Notes under the pieces: generated by a model | Seen by the model: only the letters and a program-made list of their open reading frames with translations | Told to the model about the DNA's origin: nothing | Database searches by the model: none | In this document: piece after piece, positions 1 to 45,279 of the stretch | Layout: every line of letters begins with the position of its first letter | Position numbering within the stretch: position 1 is the first letter of the stretch | Translations under genes and position numbers: made by a program | Origin: Chitinivibrionales bacterium | Lineage (GTDB): Bacteria > Fibrobacterota > Chitinivibrionia > Chitinivibrionales > WJMI01 | Length of the DNA: 45,279 bases | Assembly (NCBI GenBank): GCA_014728015.1 | Contig: WJMI01000164.1 | Location: 1-45,279, forward strand | Reading direction: 5' to 3'

Positions 1-2
1 CC

Positions 3-356
3 GCTCCGCGCGGGTTTGTCGAAGTGTCTCCGGCTGCCGCGACGGCCAGGGGGAAAAGCCCGGCACTCCGCGGCGAATCGCAAATCAGCGTGACGATCAG
101 CACTCCCGGCTTGCAGGTGCGAACCGCGCGGCTTTCAATGCCCCCGGGGGAGCGCATCACTAATGCATCAATCTTCGACACGCGCGGGCGCCTCATTGCC
201 CGCCTGAATGCCGGGGCGCAAAACAGCGGCGATATCGTTCGTCTCACTTGGGACGGCCGCGATCGGCGGGGTGGATGGGCCGGTGCCGGGACATATCTCG
301 TGAAGGTGCGCGGGACAAGGACCGAGAGGGCCGCAAAGCTTACTCTGCGCTCGTAG
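3..356 (+). CDS. C-terminal end of an exported protein with a FlgD/Por-like tail (5' partial)
   Basis: The frame is open to the left edge of the window, so the true start lies outside; a GTG at 24 is only an internal codon. The visible part ends in a small beta-sandwich pattern: a strand region (ITNASIFDTRGRLIARL), then LTWDGRDRRGGWAGAGTYLVKV and a short basic end. This matches FlgD-type Ig-like repeats and the C-terminal sorting-like tails common on secreted proteins of Bacteroidota and Fibrobacterota. The upstream domains, and so the main function, cannot be seen. By inference the protein is exported or surface-attached. No terminator is evident in the 86 bases before the convergent gene. 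Confidence 0.6.
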   Translation, partial: APRGFVEVSPAAATARGKSPALRGESQISVTISTPGLQVRTARLSMPPGERITNASIFDTRGRLIARLNAGAQNSGDIVRLTWDGRDRRGGWAGAGTYLVKVRGTRTERAAKLTLRS

Positions 357-442
357 TGTTCTGTGCCGTCCACTGCGACGCTCGCCTCGCACACGAAGCT
401 GTTCTCGGCATTTCGTGTTTCGTCGTTTACAGAAGAATCCGG

Positions 443-1189
443 CTAGTACAACTGCCGCATAAGGTCCCAGAGGTATTTCGCGGAAAGCGCATCTTCGTTG
501 TCGCCGAATGATTCCTCTGAGCGGATGTTGGTCTTGTTTCCCGAAATGATATTTCGGCCGGCGACCAGGCGAGAGCTGAGCTGGAGGCATACTCCTACGA
601 TGTTCTCGGTAATCGTGTTATCGAGCACGAACGGCGAGGCAAAATCCGCCACAATACCGTAGCGATTGCGATATATCGAGCAGTCGGTTATATGGGCCTG
701 GGACTTGTTGGTGCAGTACAGGGCATAGTGGTTGCCCACGAATTCGCATGAGTCAAATATCGGTTTTGCTTTCCACACGAGGTTCCGGTATGCGCCCTCG
801 AACCGGCAGTGGCGGAATATCGCGTTGGCCTTGCTGCCGACAATTTCGAACCCCTGCCAGCAGGCCTTGTCGGTCGAGCCGCGCGCGCGATTTGCGCACG
901 TAAACTCGATAGGCTTCTCGCGCGTGCCCTCCGCGATAAACACGCCCCGCACGAGCACCCGTTGGTACCCGACAAACTCGATTTTCACGCCCGGTTTCAC
1001 CGTGCACACCCCATCTTCGAGAATGGCAAGCGATGCATTGAGCGTAGTGTCGCGCTCGAATACGAGCGAGGGCATTCCCGCGCGGGATGCCGTGGCCCCC
1101 GCGCACAGAACCACCGGGATCGCCGCGACCAGGGCCCGGAGCCGCCTCCGGGGCCTGCATCGCGTTCGCGCATGCACATCACTCCACAT
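443..1189 (-). CDS. Exported right-handed beta-helix protein
   Basis: About 248 residues. The arginine-rich start is followed by a hydrophobic stretch (LVAAIPVVLCAGATASRAG), which reads as a signal peptide. The rest repeats short strands of about 20-25 residues with the F-x-x-C-x-F and I-x-x-N-x-I/G spacing of parallel beta-helix (NosD/pectate-lyase-fold) proteins, for example IFRHCRFEG, IFDSCEFVG and ITDCSIYRN. No catalytic motif can be named. I place the start at ATG 1189, behind an AGGAAAGG Shine-Dalgarno sequence; a GTG at 1192 is an alternative. The start lies inside the end of the upstream lipoprotein gene, so the two are probably cotranscribed. A second beta-helix protein lies at 3074-4165. 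Confidence 0.72.
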   Translation of the reverse strand: MWSDVHARTRCRPRRRLRALVAAIPVVLCAGATASRAGMPSLVFERDTTLNASLAILEDGVCTVKPGVKIEFVGYQRVLVRGVFIAEGTREKPIEFTCANRARGSTDKACWQGFEIVGSKANAIFRHCRFEGAYRNLVWKAKPIFDSCEFVGNHYALYCTNKSQAHITDCSIYRNRYGIVADFASPFVLDNTITENIVGVCLQLSSRLVAGRNIISGNKTNIRSEESFGDNEDALSAKYLWDLMRQLY

Positions 1190-2030
1190 CACCGGCGGCC
1201 CTTTCCTGTTCGGCGTCTACCAGCACAATGGAGGCGTGCTCTTGCCAGTCGATAGAGAACACGCCCTCCTGCCCGCCCTGCGGCACGGTGAACTCGACCC
1301 GCGCGCGAAGCAGCGCCTTATCGTCGACATCGAGTACCGCCGATCCCGCGCCCTTTCCTTTGCGCGGCATATCGTCGAGGAACCCGCTTGTGTCCACGTC
1401 CTGCGGATCCAGGGCGTAGCTGAGCGACCAACTCAGATACGCCAGCCGATGCCCGTTTTCCGCACGCCGCAAGCTGTCAAATGTAAAAGACCGGTATACA
1501 TGCCCTATCGCATCACCATGCTTTGTCGGAATGGGCAGCTTCTTTTCGCGTTCCCATGAAAACCCGGGCCGTACGCGGCCGTCGGGAAGCAGCGGCATCA
1601 TTTTGAAAAAATGCCGGTAGAGTTCGCCGTGCCCCGCGCCGACCACGGGCACCGGCGTGCTGTCCGGAAGTCCCGCAAATCCGTCGCGAAGAGAATAACT
1701 GATATCGAACACCTCGAGCCGACGGCGCACATCCGCGGCCTCGTCTTCCCGAAGAAGCGCTGACTCCAGCGAGACATCGCGGGTAGTCGCATGCACCAGC
1801 GTGGGATCCGTGGTGTCCCCGCGCCCCACGAGACGGCACCGCATGGTGTTCCCGAATGATGATACGGAATCGCCGAGTGACACGCGGCCGCCGACGGTCA
1901 AGGCGAAATCATAGTGCCACTCGTCGCGCGCGGTAAAATCCACGCTCAACGAAACGCGCTCCCGCTGGGCACAGGCGCTCAGGAGCCCGATAGCGGTCAG
2001 GCAGGCGAAATGTCTCGCGGATATCGTCAT
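1179..2030 (-). CDS. Putative lipoprotein of unknown function
   Basis: About 283 residues from ATG 2030. The N-terminus is a lipoprotein signal ending in LLSAC, with Cys20 as the predicted lipidation site. An in-frame ATG 27 bases upstream would add nine residues that do not fit a signal peptide. The mature part is soluble and beta-rich with no recognised motif; it includes a WEREKKLPIP segment and ends in an acidic/basic region. It overlaps the following beta-helix gene and is divergent from the Crp-like regulator at 2079, sharing a short upstream region with it. Its job is unknown; an envelope role is inferred only from the signal. Confidence 0.65.
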   Translation of the reverse strand: MTISARHFACLTAIGLLSACAQRERVSLSVDFTARDEWHYDFALTVGGRVSLGDSVSSFGNTMRCRLVGRGDTTDPTLVHATTRDVSLESALLREDEAADVRRRLEVFDISYSLRDGFAGLPDSTPVPVVGAGHGELYRHFFKMMPLLPDGRVRPGFSWEREKKLPIPTKHGDAIGHVYRSFTFDSLRRAENGHRLAYLSWSLSYALDPQDVDTSGFLDDMPRKGKGAGSAVLDVDDKALLRARVEFTVPQGGQEGVFSIDWQEHASIVLVDAEQERAAGDVE

Positions 2031-2078
2031 GGCCGCGCTTTCTTCTTGCCTTTGCACTTGCTGTATAGGTAAAATATT

Positions 2079-3077
2079 ATGCTAGTTGGTCTGGAACAAG
2101 CCAATCCCCAATCACTCTTTGCCTGTATGCATCCGATGACCAAAACGATCAAGGCCGACACGTATCTTTTCCGCGAAAATGACCGCTCACGGGAGCTCTA
2201 CATTATACAGAGCGGCAAGGTCAAGATTTTCCGCACTATCGGCAAACGTGAAGTGGAAATTGCGGTCCTTTCCAAGGGGGCCGTGCTCGGCGAGATGTCG
2301 CTCATTGACGGCAAGCCGCGCAGCGCGTCGGCCAAGGCCATCGTCGACTGCTCTGTCGTGATTATCGATGCCGACACGTTTCACACCAAGGTCCGCGGCG
2401 TCCCGCCGTGGTTCATGACTATCATCCGTATGGTCTCGCAGAAAATCCGCGGCGCGAACCGGCATCTCGAGCGCATGCAGTTCGACCGGCGCGGTATCAA
2501 TGTCATCCTCGCCCTTCAGTACTTCTTCTACCAGAGCGCGGGCGCGTCCGGTGAAACGGAGTATGAGCTCGACCTCGCCGCCGCGAAAAGCCGGCTTTCC
2601 CAGCTACTCTCGGTAAGCCAGCATCGGATTGCCTATATCCTCGACTTTCTCCAGCTGCACAATCTGGTAACCGTTGCCGACGACCGCCTCCGGTGCGTCG
2701 ATATCGCCGAGCTGGACGAATACTGTGCGTTTCTTCGCAAGCTGGTCCGGAAGTCCTTTGACAAGATTCAACCGGTTGACGGAGACCTCGGCAACGTGCT
2801 CCTGTCGCTCGAGCGCGCCGTGGCTGTGTCCGCTCAAGAACAGCACGCGATGACCGGCGAGGAATTCCAGGCGGTGCTTGCTGAAGCGGGCGCGCGGGAT
2901 GATCCCGCGGCCGTCGTCGATCTCCTCAAAAACCGGGGAATACTGACTGTAAAGAAAGGTGACACTGCGCCGTCCGGGGAGAACGCGCTTGCAGGGACCG
3001 CTTTGTATATTACCATACCGGTACTTAAAGAGTACGCCCTCGCCCGGAAATTCTCATCAATGGTGCCCAATGCATGA
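2079..3077 (+). CDS. Crp/Fnr-type cyclic-nucleotide-binding regulator
   Basis: 332 residues. Residues about 15-130 form a cNMP-binding beta-roll: hydrophobic strands, LYIIQSGKVKIF, then GAVLGEMSLIDGKPRSASAKA. The last matches the phosphate-binding cassette (G-E-x-S/A-L-x-x-x-x-R-S/T-A). A long helix follows, then residues about 150-215 with SRLSQLLSVSQHRIAYILDFLQLHNLV, which fits a winged helix-turn-helix. About 110 further residues are not explained by Crp itself. The stop overlaps the next start (ATGA), so the regulator and the exported beta-helix protein are translationally coupled. The annotated ATG has no Shine-Dalgarno sequence and overlaps an AT-rich -10-like stretch (2070-2079), so the true start may be downstream, for instance ATG 2127. 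The ligand is unknown. Confidence 0.82.
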   Translation: MLVGLEQANPQSLFACMHPMTKTIKADTYLFRENDRSRELYIIQSGKVKIFRTIGKREVEIAVLSKGAVLGEMSLIDGKPRSASAKAIVDCSVVIIDADTFHTKVRGVPPWFMTIIRMVSQKIRGANRHLERMQFDRRGINVILALQYFFYQSAGASGETEYELDLAAAKSRLSQLLSVSQHRIAYILDFLQLHNLVTVADDRLRCVDIAELDEYCAFLRKLVRKSFDKIQPVDGDLGNVLLSLERAVAVSAQEQHAMTGEEFQAVLAEAGARDDPAAVVDLLKNRGILTVKKGDTAPSGENALAGTALYITIPVLKEYALARKFSSMVPNA

Positions 3078-4165
3078 GTAAAGTTACCTCGTTCAGTCGC
3101 TGTTTCCTTGCCGCCTGTTGTCTGTGGGCGGTTTGCGTGCATGGCGCAACCGAGAAGCGCGGCGTTATCGACCAGGCCGAGCGGTGGACGGTCGAGCAGA
3201 GCCCGTATATCGTGAGTGATGATATCCTGGTCACTCAAAATGCCCGTCTGTATATCGCCCCCGGGGTCACCGTCTATGTGGGAAAGCCCCATTCCTACGA
3301 CAAGCGCATCCGCCAAATCGATCATCTCGACTCCTTTACCGTATCGATTCGGGTCGAAGGCACCCTGACGTGCGCCGGCCGGCGCGAAAACCGCATCACG
3401 ATCGTGGGCCAGTATACGGATTCGGCGCAGTGCGACTGGTACGGGCTTGTCCTCGACGGGGCCTTGTCCGACGAAACCGAAATTGGTTTCACCGATATCG
3501 CGGGTGCATGCCACGGCCTGATGGTCCGTAGAGGATCGCCCCTGGTGCATCATTCGGTATTCGAATACAATAATGTAGGGTTGACTTTCAAAGAAGGCTC
3601 CGGGGCGAAAATCCTCAATTGCGTGGTCGCCCATAACTTTGCCACCGGCGTGCGGATAGAAAAAGCCAATCCGATCCTGCTGAACAACCTTATCGTGTTC
3701 AACAGAAACAACGGCGTGTGGTCCGACGGTGTTTCGCATTTCACACTGGAATACAACTGCATATACGGCAATATCGACGGCGACCTTGTGGGATGCGATC
3801 CCCGGCTCGGTATTCTTTCGGATATTAACAAGAACAAAGACTCGGTCGACTACAAGCACAACCTGGTGGCCGATCCGGTGTTTGCCGGCACCGCGGCCGA
3901 ATCGCTGGCAGTCGAACATGACGTTTCGCTGCCGGAACGCAAATCCCAGGTAATCGATACAACGCTCGCCAAGGTGCTGTACGAGTCCCTTCCCGACTCA
4001 ATCCCCTTCCGCCGCCCTACGGCCGCCGCGGCTCTCCGGTACGTGCTGTCCACGTATTCCCCATGCATCGATGCCGGAAAGAAAGGCCGCATATATAAGG
4101 ACCCCGATAACTCCCGCAGCGACATGGGGGTCCACGGCGGGCCGGAATTTTTTCAGTTGGATTAG
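3074..4165 (+). CDS. Exported right-handed beta-helix protein, coupled to the Crp-like regulator
   Basis: 363 residues. A signal peptide covers residues 1-25 (basic start, then FLAACCLWAVCVHGA). After it come parallel beta-helix repeats: an APGVTVYVG turn near the start, then LMVRRGSPLVHHSVFEYN, AKILNCVVAHN and PILLNNLIVFNRNNGV with regularly spaced N/G turns. The C-terminal part contains D-x-G-x-x-G and SDMGVHGGPE, an ending often seen in such proteins in this group. No lyase catalytic residues can be assigned. The ATG at 3074 overlaps the regulator's stop by four bases and no separate promoter is visible. It shares its fold with the protein at 443-1189. Convergent with the gene ending at 4222. 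Confidence 0.75.
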   Translation: MSKVTSFSRCFLAACCLWAVCVHGATEKRGVIDQAERWTVEQSPYIVSDDILVTQNARLYIAPGVTVYVGKPHSYDKRIRQIDHLDSFTVSIRVEGTLTCAGRRENRITIVGQYTDSAQCDWYGLVLDGALSDETEIGFTDIAGACHGLMVRRGSPLVHHSVFEYNNVGLTFKEGSGAKILNCVVAHNFATGVRIEKANPILLNNLIVFNRNNGVWSDGVSHFTLEYNCIYGNIDGDLVGCDPRLGILSDINKNKDSVDYKHNLVADPVFAGTAAESLAVEHDVSLPERKSQVIDTTLAKVLYESLPDSIPFRRPTAAAALRYVLSTYSPCIDAGKKGRIYKDPDNSRSDMGVHGGPEFFQLD

Positions 4166-4221
4166 GTGGCCGCTTACGGCCCAACGGATGGGCAAACGGG
4201 CACGCTACAACCCGAAATCGA

Positions 4222-4692
4222 TTACGGGTGTTCCCCTGCTTCCGCCCCCGCCAATGACACATTGTACCCTGCAATCGACCGCCGCCACCGCACCTGGGAA
4301 AGCAGGCATAGCACTCCCCCGCCCGCGGCTATGGTCGCGCCGATTGGCAGCACGAACACGGGCGGCGCATAGTCGTATGCATCCGGTTCAAGCGCCACGG
4401 GTACCATCAGAAAGGAAACCACGCCGCCCAGAATAGACAGGCTTACGCCGAACAGGAAATTCTCTCTGCTCGTAAGAAGCAGCCCCATGGGTGCGGGATT
4501 GGGCGCGACCGCATACACACGCCGCAGGCTTTCATACCCGCGCAACGTGTCGCCGTCAAATGTGAACCGATGACCGCCCAGATGCTGGACCATGCCTGGC
4601 TGGGGACCTTGTGCTGTTACCACCCGGGCAACGAACACCAGGATAAGAAGCATTGGATGGAGTGGCCTCGTCTGTTCCCTCATCTCTTTCAT
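4222..4692 (-). CDS. Small membrane protein of unknown function
   Basis: About 156 residues from ATG 4692. A hydrophobic N-terminus (MLLILVFVARVVTAQG) could be a signal peptide. Two later hydrophobic stretches, NFLFGVSLSILGGVVSFLMVPVAL and FVLPIGATIAAGGGVLCLL, look like membrane segments, separated by an acidic/aromatic loop. I recognise no family. The start follows the stop of the upstream gene by one base (TGA-T-ATG), so translation is probably coupled. A longer frame up to 4740 would overlap that gene and has no signal-like sequence. An inverted repeat, CCCG-AAATCGATTA-CGGG, covers the stop codon region but has no U-run. Confidence 0.55.
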   Translation of the reverse strand: MKEMREQTRPLHPMLLILVFVARVVTAQGPQPGMVQHLGGHRFTFDGDTLRGYESLRRVYAVAPNPAPMGLLLTSRENFLFGVSLSILGGVVSFLMVPVALEPDAYDYAPPVFVLPIGATIAAGGGVLCLLSQVRWRRSIAGYNVSLAGAEAGEHP

Positions 4693-4693
4693 A

Positions 4694-5317
4694 TCAGTAT
4701 GCCAGTTTCTCGCCGTACACCCGCGCGCTGTCGAGCACATAGGTCACCGCGAACCGGCTCCGCTCGTCGATCATCGAGACAATCCCGACAGAGTCGGCGA
4801 ATACTATCCGCGTAAAACCGTGCAGCACAGGCGTTTCGTATGTCAAAGTGACCGTCCGGCGATACGTGGTATCACCGACCTCTGACGAGTCGCGGTATTC
4901 GTAATGGACACTCCCGGAGGCACTCCCGAACGTCCCGCTGCGCTCGGTCAGCCGCAACGGGAGAAACAGATGGTAGCCGCCGGTAAGCGATTCGCTGAAC
5001 AGGACTGATGTCGACGTGCGCTTGAACCAGTCATCCGTGGTATCGACCTGCTCTTCCATAAAAGTCACCTTGTAATACACATCGTCGTCATCCGAAATAG
5101 TGCTGTTCACATCGATCGTAAGCCGGTTCCCTCCGCTCTCCGTGTACTGCCACCAGTTATCGACATCGGCAAACGGAAACGGGTCCAGGTTCGAGGGCGG
5201 CCCCGGGTCGGGCTCTGTTCCCCCGCTGTCCAGAATGCATGTCGCCGTTCCCAGCACGATTACGGCCGCTGCGGTCGAAAACGCTGCGCGCGTCAATCTG
5301 AAGAGAGTACGTCTCAT
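4694..5317 (-). CDS. Putative exported (lipo)protein of unknown function
   Basis: 207 residues. A basic start and hydrophobic core (FSTAAAVIVLGTATC) suggest export; Cys27 could be lipidated, but the residues before it are a poor lipobox. The mature protein begins with a Pro/Gly/Asp-rich linker (GGTEPDPGPPSNLDPFPF) and continues as alternating beta strands rich in Thr, Ser and Tyr. No family is recognised. ATG 5317 has a strong GGAGGA Shine-Dalgarno sequence nine bases upstream and a promoter-like element further up (5350-5386), so this gene probably starts its own transcript together with the gene at 4222. Confidence 0.6.
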   Translation of the reverse strand: MRRTLFRLTRAAFSTAAAVIVLGTATCILDSGGTEPDPGPPSNLDPFPFADVDNWWQYTESGGNRLTIDVNSTISDDDDVYYKVTFMEEQVDTTDDWFKRTSTSVLFSESLTGGYHLFLPLRLTERSGTFGSASGSVHYEYRDSSEVGDTTYRRTVTLTYETPVLHGFTRIVFADSVGIVSMIDERSRFAVTYVLDSARVYGEKLAY

Positions 5318-5349
5318 GGAGGATTCCTCCGTTGTGTGCTTGGCTGTGT

Positions 5350-5386
5350 GCCTGCAATATACCTACCGGACTTCGGACCTTCGCAA
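5350..5386 (-). promoter_or_regulatory. Candidate promoter for the 5317 gene
   Basis: On the minus strand a TATATT -10 box (5356-5361) lies 19 bases from a weak TTGCGA -35 box (5381-5386), followed by TTGCAGGC. The 13-base block from 5350 to 5362 recurs with one mismatch at 11614-11626, again exactly 33 bases upstream of a start codon. Confidence 0.4.
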
Positions 5387-5419
5387 GCCCGCGGAACTGA
5401 TCGCCGGCAAGCCGCAGGG

Positions 5420-6442
5420 CTATGTCAGCAGGCCCTCATACACTGCCGTCGGTGCGCTGCTGGCATCAAACATGCCGAAATATCCGCCGCGGTATGACCA
5501 GACGGTCCAGGGGATATTGTGACGCTCGAGCACCGACCTGAAATCCCGGATCCATGCCCGCCGAATCTCTGGGGGAGCGAACTCTATGACCCCGAACTCG
5601 CCGCAGTGGACCGGGCAGCCCGCCCGCTCGCCGGCGGCTATTACCGGCTGGATGTCCTGCTCCATGACCGACGCATCGGCGTAGCGGTTGTACTCGACCG
5701 CCTTCTCGCGGGCATCCGGCTTTGCATCAAGCCGCGCGAGATCTTCTTTGGCGATAGGAACTCCCGGATAGCGTATGGGCCCTTCATACTCGCGGCATCC
5801 GGTCACGAACGGCGCGCGATAATGCGTCACCTGCATGGGATCGTAGTAGTGAAACGTGAGCATGAGGTTCGGATCGTTTTTTGGTATGTCAAGGTTCGGA
5901 TAGGTCCGCACCTGGTTCCACCGGTTCGACCCGAGGATAAGCGTCCTGTCCGGTTCCCGCTCCCGGAGCGCGTGGTATGCCGGTTTGTACACCCTGTTCC
6001 AATCATCATCATTGTCGGCCACTGGTTCGTTCATCAGCTCGTACGCGACCGTGTCTGCCGGACGGGCGCGGAATTCCGCGGACAGTTCGCGCCATAAACC
6101 CGCGAACCGGTCCGGTTCTCCAGGATCGGTAAACAGGGTCCTGCGCCCGGGAATGTTGAAATGATGCGTTCGCAGGACGTGCAGCTCGACGATGGCGCGC
6201 AACCCGGCATTGCGCGCCCAGTCAAGAAAGCTCCCGACAACGTCCCAGGCCCCGGCGATACGACACCCGCGCGCATCCCAGAGGATGCTTTCCACCAGGG
6301 GCAGGCGCACGTGATCCAGTCCGATTGCCGCGCACCGGGCAAGATCCTTCTCGGTAAACCACCGGTCCTGGTCAAGAACATAGTCGCCGCCCATGTCTTT
6401 CCAGCCCCACATATTCACGCCGCGGCGGATTTCGAAAGTCAT
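5420..6442 (-). CDS. Glycoside hydrolase family 5 enzyme (cellulase/mannanase-like), no signal peptide
   Basis: 340 residues, the size of a single GH5 (beta/alpha)8 barrel. The N-terminal RRGVNMWGW and GLDHVRLPL segments are typical of strands 1 and 2. The acid/base is predicted as Glu139 in ELMNEPV, and the nucleophile as Glu282 in HCGEFGV; conserved aromatic and polar positions include HYYDP (199-202) and WTVWSY (312-317). It would cleave beta-1,4-linked glucans or mannans with retention; the substrate cannot be read. ATG 6442 has a GGAG Shine-Dalgarno sequence. There is no signal peptide or sorting tail, so as annotated it is cytoplasmic and would act on imported oligosaccharides. It lies 86 bases after the lipoprotein gene of the TonB-receptor row. 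Confidence 0.87.
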   Translation of the reverse strand: MTFEIRRGVNMWGWKDMGGDYVLDQDRWFTEKDLARCAAIGLDHVRLPLVESILWDARGCRIAGAWDVVGSFLDWARNAGLRAIVELHVLRTHHFNIPGRRTLFTDPGEPDRFAGLWRELSAEFRARPADTVAYELMNEPVADNDDDWNRVYKPAYHALREREPDRTLILGSNRWNQVRTYPNLDIPKNDPNLMLTFHYYDPMQVTHYRAPFVTGCREYEGPIRYPGVPIAKEDLARLDAKPDAREKAVEYNRYADASVMEQDIQPVIAAGERAGCPVHCGEFGVIEFAPPEIRRAWIRDFRSVLERHNIPWTVWSYRGGYFGMFDASSAPTAVYEGLLT

Positions 6443-6528
6443 ACTGTGCTCCTGATGGCTCCGGCGAGACGGGAGCGGGTGCTCATTCGGGGACTAATGG
6501 GAATCCGGAAGCAGGATTGATAGTTGTA

Positions 6529-7887
6529 CTAGAACCGTAAAATATCTTCACCTTTCTCAACCTTCTCTACATACGCATCCGTATACTCGAACCTGATATC
6601 CGCTCCTGCGAGGGACGAGCCGTAGGGACGAACAATCTCCCCTGCCGAGAAATCATACACCTGCACCCACAGGGTCGCGGTCGTGATGCCGGTGTCGAGC
6701 GGCGGAAGCAGTTGCTGGACCGGGCGTCCGCCGGAGCCGACAATCATGAGGTCGTTGGGATCCACGCCGTCCATTTCTGTCGAATCGTGCTGATAGAACC
6801 ATTGCGTGAAGTATGTTTCAGGTTCGATGGTGCCGTTCTTGGTGACACCGTCGTCGCGCATTTCCTCCCCGCGAATGATGCCGCTGTCGACCGCGACATA
6901 GTAGGTGTATCCGGTATCGAGAAGTATGGCGGCATCCGCGCCGGCCGTGTCCATGCGGCAGTATGCGGGACCAATTAAAAGGGTATCGCGCGGTTCTATC
7001 TCGAACCCGGCAGAAAACAGCACGTATGTCGTGTCGAGAATGCTCATCTCGGCGACGTTCAAGCGCACCGGAGCCGGGTTTTTCACTTTGTGAATGCCCA
7101 TGAAATGAATCACCGGATTCCGGTTGACCGATACGCCCGGAAGCCATGTCAAATGGCGGTTATAGCGCACGGTGAAATCGCTTTCCACTTTGTATACATC
7201 GTTTATGGTCGCGAAAATGCGGGCCGGCGCGGACATCGCCTGCAGGAAGAAATTCATGAACACCAGCGCACTGTCCAGGGCCGCACTGTCGGCCGAAACG
7301 CTGTCCGACGACATACCACCGAAAGAAGCCATGAATTCCTGGAACCGCGGGTCCTGGTAGACCTGTACGGGGTCCGACGTGGCCATCAGGTCGAGCAGCT
7401 CGACAATCTCCTCGCGCTCGACCCCCTGCTGCGCCAGCAGGTCTTCGCTCACGCCATCACTCTCGGCAACGACATCGTCCGGCACCCGGAAGCGGATTGC
7501 CCTGATTTGCGTCACCGACGTATCGAACCCAGAAACATCGGGCGTGACCTCTTCGTACTCGAGCTGCTCCACGCTTTTCACGGCATCGCCGAAATAGGGA
7601 CTCAGAATAACGTTCCACGATACGCCCCATTTGATTGATTCGATCGGCACGCCGGAGAAGTAGGCGACAAGCATCATGCTGTCGCCGGGCGCCGCCTCGC
7701 ACAGGGAGCTGTCCTGAAGGTTTACATACACGAAATCCAGCACGCGGGGACGGTCGCCCTGGTCGATACGCTCGAACCGGGTCGGCCAGTTGCTGCATCC
7801 CGCGACAAGCGCGACAGCGCCGCACAGTGCTGCCGCGAGCAGGCTCCTGCGGCCGCGCACACGCATTTCTGTTTCCCCGTTACGCAT
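6529..7887 (-). CDS. Large lipoprotein, partner of the TonB-dependent receptor
   Basis: 452 residues. The lipoprotein signal ends in ALVAGC with Cys31 as the lipidation site; a start at Met8 would leave a more normal n-region. The mature protein is acidic with many Tyr/Asp/Val strands and a Ser/Asp-rich helical insert near residues 170-215. No SusD-type TPR motif is visible and no family is recognised. Its start overlaps the receptor's stop by one base (TAATG), so the two are translationally coupled. That coupling, and the GH5 gene downstream, suggest a surface substrate-binding protein working with the receptor; this is inference. Confidence 0.68.
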   Translation of the reverse strand: MRNGETEMRVRGRRSLLAAALCGAVALVAGCSNWPTRFERIDQGDRPRVLDFVYVNLQDSSLCEAAPGDSMMLVAYFSGVPIESIKWGVSWNVILSPYFGDAVKSVEQLEYEEVTPDVSGFDTSVTQIRAIRFRVPDDVVAESDGVSEDLLAQQGVEREEIVELLDLMATSDPVQVYQDPRFQEFMASFGGMSSDSVSADSAALDSALVFMNFFLQAMSAPARIFATINDVYKVESDFTVRYNRHLTWLPGVSVNRNPVIHFMGIHKVKNPAPVRLNVAEMSILDTTYVLFSAGFEIEPRDTLLIGPAYCRMDTAGADAAILLDTGYTYYVAVDSGIIRGEEMRDDGVTKNGTIEPETYFTQWFYQHDSTEMDGVDPNDLMIVGSGGRPVQQLLPPLDTGITTATLWVQVYDFSAGEIVRPYGSSLAGADIRFEYTDAYVEKVEKGEDILRF

Positions 7888-10835
7888 TAGAACTCCGCTT
7901 TCAGTCCGATAGACGGTATCGAATACTGGTAGGCGTATCTCTTGTTCTCCGTGCCGGTCTCATAATCGTACGGCTCGGCACTGTTGAATATTGCGAGCTG
8001 CGGGCTCTTGTACAGGAAGTAGTTGATATTGAAGAAATCGACGTAGGCCGTGAACATCCACTTCTCGAACACGAATTTCTTGTCAATTCGCAGATCAAGC
8101 TGGAACGTCGGCGGCAGGCGTGTCGAGCGCGCTTCTCCTTCTTCCCGATCGAAGAAATGCAGGTGTTCGCGGTAGACCGAGCCGATAACCGGTGTCTGCG
8201 GGTCGCCCGTGGTGTACTGGAGCTTGAACCCGGCCTCCCAGTTCCGGGGAAGCCGCCAGCTGCCCACCGCGATCACGTTGTGCGTCTGATCTTTGCTGTA
8301 TAGCGCCCAGTCGTCTTCCTGGTAATCGAAATACTCGCTGCGGGAGAGCGAATACGCCAGCCACCCGAAGAACCGCTCGCTCTGATCGTGGCGGAGCATG
8401 AATTCCAGGCCGTACATGCGGCGCTTGCCATTGTCAAGAAACAGGCGCGAGCCGCCGGCAAGGTCGGTGCTGTCCGCGTACCGCGCGACCTTCCACTGCA
8501 TGTTGTAGTATCCCTGGACATCGGTGTGAACCAGGTCGGTGGCCTGCCACTCGTGGCCGAGCACGTAATGCGATGCGCGCGTGGCCGAGAGCGCGGGGTC
8601 GCCCCAGTCGGGGTGAATGGACTGGCCCATGGGCTCCGGGGTCTGGCTGTAGTTGCCGGTCGCCAGCTTGAGCGTGTGATCAGGAATAACTTCGTACCGG
8701 CAGGTCAGACGGAATGACGGTTCCCCTGAGAAACGCGTCTCGTTTTCCATGAAACCATAGTCCCAGAATTCCGGCACGTTGGCGCCCCGATAATCGAGCT
8801 CGGGAAAAAAATCGTACCGGATGCCCGGAATGATCAGCAGTTGTTCAACAGGCCGCCACTCCAGATTGAGATAGCCCCCTATCACACCGAACACCCAGTT
8901 ATCGGTAGTGTCGGCGTTGATTTCATTCGTTGCATCGATCAACACCAGTTCCATGTTGTAGGGCATGACCTGTGCATCGGCGCCGACATTCACCTGAAAC
9001 TGATCTCCCGGTTTCACGCTGACCTGGTCGCGCAGGTAATGCATCCACAGGTTCTCGGTCGATCGAAACGCTCCGCCGCCCGCTACTTCCGACTGCGCGC
9101 GCGTGGTCGACAGCCGAAGCGCATTGGTGACCGCGTCGGTGACCTTCCAGTCCCACCCCAGAAGGCCCATATGGAACAGAATCTCCACATTGAACGCATC
9201 TTTGGCATCGGATATCTCCGAGCTCCCGCCGCGTATCTCGCTGGTAATCAGCTCGAGCCCGTCCTTGACACCAAATCCGGTAACATACACGTGCTGGTTT
9301 TCGGTGATGTCAATGTCGGTGCGCAGGATATAATCCCAGTAGTAGGGCGCGGTGGTCAAGACAAACACCTGCGGGTTCCGGCTGACTCCGAACTTGATGA
9401 GGTCGCCGATGAAACTTCGCCGGACCTCCCCCAGCATGGAGACTTTCTTGTTTTTGCTCACCGGGCCTTCCACGAACAGCGCGCCGTCAAGGAAATTGGC
9501 ATCCGCATATCCGTGCCACCGGTCGGTCTTGGGACGGCGCCCGGTTACTTCGATGATACCCGCCACGGCCCCGCCGTACCGCGAGCCCCAGCCCCCGGGA
9601 TAGAAATCGACCGCCTCGAGCGCATCGGAGTTGTAGGTCGACTTGATACCTCCGAAATGGAAAAGCAATGGAATCTCAACCCCGTCCAGGAAAAACCGGG
9701 AATCGCCCGTCGATGCGCCGCGCACGACTATCTGCGACGAACCAAACGTGGGGCGCGCCACGCCCGGCAGGGCCTGCACGACCTTTACCGCATCCCCGCC
9801 CAGCCCGGGGACCTTCTTGACCTCGTGCAAGGTCAACTGGCGCCGGCTCACTTCCTTCTTCTCTTTCTTGCCGTATACTACAATTTCGTAGTCGGAATAC
9901 GAAACGCGATTGAGGCGGTAGGTGACCATGGTCTCCTGGGACGGCATGATGACTTCACGCTCGCGGAATTCCTCATAGCCCGTGGCCGGCACGGCGACCT
10001 CGATCGTGCAGGCAGGCAGCGAATAGAACCGAAACGCCCCAAGCGAATCGGTAATCGTCACCAGCCGGTCCTCTTCGAGGCCCTGCCCCTCGAACTGGCC
10101 CAGGCGCTCTCGATAGGCGCTGAACGGAACCGGCAGCGAGGTGTCTGACACGGTGTCAACAAAGGAAACGACCACCATGGCATCGGCAATGGGAGAGCGG
10201 GTGCCGCGCTCGACCAGCCTGCCGCTGAAATTGACATACTTCTCGACCCTCTCCACGATCTCCTGAAGCGTAAACGCATACTCATACTGAATAAGCACCG
10301 GTATCGGCTCGCCCTCGGAGATGGCCGGGGTAAACTCGAATTGTCTCAACGCATCCGCGGCGCTTTTGTCCAGCACCGGGTGCACGCCGCGCACTACCGC
10401 GACACTGTCCACGGTCCCGCTGTCACTCACGACCACGTCCAGAAGCACTGCTCCCTGGATCCCCCGGCCGTAGATCTCCGGCGGATATCGGGCATCGACC
10501 CGCTTCACGATTTCGGGCATGCGCTCGATAGGCGGCAGCTCGTCTTCGACAACCACGGTAGTGTCTTCCGCAACAATAGCAGCCATGCTGCCGGCCGGCG
10601 CAATCGATGCTGAATCCTCTGCCCGCGCGGCGGTGGCCGGGACTTCCTCGAGCTCAATTTCCGGCGCATCGACATGAGCAGCCGCTTCTTCTTCTACGCC
10701 ATCACCGGGAGGGAGCTTGACGGCCGCATCGGTCGAATCGGCCGCAAACACGCAGCAGGCACACCACCCGATTACGCCCAGGACGCGCGCGCGCCGCAAT
10801 GCCTCAGAAGAGTTGTAAATGTCCTCGAGTACCAC
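7887..10835 (-). CDS. TonB-dependent outer-membrane receptor with an N-terminal TonB C-terminal-type domain
   Basis: About 982 residues from GTG 10835, chosen because AAAGGA lies six bases upstream and the start then follows the previous gene's stop by 17 bases; the open frame continues to 11138 but there overlaps that gene. A signal peptide (ARVLGVIGWCACCVFAA) is followed by an acidic linker, then a TonB_C-like domain at about 105-190 (YPPEIYGRGIQGAVLLDVVV, FEFTPAISEGEPIPVLI). A carboxypeptidase-regulatory-like domain follows at about 200-290. The plug lies near 330-430 (VPGLGGDAVKVVQALPGV, VVRGASTGDSRFFLDGVEIP), and a beta barrel runs to the end, finishing in an aromatic-ending strand (SIGLKAEF). 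It would import a large ligand across the outer membrane. The TonB-like domain is unusual. Confidence 0.88.
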   Translation of the reverse strand: MVLEDIYNSSEALRRARVLGVIGWCACCVFAADSTDAAVKLPPGDGVEEEAAAHVDAPEIELEEVPATAARAEDSASIAPAGSMAAIVAEDTTVVVEDELPPIERMPEIVKRVDARYPPEIYGRGIQGAVLLDVVVSDSGTVDSVAVVRGVHPVLDKSAADALRQFEFTPAISEGEPIPVLIQYEYAFTLQEIVERVEKYVNFSGRLVERGTRSPIADAMVVVSFVDTVSDTSLPVPFSAYRERLGQFEGQGLEEDRLVTITDSLGAFRFYSLPACTIEVAVPATGYEEFREREVIMPSQETMVTYRLNRVSYSDYEIVVYGKKEKKEVSRRQLTLHEVKKVPGLGGDAVKVVQALPGVARPTFGSSQIVVRGASTGDSRFFLDGVEIPLLFHFGGIKSTYNSDALEAVDFYPGGWGSRYGGAVAGIIEVTGRRPKTDRWHGYADANFLDGALFVEGPVSKNKKVSMLGEVRRSFIGDLIKFGVSRNPQVFVLTTAPYYWDYILRTDIDITENQHVYVTGFGVKDGLELITSEIRGGSSEISDAKDAFNVEILFHMGLLGWDWKVTDAVTNALRLSTTRAQSEVAGGGAFRSTENLWMHYLRDQVSVKPGDQFQVNVGADAQVMPYNMELVLIDATNEINADTTDNWVFGVIGGYLNLEWRPVEQLLIIPGIRYDFFPELDYRGANVPEFWDYGFMENETRFSGEPSFRLTCRYEVIPDHTLKLATGNYSQTPEPMGQSIHPDWGDPALSATRASHYVLGHEWQATDLVHTDVQGYYNMQWKVARYADSTDLAGGSRLFLDNGKRRMYGLEFMLRHDQSERFFGWLAYSLSRSEYFDYQEDDWALYSKDQTHNVIAVGSWRLPRNWEAGFKLQYTTGDPQTPVIGSVYREHLHFFDREEGEARSTRLPPTFQLDLRIDKKFVFEKWMFTAYVDFFNINYFLYKSPQLAIFNSAEPYDYETGTENKRYAYQYSIPSIGLKAEF

Positions 10836-10852
10836 TGACAATCCTTTGCCTG

Positions 10853-11581
10853 TCAGAACCTTACCCTGAGTGATACGCCGGCTGTACCGTCGGCGCGCGC
10901 TATCGGCACAATGGTAATGCGTTTTGCTTCCCGTGCCTCGCCAACAACGCCAATCCGCTTGAGATAGAGATACGAATAGATACCGGCAAATGCCCACGCA
11001 GCATCGGCGGCGATGCCGACCCCTGTCGCGGCGCCGGCAAGAAGCTCGTCGCTTATGTATTCCTTCGCGGTATCTGTATACATGCGCAGGAGAAACGGTG
11101 CAAAGGAAAGCGCGCCCGCCGCCGCGGTCAGCCCCCATCCCGAGAAGTAGATCGTCCAGGAGAGATTGCGCGGCGCATCCTCGTGCATGAACCGCTCAAA
11201 TGCATCCGCCACTTCAGACGTTCTCATGCACGCCATCGGCGGGCCGGCATAGCGAAGGCCTGAGGCCAGAAGAGAAGGGCTGAGCAGGGCAAGCTGATCT
11301 TCCAGGTCCTCCGGGCCAAGCTTCTGGCTTTGGGGAAGTATCAGCCCGTATTGAATGATCGCGCCTGAGAGAAAAAGCGCATTCCCCGCAAACACGGCCG
11401 AGCGCTTCTGCTGCACAATCGATGACACGCGACCCGGCCGCGCTTCTGACTGTGTGCTTCTCGGCTCCCCGACGGACACTCCAAGTGTCTCGGACGGAAC
11501 CGCCCCGGGGGAGTTCTCTGATCCTGAAGGTGCAGCTATCAGGAAGGTTGCGCAAAGTATGGGTAGAAATGGTTTGTACAC
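10853..11581 (-). CDS. Membrane protein of unknown function, first gene of the receptor row
   Basis: 242 residues from a GTG at 11581 with AGGA upstream. The first 20 residues look like a signal peptide (FLPILCATFLIAAPSG). A Ser/Gly/Pro-rich linker follows, then hydrophobic stretches AVFAGNALFLSGAIIQYGLIL, WTIYFSGWGLTAAAGALSFAPFLL and AGAATGVGIAADAAWAFAGIYSYLYL, consistent with three membrane segments. It ends in a strand-like SLRVRF. No family is recognised. It lies 17 bases upstream of the receptor start and probably shares its transcript, so a role in the same transport system is plausible but unproven. Confidence 0.55.
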   Translation of the reverse strand: MYKPFLPILCATFLIAAPSGSENSPGAVPSETLGVSVGEPRSTQSEARPGRVSSIVQQKRSAVFAGNALFLSGAIIQYGLILPQSQKLGPEDLEDQLALLSPSLLASGLRYAGPPMACMRTSEVADAFERFMHEDAPRNLSWTIYFSGWGLTAAAGALSFAPFLLRMYTDTAKEYISDELLAGAATGVGIAADAAWAFAGIYSYLYLKRIGVVGEAREAKRITIVPIARADGTAGVSLRVRF

Positions 11582-11613
11582 GTTTCAGGATTCCTCTTGC
11601 GCCATAAACATGG

Positions 11614-11626
11614 GCCTGCAAAATAC
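11614..11626 (-). promoter_or_regulatory. Candidate -10/leader element for the 11581 gene
   Basis: Minus-strand GTATTTTGCAGGC, nearly identical to GTATATTGCAGGC at 5350-5362 and at the same 33-base distance from the start codon. Both genes then have a GAGGAATCC-type Shine-Dalgarno sequence. No clear -35 box is seen. Confidence 0.35.
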
Positions 11627-11802
11627 AATCAAAGTCGATGTGCCTGCCCCGGAGTTCTTCCGGCTTCCCATGCGTGAAAGCAATGTTGAAAGCGCTGGAG
11701 TGCCCGCAGTCTCGGCATATGTGTAGGCCTCTATCATATCGTCAAGACTTAAGCGGTTCAAAACAGGGGTGCATTTAAAGCTAATTTACTGCCAATAAAG
11801 AA

Positions 11803-11825
11803 GTTAACCCTGGTCCGACCCAATT
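11803..11825. repeat. Short GGGTCGGACCAGGGTTAAC-type element, possible mobile-element relic
   Basis: This 23-base stretch lies in the AT-rich 256-base gap downstream of the FISUMP gene. Its minus strand reads AATTGGGTCGGACCAGGGTT then AAC, and contains the small dyad GGTC-G-GACC. It resembles GGGTCAGACC-type sequences that I associate with IS200/REP-type elements in many genomes, but no transposase is present and only one copy is visible. The rest of the gap holds no gene. Confidence 0.2.
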
Positions 11826-11837
11826 ACACAATTTCAG

Positions 11838-13139
11838 CTACGGATCCCGAACCAACCGAACAGAAAACCCAAACTGCTTAAGGTAGTTGTAGCTGTTCAG
11901 GGTCTCATAGTCGTAGTACAGGTAAAACAGGAATGCGAGTGCTCCACCATACTCCGGATTTGTTGTCGCGCTCCACCAGTATGCATAGCTACTCTGGTTG
12001 ACGAAACTGCCATAGTGGTCACGAGAACCGGCCGGAAGAGCCGAAAAACCGGAACTGTTGTTGCCACTCGGGCCGTTGCCAACATCGCCTGCCTGGCTCG
12101 CAAGATCCCATGCCGTCTTCGCGGCCAGTGACTTGCCTATCTTGTTAGCGCTGGTGCTCCCGTCCCAGTTGTACCCGTTGGCTATCAAGTACTCCTCCAG
12201 TTGCGTCCAATCGTCGTAAGTGGGAATGCGCCACCCCCCTGTCGCGCGAGTCAGCTTGCCCGTATTCAGTACATACCAGTTATACAACGCGCCCCATTTC
12301 TCCTGAATGGCCGGCGTGGAGCTGTTGTCGTAGAAGCAATATCCGGGGGTGGTGAGATTCGACCACGCGGTGGCATCTGTTACGAGGGGAATGGCGCTGC
12401 CGTCATTGTACTTCGTGGCGCGAAGGTTCTCTACTGTCCATACCTGATTTCCAATCCGCACGGTCTGATACTCGTTCCCGTCCGCATCCGTCACGTTCCC
12501 GGCATTGGGAACCATCTTCACCACGATACCACTCGTATCAGACGTTTTGATGGAATCTCGATAATCTATCTGCCCCTCTTTTACGACAAGCATTTCGTCA
12601 GAGATTTCCGAAGATACCTTCATCTGCTTGGCCAAAGCGGAACTACCATTTGAAACACGTTTTCGTTCTATTGAAACAGCACTATAAGGAGCCAACTTGA
12701 TTATATGGTGTTCTTTCCCGACAGACACTCTGGCGAAGAAGATGCCTGCGGACGGGAGAGGTAGTTTCATTGCATGTGTGCCTGAACCGTAGGCTTGCTT
12801 CGTGTGGAAGATCCGCCTGCCGCCAATCGTATGGATGCTAATCTCGACTGATGTATTCTCGAATACATGTAGGGTTATCTTCCCGCTTTGAAGCCGAACA
12901 GAACCCGCGGTCATTGCGGCGCTTTGTACATTCTGTCGTATTTGCGACGAGTTGTCGGTAAGAGTGAAGCTTCCATCAGCTCCCGACGTTGTGGATATAC
13001 CCGCGACCACAAGTGTTACCGTTGCTCCGGAAATTCCAGCGCCGCCGCTGTCCTTGACAACTCCGCTAATGTTCATTGCCTGGGCCATGCAAAGCACTGA
13101 TGCCAGGAAAACCGCAGTAACAGTTTTGGACGAAATCAC
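11838..13139 (-). CDS. Exported FISUMP-domain protein
   Basis: 433 residues from a GTG with GGGGAGG upstream. Order of parts: signal peptide (1-21), carboxypeptidase-regulatory-like domain (22-62, ISGVVKDSGGAGISGATVTL), an internal sorting-tail-like strand region (about 95-150, VEISIHTIGGRRIF ... AGIFFARVSV), a linker, and a FISUMP domain (about 217-433). Hallmarks of the last are DADGNEYQTVRIGNQVW, NWYVLNTGKL, GWRIPTYDDW and FSVRLVRDP. The domain is a hugely expanded family in Fibrobacter, without an established enzymatic role; it may bind ligands at the surface. Codon use is visibly AT-richer than the neighbours', and the gene splits the tonB operon from the receptor row, which suggests a later insertion. 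Confidence 0.88.
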   Translation of the reverse strand: MISSKTVTAVFLASVLCMAQAMNISGVVKDSGGAGISGATVTLVVAGISTTSGADGSFTLTDNSSQIRQNVQSAAMTAGSVRLQSGKITLHVFENTSVEISIHTIGGRRIFHTKQAYGSGTHAMKLPLPSAGIFFARVSVGKEHHIIKLAPYSAVSIERKRVSNGSSALAKQMKVSSEISDEMLVVKEGQIDYRDSIKTSDTSGIVVKMVPNAGNVTDADGNEYQTVRIGNQVWTVENLRATKYNDGSAIPLVTDATAWSNLTTPGYCFYDNSSTPAIQEKWGALYNWYVLNTGKLTRATGGWRIPTYDDWTQLEEYLIANGYNWDGSTSANKIGKSLAAKTAWDLASQAGDVGNGPSGNNSSGFSALPAGSRDHYGSFVNQSSYAYWWSATTNPEYGGALAFLFYLYYDYETLNSYNYLKQFGFSVRLVRDP

Positions 13140-13173
13140 GGAATACCTCCCCGGGTCTGATCGTACATTTCAA

Positions 13174-13201
13174 ATTATCAACCAGCCAAAGCGCCTGTCA
13201 G
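13174..13201 (-). promoter_or_regulatory. Sigma-70 promoter of the FISUMP gene
   Basis: On the minus strand CTGACA (13196-13201) and GATAAT (13174-13179) are separated by 16 bases; each matches its consensus at five of six positions. Transcription would start near 13167, giving a leader of about 28 bases with a GGGGAGG Shine-Dalgarno sequence. It lies just past the tonB stop codon. Confidence 0.55.
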
Positions 13202-13213
13202 CAGGAAACAAAA

Positions 13214-13993
13214 TCACGTCCCGAGAAGCTCGAACCGAATGGGGATGGTAATCCATACGGCCACCGGCCGTCCGTCCCGGGTTGCCGGCTCAAAAAGCGC
13301 ATCGAAACACGCGGCGCGCGCAACCTCGGCCGACCCGTACCCGAGGTCCTGCTGTACAACTGCTTTCTTTACTTTGCCGTCCACATCAATAAGCACTTTC
13401 ACCTTGATCACGCCCTCAACCTGGTTTTCGCGCATCTCGGCCGTGTACTCCGGCCGCGGTTTTCTGAGGTAGCGCGGATTTGTCTCGACGGTCGTGACTG
13501 ACACCAGCTCCCCGACAATGTCCTTCCTGGTAGCCTCAACATCATCGATTTCCTTGTTGATGGTATTGCCCAGCTTGCCGATAACCGCATCGGAAAGCTT
13601 TCCGCCCGCGCCAATACCCGTGCTGTAGACCTTTTTGAGGCCGTAAATGCGCCGGGTCTGGCGTTTTGGAGACCGTTTCCGGATATCATCCTCTTTCTGC
13701 TTCAGCTGGGGCTTGTCGCTCAAATCCACCGGTTTGTCTTTTTTCTTGACTTTCTTCGGCTCTTTCTTGACAACGGGCGGTTTCTTCTCTTCGATGACGA
13801 ACCGCGCCCGTATGCGCGACATGCGCTCCTTGATATCGATTTCCTCAGGCTCGACGGTCGTGAAATACGCTCCCATCCCGAGAAAGGCCGACACCGTGAC
13901 CACCAGCACAGCCTTGAAAAGCCCTTCGACCAGGCCGGCATGGGTCGGTACATACAGCTCGTATGCCTTGAGGGATGGTGCTTTGTCCTGCAC
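13214..13993 (-). CDS. tonB: Energy transducer TonB
   Basis: 259 residues. A single membrane anchor lies at about 24-46 (LFKAVLVVTVSAFLGMGAYF). Next comes a charged Lys/Pro-rich periplasmic stretch (about 68-110, many KKEP/KKKDKP units) and a long linker. The TonB C-terminal domain spans about 170-259: PRPEYTAEMRENQVEGVIKV, LIDVDGKVKKAVV and FEPATRDGRPVAVWITIPIRF. It couples the ExbB/ExbD motor to outer-membrane receptors, presumably including the one at 7887-10835. It is last in exbB-exbD-exbD-tonB, three bases after the second exbD. Confidence 0.9.
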   Translation of the reverse strand: MQDKAPSLKAYELYVPTHAGLVEGLFKAVLVVTVSAFLGMGAYFTTVEPEEIDIKERMSRIRARFVIEEKKPPVVKKEPKKVKKKDKPVDLSDKPQLKQKEDDIRKRSPKRQTRRIYGLKKVYSTGIGAGGKLSDAVIGKLGNTINKEIDDVEATRKDIVGELVSVTTVETNPRYLRKPRPEYTAEMRENQVEGVIKVKVLIDVDGKVKKAVVQQDLGYGSAEVARAACFDALFEPATRDGRPVAVWITIPIRFELLGT

Positions 13994-13996
13994 GGG

Positions 13997-14467
13997 CTAT
14001 TCCTCTTCAAACGTGAGCACCGTGAAATCCGCAAAACCGGCTCTGCTGCACGAATACATCACGCGTTTCACAATATTGAACTCCACTTCTTTGTCGGTCT
14101 GAATCATCACCTCAGGGGCCTTGGCGGTGTCGTCGCATTTTTCCCGCTCGACCCGCATCCAGTCGTACAGAGTTGGTATCAGAAGCGAATCCGCGTCTGC
14201 GAAACTCTCGAGCGCGGCCAGCACGTTGCCGTCGGCAACCACCGCGTTTCTCGTGATTTCGATTGAGCAGGTCGGCCGGGGCGGCTTCTCCGATGTAGAG
14301 ACCGGCAGCTCCAGGTCCGGCGACGGCGTAACGAGGTTGCCCTCGACCGAAAAACTCTTGATAAGGAACACCAGCAGAATAGTCATGACATCCACCAGCG
14401 ATGTCAACTGGGGACGGAACGTGCTGCTTCCCGGTTCCTGAGCGTGGCTGACAGCAGGTATTCGCAT
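13997..14467 (-). CDS. exbD: ExbD/TolR-type biopolymer transport protein (second copy)
   Basis: 156 residues from ATG 14467, one base after the stop of the first exbD. One membrane segment (about 24-40, LVDVMTILLVFLIKSFS) carries Asp26, the position of the proton-carrying Asp of ExbD/TolR. The periplasmic domain ends with PEVMIQTDKEVEFNIVKRVM and a FADFTVLT strand, as in ExbD. Residues CSIEITRNAVVADGN align with the region after the membrane helix. The sequence differs clearly from the first copy, so the two may form a heteromeric plug for the ExbB pore or serve different partners. Confidence 0.85.
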   Translation of the reverse strand: MRIPAVSHAQEPGSSTFRPQLTSLVDVMTILLVFLIKSFSVEGNLVTPSPDLELPVSTSEKPPRPTCSIEITRNAVVADGNVLAALESFADADSLLIPTLYDWMRVEREKCDDTAKAPEVMIQTDKEVEFNIVKRVMYSCSRAGFADFTVLTFEEE

Positions 14468-14468
14468 C

Positions 14469-14960
14469 CTAGAGTTCTCTCCGGCTCTCGTCGGTGGCGC
14501 TCGACAGGCCGATCTTGGGAAACCCGAGCGCACGGCAGGCATCCATAATACGCACCACATGTTTGAACGTGATCCGGTCGCGTACCGCCAGAATGACCTC
14601 ATCCTTGATTTCCACGTCCTCGCGATGCGCCCGCAGCCGTGCCGCCATACCATCGACATCGTACCGCCCGGCAACAAGCCCGAGCGAATCGAGCATGCGC
14701 TCGCCGTGCGTGATGGCCAGATAGTCGGGCGCAACCACCACCGTCAGCTTCAGCTTGGGTTTCCCCGAGGATGCATCCAGGCCGGTGCCCACATTGGGCG
14801 GAAGGGAGAACTCGATTATGGCCAGGTGGGTGAATACCGCCATTGACACGAGAAACGGTATCAGGATGATGAACATGTTCATCACCGGCGTGACATCAAT
14901 GTCCGCCGCCTCGGCTGCTTCGGAGGGCGACCGTTCGCGCGTGAACGAGAGCGGGGTCAT
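14469..14960 (-). CDS. exbD: ExbD/TolR-type biopolymer transport protein (first copy)
   Basis: 163 residues. After a short cytoplasmic part, DIDVTPVMNMFIILIPFLVSM forms the single membrane helix with Asp22 at its start, the ExbD/TolR proton-site position. The periplasmic domain has the usual VVVAPDYLAITHGERM strand pair and DEVILAVRDRITFKHVVRIM near the end. The start overlaps the ExbB stop by four bases (ATGA), so the two are coupled. It works with ExbB and TonB to use proton flow for outer-membrane transport. Confidence 0.88.
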   Translation of the reverse strand: MTPLSFTRERSPSEAAEAADIDVTPVMNMFIILIPFLVSMAVFTHLAIIEFSLPPNVGTGLDASSGKPKLKLTVVVAPDYLAITHGERMLDSLGLVAGRYDVDGMAARLRAHREDVEIKDEVILAVRDRITFKHVVRIMDACRALGFPKIGLSSATDESRREL

Positions 14961-15589
14961 GAGCGCTTCTTCTTGAAGTAATTCAAGGTCCGCACGACAG
15001 CTTCATCCAGGTCTTTCACCTTGCGCTCGCGGAGATTGGACAGCATGGTATACATGATCATGCAGGGGACGGCCACGATGAGCCCGAATGCCGTGGTGTT
15101 CATGGCCTGCGAAATGCCCCGCGCGAGCATGGTGGCTTTCTGAGTGGCTTCCACGGCCGCCAGCGAGCTGAATGAAACCTGAAGCCCGGAAATGGTGCCG
15201 AGGAGCCCGAGAAGCGTGGCAATATTGGCGAACAGGGCGAGGTAGTTCAGCCGCTGCGACATCTTGGGCATCTCCCGTATCGCGGCCTCTTCCACGCCCT
15301 CGCGGATATCTTCGACCGGCATGTCGGCATCGAACCGCTCGAAAGCCGTCCGGAGAAGCACATCCACCGGCGCTTTTCTGCAGCATACGATCCGCCGCGC
15401 CTCATCGGTGCTGCCCGCATTCATGGCTTTTGCCAGCTCGGCGGCCATCCGGACGCCCTGGCTGCGACAGATGACGAAATAGAATATCAACCGTTCCACC
15501 ACGACGGCGCACGCGACGGCAAGCACGACCAGAATGACCCACATGAACGGTCCGCCGGCGTTAAACTGCCGGGCAATTGTGTCAAGCAT
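14957..15589 (-). CDS. exbB: ExbB/TolQ/MotA-type proton channel protein
   Basis: 210 residues with three membrane segments: about 15-41 (FMWVILVVLAVACAVVVERL), about 125-150 (LALFANIATLLGLLGTISGL) and about 165-190 (FGLIVAVPCMIMYTMLS). GLLGTISGL and the following MARGISQAMNTTAFGLIVAVP match the conserved ExbB/TolQ core, with the conserved Thr in the second helix. It forms the pentameric proton channel of the TonB motor. It is first in the operon; an AGCAGGT Shine-Dalgarno sequence precedes ATG 15589. Confidence 0.9.
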   Translation of the reverse strand: MLDTIARQFNAGGPFMWVILVVLAVACAVVVERLIFYFVICRSQGVRMAAELAKAMNAGSTDEARRIVCCRKAPVDVLLRTAFERFDADMPVEDIREGVEEAAIREMPKMSQRLNYLALFANIATLLGLLGTISGLQVSFSSLAAVEATQKATMLARGISQAMNTTAFGLIVAVPCMIMYTMLSNLRERKVKDLDEAVVRTLNYFKKKRS

Positions 15590-15669
15590 ACCTGCTCACT
15601 TCCTAGTCCGGCATCGCCGGAGAAATACATGGTATCCATGGGCCCCGCCATGGACGCAAAAACGTACCA

Positions 15670-15709
15670 GAAAATAAGAAATGGGCGCTGGACTTCCGGC
15701 ACCCATTTC
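15670..15709 (-). terminator. Intrinsic terminator after the coiled-coil gene
   Basis: On the minus strand GAAATGGG (15702-15709) pairs with CCCATTTC (15679-15686), extended by a weaker inner pair, and is followed by TTATTTTCT. It lies 29 bases past the stop of the gene at 15738 and separates it from exbB. Confidence 0.5.
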
Positions 15710-15737
15710 CGTGGTATTCCCGAACGAAGAATACGGT

Positions 15738-16175
15738 TCAATCCGGCATTTCGTCACTCTCCAACAGAAGTCTATCAGCTTTCTCATCTTTGCTGTCGGC
15801 GGCTTCCTCGATTTCGCGGACCCGCACGGACAGATCCCTTGCCTTGTCCGCGAGCTCATCCGCGGTAGCACGGGCGCGGGCAATTGCCGCGCGCTCCTCT
15901 CCGGCCGGGATGTCGTCCTGCTCCTCGAAATACGGGCCATCCTCGAGCGAAGCCGCGCGCTCGCGAAGCTTTAGCGCGGCATTCTCCATCTCTTCGAGCT
16001 CTCGGTCAAGCCGTTCTGCTATGCGGCGAAGCCGAGCGGCATCCCGTCGAAGCTGCCGCGCTTCATGGCGCACCGTGCCGATATCGTGTGTGCCTGCATC
16101 GAGTTCGTCGTCCCGGGCGAGGCTTACCCCAATACAGCACGCGACACAGGCAGCAGCTACAAGCGACTTAATCAT
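15738..16175 (-). CDS. Exported coiled-coil protein of unknown function
   Basis: About 145 residues from ATG 16175, which has GAGG seven bases upstream; a TTG start at 16196 is possible but weaker. A signal peptide (MIKSLVAAACVACCIGVSLA) is followed by an almost entirely helical, Arg/Glu/Ala-rich sequence with heptad-like spacing (LRRDAARLRRIAERLDREL, EEMENAALKLRERAASL). A short acidic break lies near 95-105. This suggests a periplasmic coiled coil. No family is named. It precedes the exbB operon on the same strand, but a terminator-like hairpin separates them. Confidence 0.6.
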   Translation of the reverse strand: MIKSLVAAACVACCIGVSLARDDELDAGTHDIGTVRHEARQLRRDAARLRRIAERLDRELEEMENAALKLRERAASLEDGPYFEEQDDIPAGEERAAIARARATADELADKARDLSVRVREIEEAADSKDEKADRLLLESDEMPD

Positions 16176-16379
16176 TCGGACCTCACGTGCGTGCAATTGC
16201 CAAACGCTTTCCCTGACACTAAACTACGGCCATCAGGGCGCATAAACAACACCGTTTCGGCAAGGCGCACACTATTTCGCCGTCAAACACGGTCAATCTG
16301 TGAAAACCACCCTTCGGCGGTCAATGGCACGCAGCGGCAGATTCGAAGCCTGAATGTCGAAATGCGGACTTCGCGCTTT

Positions 16380-17087
16380 TTATCCCTGGGCCAGCCGCTC
16401 GGAAAGCTCTTTGTAGCGCGAGCGGCTCAACGGCAGCACGATACCATCACGCAGCTCAAGCTCATACTTGCCGCCCCCGTGGATATGCACGTTGACCACT
16501 TCACGCATGTCGACAATGTAGGACTTGTGGGTTCGCGAGAAACGACCGGGAAGAATTCGTTCGAGTGACTCCAGCGACTTGCTGTGCAGGGCAACGCCGC
16601 CGTCGCGAAGGTGAATCTCGGCATAGTCACCGGCGCCCTGCAGGTAGAGGACCTGGTCGACCGGGATTATCTGGAGACGCCCCTGGTTTCTCACCACCAG
16701 CACCTGCGCCGGCTGAGGAACCGGCTGCGCGGGCGGCTTCTCCAGCCGTTCGAACGCGCGCATCAGGCGCTCCTTTTCGAACGGCTTTGGGACAAAGTCA
16801 AGGACGCCATACTCGTAGGCCCGGATCGCCTGATCGGTATTGGCTGATACGATAATCGTCTGAAATGACTCGGCGACCGCCCTGGTAAGGAGATCAAAAC
16901 CGTTTTGCCCGCTGAGGTTGAGATCGAGAAGGAGGATATCGATGGAGTGCCGGGCGAGATATTGCTGTGACTCCTCGAGCGATTCGCGGATATCAACGGT
17001 CGTCGTCTTGTCCCCGAGGACCTCCTTTACAAGTCGCGCGAGCCGCCGCGCCGCGACCTTTTCGTCTTCAACGACCAGGATTCTCAT
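16380..17087 (-). CDS. LytTR-family response regulator
   Basis: 235 residues. The receiver domain covers 1-120: acidic pocket E7-D8-E9 (VVEDEK), phospho-acceptor Asp55 in LLLDLNLSG, and Lys101 in VPKPF. A Pro/Gln-rich linker leads to a LytTR DNA-binding domain at about 130-233, with VLYLQGAGDYAEIHL, LERILPGRFSRTHKSYIV and PLSRSRYKEL all typical. It would bind direct repeats in target promoters after phosphorylation by the kinase encoded just upstream. Its start overlaps the kinase stop by four bases (ATGA). Confidence 0.93.
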   Translation of the reverse strand: MRILVVEDEKVAARRLARLVKEVLGDKTTTVDIRESLEESQQYLARHSIDILLLDLNLSGQNGFDLLTRAVAESFQTIIVSANTDQAIRAYEYGVLDFVPKPFEKERLMRAFERLEKPPAQPVPQPAQVLVVRNQGRLQIIPVDQVLYLQGAGDYAEIHLRDGGVALHSKSLESLERILPGRFSRTHKSYIVDMREVVNVHIHGGGKYELELRDGIVLPLSRSRYKELSERLAQG

Positions 17088-18892
17088 GCACCCTCCCCCT
17101 CAATCTCCACAGTCACCTGCCATCCGTCATCAACCGGCCCCGCCGCCAGCGACCAGCGCCCCGGAAACGCCTCCTCGAGGCGCGTACGGACGTACCGGAG
17201 GCCCGTTCCCTCGACAAAGTCCTCACGCCGGGCCTCGGCCGCGCTATCGTTGTGAAGCATCAAGGTCAGCGTCTTATCACGCCGCCCGCCCCGCAAGGTA
17301 AACACGCCGTGGTCCTTGCCCCTGTACCCGTGAGTCAAGCCGTTTTCCACAAGCGTGTGGATAACAAGCGGCGGCAGGCGTTCCGACCCATCGATCCCCT
17401 CGGTGCGCATCTCGAACCGCTTTTCCTGCCGAAGGCTCATCACCTTGAGCTGCGCCTCGCACAGACGGATTTCCCGTTCCAGTTTGATGGTTTTCCTGCT
17501 CGAGAAGGAGAGCAGCATGCGGAGTTCGTCAGCCAGCGCATTGACCAGCCTCCCGGCGGTCTTTGGTTCTTCCTCGAGCCACGCCACAATGGAATTGAGA
17601 GAGTTGAGGAGGAAATGGGGCTGTATGTGCCGCTTCAGAAGCTCGATTTCGAGTCGCGCCGAGCGCAGTTGGGTCTCCTGGTGCCGCCGGTTCCGCTCGG
17701 CCATCTGGCGGGACAGCGACACGGTAATGACCAGTATTACAAATGCGAATCCAATGGCCCAGCCGTGCTCGGCCCGCGTGCGATACGAAACATAGGCACC
17801 AATCAGAAATATCAACAGCCCTACCAGTACCGTAACGCTTCCCGGGCGCCGGCGGCGGATCGCCCACACCGTGACGAAGATCGACAGCACGATAGTCGAG
17901 ATCGACTGGATGCGGTTCATGCGATCGAGCGCGGGAAGCCATTCGACCGGGAGCACCCCGAACGCGGCGAATCGCGGCATCAGTACGATAGCGAGCGTCA
18001 TGACCGCAATCAAGACGGAGAGGCGCTTCTGGTAGGGTGCGGAGAACTCAAACAGGAAAAAGATCGGAAGGAGCGACATCATGAAAAACCACGGGATGTC
18101 GTTGAGCGTTCCGAGAAGGAAGTAGTAGCCGAGGTCAATCTGGAAGTAGCGCAACATACTCTGGATAACGATATAGGTCGCGCATGAGAGGCAGAATGCG
18201 CTGAACAGCGCGGAGGGCCATTTGTTTGCGTGGCCCAGCAGCATGGCGATATGGAAAATCGCGGTGACTACGAAGATCCCGGCCAGAAACAAGGCAAGGG
18301 CGCCGCTGCGAAACAGGCGCATCTGTATTACCCCGAAATAAGCCAGCTGCACAGGCGGCGCCACCAGCCCGGAGAAGCTGTGGTGGTTCGACATGCGCAT
18401 GGCAATGACATGCCTGCCGGCCGAGGTCAGCGACCGGTGAATCGGAAACACGCGACCGGACCGACCCGGGACTTCATCCGCGGGTGATTCGCCGACTTCG
18501 CCGTTTCGTGCCACGAGCTGACCGTCCCAATAGATCTCGCTCGCGCTCACCGCCGCGACCTGATACAGCGCCAGAGATCTCCCCGACTCAAGTGCCCCGG
18601 GAAAGAATATCTCTTTGCGATACCAGCGCGTTCCCTTGCCGGGCCCGCCATCGCTGATCCACAAACCGCTTCCCTTGTCCCATTCCCAGTGCGTATCATC
18701 GTACGCTGGATCGGCCCAGGCCATGCTGTCCCCGTAGAATGTCCGCCAGCCGACAAGGTCCGTGATCGGCGTTTCATCGAAAAACACGTACTCGGGGCCA
18801 TCGAACGACTCGTCGAACTCCTCCTGGGCGGGAGACAGCGCGACAAATGCGCACATCAGAAGGATAAATGCGGTGAGCGTACTGCGATACAC
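17084..18892 (-). CDS. LytS/YehU-type sensor histidine kinase with a periplasmic beta-sandwich-like region
   Basis: 602 residues from a GTG at 18892. A signal peptide is followed by a periplasmic region (about 30-180): GTRWYRKEIFFPGAL, SEIYWDGQLVARNGEVG and RHVIAMRMSNH. This resembles the jelly-roll folds of 7TMR-DISM sensors and GH2 sugar-binding domains. Several membrane helices follow (about 195-405), then a cytoplasmic coiled segment. The His_kinase domain has RHIQPHFLLNSLNSIVAWLE, with His426 as the predicted phospho-acceptor, and an ATPase with LVENGLTHGY as the N-box. The G-box region is reduced to VEGTGLRYVRTRLEEAF. It pairs with the LytTR regulator at 16380. The signal is unknown; a carbohydrate is plausible. 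Confidence 0.9.
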   Translation of the reverse strand: MYRSTLTAFILLMCAFVALSPAQEEFDESFDGPEYVFFDETPITDLVGWRTFYGDSMAWADPAYDDTHWEWDKGSGLWISDGGPGKGTRWYRKEIFFPGALESGRSLALYQVAAVSASEIYWDGQLVARNGEVGESPADEVPGRSGRVFPIHRSLTSAGRHVIAMRMSNHHSFSGLVAPPVQLAYFGVIQMRLFRSGALALFLAGIFVVTAIFHIAMLLGHANKWPSALFSAFCLSCATYIVIQSMLRYFQIDLGYYFLLGTLNDIPWFFMMSLLPIFFLFEFSAPYQKRLSVLIAVMTLAIVLMPRFAAFGVLPVEWLPALDRMNRIQSISTIVLSIFVTVWAIRRRRPGSVTVLVGLLIFLIGAYVSYRTRAEHGWAIGFAFVILVITVSLSRQMAERNRRHQETQLRSARLEIELLKRHIQPHFLLNSLNSIVAWLEEEPKTAGRLVNALADELRMLLSFSSRKTIKLEREIRLCEAQLKVMSLRQEKRFEMRTEGIDGSERLPPLVIHTLVENGLTHGYRGKDHGVFTLRGGRRDKTLTLMLHNDSAAEARREDFVEGTGLRYVRTRLEEAFPGRWSLAAGPVDDGWQVTVEIEGEGA

Positions 18893-18918
18893 GGAAGGTG
18901 CACTCCTGTCCGGTGACT

Positions 18919-18947
18919 AAGATAGTTGTTTCGATTTTCGGGGTCAA
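18919..18947 (-). promoter_or_regulatory. Sigma-70 promoter of the LytS/LytTR operon
   Basis: On the minus strand TTGACC (18942-18947) and TATCTT (18919-18924) are separated by 17 bases, five and four of six consensus matches. Transcription would start near 18912, just ahead of a GGAG Shine-Dalgarno sequence for the GTG start at 18892. Confidence 0.6.
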
Positions 18948-19094
18948 ACGGCCAAACCACGCGATGTATATTTACTATGGAAATTTGTCCCTGCATTCCG
19001 TTCGTCGAGCGCGAAATGCCGGGCCGCAAACACTATGCATCTTTCAGTACCAACCATGGGGATCGGGTGGCGCGTTCCCGCGCGCGGCGCCATC

Positions 19095-19589
19095 ATGCTT
19101 CGCGTGTTTTGCATAGCGGCAGTGCTGGCCGTCGTCGCGCAGCGTAGTCAGCTGCACGCGCAGGTATTCAGGGGATATTCCTCCAGCGGGGACCTCGAAT
19201 TCAAATCCCGCAAGGACCGGCGGCGGGAGGTGGTAAAAGGATATTACCCCGACGGCAAACTCGAGTTTGTCGCCACCTACCGCAAAGGCGTACTTGACGG
19301 TGATGTTAAAGAGTACTACCAGAACGGCATGCTCAAGGCGGAAATACGCTACGACGACGGGGAGCGTGACGGGATCGCCAAATTCTACCACGACAACGGC
19401 ATGCTGATGTGCAAGATCTACTACGAAGATGACGAGGAGCGCCGCGCCAAATTCTACGACAGGACCGGCCTGCTCACCACCAGCGTGGATATCGACCGCA
19501 GCGGAGTGGAAGTGCGCCAGCGCAACGAGCGCCGGAGGGCTGAGCGAAAGGAAGAAGCTGGGCCCGTCGATTCTCAGGCCTCGCCATGA
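19095..19589 (+). CDS. Exported MORN-type repeat protein
   Basis: About 164 residues from ATG 19095, where a signal peptide begins (MLRVFCIAAVLAVVAQ, cleavage near LHAQ). In-frame ATGs at 19035 and 19056 would add residues not typical of a signal; no start has a clear Shine-Dalgarno sequence. The body holds three or four 23-residue repeats of the MORN_2 kind: YYPDGKLEFVATYRKGVLDG, YYQNGMLKAEIRYDDGERDG, FYHDNGMLMCKIYYEDDEER and a degenerate fourth (FYDRTGLL). Such repeats occur in envelope or toxin-antidote-like proteins, often without known function. The end is strongly basic and acidic (RNERRRAERKEE). Confidence 0.72.
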   Translation: MLRVFCIAAVLAVVAQRSQLHAQVFRGYSSSGDLEFKSRKDRRREVVKGYYPDGKLEFVATYRKGVLDGDVKEYYQNGMLKAEIRYDDGERDGIAKFYHDNGMLMCKIYYEDDEERRAKFYDRTGLLTTSVDIDRSGVEVRQRNERRRAERKEEAGPVDSQASP

Positions 19590-19734
19590 CGTCTGTCGTG
19601 ACAGTCGAGAAAGTGGCATACTCTTCTATCATCCGCTCATGCCGGACGTGAGGCTGCGCGAGTGCCCAAAACCGGCATGTCGCCCCTCAAGATTTCTCCT
19701 TCCGTGATCGATATACTAAAGTGGAGGAATACCC

Positions 19735-20445
19735 ATGCACTGCCGGATGCTGAACCGCCTTTCCGTGCCCCTGTTGTTCGCGTCGCTCGCGGTTTTCTCC
19801 GCCGAGCCGCCCGCGGGGTTTCAGGATGCGAAATGGGGGTCGTCACCGGCGCAGGTGCGCGCCGCGGCACAGGCAGCATCATGGCAGGCCGTCGCGGACA
19901 ACGGGTTTCCCGAGGGACTGAACGTCACGGTCTATACGGCCCCGGCCACACTCGCCGGCTATCCCGCGAGTGTGAGCTATTACTTTTTCGAAAACAAGTT
20001 CTTCCAGGCAACGGTCGTATTTGACTTCGACGATCTCAAGAACTTCGATTTCAACTACAATGTCTATATCAGCGTCAACCGCTACTACCGGGAAATACAC
20101 GACCGCACCATTACCTTCGTGCACGATATCTACGATCTCCTCCGCAAAAAGTACGGCAGAAAAGAACCCGTGTTCAAGGGGCTGGATCCCCGCCATGTTT
20201 TCGAAAACACCGATCGGTACATCAAGCAGGAAACATGGAACCTGCGGTACCATCCCTACGAATACTACAAGCGCATCGTGGCCGCCGCCTATGCCCGGTG
20301 GGACTTCCCCGAAACCAGAGTGCTCTTCTCGGTCAACATTTCCGCAATCGACAAGCGCTTCGACTACCAGCTTTCCGCGGTATCGCTCGATCTCGAAGAA
20401 GAGGTCAACAGAAAAATGGATGCGCTTCGCAGCCAGGGCCTGTAG
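19735..20445 (+). CDS. Exported protein of unknown function
   Basis: 236 residues, GGAGG eight bases before ATG 19735. A signal peptide (LSVPLLFASLAVFSAEP) is followed by PAGFQDAKWGSSPAQVRAAA, a motif common in small periplasmic proteins that carry a 'W-G-x-S-x-x-x-V' start. An aromatic, Asn/Asp/Tyr-rich middle follows (FDFDDLKNFDFNYNVYI). Charged helices near 105-130 and a final helix (LEEEVNRKMDALRSQGL) are visible. I do not recognise a family. It lies 75 bases before purL, with a -10-like TATATT between, so it is probably not part of the purine operon. Confidence 0.6.
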   Translation: MHCRMLNRLSVPLLFASLAVFSAEPPAGFQDAKWGSSPAQVRAAAQAASWQAVADNGFPEGLNVTVYTAPATLAGYPASVSYYFFENKFFQATVVFDFDDLKNFDFNYNVYISVNRYYREIHDRTITFVHDIYDLLRKKYGRKEPVFKGLDPRHVFENTDRYIKQETWNLRYHPYEYYKRIVAAAYARWDFPETRVLFSVNISAIDKRFDYQLSAVSLDLEEEVNRKMDALRSQGL

Positions 20446-20520
20446 CCCGCGCCATTCCGCATAGTATATTGATTCCCCTGTCGCGCTGGATTCAACACTT
20501 TCAGACCGGGCAAAGCATTC

Positions 20521-23508
20521 ATGCCTCAGCGAATCTATGTGGGGATGGCCCCGCAGACACGCGATGCCCAGGGGGAAAAGACCCGCTCGCGCATCGTAAG
20601 CGACCTGGGGATCGGCACGATCAACTCGGTCCGGGTCGCCACAGTCTACACGCTCAATGCCGATCTCACGGCCGACGAGCTGGCCGCCGCGGCCCAGGGC
20701 CCGCTTTCCGATCCTATCGTCCAGGCATACACGATCAACAGCACGTTCTGCGATGATTTCAGTTGGATGGTTGAAGTTGCCTTCTTGCCCGGGGTCACCG
20801 ACAATGTCGCGCGTACGGCGCGCGAGGCAATCGAAATACTGCTCCCGCGCGATCTCGGCGGCCGCTTCTCCGTGCACACCGGGACGCAGTACTTCTTCCA
20901 GGGAAAAATCCTGCGCAAGCATATCGAGAGAATTGCCAGCCAGATTCTGGCCAACCACCTTATCAACTCCATCGCGATCTATTCGCGCGACGAGTGGCTG
21001 GCCGTGCACACGCAGGAATTTCCCGCCCCGCTGGTAACCGATGACAGCGAGATCTCGCCCTATCGCGAAGTAGATCTTCACGTTGATGACAGCGTGCTGA
21101 TGCGCATCAGCCGCGATGGCATGCTGGCCCTTTCGCTGGACGAGATGCACGCCATCCAGGCATACTACGATCGCCCTGATGTCCAGAAGGAGCGCTCCGC
21201 CGCAGGTCTGCCGGAAAACCCCACCAATGTCGAGCTGGAAGTCCTTGCCCAGACATGGTCCGAGCACTGCAAACACAAGATTTTCAATGCCAGTATCACC
21301 TACCACGACAACGACCGGGATCCGCAGACAATCTCGAGCCTGTTCGCGTGTTACATCCGTCAAGCCACCAAGACCATCCGCGAGATCAAGGGCAAACACG
21401 ATATCTGCCTGTCGGTCTTCAAAGATAACGCGGGCGCCATCAGGTTCAACGACCAGTGGGCGGTGGCATTCAAAGTCGAAACGCACAACAGCCCGTCGGC
21501 GCTCGACCCGTACGGCGGCGCGCTCACCGGCATCGTGGGCGTAAACCGCGACCCTTTCGGCACGGGGCTGGGCGGCCGGCTTATCGCCAACACCGATGTG
21601 TTCTGTTTTGCATCGCCGTTCTACGAGAAACCCGTTCCTCCCAGAATACTGCATCCCAAGCGCGTGCTCGAAGGCGTGCGCGAGGGCGTGGAGCATGGCG
21701 GCAACAAGAGCGGGATCCCAACGGTAAATGGAACCATTGTATTCGACGACCGGTTCCTGGGCAAGCCCCTGGTCTATTGCGGCACCCTGGGTCTCATTCC
21801 CATGGAGATCAACGGCAGAAAGGGCTACGAGAAAAAAGCCGAACAGGGCGATCATATCCTGATGGTCGGCGGGAGGATTGGCAAAGACGGCATCCATGGC
21901 GCCACGTTTTCCTCCGAGCCGCTGCATGAGGGCTCGCCGGCCACGGCCGTGCAGATAGGCGATCCTATCACCCAGAAGCGCATGACCGATTTCCTCCTGC
22001 GCGCGCGCGACCGCGGGCTCTATAACTCTATCACCGATAACGGCGCCGGCGGCCTGTCGTCCTCGGTGGGCGAGATGGCGCAGGACACGGGCGGCGCTGT
22101 CGTGCATCTCGATCGCGCGCCGCTGAAATACCACGGCCTGGAACCCTGGGAAATATTCGTATCCGAGGCCCAGGAGCGCATGACCGTCGCGGTCCCGCCT
22201 GAGAAGGTGCAGACATTTCTCGATCTGGCGCGCGAGTGGAGCGTGGAAGCCACCGATCTGGGCGAGTTCAACGATTCCGGCTCGCTCACGCTTACGTACG
22301 AGGGCGCGACCGTTGCGCGTCTGTCAATGGAGTTCCTTCATGACGGGCTGCCGCAGATGCATCTGACGGCCAAATGGGTCACGCCCGTGGAGCGCCGGCA
22401 GGGCGCCCTGCAATCCGATTCCCTGAAAGAGGACCTCCTCGCGCTCCTGCGCAGGCTCAACATCTGCAGCAAGGAATATGTCGTCCGGCAATACGATCAC
22501 GAGGTACAGGGCGGCAGCGTGGTCAAGCCGCTGTGCGGGGCCCGAAACGACGGTCCCTCGGATGCCGCGGTTATCCGCCCCCTGCTCGATTCGTTCGAAG
22601 GTCTGGCGGTGGCAAATGGGATCGCCCCGCGGTACAGCGATATCGACACGTATGCAATGACCACCTCCGTAGTCGATGAAGCCGTGCGCAACGCCGTGTG
22701 CGCCGGCGGGGATCCCGGCCATATCGCCGGCCTCGACAACTTCTGCTGGTGCGATCCCGTGCCGGGCGATGACAATCCCGATGCGGAACGTAAACTCGCC
22801 CAGCTCGTGCGCGCCAATCAGGCACTCCACGATATGTGCATCCACTACGGCGTGCCGCTGGTCTCGGGCAAGGACAGCATGAAGAACGACTATCATATCG
22901 GCGATACACGTATCTCGATTCCGCCGACCGTGCTGTTCAGCGTGGTTGCCAAAGTACCTGATGTCCGCAAGGCAGTCACCATGGACTGCAAGAGCGCCGG
23001 CAACTATCTCTACCTGCTCGGCACGACCTATCGCGAATTCGGCGCCACCGAGTATGCCGCGTTGAAAGGCATCGACGAGACAACGGTGCCCTTTGTGCAC
23101 AAGCCGGCGATAGCCGCGAAAACCTATGCCATGATTCATAAGGCCATTCTCAGCGGGTTCGCTCGCGCGTGCCACGATGTGTCCGACGGGGGACTCGGTG
23201 TCGCGCTCGCCGAGATGTGCTTTGCCGGAGAACTCGGGGCCGAGGTCGATTTGGCGGGCGTGCCCCAGGAAGGCTGCACTACGGAAACCGAGTTGCTGTT
23301 TTCGGAGTCCCCATGCCGGATTCTGGTGGAGGTGTCACCCGAGCACGCACTGAATGTCGAATCTCTTTTCGCGTACCTGCCGTGCGCGCGTATCGGGCAG
23401 GTAACGCGCGGCGACAGCATCACTTTCCGCGGCCTCGAGGGCGCCACCGTGCTGTCGGTGTCTCGCGTGGATGCGAAGGGCGCATGGAAGAGTACGCTTA
23501 ACTTCTGA
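20521..23508 (+). CDS. purL: Phosphoribosylformylglycinamidine synthase, PurS-PurL fusion
   Basis: 995 residues. It makes FGAM from FGAR, ATP and ammonia, step four of purine synthesis. Residues about 35-165 hold two PurS-like beta-alpha-beta units (VRVATVYTLNADLTADELAA; WMVEVAFLPGVTDNVARTAR). The PurL body follows, with the His249 motif LAQTWSEHCKHK, the glycine-rich AVAFKVETHNSPSALDPYGG, a second ATP-grasp-like half (GGDPGHIAGLDNF, PLVSGKDSMKN) and DVSDGGLGVALAEM. The length lies between small PurL (about 750) and the single-chain enzyme (about 1300), because glutaminase PurQ is separate and encoded next. No strong Shine-Dalgarno sequence; TATATT at 20466 may be the -10 box. Confidence 0.95.
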   Translation: MPQRIYVGMAPQTRDAQGEKTRSRIVSDLGIGTINSVRVATVYTLNADLTADELAAAAQGPLSDPIVQAYTINSTFCDDFSWMVEVAFLPGVTDNVARTAREAIEILLPRDLGGRFSVHTGTQYFFQGKILRKHIERIASQILANHLINSIAIYSRDEWLAVHTQEFPAPLVTDDSEISPYREVDLHVDDSVLMRISRDGMLALSLDEMHAIQAYYDRPDVQKERSAAGLPENPTNVELEVLAQTWSEHCKHKIFNASITYHDNDRDPQTISSLFACYIRQATKTIREIKGKHDICLSVFKDNAGAIRFNDQWAVAFKVETHNSPSALDPYGGALTGIVGVNRDPFGTGLGGRLIANTDVFCFASPFYEKPVPPRILHPKRVLEGVREGVEHGGNKSGIPTVNGTIVFDDRFLGKPLVYCGTLGLIPMEINGRKGYEKKAEQGDHILMVGGRIGKDGIHGATFSSEPLHEGSPATAVQIGDPITQKRMTDFLLRARDRGLYNSITDNGAGGLSSSVGEMAQDTGGAVVHLDRAPLKYHGLEPWEIFVSEAQERMTVAVPPEKVQTFLDLAREWSVEATDLGEFNDSGSLTLTYEGATVARLSMEFLHDGLPQMHLTAKWVTPVERRQGALQSDSLKEDLLALLRRLNICSKEYVVRQYDHEVQGGSVVKPLCGARNDGPSDAAVIRPLLDSFEGLAVANGIAPRYSDIDTYAMTTSVVDEAVRNAVCAGGDPGHIAGLDNFCWCDPVPGDDNPDAERKLAQLVRANQALHDMCIHYGVPLVSGKDSMKNDYHIGDTRISIPPTVLFSVVAKVPDVRKAVTMDCKSAGNYLYLLGTTYREFGATEYAALKGIDETTVPFVHKPAIAAKTYAMIHKAILSGFARACHDVSDGGLGVALAEMCFAGELGAEVDLAGVPQEGCTTETELLFSESPCRILVEVSPEHALNVESLFAYLPCARIGQVTRGDSITFRGLEGATVLSVSRVDAKGAWKSTLNF

Positions 23509-23522
23509 GAGGATACGGGCGC

Positions 23523-24347
23523 ATGCCTGACAAGCTTTCCGCAATAGTCCTGGCCGGCAACGGCGCGAACTGCGAGCGGGAGACCGCGCACGGGTGCCGG
23601 ATCGGCGGCTTTCACCAGGTCGATATCGTGACGGTCTGGGAGCTGGTCGACGGCGAGGTTGACCTTGGCGGGTACGATCTCCTCTGCCTGGCCGGCGGGT
23701 TCCTCGACGGCGACGATCTGGGCTCTGCCAAGGCGCAGGCAAACCGCCTCCGCTACTCCAGGATCAGGACATCGAACGAACCGGTGATTGATGCATTCCT
23801 GCGGTTCATCGCGGACGGCAAGCTGGTCCTGGGCATCTGCAACGGGTTTCAGCTCATGGTAAAACTGGGACTGCTGCCGGGGTTTGACGGCGAGTACACC
23901 ACCCAGGTGGTCACGCTCACTCACAATGACTCCGGACGATTCGAGGACCGGTGGGTATGGCTCCGGGCAAACCGCCAGACACCGTGCGTGTTTACCCGCG
24001 GGATGGACACGGCCTACTTCCCCGTGCGGCACGGAGAGGGGAAGTTCGTGGCAAAGGAGAAAGACGTCCTTACGCGTCTCAAGGGGAACAACCAGGTTGT
24101 TTTCCACTATATGGACCCCTCAAGCGGCTCCCCCACCATAAGCTACCCCGACAATCCGAACGGTTCCCAGCATGCGATTGCCGGCATCTGCGATCCTTCC
24201 GGCCGCGTGTTCGGCATGATGCCGCACCCCGAGGCGTACCTTCACCGCACCAATCACCCGCGGTGGACCCGAGAGGAGCTTCCCGAAGAAGGCATGGGCG
24301 TACGGCTCTTTATCAATGCCTTCGAATATCTCAACAGCCGAACCTGA
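23523..24347 (+). CDS. purQ: Phosphoribosylformylglycinamidine synthase glutaminase subunit PurQ
   Basis: 274 residues, AGAGGA nine bases before the ATG, 14 bases after purL. It is a class I glutamine amidotransferase: LAGNGANCERETAHG at the N-terminus, LAGGFLDGDDLGS, nucleophile Cys106 in LVLGICNGFQLMVKLG, and the His-x-Glu pair in GMMPHPEAYLH. It supplies ammonia to PurL. The chain is longer than the roughly 225-residue PurQ of Bacillus, with an insert near 135-210 (WVWLRANRQTPCVFTRG, FHYMDPSSGS), as in the C-terminal glutaminase of large PurL. Confidence 0.95.
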   Translation: MPDKLSAIVLAGNGANCERETAHGCRIGGFHQVDIVTVWELVDGEVDLGGYDLLCLAGGFLDGDDLGSAKAQANRLRYSRIRTSNEPVIDAFLRFIADGKLVLGICNGFQLMVKLGLLPGFDGEYTTQVVTLTHNDSGRFEDRWVWLRANRQTPCVFTRGMDTAYFPVRHGEGKFVAKEKDVLTRLKGNNQVVFHYMDPSSGSPTISYPDNPNGSQHAIAGICDPSGRVFGMMPHPEAYLHRTNHPRWTREELPEEGMGVRLFINAFEYLNSRT

Positions 24348-24412
24348 GGTCTGCCGCATCTACGACCGGCCGTTGGCCACCCAGGACGCCTCGACCGGGA
24401 AAAACGCCTTTA

Positions 24413-24441
24413 TTGACAACCAACGGGCCCAAGGGTACTAT
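24413..24441 (+). promoter_or_regulatory. Sigma-70 promoter of the STAS gene
   Basis: TTGACA (24413-24418) is a perfect -35 box, and TACTAT (24436-24441) follows after 17 bases with four of six matches. Transcription would start near 24448. It lies in the 133-base gap after purQ, so the STAS gene has its own transcript. This is the clearest promoter in the window. Confidence 0.7.
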
Positions 24442-24480
24442 TAGGGATATGGCGTCGGGCACGCCCGGAGGACAGAAACC

Positions 24481-24813
24481 GTGAAAATAGAAACCTATCC
24501 GAAGAAAAACTTCCAGATTCTCCGTATCAGCGAGGGTGACGACAAGATCTCGGATCTGTCCGAGCTGCAGGACCTGATCACCGGGTATCTGGATCGGGGG
24601 AAGTACAATATCGCGGTCAGCTTCTCGGATGCCTCATATATCTACAGCGGCGCTATCCGCGTACTGATCCACTGCCACAAGCTCATCACGGAGAACGGCG
24701 GGGAGCTCTGCATTATCGAGCCCAATCCGAGTCTGTTTGATGTGCTCGAGATGCTCAATATCGATCGCGTGATTCGTATCTTTGTCTCCGAAGACTACCT
24801 TCCACAGGAGTAG
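24481..24813 (+). CDS. STAS-domain protein (anti-sigma-factor-antagonist-like)
   Basis: 110 residues from a GTG start with GGAGG about ten bases upstream. The length and pattern fit a single STAS domain: FQILRISEGD, a helix (ELQDLITGYLDRG), YNIAVSFSDASYIYSGAIRVLIHCHKLI, then ELCIIEPNPSLFDVLEMLNIDRVIRIF. The usual anti-anti-sigma motif D-S-S-G is changed to Y-S-G-A around Ser56, so the phosphorylation site is present only approximately. No anti-sigma kinase or phosphatase is nearby. It may take part in partner switching or bind another protein; the target is unknown. Confidence 0.8.
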   Translation: MKIETYPKKNFQILRISEGDDKISDLSELQDLITGYLDRGKYNIAVSFSDASYIYSGAIRVLIHCHKLITENGGELCIIEPNPSLFDVLEMLNIDRVIRIFVSEDYLPQE

Positions 24814-24833
24814 CTGCCCGCGCCTCGGGGATG

Positions 24834-26948
24834 TCAGGGCACTCTCTGCAGCGGCTTGCTGGGCGGCTGGATCGGCTCCCGGTAGTAGCGGTAATCGCTG
24901 CCGGGGCCCCGTTTCTCGAACTCGAAATCCTCTTCTGTCTTCTCTGCCACAACCGGGATCCACAGTATCATGCCGACATCGAGTCGCGACAGGTCGGTAT
25001 GCTTATTATACTTCTTGACCAGCCATAACGGGACCGTACCGTCGTCTTCGCAGATACCCAGAAGTGTCTGCCCGCGCTCCACCGCGTGCCTGCGGACTTC
25101 GGCAACCTTATACTGGCTGTAGAAGTCTTCCTCGAGCGCCATATGGTATTCGAGACGTTCTTCCACGAACCGTGCGATCATCATCGTATCGCCCGGAATG
25201 GTCAGACGCTGCCCGATATGGATGGTAGAACGGTTGCCCATCCGGTTGAGCTGCCGCAGGCGCCACGTTGGCAGGCCCAGCCAGTCCGCGTAGTGGCCCA
25301 GTGTCTCATCAACCGAAACGCGAATGGATGCCGACTTGCCGACCGGTGATATTTCCACCTCGAGATCGTATACTTCCGCATCAAACCGGGACTGGTATCG
25401 CCCTTTCAGAACGTCGGGTGCGGCAACCGCTTCGGCCATGACAATCTCTTCGAGCGTGTCGGACAGCATCTCCAGGGTCGTATCACGGGCCGCGCTCGCG
25501 GCAGCGACAACAGCGGTATCTTCCTTGCCTTCCCCTCCCCCGGCCGGCTGCGGGGCCGCCAGATGCGATTCCGCGCGTTTGTCCTCAACAAACGATACGA
25601 TAGGCGCGGGCTTCTTGTCCGCAACGCCCGGAATGCGCAGGACCTGGCCGGCATAGATGCGGTTCATTCGGCTGATATTGTTGTCGAGCGCAAGGTCGCG
25701 CGCACGCACCCCGAATCGTCGCGCAATGGCATAGAGATTGTCGCCGCGCCGTACGCGGTAGTATTCCGGCCGCGGGGGCGTCTCCAGCCGCAGTGAATCG
25801 GGAATGGCGCGGAAAGCACTGTCTGCAAAGGCAAGCGATATCGAGGCCGGGAGGTGGATACGCGTGCCCTTGGGGATCAGCCGGTCGCGCTGGAATACCA
25901 CGGGCCGTACCGCCGGGTTCATTCTGGCGAGCGCCCGCACGTCCGCGCCGAGATGCTTTGCCAGAACCGAGGGCCTTATGTAATGGGTGAGCACCATATC
26001 GTGATATGTTGTGGGCGGAGCATACTCGACCTTGGTGAAATACTTCTCGGGCTGCCGGGCGATATCGCAGGCCGCGAGAAAACAACTGTAGAAATTTTTC
26101 GATGCAAACTTGAACGAACGACTGCTGTGCCGCTGTATGATAACGGCAATATCACGGGAACCGGTGGTTGCCACGGCCCGTTTCATTCCGTACAGCCCAT
26201 GATTGTAGGCCGTAATGGCCAGCGGCCACGACTTGAGTTCCCGGTAATTGTGGCTGAGAAGCTTGGCTGCCGCATACGTCGAGGCGATGGGATCACGCCG
26301 CTCGTCAACATCATACCCGATTTTGAGATACTGCCGCCCTGTCCCCCGCATGAATTGCCAGAGGCCGGCGGCGCCGACTTTCGAATAGGCATGAGGATTG
26401 AACGACGACTCCACGTGCGGCAGGTACGCAAGATCCGGGGGGACATCGTACATGCGAAGAATGGCGAGTATCGTGTCAAGATAGGCGCCGCTCCTGTACA
26501 GGCCCTCGTAGAAACGTTCCTTCTGTCCCTGTTGAAAGCGAATCCGCGCATGCGCGCCGGTAATCGCATCCTCGCTGGCATGCTTCTGAAAGAGAGCGAC
26601 AATCCGTTTCTCCTCTGTCAAGAGGGAGGCCGGCGCCTTGCCCGGGATCCCTTGGACCAGCGCCCCTATCTTTTCTTTGTGGGCCTTGATGAACAGGGCG
26701 CGCCGGCGGCCCGCCCTGGACCCGATGCTGATCTTTTCGTAGATCACCATCGGATGCTCGGCATCATGAATCAGCCCCTCCTCGAGCGATACCTCCGCGT
26801 ATATCTTCTTCCAGAACTCGACATTGTCCTTCAGGATTGCCGGCGTCTCGAACGGATCGCCCAGGCAGACCGATGCCAGGCACAGGACCGGCTGGAACAG
26901 GCGGAGGAGTCTTGAAACGTGGATGTACCGAGTAGGCATAGAAATCAT
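24834..26948 (-). CDS. mltD: MltD-like lytic transglycosylase with three LysM domains
   Basis: 704 residues. A signal peptide (LLRLFQPVLCLASVCLG) has no good lipobox. A charged linker (40-150) precedes the SLT catalytic domain at about 155-290, with Glu180 in LPHVESSFNPHAYSKVGAAGLWQFM and ITAYNHG at 245-251, both hallmark motifs of family 1D. Three LysM domains follow: about 396-441 (YYRVRRGDNLYAIARRFGV), 541-586 and 620-666, the second more divergent. It would cleave peptidoglycan glycan strands in the periplasm with 1,6-anhydro product formation. A Thr/Ala/Glu-rich linker separates the first two LysM units. Convergent with the STAS gene. Confidence 0.93.
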   Translation of the reverse strand: MISMPTRYIHVSRLLRLFQPVLCLASVCLGDPFETPAILKDNVEFWKKIYAEVSLEEGLIHDAEHPMVIYEKISIGSRAGRRRALFIKAHKEKIGALVQGIPGKAPASLLTEEKRIVALFQKHASEDAITGAHARIRFQQGQKERFYEGLYRSGAYLDTILAILRMYDVPPDLAYLPHVESSFNPHAYSKVGAAGLWQFMRGTGRQYLKIGYDVDERRDPIASTYAAAKLLSHNYRELKSWPLAITAYNHGLYGMKRAVATTGSRDIAVIIQRHSSRSFKFASKNFYSCFLAACDIARQPEKYFTKVEYAPPTTYHDMVLTHYIRPSVLAKHLGADVRALARMNPAVRPVVFQRDRLIPKGTRIHLPASISLAFADSAFRAIPDSLRLETPPRPEYYRVRRGDNLYAIARRFGVRARDLALDNNISRMNRIYAGQVLRIPGVADKKPAPIVSFVEDKRAESHLAAPQPAGGGEGKEDTAVVAAASAARDTTLEMLSDTLEEIVMAEAVAAPDVLKGRYQSRFDAEVYDLEVEISPVGKSASIRVSVDETLGHYADWLGLPTWRLRQLNRMGNRSTIHIGQRLTIPGDTMMIARFVEERLEYHMALEEDFYSQYKVAEVRRHAVERGQTLLGICEDDGTVPLWLVKKYNKHTDLSRLDVGMILWIPVVAEKTEEDFEFEKRGPGSDYRYYREPIQPPSKPLQRVP

Positions 26949-27027
26949 CTGTTGATAGCCGCAATCGCCTGCGGCGGCGCGCCTCCCTTCTTAAATTATC
27001 TTATGTGAAAGGTCCGGATCGAGTCGT

Positions 27028-27067
27028 GAGGGGCCCGGGCCGCGTGATTTTCTGCGGGCCGCCCCTC
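27028..27067 (+). promoter_or_regulatory. Long imperfect hairpin before the esterase gene
   Basis: GAGGGG (27028-27033) pairs with CCCCTC (27062-27067), and inner CCGC/GCGG pairs extend the stem around an AU-rich loop (GUGAUUUUCU). It ends 18 bases before ATG 27086 and just before the GGGAG Shine-Dalgarno sequence, so it may influence translation. No U-run follows, so it is not a normal terminator. Confidence 0.35.
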
Positions 27068-27085
27068 TGCCTGGCGGGAGTCGTC

Positions 27086-28156
27086 ATGAAACGTTTCATT
27101 TTCGTGTGCCTGTTGGCCCGCATGTTCCACGCTCGGGCCGCCGATGTCGATCATCTCAGCCTTGCCAGCGCGGTGCTCGGCAGAGACATGGAGTTCATTG
27201 TGGTGCGGCCGGCGGGCTACGACTCGGCCAGCCGGGACGGCGCAAAGTTTCCCGTGCTCTACCTGCTCCATTGTGCCGGCTGCAGCCACACCGACTGGAT
27301 AAACGAGTACTATTGCGAAGGCCTCGAGGAAGAGCTCGATTCGGCGGGCATACTCGCGGTTGCGCCCAGGGAAGGCTCATACTATACCTGGTGGCTGGAA
27401 AGCCCCGTTCTGGATGAGTCCCGCATGTCAAGCTTTCTGATTCAGGAGCTGAAGCCCTATGTCGATTCAGCCTATGCCACCTGTGCTGATCGAGGGAATA
27501 CCGCCGCGGCGGGGCACAGCATGGGAGGGTTCGGAGCGTTTCACAATGCGATGTATTACCCCGAGACATTCGGCGCGGCAGTGAGTATCAAGGGAGGACT
27601 GGACCTGCTTAATCCAAACTGGCCCACGGATTTCGGGCTGTCGTATGTGTTGGGTGACACCGCCACGCATCGCGAAAACTGGGAGTGGGCGACTGTCGTG
27701 CAAAATGCACACCACTACGATACAACCAACACCAGGCTCCTTCTGTTCAGGGGAATCGATGGCGACTGGTTTAGCGAGGAAAACCTGCGCCTCCACGGCA
27801 TACTCGATTCTCTGGATATCGCCCATGAATATGTCGAGCTGCAAGAGGACCATTATAATGTTTCTCGGTCGACTACGGAGAAGATGATCGGGTTCTGCGA
27901 TTCGGTCTTCACGAGGTGCACGCCCGCCGAATCAGACCGCGGCTGGCGTTTTCCCGGGAAAGATATCGGCAGGAGACGGCGGGTCTTTGCGGTAGGCGCC
28001 GCGCAGCCCGTCCCCGGTTCCGATGGAATGACCCTCTATACTGTATGGGGCCGTGAGGTCCGTATGGCCGAAGCCGGACAAATCGCCCGGGGCGTGTACG
28101 TGGCCGTATACGACAGGCACGCGTCTCGCCCCGCATGCCTTCCCTATGTGCAGTAA
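27086..28156 (+). CDS. Exported esterase D-like alpha/beta hydrolase with a sorting-like tail
   Basis: About 356 residues from ATG 27086, where a signal peptide begins (MKRFIFVCLLARMFHARAAD); GGGAG lies seven bases upstream. A longer frame from 27005 lacks a signal. The catalytic domain belongs to the esterase D/feruloyl-esterase-like family: FPVLYLLHCAGCSHTDWI, nucleophile Ser145 in AAGHSMGGFGA, Asp225 or Asp227 in FRGIDGDW, and His256 in EDHYNV. It probably hydrolyses acyl or feruloyl esters on extracellular polysaccharides. The last 50 residues (TLYTVWGREVRMAEAGQIARGVYVAVYD) resemble a Por-type secretion tail. No terminator on its own strand; the hairpin that follows serves the opposite gene. 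Confidence 0.82.
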   Translation: MKRFIFVCLLARMFHARAADVDHLSLASAVLGRDMEFIVVRPAGYDSASRDGAKFPVLYLLHCAGCSHTDWINEYYCEGLEEELDSAGILAVAPREGSYYTWWLESPVLDESRMSSFLIQELKPYVDSAYATCADRGNTAAAGHSMGGFGAFHNAMYYPETFGAAVSIKGGLDLLNPNWPTDFGLSYVLGDTATHRENWEWATVVQNAHHYDTTNTRLLLFRGIDGDWFSEENLRLHGILDSLDIAHEYVELQEDHYNVSRSTTEKMIGFCDSVFTRCTPAESDRGWRFPGKDIGRRRRVFAVGAAQPVPGSDGMTLYTVWGREVRMAEAGQIARGVYVAVYDRHASRPACLPYVQ

Positions 28157-28208
28157 CGCACTTCGTGGCAAGACATTCCGCCGGCAGGCGGTGGCATTGC
28201 CGCATGAT

Positions 28209-28242
28209 AAAAAGACCCGGCGGGGCAGCGCCCGGCCGGGTC
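28209..28242 (-). terminator. Strong intrinsic terminator of the 28273-29304 gene
   Basis: On the minus strand GACCCGGC pairs with GCCGGGTC (28214-28242), with an inner GGGC/GCCC pair, followed directly by TTTTT (28209-28213). It lies about 31 bases after the stop codon. On the plus strand the hairpin has no U-run, so it acts mainly in the minus direction. Confidence 0.85.
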
Positions 28243-28272
28243 GGCAGAATTTGCTCTGAGCAGTCAGTCCGG

Positions 28273-29304
28273 CTAGTAGAAGCACTTCTCCGTGTAATGG
28301 TCCCCATTTTCGTAGATGAGCTTCTGAATGCTCCCCTGCACCCCGCCGAATCGAAGCGTCATTTTCACTTCGTGTTCCTGATCGAGTATCTCTTTCTTGA
28401 TGCTCGATGAGGTGCTTGCCGGGAATTTCTGTCCCTGCTCGTTCACCAGCGCAAAGTCCTTCGCGCGAAGACGCAGCGGGTTATAGGAGTAGTTATACAT
28501 CGACATAATCGCGGTAGCCGAGGCGCCTGCCCGATTCAGTTCGGGGACCGCCAGGAGAATATCGTATTTGTTTATCTGATCGTAGATATTGCTGTCGGGC
28601 TTGTCGGTAACCACTGCTTCGTATGCGGAATAATGCGGCATATTCTGTTTATAGATTTTGCTGAGCAGCTCGGCCGCGCCGGGGTATTCCTCATCGTAAT
28701 ACAAGGCCAGCTTTGTCCGGAATTCCGCACGCACCAGGGCCTCGTGGTCTTTTTCGGTTTTGCCCTGCTCGAACTCCATCTGGGCGATCTCGAAGTTGTC
28801 CTTGGCGAGATTGCTGTTGACCTCTTCGAGCTTGCGCGTGTACTGCGCCTTGTCCGCGGCAACCTCAACCGCCCTCTCCAGATGGCCGATACCGTCATAC
28901 AGCTTCTGGTTCGCGAAATTCGAATCTGCGTACAATATGAGAAAGTCGGCATACTGGTTCCGCAGATACGATTCAACATCGGCAGTAAGCACGCTGTCGA
29001 TATCTTCGAGAAGTAAAGGGAGCGCATCCATCTGGGTAGATCCTTCGACCAGTACCAGCTTGGCGCGCGCAAGGCTCATCTCAACGAACCGGTTTCTGAG
29101 CTGCTTCGATATCCTCTCGGGATGCGCCTTGACCGCCTGAAGGTAATACATGTAGGCTTCCTTCTGAAGCAGTCGCTGGGCATCGCCGGAAGCCCTTTGC
29201 GAAGCCTTGTATGCTTGATTACCCTTTGATTCATATGAAGGTTGACACGACATAGCGAGGATTAATGCGCTTAAGCTCGCTGCCACCACACACCACCGCC
29301 TCAT
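28273..29304 (-). CDS. TPR-like lipoprotein of unknown function
   Basis: 343 residues from ATG 29304, chosen for its GGAGG Shine-Dalgarno sequence nine bases upstream; the frame runs open to 29409. A lipoprotein signal ends in LILAMSC with Cys20 as lipidation site. Residues 25-240 are helical and repeat-like (AYKASQRASGDAQRLLQKEA, YMYYLQAVKAHPERISKQLR, NLAKDNFEIAQMEFEQGKTE), consistent with TPR-type scaffolding. The end is beta-rich with GVQGSIQKLIYENGDHYTEKCFY. No family is recognised. It is probably an outer- or inner-membrane-anchored periplasmic adaptor. Confidence 0.7.
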   Translation of the reverse strand: MRRWCVVAASLSALILAMSCQPSYESKGNQAYKASQRASGDAQRLLQKEAYMYYLQAVKAHPERISKQLRNRFVEMSLARAKLVLVEGSTQMDALPLLLEDIDSVLTADVESYLRNQYADFLILYADSNFANQKLYDGIGHLERAVEVAADKAQYTRKLEEVNSNLAKDNFEIAQMEFEQGKTEKDHEALVRAEFRTKLALYYDEEYPGAAELLSKIYKQNMPHYSAYEAVVTDKPDSNIYDQINKYDILLAVPELNRAGASATAIMSMYNYSYNPLRLRAKDFALVNEQGQKFPASTSSSIKKEILDQEHEVKMTLRFGGVQGSIQKLIYENGDHYTEKCFY

Positions 29305-29430
29305 TGTGGCCTCCTTACGATATGGAAAAAAACGGTCGCCCATTATCTTTGCCAATATGACTGACATACGCGCACGTACATGCTTTCGCGCGAGCCGTGA
29401 AAGCGCCAAAACGCAACTAAAAGATGTATC

Positions 29431-29459
29431 TTTACCGAATCATTGTCAATAAATAATGT
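29431..29459 (+). promoter_or_regulatory. Possible promoter of cca
   Basis: TTTACC (29431-29436) and TAATGT (29454-29459) are 17 bases apart in an AT-rich stretch. The matches to consensus are only four and three of six, so this is tentative. Confidence 0.25.
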
Positions 29460-29525
29460 TGCTATGAGCATTTTGCCCCGGCTCGATTGGGAGCCGGCCG
29501 CAACGCGAACAGGACAGGGCCTCGA

Positions 29526-30848
29526 ATGAACGGCAAGGTGCAAACCGCCTTGAGAATCGTAGAAATCCTCGTTGAGAACGGCTATCAGGCCGTGTTCGCC
29601 GGGGGGTACGTGCGCGATATGCTGCTTGGATGCGAGTATGCCGGGGATATCGACATTGCCACAAGCGCGGCGCCGCAAGCCGTGGCATCGTTGTTTCCCC
29701 GGGTCACCGGCGTGGGCGAGCATTTCGGCGTGATGCTCGTTATCGAAGGCGGCGTACCGTTCGAGGTAGCCACGTTCCGCTCCGACGTCGGAGTGCTGGA
29801 CGGGCGCCATCCCCGCGAAGTCACGTTTTCTTCTCCCGAGATGGATGCCCGCAGGCGGGATTTCACAATCAACGGGCTGTTCTACGATCCCCTGAAAAAT
29901 GAAGTCCTCGATTACGTCGAGGGGCGCCGGGATCTGCAGGCCGGCCTTATCCGGGCGATCGGTGATCCCGGCCGGCGTTTTAAAGAGGATTACCTTCGGT
30001 TGCTGCGCGCGGTTCGGTTCGCCGCGCGCTTCGATTTCCGAATAGACCCGGAGACGTGGAGCGCCATGCATGATGCAGCGGCGGGCATCGAGAAGGTCGC
30101 ACGCGAACGGATTCTCCAGGAGATCACCAAGACGCTGCAGGGTCCGCATCCGGCACGGGCCGTCGGGCTGCTTGCCGACTCCGGCCTGCTCGCGGTCATT
30201 CTGCCCGAAGTCGAGGCGCTGAAAGGTGTCGAGCAGCCTGAACAATTCCACCCCGAAGGCGATGTGTTCAGCCATACGATGAAAGCATTGTCCTTTCTGA
30301 AGAGCCCCTCGGCGGTGGCGGCCTGGAGCACGCTTCTGCACGATATCGGGAAACCGGCCACCATGACCCGGACCGATCGGGTCCGTTTCAACAACCATCA
30401 CCGCGTTGGCGCCCGCATGGCCCGCCGCGTGCTCAAGCGCCTCCGTGCTTCCCGCGCCCTCATTGAGGACGTATGCGAGTGCATCGACAAGCACATGGAC
30501 TTCATGAATGTGACCAGGATGCGGCTTTCGACCCTTAAAAAATTCCTCGCGCGCCCCACCCTCGACGATGAGCTTGAATTGCACCGGGTCGACTGCCTGG
30601 CAAGCCACGGCGATTTGGAGAATTACGAATTCGTTTTACAGAAGCGCGCTGAGCTTGCCGACGAGGAAGTCCGGCCCGACCCGTTGCTCACCGGCCGGGA
30701 TCTGATAGAGCTCGGTTTCAAACCCGGCCCGGTATTCGGCCGGATCCTGCAGGCGGCGTACGACCTGCAGCTCGACGAGAACCTGCGCACGCCCGAGGAG
30801 GCGCGGGCCTGGGCCCGACAGAACCGCGATTCCTTCGGCCGCTCCTGA
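29526..30848 (+). CDS. cca: CCA tRNA nucleotidyltransferase
   Basis: 440 residues from ATG 29526 (AGGG upstream); an upstream ATG at 29487 adds residues not conserved in the family. It adds or repairs the 3' CCA of tRNAs. The nucleotidyltransferase core has AVFAGGYVRDMLLG and Asp41/Asp43 in GDIDIAT; RRRDFTINGLFYDP and RFKEDYLRLLRAVRFAARF are the family's next two signatures. An HD domain follows (FSHTMKALSFLKS, LLHDIGKPAT), as in bacterial enzymes with an extra phosphohydrolase module. Poly(A) polymerase is the alternative, but the length and motifs fit CCA-adding type better. Confidence 0.92.
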   Translation: MNGKVQTALRIVEILVENGYQAVFAGGYVRDMLLGCEYAGDIDIATSAAPQAVASLFPRVTGVGEHFGVMLVIEGGVPFEVATFRSDVGVLDGRHPREVTFSSPEMDARRRDFTINGLFYDPLKNEVLDYVEGRRDLQAGLIRAIGDPGRRFKEDYLRLLRAVRFAARFDFRIDPETWSAMHDAAAGIEKVARERILQEITKTLQGPHPARAVGLLADSGLLAVILPEVEALKGVEQPEQFHPEGDVFSHTMKALSFLKSPSAVAAWSTLLHDIGKPATMTRTDRVRFNNHHRVGARMARRVLKRLRASRALIEDVCECIDKHMDFMNVTRMRLSTLKKFLARPTLDDELELHRVDCLASHGDLENYEFVLQKRAELADEEVRPDPLLTGRDLIELGFKPGPVFGRILQAAYDLQLDENLRTPEEARAWARQNRDSFGRS

Positions 30849-30871
30849 CCGTTTTTTTGGCGCCGTTTTAC

Positions 30872-30900
30872 TTGTGCGCATGTGCGCTAATTAGTATTTT
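30872..30900 (+). promoter_or_regulatory. Candidate promoter of the rimP-nusA-infB operon
   Basis: TTGTGC (30872-30877) and TATTTT (30895-30900) are 17 bases apart, with a short GCGCA-TG-TGCGC dyad between them (30876-30887). Transcription would start near 30907, giving a leader that includes the attenuator-like hairpin. Confidence 0.4.
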
Positions 30901-30928
30901 ATGATATTGCAACGGGGCGTTTTCAACT

Positions 30929-30948
30929 CGGGCGAAAGCCCGTTTTTT
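30929..30948 (+). terminator. Attenuator hairpin in the rimP leader
   Basis: CGGGC (30929-30933) pairs with GCCCG (30938-30942) around a GAAA tetraloop, followed by six T's. It lies about 20 bases after the predicted transcription start and 22 bases before the rimP ATG. This is the arrangement of leader terminators upstream of rimP-nusA in many bacteria, where NusA can feed back on its own operon. Confidence 0.65.
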
Positions 30949-30969
30949 GTTATTGGGAGAATCCCCGGT

Positions 30970-31422
30970 ATGGCCAAGCTCGACGATATCAGGCCGCTCA
31001 TCAAGGAGAAGCTCCTGCAGTTGGGCATGGAGCTGTACGATATCAGCTATCACCGCGGACCGAATGCCGTCCTGAAGGTCTTCATCGACAGAGACGGCGG
31101 CGTTTCGATCGATGACTGCGAGGCGGCAAGCGCGGAACTGTCCACGCTTCTTGATGTTGAGAATTTCTCCGGCTCCCCGTATCGCCTGGAAGTGTCGTCG
31201 CCGGGTGCTGACCGTCCGCTGCGATCCCAGCGGGATTTTGTCCGGGCACGGGGCCGCACTATCCGCGTGATTGCCCGGATGCCGGACGGCCGGCAGAAGA
31301 CGGTGAGCGGAGAGGTGCTCGAATGCACGGAGGATCACCTGGAGCTGCAGACCGCGGACCAGAAAATCGAGATTGCGCTCCCCGAAATACAGAGCGCGAA
31401 GATAGTATTCTCATTCAAGTAA
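30970..31422 (+). CDS. rimP: Ribosome maturation factor RimP
   Basis: 150 residues from ATG 30970, the usual RimP length; an ATG at 30901 would translate through the leader hairpin. It assists 30S subunit maturation. The N-terminal alpha/beta domain contains MELYDISYHRGPNAVLKVFIDRDGGVSIDDCEAAS, and the family's SPYRLEVSSPGADRPL signature is near residue 75. The C-terminal SH3-like domain covers about 95-150. GGGAG lies about 11 bases upstream. First gene of the long operon, preceded by an attenuator. Confidence 0.93.
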   Translation: MAKLDDIRPLIKEKLLQLGMELYDISYHRGPNAVLKVFIDRDGGVSIDDCEAASAELSTLLDVENFSGSPYRLEVSSPGADRPLRSQRDFVRARGRTIRVIARMPDGRQKTVSGEVLECTEDHLELQTADQKIEIALPEIQSAKIVFSFK

Positions 31423-31512
31423 GGGCCTGGCGGCGCGTTTGTTTCGGAACGCAGCCATTCGTATCGATGCCGAGAAGTCAGCCACCTACACCAAATAAAG
31501 GATAAGACCGTT

Positions 31513-33021
31513 ATGGGAACGAAGGCCAAGACTAAGGGAGAACTGAAAGCCGCGGAAATCGTCCAGGCACTGGGTTCTGTCACCAAAGAGAAAAGCATCA
31601 ACATAGAACTCGTCCTCGACACGCTCAAAGATGCCCTGGCGACCGCCGCGAAGAAGTACCTGGGCAGGCCCATACATATCGAGGTGGAGGTCGACAGGGA
31701 CAAAGGCACCATCGAGGTCTACTCCCGCCAGTTCGTTGCCGAGGAAGTCGAAGATCCCGAAACGCAGATTACTCTCGAGGAGGCGCGCCGCATAGACAGC
31801 GATCTTCAAATCGGCGATGAGCTTATTCAGGATCTCGACATCGATGTCTTCGGCCGCACGGCCATCCAGACCGCCAAGCAGGTCCTGGTCCAGCGCGTAC
31901 GCGAGGCCGAACGCGAAAAGGTGTTTGCCGATTACTCCAACCGCGTGGGAGAGCTGATCACCGGCACCGTGCAGCAGATAGACAAGGGCAATATCCTGGT
32001 GAATCTGGGCAGGACCGAGGCGCTCCTTCCGTACAAGGAGCAGATCCACAAAGAGCGATACCGTCAGGGGCAGACCATCCGCGGGTGCATAACCGAAGTG
32101 AAAAACAATCCCAAAGGCCCGCAGATAATCGTCTCGCGTACCTCCACCACATTCCTCGAGCGCCTGTTCGAGCTCGAAGTGCCGGAAATCTACGAAGGCA
32201 TCGTGCGTATCGTGAAAGTGGTGCGGGCGCCCGGGCTCAGGGCCAAAGTTGCGGTCGTGTCCAACGACAGCCGCGTGGACCCCGTGGGCGCCTGCGTGGG
32301 CATGCGGGGCAACCGCGTGCAGGCGATTGTGCGCGAACTGTCCAACGAACGCATGGATATCATCAACTGGACCGACGAGCTCTCCATGCTGGTCCGCCGC
32401 GTGTTCTCGCCCGCTGAAGTCAAACGCGTGCTGCCAGTCGGCGAAGACAAGCTGGTGGTTATTATCAAGGAAGAAGACCTTGCGCAGGCGATCGGCAGAG
32501 AGGGGCAGAACATCAGGCTGGCCTCCCGAATGCTTGACAAGGAAATAGACGTCTACGGCGATGAGGAATTTGCCGGGTTCACCGACGAGGAACGCGAGCA
32601 AGCTCTGAGCGAAGAAGAGGAGGAAGCGGAGATTGCGGAAGGGGCTGAAGCCGTGGAAGGTGCTCCCGAGGGCATGCAAGAGGACACGAGCGCGGAGGCC
32701 GAGGAGACCGTGTCCGCCGGTTTGGCGGCCTCCGGCGTGGCGGAAGCGGCCTCTGAAGAGGACCTGACCGAAGCGGTCGGACAGGAAGGGCCGGAATCCG
32801 AGACCGACACCGAGTCCACCGAGGAAACAGACCGGGAAGCTCCCGGAGAGGCCCAGGAATTCGCCGGCGCCGACGCATCGGCGGATGCCGGGCCGGAAGC
32901 GGAGGACAGCGGAGAACCCGCCGATGCCGATCAGGATGAGGGCGACAGCGAAGAAACCAAGCAGGAAGGTGAAGAAGCGCTCGGCGATCAGGAGCGGACA
33001 CCACCGGAAGATACGCACTAG
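31513..33021 (+). CDS. nusA: Transcription factor NusA with a long acidic C-terminal tail
   Basis: 502 residues. The N-terminal RNA-polymerase-binding domain (about 1-130), an S1 domain (about 137-200, ELITGTVQQIDKGNILVNLG) and KH domains (about 230-345, VDPVGACVGMRGNRVQAIV; AQAIGREGQNIRLASRML) follow in the normal order. It controls pausing, termination and antitermination. After residue about 350 a tail of some 150 residues consists largely of Glu, Asp, Ala, Ser and Gly. It is not like the ordered AR1/AR2 repeats of E. coli NusA, and the tail is unusual. AAAGGA lies before ATG 31513; the gap from rimP is 90 bases. Confidence 0.94.
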   Translation: MGTKAKTKGELKAAEIVQALGSVTKEKSINIELVLDTLKDALATAAKKYLGRPIHIEVEVDRDKGTIEVYSRQFVAEEVEDPETQITLEEARRIDSDLQIGDELIQDLDIDVFGRTAIQTAKQVLVQRVREAEREKVFADYSNRVGELITGTVQQIDKGNILVNLGRTEALLPYKEQIHKERYRQGQTIRGCITEVKNNPKGPQIIVSRTSTTFLERLFELEVPEIYEGIVRIVKVVRAPGLRAKVAVVSNDSRVDPVGACVGMRGNRVQAIVRELSNERMDIINWTDELSMLVRRVFSPAEVKRVLPVGEDKLVVIIKEEDLAQAIGREGQNIRLASRMLDKEIDVYGDEEFAGFTDEEREQALSEEEEEAEIAEGAEAVEGAPEGMQEDTSAEAEETVSAGLAASGVAEAASEEDLTEAVGQEGPESETDTESTEETDREAPGEAQEFAGADASADAGPEAEDSGEPADADQDEGDSEETKQEGEEALGDQERTPPEDTH

Positions 33022-33049
33022 AAGCGCGCATTCGCGCAGAGGCAGGCAT

Positions 33050-35443
33050 ATGGCTAAGGAAAAAGTGTACAAGCTGGCACAGGAGTTCAAGGTCTCGAGC
33101 GAAGCCCTCGTTCAGATGCTTCGCGGCATGGGCATTCCCGTGAAGAGTCACATGAGCACCGTGGACGAGAAGGTTCGCGCCGAATTGAAGAAGAAGTTCG
33201 AGCAGGAGCGGGCGAGCATCAAGAAGCAATACCAGCGCAAGAAGCAGATGCTCACCAAGGCCCGGGAAGACCTTCTGGCGAAAGCAGAAAAGGCCGGGGC
33301 CGCCGCGGAAGCCGAGGCCAAGGCCGCCGAGGCTAAGCCGAAAGAGGCAGCGGCGCCAACGCGCCGCAGGCCGCCCGGTCCCCGCGGGCCGCGTCCACGA
33401 GGGCATCGTTCGGTAGCCGGTGCGCCGAAGGAAGACGGTATCGTGGTCAGCGAATCGCCGCCGCCCATAACGCAATCGACCGAGCAGAAACGGCCCGCTG
33501 CCGCGCCCCAGAGAAAGGGGCGGCGGCGTGGTGGTCGCCGGCGTGAGCCGGCCCCCGAGGTGGATCAGATCCAGACAAAGGCGAACATCCGCAAGACCCT
33601 CGCCAAGATCGGCGCGGGCACGGCCCGGCGGAAGTACAAAAAAGAAGCCAAGGCCGACGACCAGGCTGAAGCCGAGGAAAAGAAAGTGTTGCATGTCAGC
33701 GAGTTCGTGACCGCGAACGAACTGGCCAACATGATGGGCGTGAAAGCTTCGGAGGTCATCGCCAAATGTCTCGAAATGGGTATGTTCGTCACGATCAACC
33801 AGCGCCTCGACTTCGAAACCATCGAGCTTCTGGCCGACGAGTTCGGCTTTGCCGCGCAGCTCATGAGCGAATACGCGGTTGAGGAAGACGAGGAAGAGGA
33901 AGACCAGGAACAGGTGCAGGGCGAAGCTGTCGCGCGCGCCCCGGTGGTGACGGTCATGGGCCATGTCGATCACGGAAAAACATCGCTGCTCGACCACATT
34001 CGCAAAACAAATGTCATTGCCGGGGAATCGGGCGGGATTACGCAGCATATCGCCGCCTATGAGGTTGAGACAAAGCACGGCAAGGTGACGTTTCTCGACA
34101 CGCCGGGCCACGAGGCGTTTACGGCGATGCGTGCCCGCGGCTCGCAGATCACCGATGTGATCGTCCTGGTGGTGGCGGCCGATTCGGGAGTCATGCCGCA
34201 AACCAAAGAGGCCATCGACCACGCCCGCGCCGCCGGAGTTCCCGTCGTAGTGGCAATCAACAAGATAGACCTTCCCACGGCGAGCATTGACAAAGTAAAG
34301 GGTGAGCTGGCGCAAAACGACGTGGTTGTCGAAGACTACGGAGGACAGGTTTCATGCGTGCAGATATCAGCCAAGACCGGTGAGGGTGTCGACAAGCTTC
34401 TCGAAATCCTTGCGCTCGAGACCGAAATCCTCGAGCTGAAGGCCACGCCCGAGGGACGGGCATCCGGAGTCGTGATTGAGGCGGAGCTCGACCGGGGCAA
34501 GGGATCGGTCGCCACGGTACTGGTACAGCGCGGCACGCTCCGCGCCGGGGACCCGTTCGTGACCGGGATTCACCACGGACGTGTGCGCGACTTGTACAAC
34601 GAACGCGGTGTGTCCGTCGACAGCGTCGGACCTTCCCAGCCCGTGGTTGTCCTCGGCCTTTCGGGAACGCCCCAGGCGGGCGACTCGTTCCGGGTTACCG
34701 GTGATGAAAAGGAAGCCCGGGAAATCAGCGGCCGCCGGCGACTCGCCCAGCGCGAGCGGGAAATCCGTCGGATCGGCTCTGTCTCGCTGGACCATTTGTA
34801 CGAACAGATACAGGCCGGCAATGTTCAAACGCTGAATCTCATTATCAAGGGCGACGTTGACGGGTCCGTGGAAGCGCTTGCCACATCGCTGGAAAAGCTC
34901 AGCACCCCCGAGATCCAGGTCAGAGTGATACACAAGAGCGTGGGCGCCATCAAGGAAACAGATGTCAACCTCGCGGCCGCGTCCAATGCGCTGATTGTCG
35001 GGTTCCATCTGAGCCCGAACTCCAAGATCCGCGAGCTCGCGCGTCAGCAAGGTGTCGACATTCGCACCTATCGCATTATCTACGAGGCAGTGGATGCGGT
35101 CCGCAATGCCATGGAAGGTATGCTGGCGCCCGAGATTAAGGAGAACGTACTCGCCACGATAGAGGTACGCGAAGTGTTCAAAATTTCGAAGATCGGCCAG
35201 GTTGCCGGATGTTTCGTCACCTCCGGCACGGTCACGCGCGGTGCGCGCGCACGTGTCATTCGCGACGATATCGAGGTCGCCGACACGCGCATCGCCACCT
35301 TGAAACGGCACCAGGACGATGCCCGGGAGGTACAGAACAACTATGAATGCGGGCTGACGCTCGAAAAGTTCTCCGACTACCGGCCGGGCGACCGTATCGA
35401 GACCTTCGAGGAAATCGAAATCGCCCGGAAGCTGTCGGCCTGA
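33050..35443 (+). CDS. infB: Translation initiation factor IF-2
   Basis: 797 residues from ATG 33050 (GAGG nine bases upstream); the frame is open for 55 codons upstream but those overlap nusA. IF2_N units lie at about 4-50 and 217-270. Between them is a Lys/Arg/Pro/Ala-rich linker ([16 protein letters not shown] and [12 protein letters not shown]). The G domain has G1 GHVDHGKTS (304-312), G3 DTPGH and G4 NKID. Domains II-IV follow to the end. It delivers fMet-tRNA to the 30S subunit. The gene starts 28 bases after nusA. Confidence 0.96.
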
Positions 35444-35457
35444 GCCGCGCCCGCGCT

Positions 35458-35820
35458 ATGACTGCTACGTGGTACAGCGATCGCATCAAGGAGGAATTGA
35501 GCCGCAAGATAGCGTGGGTCATTGCCCAGAAGCTGCGAGATCCGCGCATCCCGCCCGTGGTCACTGTCACCGATCTGACTGTGGCGCCCGATATGAGCAA
35601 CGCGACGGTATATGTGAGCGTGTTCGGAGAAGAAAAAACCGTGAAGGGCGCGCTCATCGCACTCAACCGCGCCGCGCCGTTCATACAGAAAGTGGTATCG
35701 CACAGTCTCTCGGTCCGCCGCTTTCCCAAGCTCCATTTCCGGGCGGACAGTTCCCTCGCTCACGGCCAGCGCATCAACGAGCTGCTCGAAGAAGTGAAAG
35801 ATGACCTGGAGCAAGCTTAA
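35458..35820 (+). CDS. rbfA: Ribosome-binding factor A
   Basis: 120 residues from ATG 35458, close to the family's usual size; the open frame upstream overlaps infB. KH-like fold segments are visible: RIKEELSRKIAWVIAQKLRDPRI, VVTVTDLTVAPDMSNATVYV and a RFPKLHFRADSSLAHGQRINELLEEV end, the last being the family's signature. It matures the 16S rRNA 5' end and 30S subunit, especially in cold. It starts 14 bases after infB, and its end overlaps the next start by 20 bases. Confidence 0.93.
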   Translation: MTATWYSDRIKEELSRKIAWVIAQKLRDPRIPPVVTVTDLTVAPDMSNATVYVSVFGEEKTVKGALIALNRAAPFIQKVVSHSLSVRRFPKLHFRADSSLAHGQRINELLEEVKDDLEQA

Positions 35821-36754
35821 CGCAATCATCGAACAGAACACGTCGTTCCTCGTGTCGTCGCATATCAGCCCCGACGGCGACTGCATTGGCTCGCAGCTCG
35901 CCTGCTACTGGCTGCTTGCGGAACGCGGCAAGGACGTTGTCGTCTACAATGCGGACCCGGTGCCCCGCAAGCTCTCATTTCTTCCCGGTGCGCAGGTAAT
36001 TACCACGACATTCCCTCGCCGCACGTTTGACGTTTTGATCGTGCTGGATGCATCGAACCGGGACCGCCTCGGGTGGGACAGCTCCGTTCCCGTGCCGTCC
36101 TGCGTTGTCAATATCGATCACCATCAGGACAACACCGCTTTCGGTGATTGTAACATACTAGACAGCACCGTGGCGGCGACCGGCCAGATTCTCTACGCGC
36201 TGTTCTCGGATGCCGGCATATCCTACCCGCCGCACGTGGCCCAAGCCCTGTATGCGGCGATCATGACCGATACCGGCGGGTTCCGTTTCTCCAATACTAC
36301 CGGTACGGTCTTGCGGACCTGCGCCGATCTCGCGGACCGGGGCGCGGACTGCGCCGAAGTGTATCGCCATCTGTATGCATCCGATTCGCAAAACGGGCTT
36401 ACGCTGAAAGCGCGTATATGGTCGACGCTCGCGTTCCATCTCGGGGGGCGGGTGTGCACGATGGAATTGCCCATGGGCCTTATCAACGAAGTCGGCGCCG
36501 AATACGGGGATTCCGAGGGCATGGCCGATTTCACTATTACCGCCGAGGGCGTCGAGGTCGGCATGCTCATCAAGTACAATGAGCGCGAAACGCACTTCAG
36601 TATGCGTTCTACCGGCAGAATCGACGTGGGCAGCATCGCCAGAAGCATTCCCGGCGGAGGTGGTCATATGAACGCCGCGGGGTGCACCCTGTACCTTCCT
36701 CTGCCCGATGCCATGCGCCGGTTGCTCGCCATTCTCGAAGGCACGCTGGAGTAG
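35801..36754 (+). CDS. nrnA: DHH-family phosphoesterase, NrnA-like
   Basis: 317 residues. DHH domain motifs: SSHISPDGDCIGS (His21, Asp25, Asp27), IVLDASNRDRL, and DHH at 106-108 in VVNIDHHQDN. The DHHA1 domain ends with SIARSIPGGGGHMNAAGC. This is the layout of NrnA oligoribonuclease / pAp phosphatase, which removes 2-5-nt RNAs and recycles 3'-phosphoadenosine-5'-phosphate using Mn. It sits between rbfA and truB and its start overlaps rbfA by 20 bases, implying translational coupling. Confidence 0.9.
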   Translation: MTWSKLNAIIEQNTSFLVSSHISPDGDCIGSQLACYWLLAERGKDVVVYNADPVPRKLSFLPGAQVITTTFPRRTFDVLIVLDASNRDRLGWDSSVPVPSCVVNIDHHQDNTAFGDCNILDSTVAATGQILYALFSDAGISYPPHVAQALYAAIMTDTGGFRFSNTTGTVLRTCADLADRGADCAEVYRHLYASDSQNGLTLKARIWSTLAFHLGGRVCTMELPMGLINEVGAEYGDSEGMADFTITAEGVEVGMLIKYNERETHFSMRSTGRIDVGSIARSIPGGGGHMNAAGCTLYLPLPDAMRRLLAILEGTLE

Positions 36755-36757
36755 CCC

Positions 36758-37624
36758 GTGGAAGGAATCCTGTGCATTGACAAGCCCGCCGGGCCGAGTT
36801 CCATGGCGGCAATTGCGCGCGTAAAGAAAACCCTGGGTTCCGCAAAGGTCGGGCACAGCGGGACCCTTGATCCCCACGCAACCGGCCTGCTGATTGTCGC
36901 GCTGGGCAACGCCACCCGGGTGCTGCCGTACCTGGAACTGGAACCGAAACGATACGAATTCACGCTTGTCTTCGGCACGGCCACCGACACGCTGGATGCC
37001 GCTGGAGCCGTTTTCGAAAAAGGGCTCCGTATCCCGTCGCAAAGCGAGATCGTCGAAGCCCTCGCGGTTTTTCGCGGCAGCATACGACAGGTCCCGCCGC
37101 GATTCAGCGCGCTGAAAGTAAAGGGGACACGCGCCTACAAGCTGGCGAAGCAGGGACGGGATTTCAGCCCGCCCCCTCGGACCGTGACTATCCATTCGCT
37201 CACGCTCCAGACGTACGATGAGGCCGTGGGCCGCGGCGTGTTTTCGGTTTCCTGTTCGAGCGGAACCTATGTCCGTTCTCTGGCCCGGGACATCGCCGAG
37301 AAATGCGGAACAGCGGGCCATGCCGGCTCGATACGCAGGACTTCCATGGGCCCATTCAACGTGGACGCTGCGGTTTCGTGCAATGCTGAACGCGGAGACC
37401 TTGAAAGCCATATGCTGCCGCTGTACCAGGTGTTGGCCGAGCAGCCGGCGCACATTGCATCCCGGGAGGAACTGATGCAACTGGCGCACGGACGAGATAT
37501 CGAGGTATCGGACATGCCGGCGCCCTTTCTCTTCGTGTTCACGGAAAGCAGGGAACTCGCGGCCGTGGCCCAGCGCGTAGGAGATACTACGTTTCACCCC
37601 TCGAAAGTGTTCGCTCGCATATGA
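36758..37624 (+). CDS. truB: tRNA pseudouridine(55) synthase TruB
   Basis: 288 residues from GTG 36758, three bases after nrnA. The catalytic Asp38 is in GHSGTLDPHATGLLIVALG; MEGILCIDKPAGPSSM is the standard N-terminus; and YEFTLVFGTATDTLDAAG and VPPRFSALKVKGTRAYKLA are other TruB signatures. SCSSGTYVRSLARDIA lies near 165-180. It makes pseudouridine 55 in the T-loop of tRNAs. The C-terminal part has the short PUA-like region. Its stop overlaps the ribF start (ATGA). Confidence 0.95.
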   Translation: MEGILCIDKPAGPSSMAAIARVKKTLGSAKVGHSGTLDPHATGLLIVALGNATRVLPYLELEPKRYEFTLVFGTATDTLDAAGAVFEKGLRIPSQSEIVEALAVFRGSIRQVPPRFSALKVKGTRAYKLAKQGRDFSPPPRTVTIHSLTLQTYDEAVGRGVFSVSCSSGTYVRSLARDIAEKCGTAGHAGSIRRTSMGPFNVDAAVSCNAERGDLESHMLPLYQVLAEQPAHIASREELMQLAHGRDIEVSDMPAPFLFVFTESRELAAVAQRVGDTTFHPSKVFARI

Positions 37625-38556
37625 GAACAGTCCGGGCAGAAAGCGCGCTCGAGGGTATCGATAGAAGTGTCGTGTCGATCGGAAACTTCGACGGGGTGCA
37701 CGCGGGCCACCGGAAGCTTGTGGAGACGGTCAAGAGCCGCGCCCGCCACCAGGATGCAACATCGGTGATCGTGACGTTCGATCCGCACACACGATCTGTT
37801 CTGCGCCCGGAGGCCGTCCAGCCGCTCCTTACCACTCTCCCGGAGAAGCAGGCCCTTTTGGAGTCGATGGATATTGACGTGCTCGCGGTCCTGCCCTTCA
37901 CGCCGGCGCTTGCGGGCATGGCACCGGGGGATTTCGTCGACAGGGTCCTTGTCAGCCAATTCAAGGCGGTAGAATGGGTTATGGGCGAGGATCACGCGTT
38001 TGGCAAGAACCGGGCGGGCACCAAGAACTTTTTGCACGAGAGCAAGAGCAGAAAGCATTTTAACGTCTTTGCCATCACGCTCGATGCAGAGAATGCCGGC
38101 GTGGTGTCGTCCACGCGGATTCGCTCCCTGATCGTGGATGGCAAGTTGCAGAGCGCTGTATCCATGTTGGGACATCCGTATTTGGTGATGGCACAACGGA
38201 CCGGAGGGACGCGGACGGGATCGGCGCTGGGGTTTCCGACGCTCAACTTCGCGCTGCCGCCGTCAGAGAAGGTGCTTCCCCCGGCAGGGGTCTATGCGGC
38301 CGAGCTGGGTTCTGCCGGCGCGAAATGGGCGGGCGCTCTCTATCTGGGAAACTGCCCCACCTTTTCGAATCGGGAACGTCACCTGGAATTCCATGCGTTC
38401 AGCGGTGACGGCTCGTATCCCGGCTTGCACGACGAAGCAGCGGTATGGATACACGCGTTTGTCAGAAAGGACGAGTCGTTTCCCGATGCGCGCCGGCTCG
38501 CCAGTCAGATAGAACAGGACATCAGAAACATTAAAGGGTTTTTCGCACAGGAGTAA
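37621..38556 (+). CDS. ribF: Bifunctional riboflavin kinase / FAD synthetase
   Basis: 311 residues. The N-terminal FAD synthetase has SIGNFDGVHAGHRKLV (H27-A-G-H30, nucleotidyl-transferase motif) and FMGEDHAFGKNRAG-type VMGEDHAFGKN, plus VSSTRIRSLI. The C-terminal riboflavin kinase domain begins near 185 (TGSALGFPTLNF) and includes GVYAAELG and a beta-barrel end. It makes FMN and FAD from riboflavin. Start coupled to truB by ATGA. The truB-ribF-rpsO order is common in bacteria. Confidence 0.95.
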   Translation: MRTVRAESALEGIDRSVVSIGNFDGVHAGHRKLVETVKSRARHQDATSVIVTFDPHTRSVLRPEAVQPLLTTLPEKQALLESMDIDVLAVLPFTPALAGMAPGDFVDRVLVSQFKAVEWVMGEDHAFGKNRAGTKNFLHESKSRKHFNVFAITLDAENAGVVSSTRIRSLIVDGKLQSAVSMLGHPYLVMAQRTGGTRTGSALGFPTLNFALPPSEKVLPPAGVYAAELGSAGAKWAGALYLGNCPTFSNRERHLEFHAFSGDGSYPGLHDEAAVWIHAFVRKDESFPDARRLASQIEQDIRNIKGFFAQE

Positions 38557-38562
38557 CAGTCC

Positions 38563-38832
38563 ATGCCGTTGACAAAAGAAAGGAAAGCGCAGATCGTCAA
38601 GAAGTTCGGCGAGAACACGCACGACACCGGCAACACAAAGGTGCAGATAGCACTGCTCACCGAACGCATTAACGGTCTCAACGAACATCTGAAGAAGAAC
38701 GAAAAGGACCATCACACCCGATACGGTCTCCTCAAGCTCGTGGGCCAGCGCCGCGCGCTTCTCGACTATCTCATGAAGACCGAGATCGAAACGTATCGTG
38801 CACTTATCAAGAAACTGGGTATACGGAAATAG
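38563..38832 (+). CDS. rpsO: 30S ribosomal protein S15
   Basis: 89 residues, the normal size. [51 protein letters not shown] is the family core (helices 1-3), and [14 protein letters not shown] the end. It binds the 16S rRNA central domain and helps intersubunit bridging. AGGAG lies nine bases before the ATG, six bases after ribF. In many bacteria S15 represses its own mRNA; no such structure could be confirmed here. Confidence 0.97.
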
Positions 38833-38933
38833 GCGAAGGCGGACAGACTCGCGCATGCTGCAAACCGCAGGGTGTGCCCCCGCAGTATCCCTCCCTCAGA
38901 CGGGAATTCCGCGATCCTTCAACCAACATTTAC

Positions 38934-38948
38934 GAGGCGCAACGCCTC
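38934..38948 (+). promoter_or_regulatory. Small perfect hairpin just before the pnp Shine-Dalgarno
   Basis: GAGGCG and CGCCTC pair around a CAA loop, ending two bases before the ACGGAG Shine-Dalgarno sequence of pnp. In E. coli the pnp leader is a processed stem-loop used for autoregulation; here the stem is only six pairs, so a similar role is a guess. The rest of the 130-base gap after rpsO shows no gene or terminator. Confidence 0.35.
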
Positions 38949-38962
38949 AAACGGAGTAACGA

Positions 38963-41101
38963 ATGAGTTATCAGACGTCAGAAGTGACTATCAATGGAAT
39001 TACCGTATCTCTCGAGACTGGAAGAATGGCGAAACAGGCCGGCGGATCCGCCGTCGCCCGTATCGGCGACACCATGGTGCTCGCCACCGCCTGCTCGGGC
39101 AAGCCGCGCGAAGGCATTGACTTCTTTCCGCTCTCGGTCGAATACGTCGCCAAGACCTACGCCGCCGGCAAGATTCCAGGCGGATTTTTCAAACGCGAAG
39201 GCAAACCCAGCGAAAAGGAAGTAATCTGCGCGCGGCTGATTGACCGGCCGGTACGCCCGCTGTTTCCCGACGGCTACAAGGACGAAGTCCAGATAATCGC
39301 GACGGTTATTTCCGCCGACGATCAATACGATGCCGATGTCATGGGGATTACGGCCGCATCCTGCGCGCTGTGCCTCTCGCCCATGCCGTTTAACGAACCG
39401 GTCGGCGCCGTCCGCGTGGGCATGGCCAACGGCGAACTCAAGGTGTTCCCGACCCTCGAGGAAACCGAATCAGGCGGATTGGATGTCGTCGTCGCCGGAA
39501 CCGAAGAATCCATTATGATGGTTGAGGGCGGCGCGTACGAAGTCAAGGAAGGAACACTTGTCGAGGCCATCATGATGGCGCATGAGGAAATCAAGAAGCT
39601 GGTCGGCCTCCAGAAAGACATACTTGCCAAGGTGGGAACGGCACCTGTCGAGTTCACCGCGCCCGAGAAGGATGCCGACATACGGGCGGCGGTTGAAGAG
39701 CTTGTGCGCGATCGTATTCATGAAGTGAGCTTCCGCGGGCAGAAGAAAGAGCGCTACCAGGGGCTGAAGGACATGCTCGCCGAAGTCCAGGAGAAGCTCG
39801 CGGAACGATTCCCCGAGAAAGAAGGCGAGATCGCGGATGCGTTCCACGAAATCGAAGTGGAAGACATGCGCCGCACTATCATACAGCAGAAAACCCGTAT
39901 CGGCGGACGCGGTCTCGACACCGTGCGCGATATCACCTGTGACCTCGAAATCCTTCCGCGGGCCCACGGTTCTGCCCTGTTTACCCGCGGCGAGACGCAG
40001 GCCCTGGTGGTCGGTACCCTGGGAACCAAGCTCGATGAGCAACGGATCGACTATATCCAGGCCGAGTACGCCAAGTCGTATATGCTTCACTACAATTTCC
40101 CGCCATACTCGGTCGGCGAAACCAAGCGCGTGGGCCCGGTTAGCCGGCGCGAGATAGGACACGGCCACCTCGCCGAACGATCGCTCTCCCCCGTCCTGCC
40201 AAGCGAGAAGAGTTTTCCATATACAATCCGCCTGGTATCTGAGATTCTGGAATCCAACGGATCTTCTTCGATGGCATCAATCTGCGGCGGTTCCCTTGCC
40301 CTCATGTCGGCCGGCGTACCCTTGAAGTCCCATGTTGCGGGTATCGCCATGGGCCTTGTCAAAGAGGGCGATGACATTGCCATTCTGACCGACATCCTCG
40401 GCACGGAAGATCACCTTGGTGACATGGATTTCAAGGTTGCCGGCACGCGCGACGGGGTCACGGCCATTCAGATGGACATCAAGATCAACGGCATTACACC
40501 CGAGATCATGCGCGATGCGCTCGCCAAGGCCCACACCGCGCGGAGTTTCGTGCTCGATCGGATGGAAGAAGCTATTTCCAGGCCGCGTGCCGACCTGTCA
40601 CAGTACGCACCGCGCATCACCATAATCCAGATAGACCGCGAGAAGATCGGTGAGGTAATCGGCCCCGGCGGCAAAATTATCCGCGAAATCCAGGAGAGCA
40701 CCGGCACCACCATCAGTATCGAGGATGACGGCTCGGTGCAGATAGCCGCGGTCGACAAAGCGCAGTCGGATGCCGCTGTCAAACGGATTCAGGACATCGT
40801 CGCCGAGCCGGAACTGGGCGCGATCTATAAGGCGATTGTTAAAAACATTGTCGAGTTCGGCGCGTTTGCCGAATACATGCCCGGCAAGGAAGGGCTCGTC
40901 CATATTTCGGAGCTCGATACCAAACGGGTCGGCAAGGTGGAAGACATTGTATCTCTCGGCGATGAAATAGAAGTGAAACTCATCGGATTCGACAAGGGTA
41001 AGGTCCGCTTGAGCCGCCGGGCAGTCCTGGATCCCGATTATGTGCCCGCCCCGAGCCGCGGGCCCAGCCGCGGCGGCGGTCGCCGCCCGCCACGCCGATG
41101 A
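38963..41101 (+). CDS. pnp: Polyribonucleotide nucleotidyltransferase (PNPase)
   Basis: 712 residues with ACGGAG before the ATG. Two RNase PH domains are visible: about 1-220 ([46 protein letters not shown]) and about 300-540 ([11 protein letters not shown] and [19 protein letters not shown]). An alpha-helical linker lies between. KH (about 550-610, [21 protein letters not shown]) and S1 (about 615-690, [20 protein letters not shown]) domains follow. It degrades RNA 3'-5' with phosphate. The chain ends in a basic Gly/Arg/Pro tail. Confidence 0.97.
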
Positions 41102-41553
41102 GCCCTGAACAGGCGATTCGGGTAAAACGGCTCCCCCACGGCGGGGAGCTGTCGCTCCCCCGGCGCATGACAGCGGATGCAAGCGGCTGCGACATCGCGG
41201 CCGCTGTCGACTCGCCACTCGTGCTTGGGCCCGGACAGCGTGCCGTGGTCCCCACCGGGCTCGTATTCGAAATCCCTCGCGGCTATGAAGTCCAGGTGCG
41301 CCCCCGAAGCGGCCTGGCCGCAAAACAGGGGGTCACCGTGCTGAACACCCCAGGCACTATCGATGCCGACTACCGCGGCGAAGTGAAGGTCATCCTGATT
41401 AACCTCGGCACCGAACCGCATACAGTCAATCGCGGCGATCGCATCGCGCAGGTAGTGCCGGCCCGGGTGGCAACAGAGATCGACTTCGCGGAGCACCAGG
41501 AACTCTCGGAGACCTCGCGCGGGGATGGCGGATTCGGGCATACGGGTCTGTAA
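41098..41553 (+). CDS. dut: dUTP diphosphatase
   Basis: 151 residues, coupled to pnp by ATGA. Five motifs of trimeric dUTPase are in order: GCDIAAAVD (1), [12 protein letters not shown] (2), [15 protein letters not shown] (3), RGDRIAQVV (4) and [14 protein letters not shown] (5, with His where Ser is usual). It hydrolyses dUTP to dUMP and limits uracil incorporation into DNA. It ends the cluster; no terminator is evident in the next 120 bases. Confidence 0.95.
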
Positions 41554-41677
41554 CTCCTGTTTTTCCGAACTTGCCCTTCACTTGCGGTGCCCGGCCTATG
41601 CGAACGATATTTCTGACAGACCCACCCGTGAGCGGCCCGCAGAAAGAAGTTCCTGGCAATTGAGGGTTCCGCAATCT

Positions 41678-42277
41678 ATGGTTAGAAGAATCGCGTTGGT
41701 AGCAGCCTTCTGTACCTGTGCGCTCGCCGCCGACGTACCCGACGGGGCGGTGAAGCCGCGCAGGTGGATACACTTATCCGTCGCTGACATAACTGCCGGA
41801 GCGGGCGCCGGACCGGTCAGCGCGCATGTCGACGGGGGCCTGTTCGCGGTAGGCGCACCACCACCACTGGGATTCGGCTTCGGCATCGCCATGGTAGCAA
41901 TGTCAGTACCGCTTTACCAATCAGAAGACTGGTTCTCTCCCGTCGGTGTTTCCTCCACCCTGTTTCCACTCTATTTGTATTACGTTCCTTTTGCCCGATG
42001 GAAACAACAAGGCAAGAAACCCGATCCGCTTGTTGCACTGTATGTATCCGGAGGATACACTCCCGATGAAGGCGAGAACCAGGCGTCTCTGTTCGGGTCC
42101 AGGTTCAAGGGCGGGATCAAACTCCAGTGGTACGTGGCCGCGGTCGAAAGCGCCGTCATCTACGCCATCAAAACCTCAACCGGAGAACGGGCTGGTGCTT
42201 TCTTCGTGGGAGGAACGATATCGATTGGAGTGTGGCGTGGCATCACGCGTGACCAGTCCCGCCGTCATTCTTCCTGA
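41678..42277 (+). CDS. Exported protein of unknown function
   Basis: 199 residues from ATG 41678, where a signal peptide starts (VRRIALVAAFCTCALAADV); the frame upstream to 41525 is not signal-like. The mature part alternates Gly/Val-rich hydrophobic stretches (GFGFGIAMVAMSVPLYQ, VGVSSTLFPLYLYYVPFA, LVALYVSGGY, GAFFVGGTISIGVW), suggesting a small outer-membrane beta-barrel. No family is recognised. Its end overlaps the opposite-strand gene by 13 bases. Confidence 0.5.
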   Translation: MVRRIALVAAFCTCALAADVPDGAVKPRRWIHLSVADITAGAGAGPVSAHVDGGLFAVGAPPPLGFGFGIAMVAMSVPLYQSEDWFSPVGVSSTLFPLYLYYVPFARWKQQGKKPDPLVALYVSGGYTPDEGENQASLFGSRFKGGIKLQWYVAAVESAVIYAIKTSTGERAGAFFVGGTISIGVWRGITRDQSRRHSS

Positions 42278-43140
42278 ACGCGAATGCGCCATGCCATGCC
42301 GCACCCTATCCCCGGCCCGTCATCGATAAAACAACGCCGATAACGGCCGCGCACGCTCACCCAGATTCCTACCACATCGTACCGCGCGAGAACGCTGATC
42401 TCCCATGCGGAAGGCAACATGAAGAACGCGGCCCGCGCCTCCACCGCGACCGCTTCCGACAGTTCGACGGCCATCCCACCATAGGCAGCCGCACGGGCTG
42501 CCATCGCAACCCGCTCATGTTCGACCATGATGTCAAGCCCGTTGAACCATCCGACGTTTGCATCGCGGACATATGATCCCGCCTCGAGCGCACTGAACCC
42601 GATTATGCCGACTGCCGGATGAGCCGGCCCTGCGCCAAAAACCAACCTTCCGTCCATGATCAGGCCGCCGCCGCCGTACCCCAGACTTACGGCATCGCCG
42701 TCACGCGCGGCGGTGTATCGTCCCCAGTATGCCAGGGGTCCCAGCGAAAACCTCGCAGCCCGCCTGCTGAAAGCCCAGGAAAAGGCGACCTTGCCTGCGG
42801 CGTTTCGCTCGCCGGCGTGATACCCATCGTCATGGCAAAATATTCCTGCCACATATGCTTCTCGTGTCTCGACCGCCATTGGGGTGAAAACGGGCACTCC
42901 ATTGTCAAGTAGGCCGGGGCGGTAGCTGCCCGCGCTGACGGCATTCACGCAAAGGATGGCGCCCATGGTGACCGCAACGGGGCGAAGGCGTACGAACGAT
43001 ATTGCGGACTGAAAGGCCCTGCGTCCGACCCGGTCTCGCCTCCCCTGCAATGGAGCAAATGGACCAAAGCGGGCATATCGCTTTGTACGCCCGATGGTTC
43101 TCCCCAGACAACGCAACGAAACGTTTGACTGCATATTCAT
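42265..43140 (-). CDS. Exported, probably outer-membrane, protein of unknown function
   Basis: Up to 291 residues. The start is uncertain: the longest frame begins at ATG 43140, but the signal-like segment is VAVTMGAILCVNAVSAG, and ATG 42966 would give about 233 residues. The mature part has repeated amphipathic Gly/Ala-rich strands (FSLGPLAYWGRYTAA, GGLIMDGRLVFGAG, EISVLARYDVVGIWVSVRGRY), as in an eight-to-ten-strand barrel. No family is recognised. It converges on the previous gene. Confidence 0.5.
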   Translation of the reverse strand: MNMQSNVSLRCLGRTIGRTKRYARFGPFAPLQGRRDRVGRRAFQSAISFVRLRPVAVTMGAILCVNAVSAGSYRPGLLDNGVPVFTPMAVETREAYVAGIFCHDDGYHAGERNAAGKVAFSWAFSRRAARFSLGPLAYWGRYTAARDGDAVSLGYGGGGLIMDGRLVFGAGPAHPAVGIIGFSALEAGSYVRDANVGWFNGLDIMVEHERVAMAARAAAYGGMAVELSEAVAVEARAAFFMLPSAWEISVLARYDVVGIWVSVRGRYRRCFIDDGPGIGCGMAWRIRVQEE

Positions 43141-43576
43141 TCAGGTCGTGTCAGTTGTAGGGTACTTCCCTCCGGGCTGTCTGGATAATACTACCGGCTC
43201 AACGCCCCGCACAAGCTTCTCACTCGTTTCAACCGTGTCCGCGCATGTCAAACAACGCGAAACTCCCCGACGAGCCGCTCTTCGGGTCAGAACCCCTCTT
43301 TTCCATGCATGCCCTTCGCATCGTGTCAGGAAATTGTATGGGCGAAACATATCCAGCCCCTACCAGGCCGTCCTATGTGTCCCATCGTTAGCATTAATAT
43401 TGCTCCCATACACCTGAAGAATCGCGCGGTTGTACCTAGATTTATATCGTTTCCCACTGTCGGCCAATCGTGGTTCCCATGGTCGAAGAGCAGGTTCGTC
43501 CGCATAGAAGCCAAGTCGTTCACCACGAAACAGACCGACTGGTTGGAGTTCTTATTTTTTCCATTGCAGCTTACTC
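43141..43576. other. 436-base intergenic stretch without a recognised gene
   Basis: It separates two divergent genes and is AT-richer than the coding sequence around it. I see no RNA gene, no repeat, no riboswitch-like conserved core and no convincing promoter. The plus-strand gene at 43577 lacks a Shine-Dalgarno sequence; only a pyrimidine-rich TTCTTATTTTTTCC precedes it. Confidence 0.5.
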
Positions 43577-44968
43577 ATGCGATTAAACTACGCAACATTT
43601 GCCCTGGCGGTCATCCTCGCGATGTTTGTCTCGGCACAGGCGGAAACACAAATCACCAGTCACGCAAACGGCTTCATATTCGCCGAAGGCGAAAGGGTTA
43701 CTCTTACCGGCCAGGGAAATAATCTCTCCTGGTCATACGATGCGGACAGCGACGGCAAAGGAGAGGTATCGATTGGTACCGGCGCGACTGTCGACTTTTC
43801 CGTGCCGACGGATGTTTCCGGTCCCAAAAGCATTGTCATTTTCCTGCGCGGTTCTGAGGGCAGCGATGAAATCAGCGGGAACATTGGGGCTGCCGCGAGC
43901 AACGGCATTACCGGCCGCGGGCGGGTACGCCTGTCGGAAACCACCATAGTCTCCGATTGGGGAACGCCTCTTCGGGGGTGCTTCTGGAGCCTCGATTTCA
44001 ACAACGGCCAGATGTGCAGCCGGGATGCCATAGCCAATATCAAGGACCTCGGCCTCAACGCACTGCATCTGTGGGCCGAGTGCTACAAGAACCCCACCGG
44101 ATCCAACATCGACGAGACCGAGACCATTGTTCAGTGGTGCGCCGAGGAAGGGCTGTACTGCGTTATCTGCTACGGCGCCTGCGATATGAACACGCATTAC
44201 TACTACGACAAGGTCACGGCGTTCTGGAAACTCTATGCCGGGCGGCTCAAGAACTGGACCAATGTGGTCTTCGAGATAGCGAACGAGCCCCAGTACCTGT
44301 CGTGCGCCTATGCCGATTCCGCTATCGACATGAACCGCGATTGTTACAACATCATCCGGGAGCGCGCGCCGGACACCCACGTGCTGTTCTTCACCTACTG
44401 CAATATCTATGGCGGCGCGGAGCCTCCAATCCGCGATGTCGGCAGGCTGGGCGACGGCATCGATTGGAGCAACGCCTCGGTGGCTTTTCACGGGTATCTT
44501 GCGCAGCAGGGCGAGCCGTCGCCCGGGACACAGCGGCAGGCTATCTACGACTGCGCCGCGGCGGGCGTCCGCATGACGTGCACCGAGTTTCCCCGGGAAC
44601 TGGAGGAAAACATCCCGGTCTACGAGGAAACACAAATCTCCTATTTTCATTTCCTCAGCGTAAACAACATCTCGGGATTTATCCACGATGTAGTCAACTC
44701 CGGCATACGGTGGCATCCCGACTACGGCGATTGGCCGCTTGCCCAGGTTGACCGCGTGGCCTACGCATCGACACCCGCGGCATGCGTGTCCCCGCCGAAA
44801 GACGTCGCATCGAGCAACCTCCCCCAGCTGATCATAAGAAGCCCCCGGCTGCCGGCGCGCGGGAGTTTTGCCGTGTACGACCTGCAGGGCCGGCTGATCC
44901 GGGGCAGCCGCCTCCAACGCGCGGGGAACGGCATGGCGATTGTCAGACCCTTGCATCATATACCGTGA
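43577..44968 (+). CDS. Secreted GH5-like glycoside hydrolase with a C-terminal sorting-like tail
   Basis: 463 residues. A signal peptide (ATFALAVILAMFVSAQA) precedes a beta-rich N-terminal module (about 24-120, YDADSDGKGEVSIGTGATVDF), perhaps carbohydrate-binding. The catalytic (beta/alpha)8 domain covers about 125-395: GCFWSLDFNN, INALHLW-type LNALHLWAE, acid/base Glu237 in VFEIANEPQY, His305 in VAFHGY, and nucleophile Glu337 in MTCTEFPRE. The tail (about 425-463, ARGSFAVYDLQGRLIRGSRL) resembles sorting tails but is short and ends in RPLHHIP. Substrate unknown, probably a beta-1,4-glucan. No Shine-Dalgarno sequence. Confidence 0.82.
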   Translation: MRLNYATFALAVILAMFVSAQAETQITSHANGFIFAEGERVTLTGQGNNLSWSYDADSDGKGEVSIGTGATVDFSVPTDVSGPKSIVIFLRGSEGSDEISGNIGAAASNGITGRGRVRLSETTIVSDWGTPLRGCFWSLDFNNGQMCSRDAIANIKDLGLNALHLWAECYKNPTGSNIDETETIVQWCAEEGLYCVICYGACDMNTHYYYDKVTAFWKLYAGRLKNWTNVVFEIANEPQYLSCAYADSAIDMNRDCYNIIRERAPDTHVLFFTYCNIYGGAEPPIRDVGRLGDGIDWSNASVAFHGYLAQQGEPSPGTQRQAIYDCAAAGVRMTCTEFPRELEENIPVYEETQISYFHFLSVNNISGFIHDVVNSGIRWHPDYGDWPLAQVDRVAYASTPAACVSPPKDVASSNLPQLIIRSPRLPARGSFAVYDLQGRLIRGSRLQRAGNGMAIVRPLHHIP

Positions 44969-45178
44969 CCGGCCCGGCGGAAGCCACCCGCACAGTCCCG
45001 ATCGGGTAAACTACCTGCAACCATGATCGGGCGGCCCGACTTGACACCCGCAGCAATTCCGAATTTGCCCCGGCCTTCCCTTTGCAGGTATTTTTCTCGA
45101 GAGCGGAGCTCCATACGCATCCTCCCGCAACTTTTGCGAATATATCCGGCAGGCAGTACCTGTTGTCACAACGTTTCA

Positions 45179-45279
45179 TGCGAACCCACGACCTTTCAGC
45201 GCGTTGCACACTCGTGCCGGCGCTGGCACTTCTTTGTGTCCACCTGTTCCTGCCCGCGGCTGCCGGCAGTCCGGCAAGC
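45179..45279 (+). CDS. Start of an exported protein (3' partial)
   Basis: The frame from ATG 45179 is open to the window edge, giving 33 visible residues. They form a signal peptide: MRTHDLSARCTLVPALALL, then CVHLFLPAAAGSPAS. The function lies outside the window. A TTG at 45164 is a possible earlier start. The 210-base gap before it holds a TTGACA at 45041, but no matching -10 box. Confidence 0.45.

Follow-up and report, generated by a model that had tools for sequence, protein, structure and literature searches.

A TonB C-terminal domain at the N-terminus of a TonB-dependent receptor from Fibrobacterota

TonB depends on a membrane anchor that carries a motor motif, and TonB and TolA domains bind their targets by β-strand addition (PMC12204202). 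As long as FpvA is unloaded, its signalling domain incorporates the TonB box of the receptor into its own sheet, and the signalling domain of FecA blocks access to the TonB box (PMC11658791). Only carboxypeptidase-like, STN and AMIN domains make up the five N-terminal architectures distinguished in a census of 34,893 receptors (PMC6434023). VreA of Pseudomonas aeruginosa, a protein related to receptors, also bears a TonB/TolA-like domain (PMC2729926).

Here we analysed 45,279 nucleotides of contig WJMI01000164.1 (assembly GCA_014728015.1) from a Chitinivibrionales bacterium, hereafter the window, which encodes a TonB-dependent receptor preceded, in the same chain, by a TonB C-terminal (TonB_C) domain. 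The receptor has this domain in common with the energy transducer TonB, but the domain lies N-terminal to the barrel, behind a signal peptide and without membrane anchor or motor motif. Oar/SusC-type receptors show the same order of parts, in this protein a putative carboxypeptidase-like domain followed by TonB box, plug and barrel, although Oar is described without a TonB_C domain (PMC6434023). In contrast to the STN transducers FpvA, FecA and FoxA, sequence and topology both identify the present domain as TonB_C, with no STN match in the protein and no FecR in the window, and unlike this receptor, VreA is a small periplasmic protein of STN and TolA/TonB-like domains that has neither plug nor barrel. 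The NCBIfam model of MxcH (NF038079), the myxochelin receptor of myxobacteria, starts with a TonB_C-like stretch, and both residues 106-195 of the receptor and the TonB of its operon match this model within positions 1-90. The receptor match is nevertheless confined to the N-terminal stretch (52.4 bits, under the cut-off of 925), and no siderophore genes were seen here. Since the MxcH model already has such an N-terminus, the architecture is not wholly new; it is present in databases but missing from the one published N-terminus census that we found (PMC6434023), and our literature search returned no description of a TonB_C-receptor fusion and no experiment on any member of the family. Even if the domain does not bind TonB boxes, a conserved architecture from at least three phyla is thereby added to the published list of receptor N-termini.

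Domain organization of the receptor

The receptor is encoded by a minus-strand open reading frame of 982 residues, at the position given by a first-pass annotation of the sequence; its start codon is GTG, with AAAGGA six bases 5' of the start. The following parts were delimited.

7887..10835, minus strand: TonB_C-bearing TonB-dependent receptor (open reading frame, Pfam, AlphaFold, PDB fold matches)
10743..10835, minus strand: Sec-type signal peptide, residues ~1-31, without S-x-H-x-L-x-S (sequence, AlphaFold helix 7-27, orthologue N-termini)
10527..10742, minus strand: acidic disordered linker, residues 32-103 (pLDDT <50)
10248..10526, minus strand: TonB C-terminal domain, residues 104-196 (Pfam, NCBIfam, orthologue profile, AlphaFold)
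10266-10490, minus strand: Pfam TonB_C core, residues 116-190
9909..10235, minus strand: carboxypeptidase-D regulatory-like (NTE) domain, residues 201-309 (weak Pfam match; AlphaFold strands with pLDDT ~90)
9867..9887, minus strand: TonB box EIVVYGK, residues 317-323, conserved in the family (alignments; pLDDT <50)
9558..9794, minus strand: plug domain, residues 348-426 (Pfam)
7890..9515, minus strand: β-barrel, residues 441-982 (Pfam, AlphaFold, PDB matches)

The first-pass annotation had proposed a TonB C-terminal-type domain at residues ~105-190, distinct from STN and followed in one chain by a carboxypeptidase-like domain, plug and barrel. Pfam TonB_C (PF03544) scores 51.1 bits (E 1.9e-13, residues 116-190, cut-off 24.6) and the NCBIfam tonB_Cterm model 45 bits, over its cut-off, in agreement with the AlphaFold model; the proposed extent was near right and needs only a small correction, to ~104-196. 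The proposed domain order also holds in Pfam and AlphaFold: the plug (28.1 bits, cut-off 23.9, residues 348-426) and the barrel (43.1 bits, cut-off 27, residues 560-933) score above threshold, CarboxypepD_reg at residues 259-303 lies below it (23.7 bits, cut-off 32.3), and the canonical TonB box comes after the carboxypeptidase-like domain and just before the plug in the chain. The N-terminal region scores neither as a plain carboxypeptidase repeat nor as STN, the latter identity being excluded by the absence of any Pfam STN match in the receptor at E up to 0.1 and of any above cut-off in the genome. With a profile of 30 orthologues, the N-terminal part best matches solved TonB C-terminal domains and the plug part matches receptors.

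In the AlphaFold model (63 sequences, mean pLDDT 86), a signal helix is followed by a linker predicted as disordered (27-99) and then by a TonB-like domain (101-195) that is modelled confidently (pLDDT 85-93) and has the TonB order of short helix, two strands, helix and third strand; a β domain at 201-309, the plug and the barrel are likewise confident. The model's best PDB matches are the receptors FptA, BtuB and Cir. A TonB-like N-terminus, as anticipated, is therefore predicted with confidence, and the above-cut-off profiles, the model and the conservation of the domain together exclude a chance match or artefact. Within the linker there are short acidic/hydrophobic strand-like motifs such as APEIELEEV and EDTTVVVEDE; repeated motifs of this kind, at residues 58-66 and 91-99 here and as EIIVID in the receptor N-terminus of locus L159, resemble TonB or TolA boxes.

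Gene cluster and partner lipoprotein

On the minus strand, exbB-exbD-exbD-tonB is succeeded by a FISUMP gene, a conserved gene for a small protein, the receptor gene and a lipoprotein gene. The separate TonB already noted at 13214 is confirmed by its own Pfam TonB_C match.

14957..15589, minus strand: ExbB/TolQ-like proton channel protein (Pfam, NCBIfam)
14469..14960, minus strand: ExbD/TolR-like protein 1 (Pfam)
13997..14734, minus strand: ExbD/TolR-like protein 2 (Pfam), true start probably nearer 14460
13214..13993, minus strand: separate TonB with its own TonB_C domain (Pfam)
11838..13139, minus strand: FISUMP (Fib_succ_major) protein inserted in the cluster (Pfam, NCBIfam)
10853..11581, minus strand: small protein between tonB and receptor, with a homologue at the same place in one relative (41% identity)
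6529..7887, minus strand: conserved partner lipoprotein with lipobox VAGC (lipobox, locus comparison, AlphaFold)

The start of the lipoprotein gene overlaps the receptor stop (TAATG). The lipoprotein model (pLDDT 87) is made of Ig-like β sandwiches with a helical insert; Pfam names no family for it, and a fold search gives weak Ig/cadherin-like matches with low TM-scores. Among the non-myxobacterial loci with enough sequence, 18 of 33 have ExbB upstream and 17 of 33 TonB, while 44 of 50 have the lipoprotein downstream; the corresponding counts for myxobacterial loci are 4 of 19 for ExbB and 0 of 23 for the lipoprotein.

Several neighbours were also observed. The FISUMP protein (11838-13139), located between tonB and the receptor gene, has a sub-threshold carboxypeptidase-like match. 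A histidine kinase with a weak 7TMR-DISM match and a LytTR response regulator (16380-18892) lie beside the exb/tonB cluster, and close homologues of this pair are found beside the cluster in L069/L088. The lipoprotein gene is immediately followed, in the same orientation, by a GH5 cellulase gene (5420-6442), for which no counterpart was seen at this location in the relatives that were compared.

Distribution and origin of the fused domain

TonB_C and Plug coincide in one of the seven plug-bearing frames of this genome and the receptor family was found in 42 of 121 genomes in a survey of the phylum, showing that the fusion is not standard for every receptor of the phylum. Nearly every genome of the same order has orthologues that align from TonB_C onward, and the family is absent from all listed genomes of one family, inferred to be that of Fibrobacter. 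A scan of a genome collection gave no loci with the single protein as query and 78 with an alignment as query, belonging to Fibrobacterota, Raymondbacteria, Krumholzibacteriota and Myxococcota. TonB_C is carried by 71 of the 79 receptors (the 78 loci plus the window). Of the eight without it, L114, L127 and L131 begin at a contig edge and L124 is split over two frames, L117 and L128 have the carboxypeptidase domain only, and L129 and L154 have neither domain; other family members have TonB_C and no carboxypeptidase domain. The existence of members lacking one, the other or both indicates that TonB_C is an add-on module. L112 and L129, and L115 and L128, are pairs from the same genome, and in each pair the copy with TonB_C lies beside exbB/exbD/tonB and the copy without it does not. 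In a Myxococcus genome four frames combine TonB_C and Plug, among 15 Plug matches, and in an Archangium genome three, among 16. Plasmid records gave only distant receptor matches, all of them beginning past the TonB_C domain.

Mean conservation is highest in the plug (0.60), followed by TonB_C (0.50), the barrel (0.456) and the carboxypeptidase domain (0.385). As the domain is retained in so many relatives and is better conserved than the barrel, the fusion is not accidental; it is old and common to relatives in at least three phyla (Fibrobacterota, Krumholzibacteriota and Myxococcota). In a tree of the domain, with few columns and many weak forks, the receptor copies and the operon TonBs fall in separate groups, which disfavours, with limited support, a recent fusion of the adjacent tonB gene. 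It is thus likely that the domain has been passed on as part of the receptor, without renewed acquisition from the neighbouring tonB.

Other arrangements were encountered in the same searches. A second TonB_C-bearing family of ~850-910 residues is present in the order (L046-L052, L063, L065); the two members scanned have Pfam TonB_C and no plug or barrel, with a weak carboxypeptidase match in L046. L160 (Anaeromyxobacter, 5338-8568) has a weak second TonB-type match, to TonB_2, at residues 59-118, ahead of the receptor TonB_C, and L157 carries a near-identical TonB_C behind a long repetitive N-terminus. In the split receptor of L124 (1248-2123 and the next frame) TonB_C is in the first frame, the result of a frameshift or an assembly error.

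Possible roles of the N-terminal domain

Our preference, still a tentative one, is for an ordinary, TonB-powered receptor with an accessory periplasmic strand-binding module at the place of STN, which would control access to the TonB box. The separate TonB would drive the receptor via its conserved TonB box. Judged by eye, the receptor N-termini resemble cleavable signal peptides without the S-x-H-x-L-x-S motor motif, so that TonB_C, with no membrane anchor, cannot transmit force here and is not an energy transducer. It may rather bind a β-strand in the periplasm, in the position occupied by STN in FpvA and FecA, and thus determine at what time or by which partner a TonB box, either that of the same receptor or a neighbour's, is taken. 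By analogy, since TonB-type domains add strands and the FpvA/FecA domain at that place controls the box, strand binding and a regulatory role appear the most likely for this copy as well. Against this preference, AlphaFold leaves the receptor's own TonB box (~316-323) disordered (pLDDT <50) and not docked on the TonB_C sheet, and, unlike in STN systems, no FecR-type partner is found on this contig, although FecR-family matches do occur elsewhere in the genome. Co-variation also speaks against it: by distance correlation over 20 operons, expressed as partial r beyond the barrel and ExbB signal, the receptor TonB_C has no excess co-variation with the operon TonB (partial r 0.07, p 0.22), whereas the operon TonB co-varies with the plug (0.19) and the carboxypeptidase domain (0.17). 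The undocked box and the missing co-variation lend no support to the simplest forms of such a module, and the functions suggested in the first-pass annotation (swapping onto a TonB box, competition with the separate TonB, linking of receptors) are conjectural.

It is possible, if rather doubtful, that these proteins form a distinct ancient receptor class whose domain grips TonB boxes at the outer membrane, either in cis or from one receptor to another. Equally tentatively, such capture would gate or couple receptors independently of the inner-membrane TonB. If the domain does bind TonB boxes, hand-off of the box would be controlled from the receptor side too, and not by TonB alone.

The domain may grip a target other than a TonB box or TonB, such as the substrate being imported, some periplasmic protein, peptidoglycan or the partner lipoprotein, and serve in cargo passage or tethering of the receptor. 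FusB, a TonB homologue, directly binds its protein substrate (PMC13253070), and as it is the TonB domain of FusB that does so, cargo binding would be a serious alternative by analogy. The lipoprotein, adjacent in most non-myxobacterial loci, is also in line with another target, but its absence in the myxobacterial members speaks against this, and we regard the reading as a whole as doubtful.

We judge it unlikely that the domain is a docking site for a dedicated TonB (or ExbD), in which the receptor TonB_C would dimerise, recruit the operon TonB and give specificity among TonBs. In its favour, exbB-exbD-exbD-tonB often immediately precedes the receptor gene, and the FusB TonB domain exists in a monomer-dimer equilibrium (PMC13253070). 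However, this idea too meets the lack of excess co-variation with TonB, about half of the fused receptors are encoded away from any tonB gene, and L117, a relative without TonB_C, is also located behind tonB.

Chains of receptors, in which TonB_C would take the TonB box or acidic strand motifs of a second molecule, seem very unlikely. Many Fibrobacterota members do have acidic linkers with strand-like motifs, such as the repeated EIIVID of L159, but the motif, chosen after looking, is modestly enriched (8 of 34, compared with a mean of 2.6 after shuffling), the motifs are absent from the linkers of myxobacterial members, and nothing directly links two receptors. Least probable of all is a left-over of an old fusion with no role now beyond that of a spacer or an aid to folding, which would fit the family members without TonB_C but not a domain that is better conserved than the barrel across three phyla.
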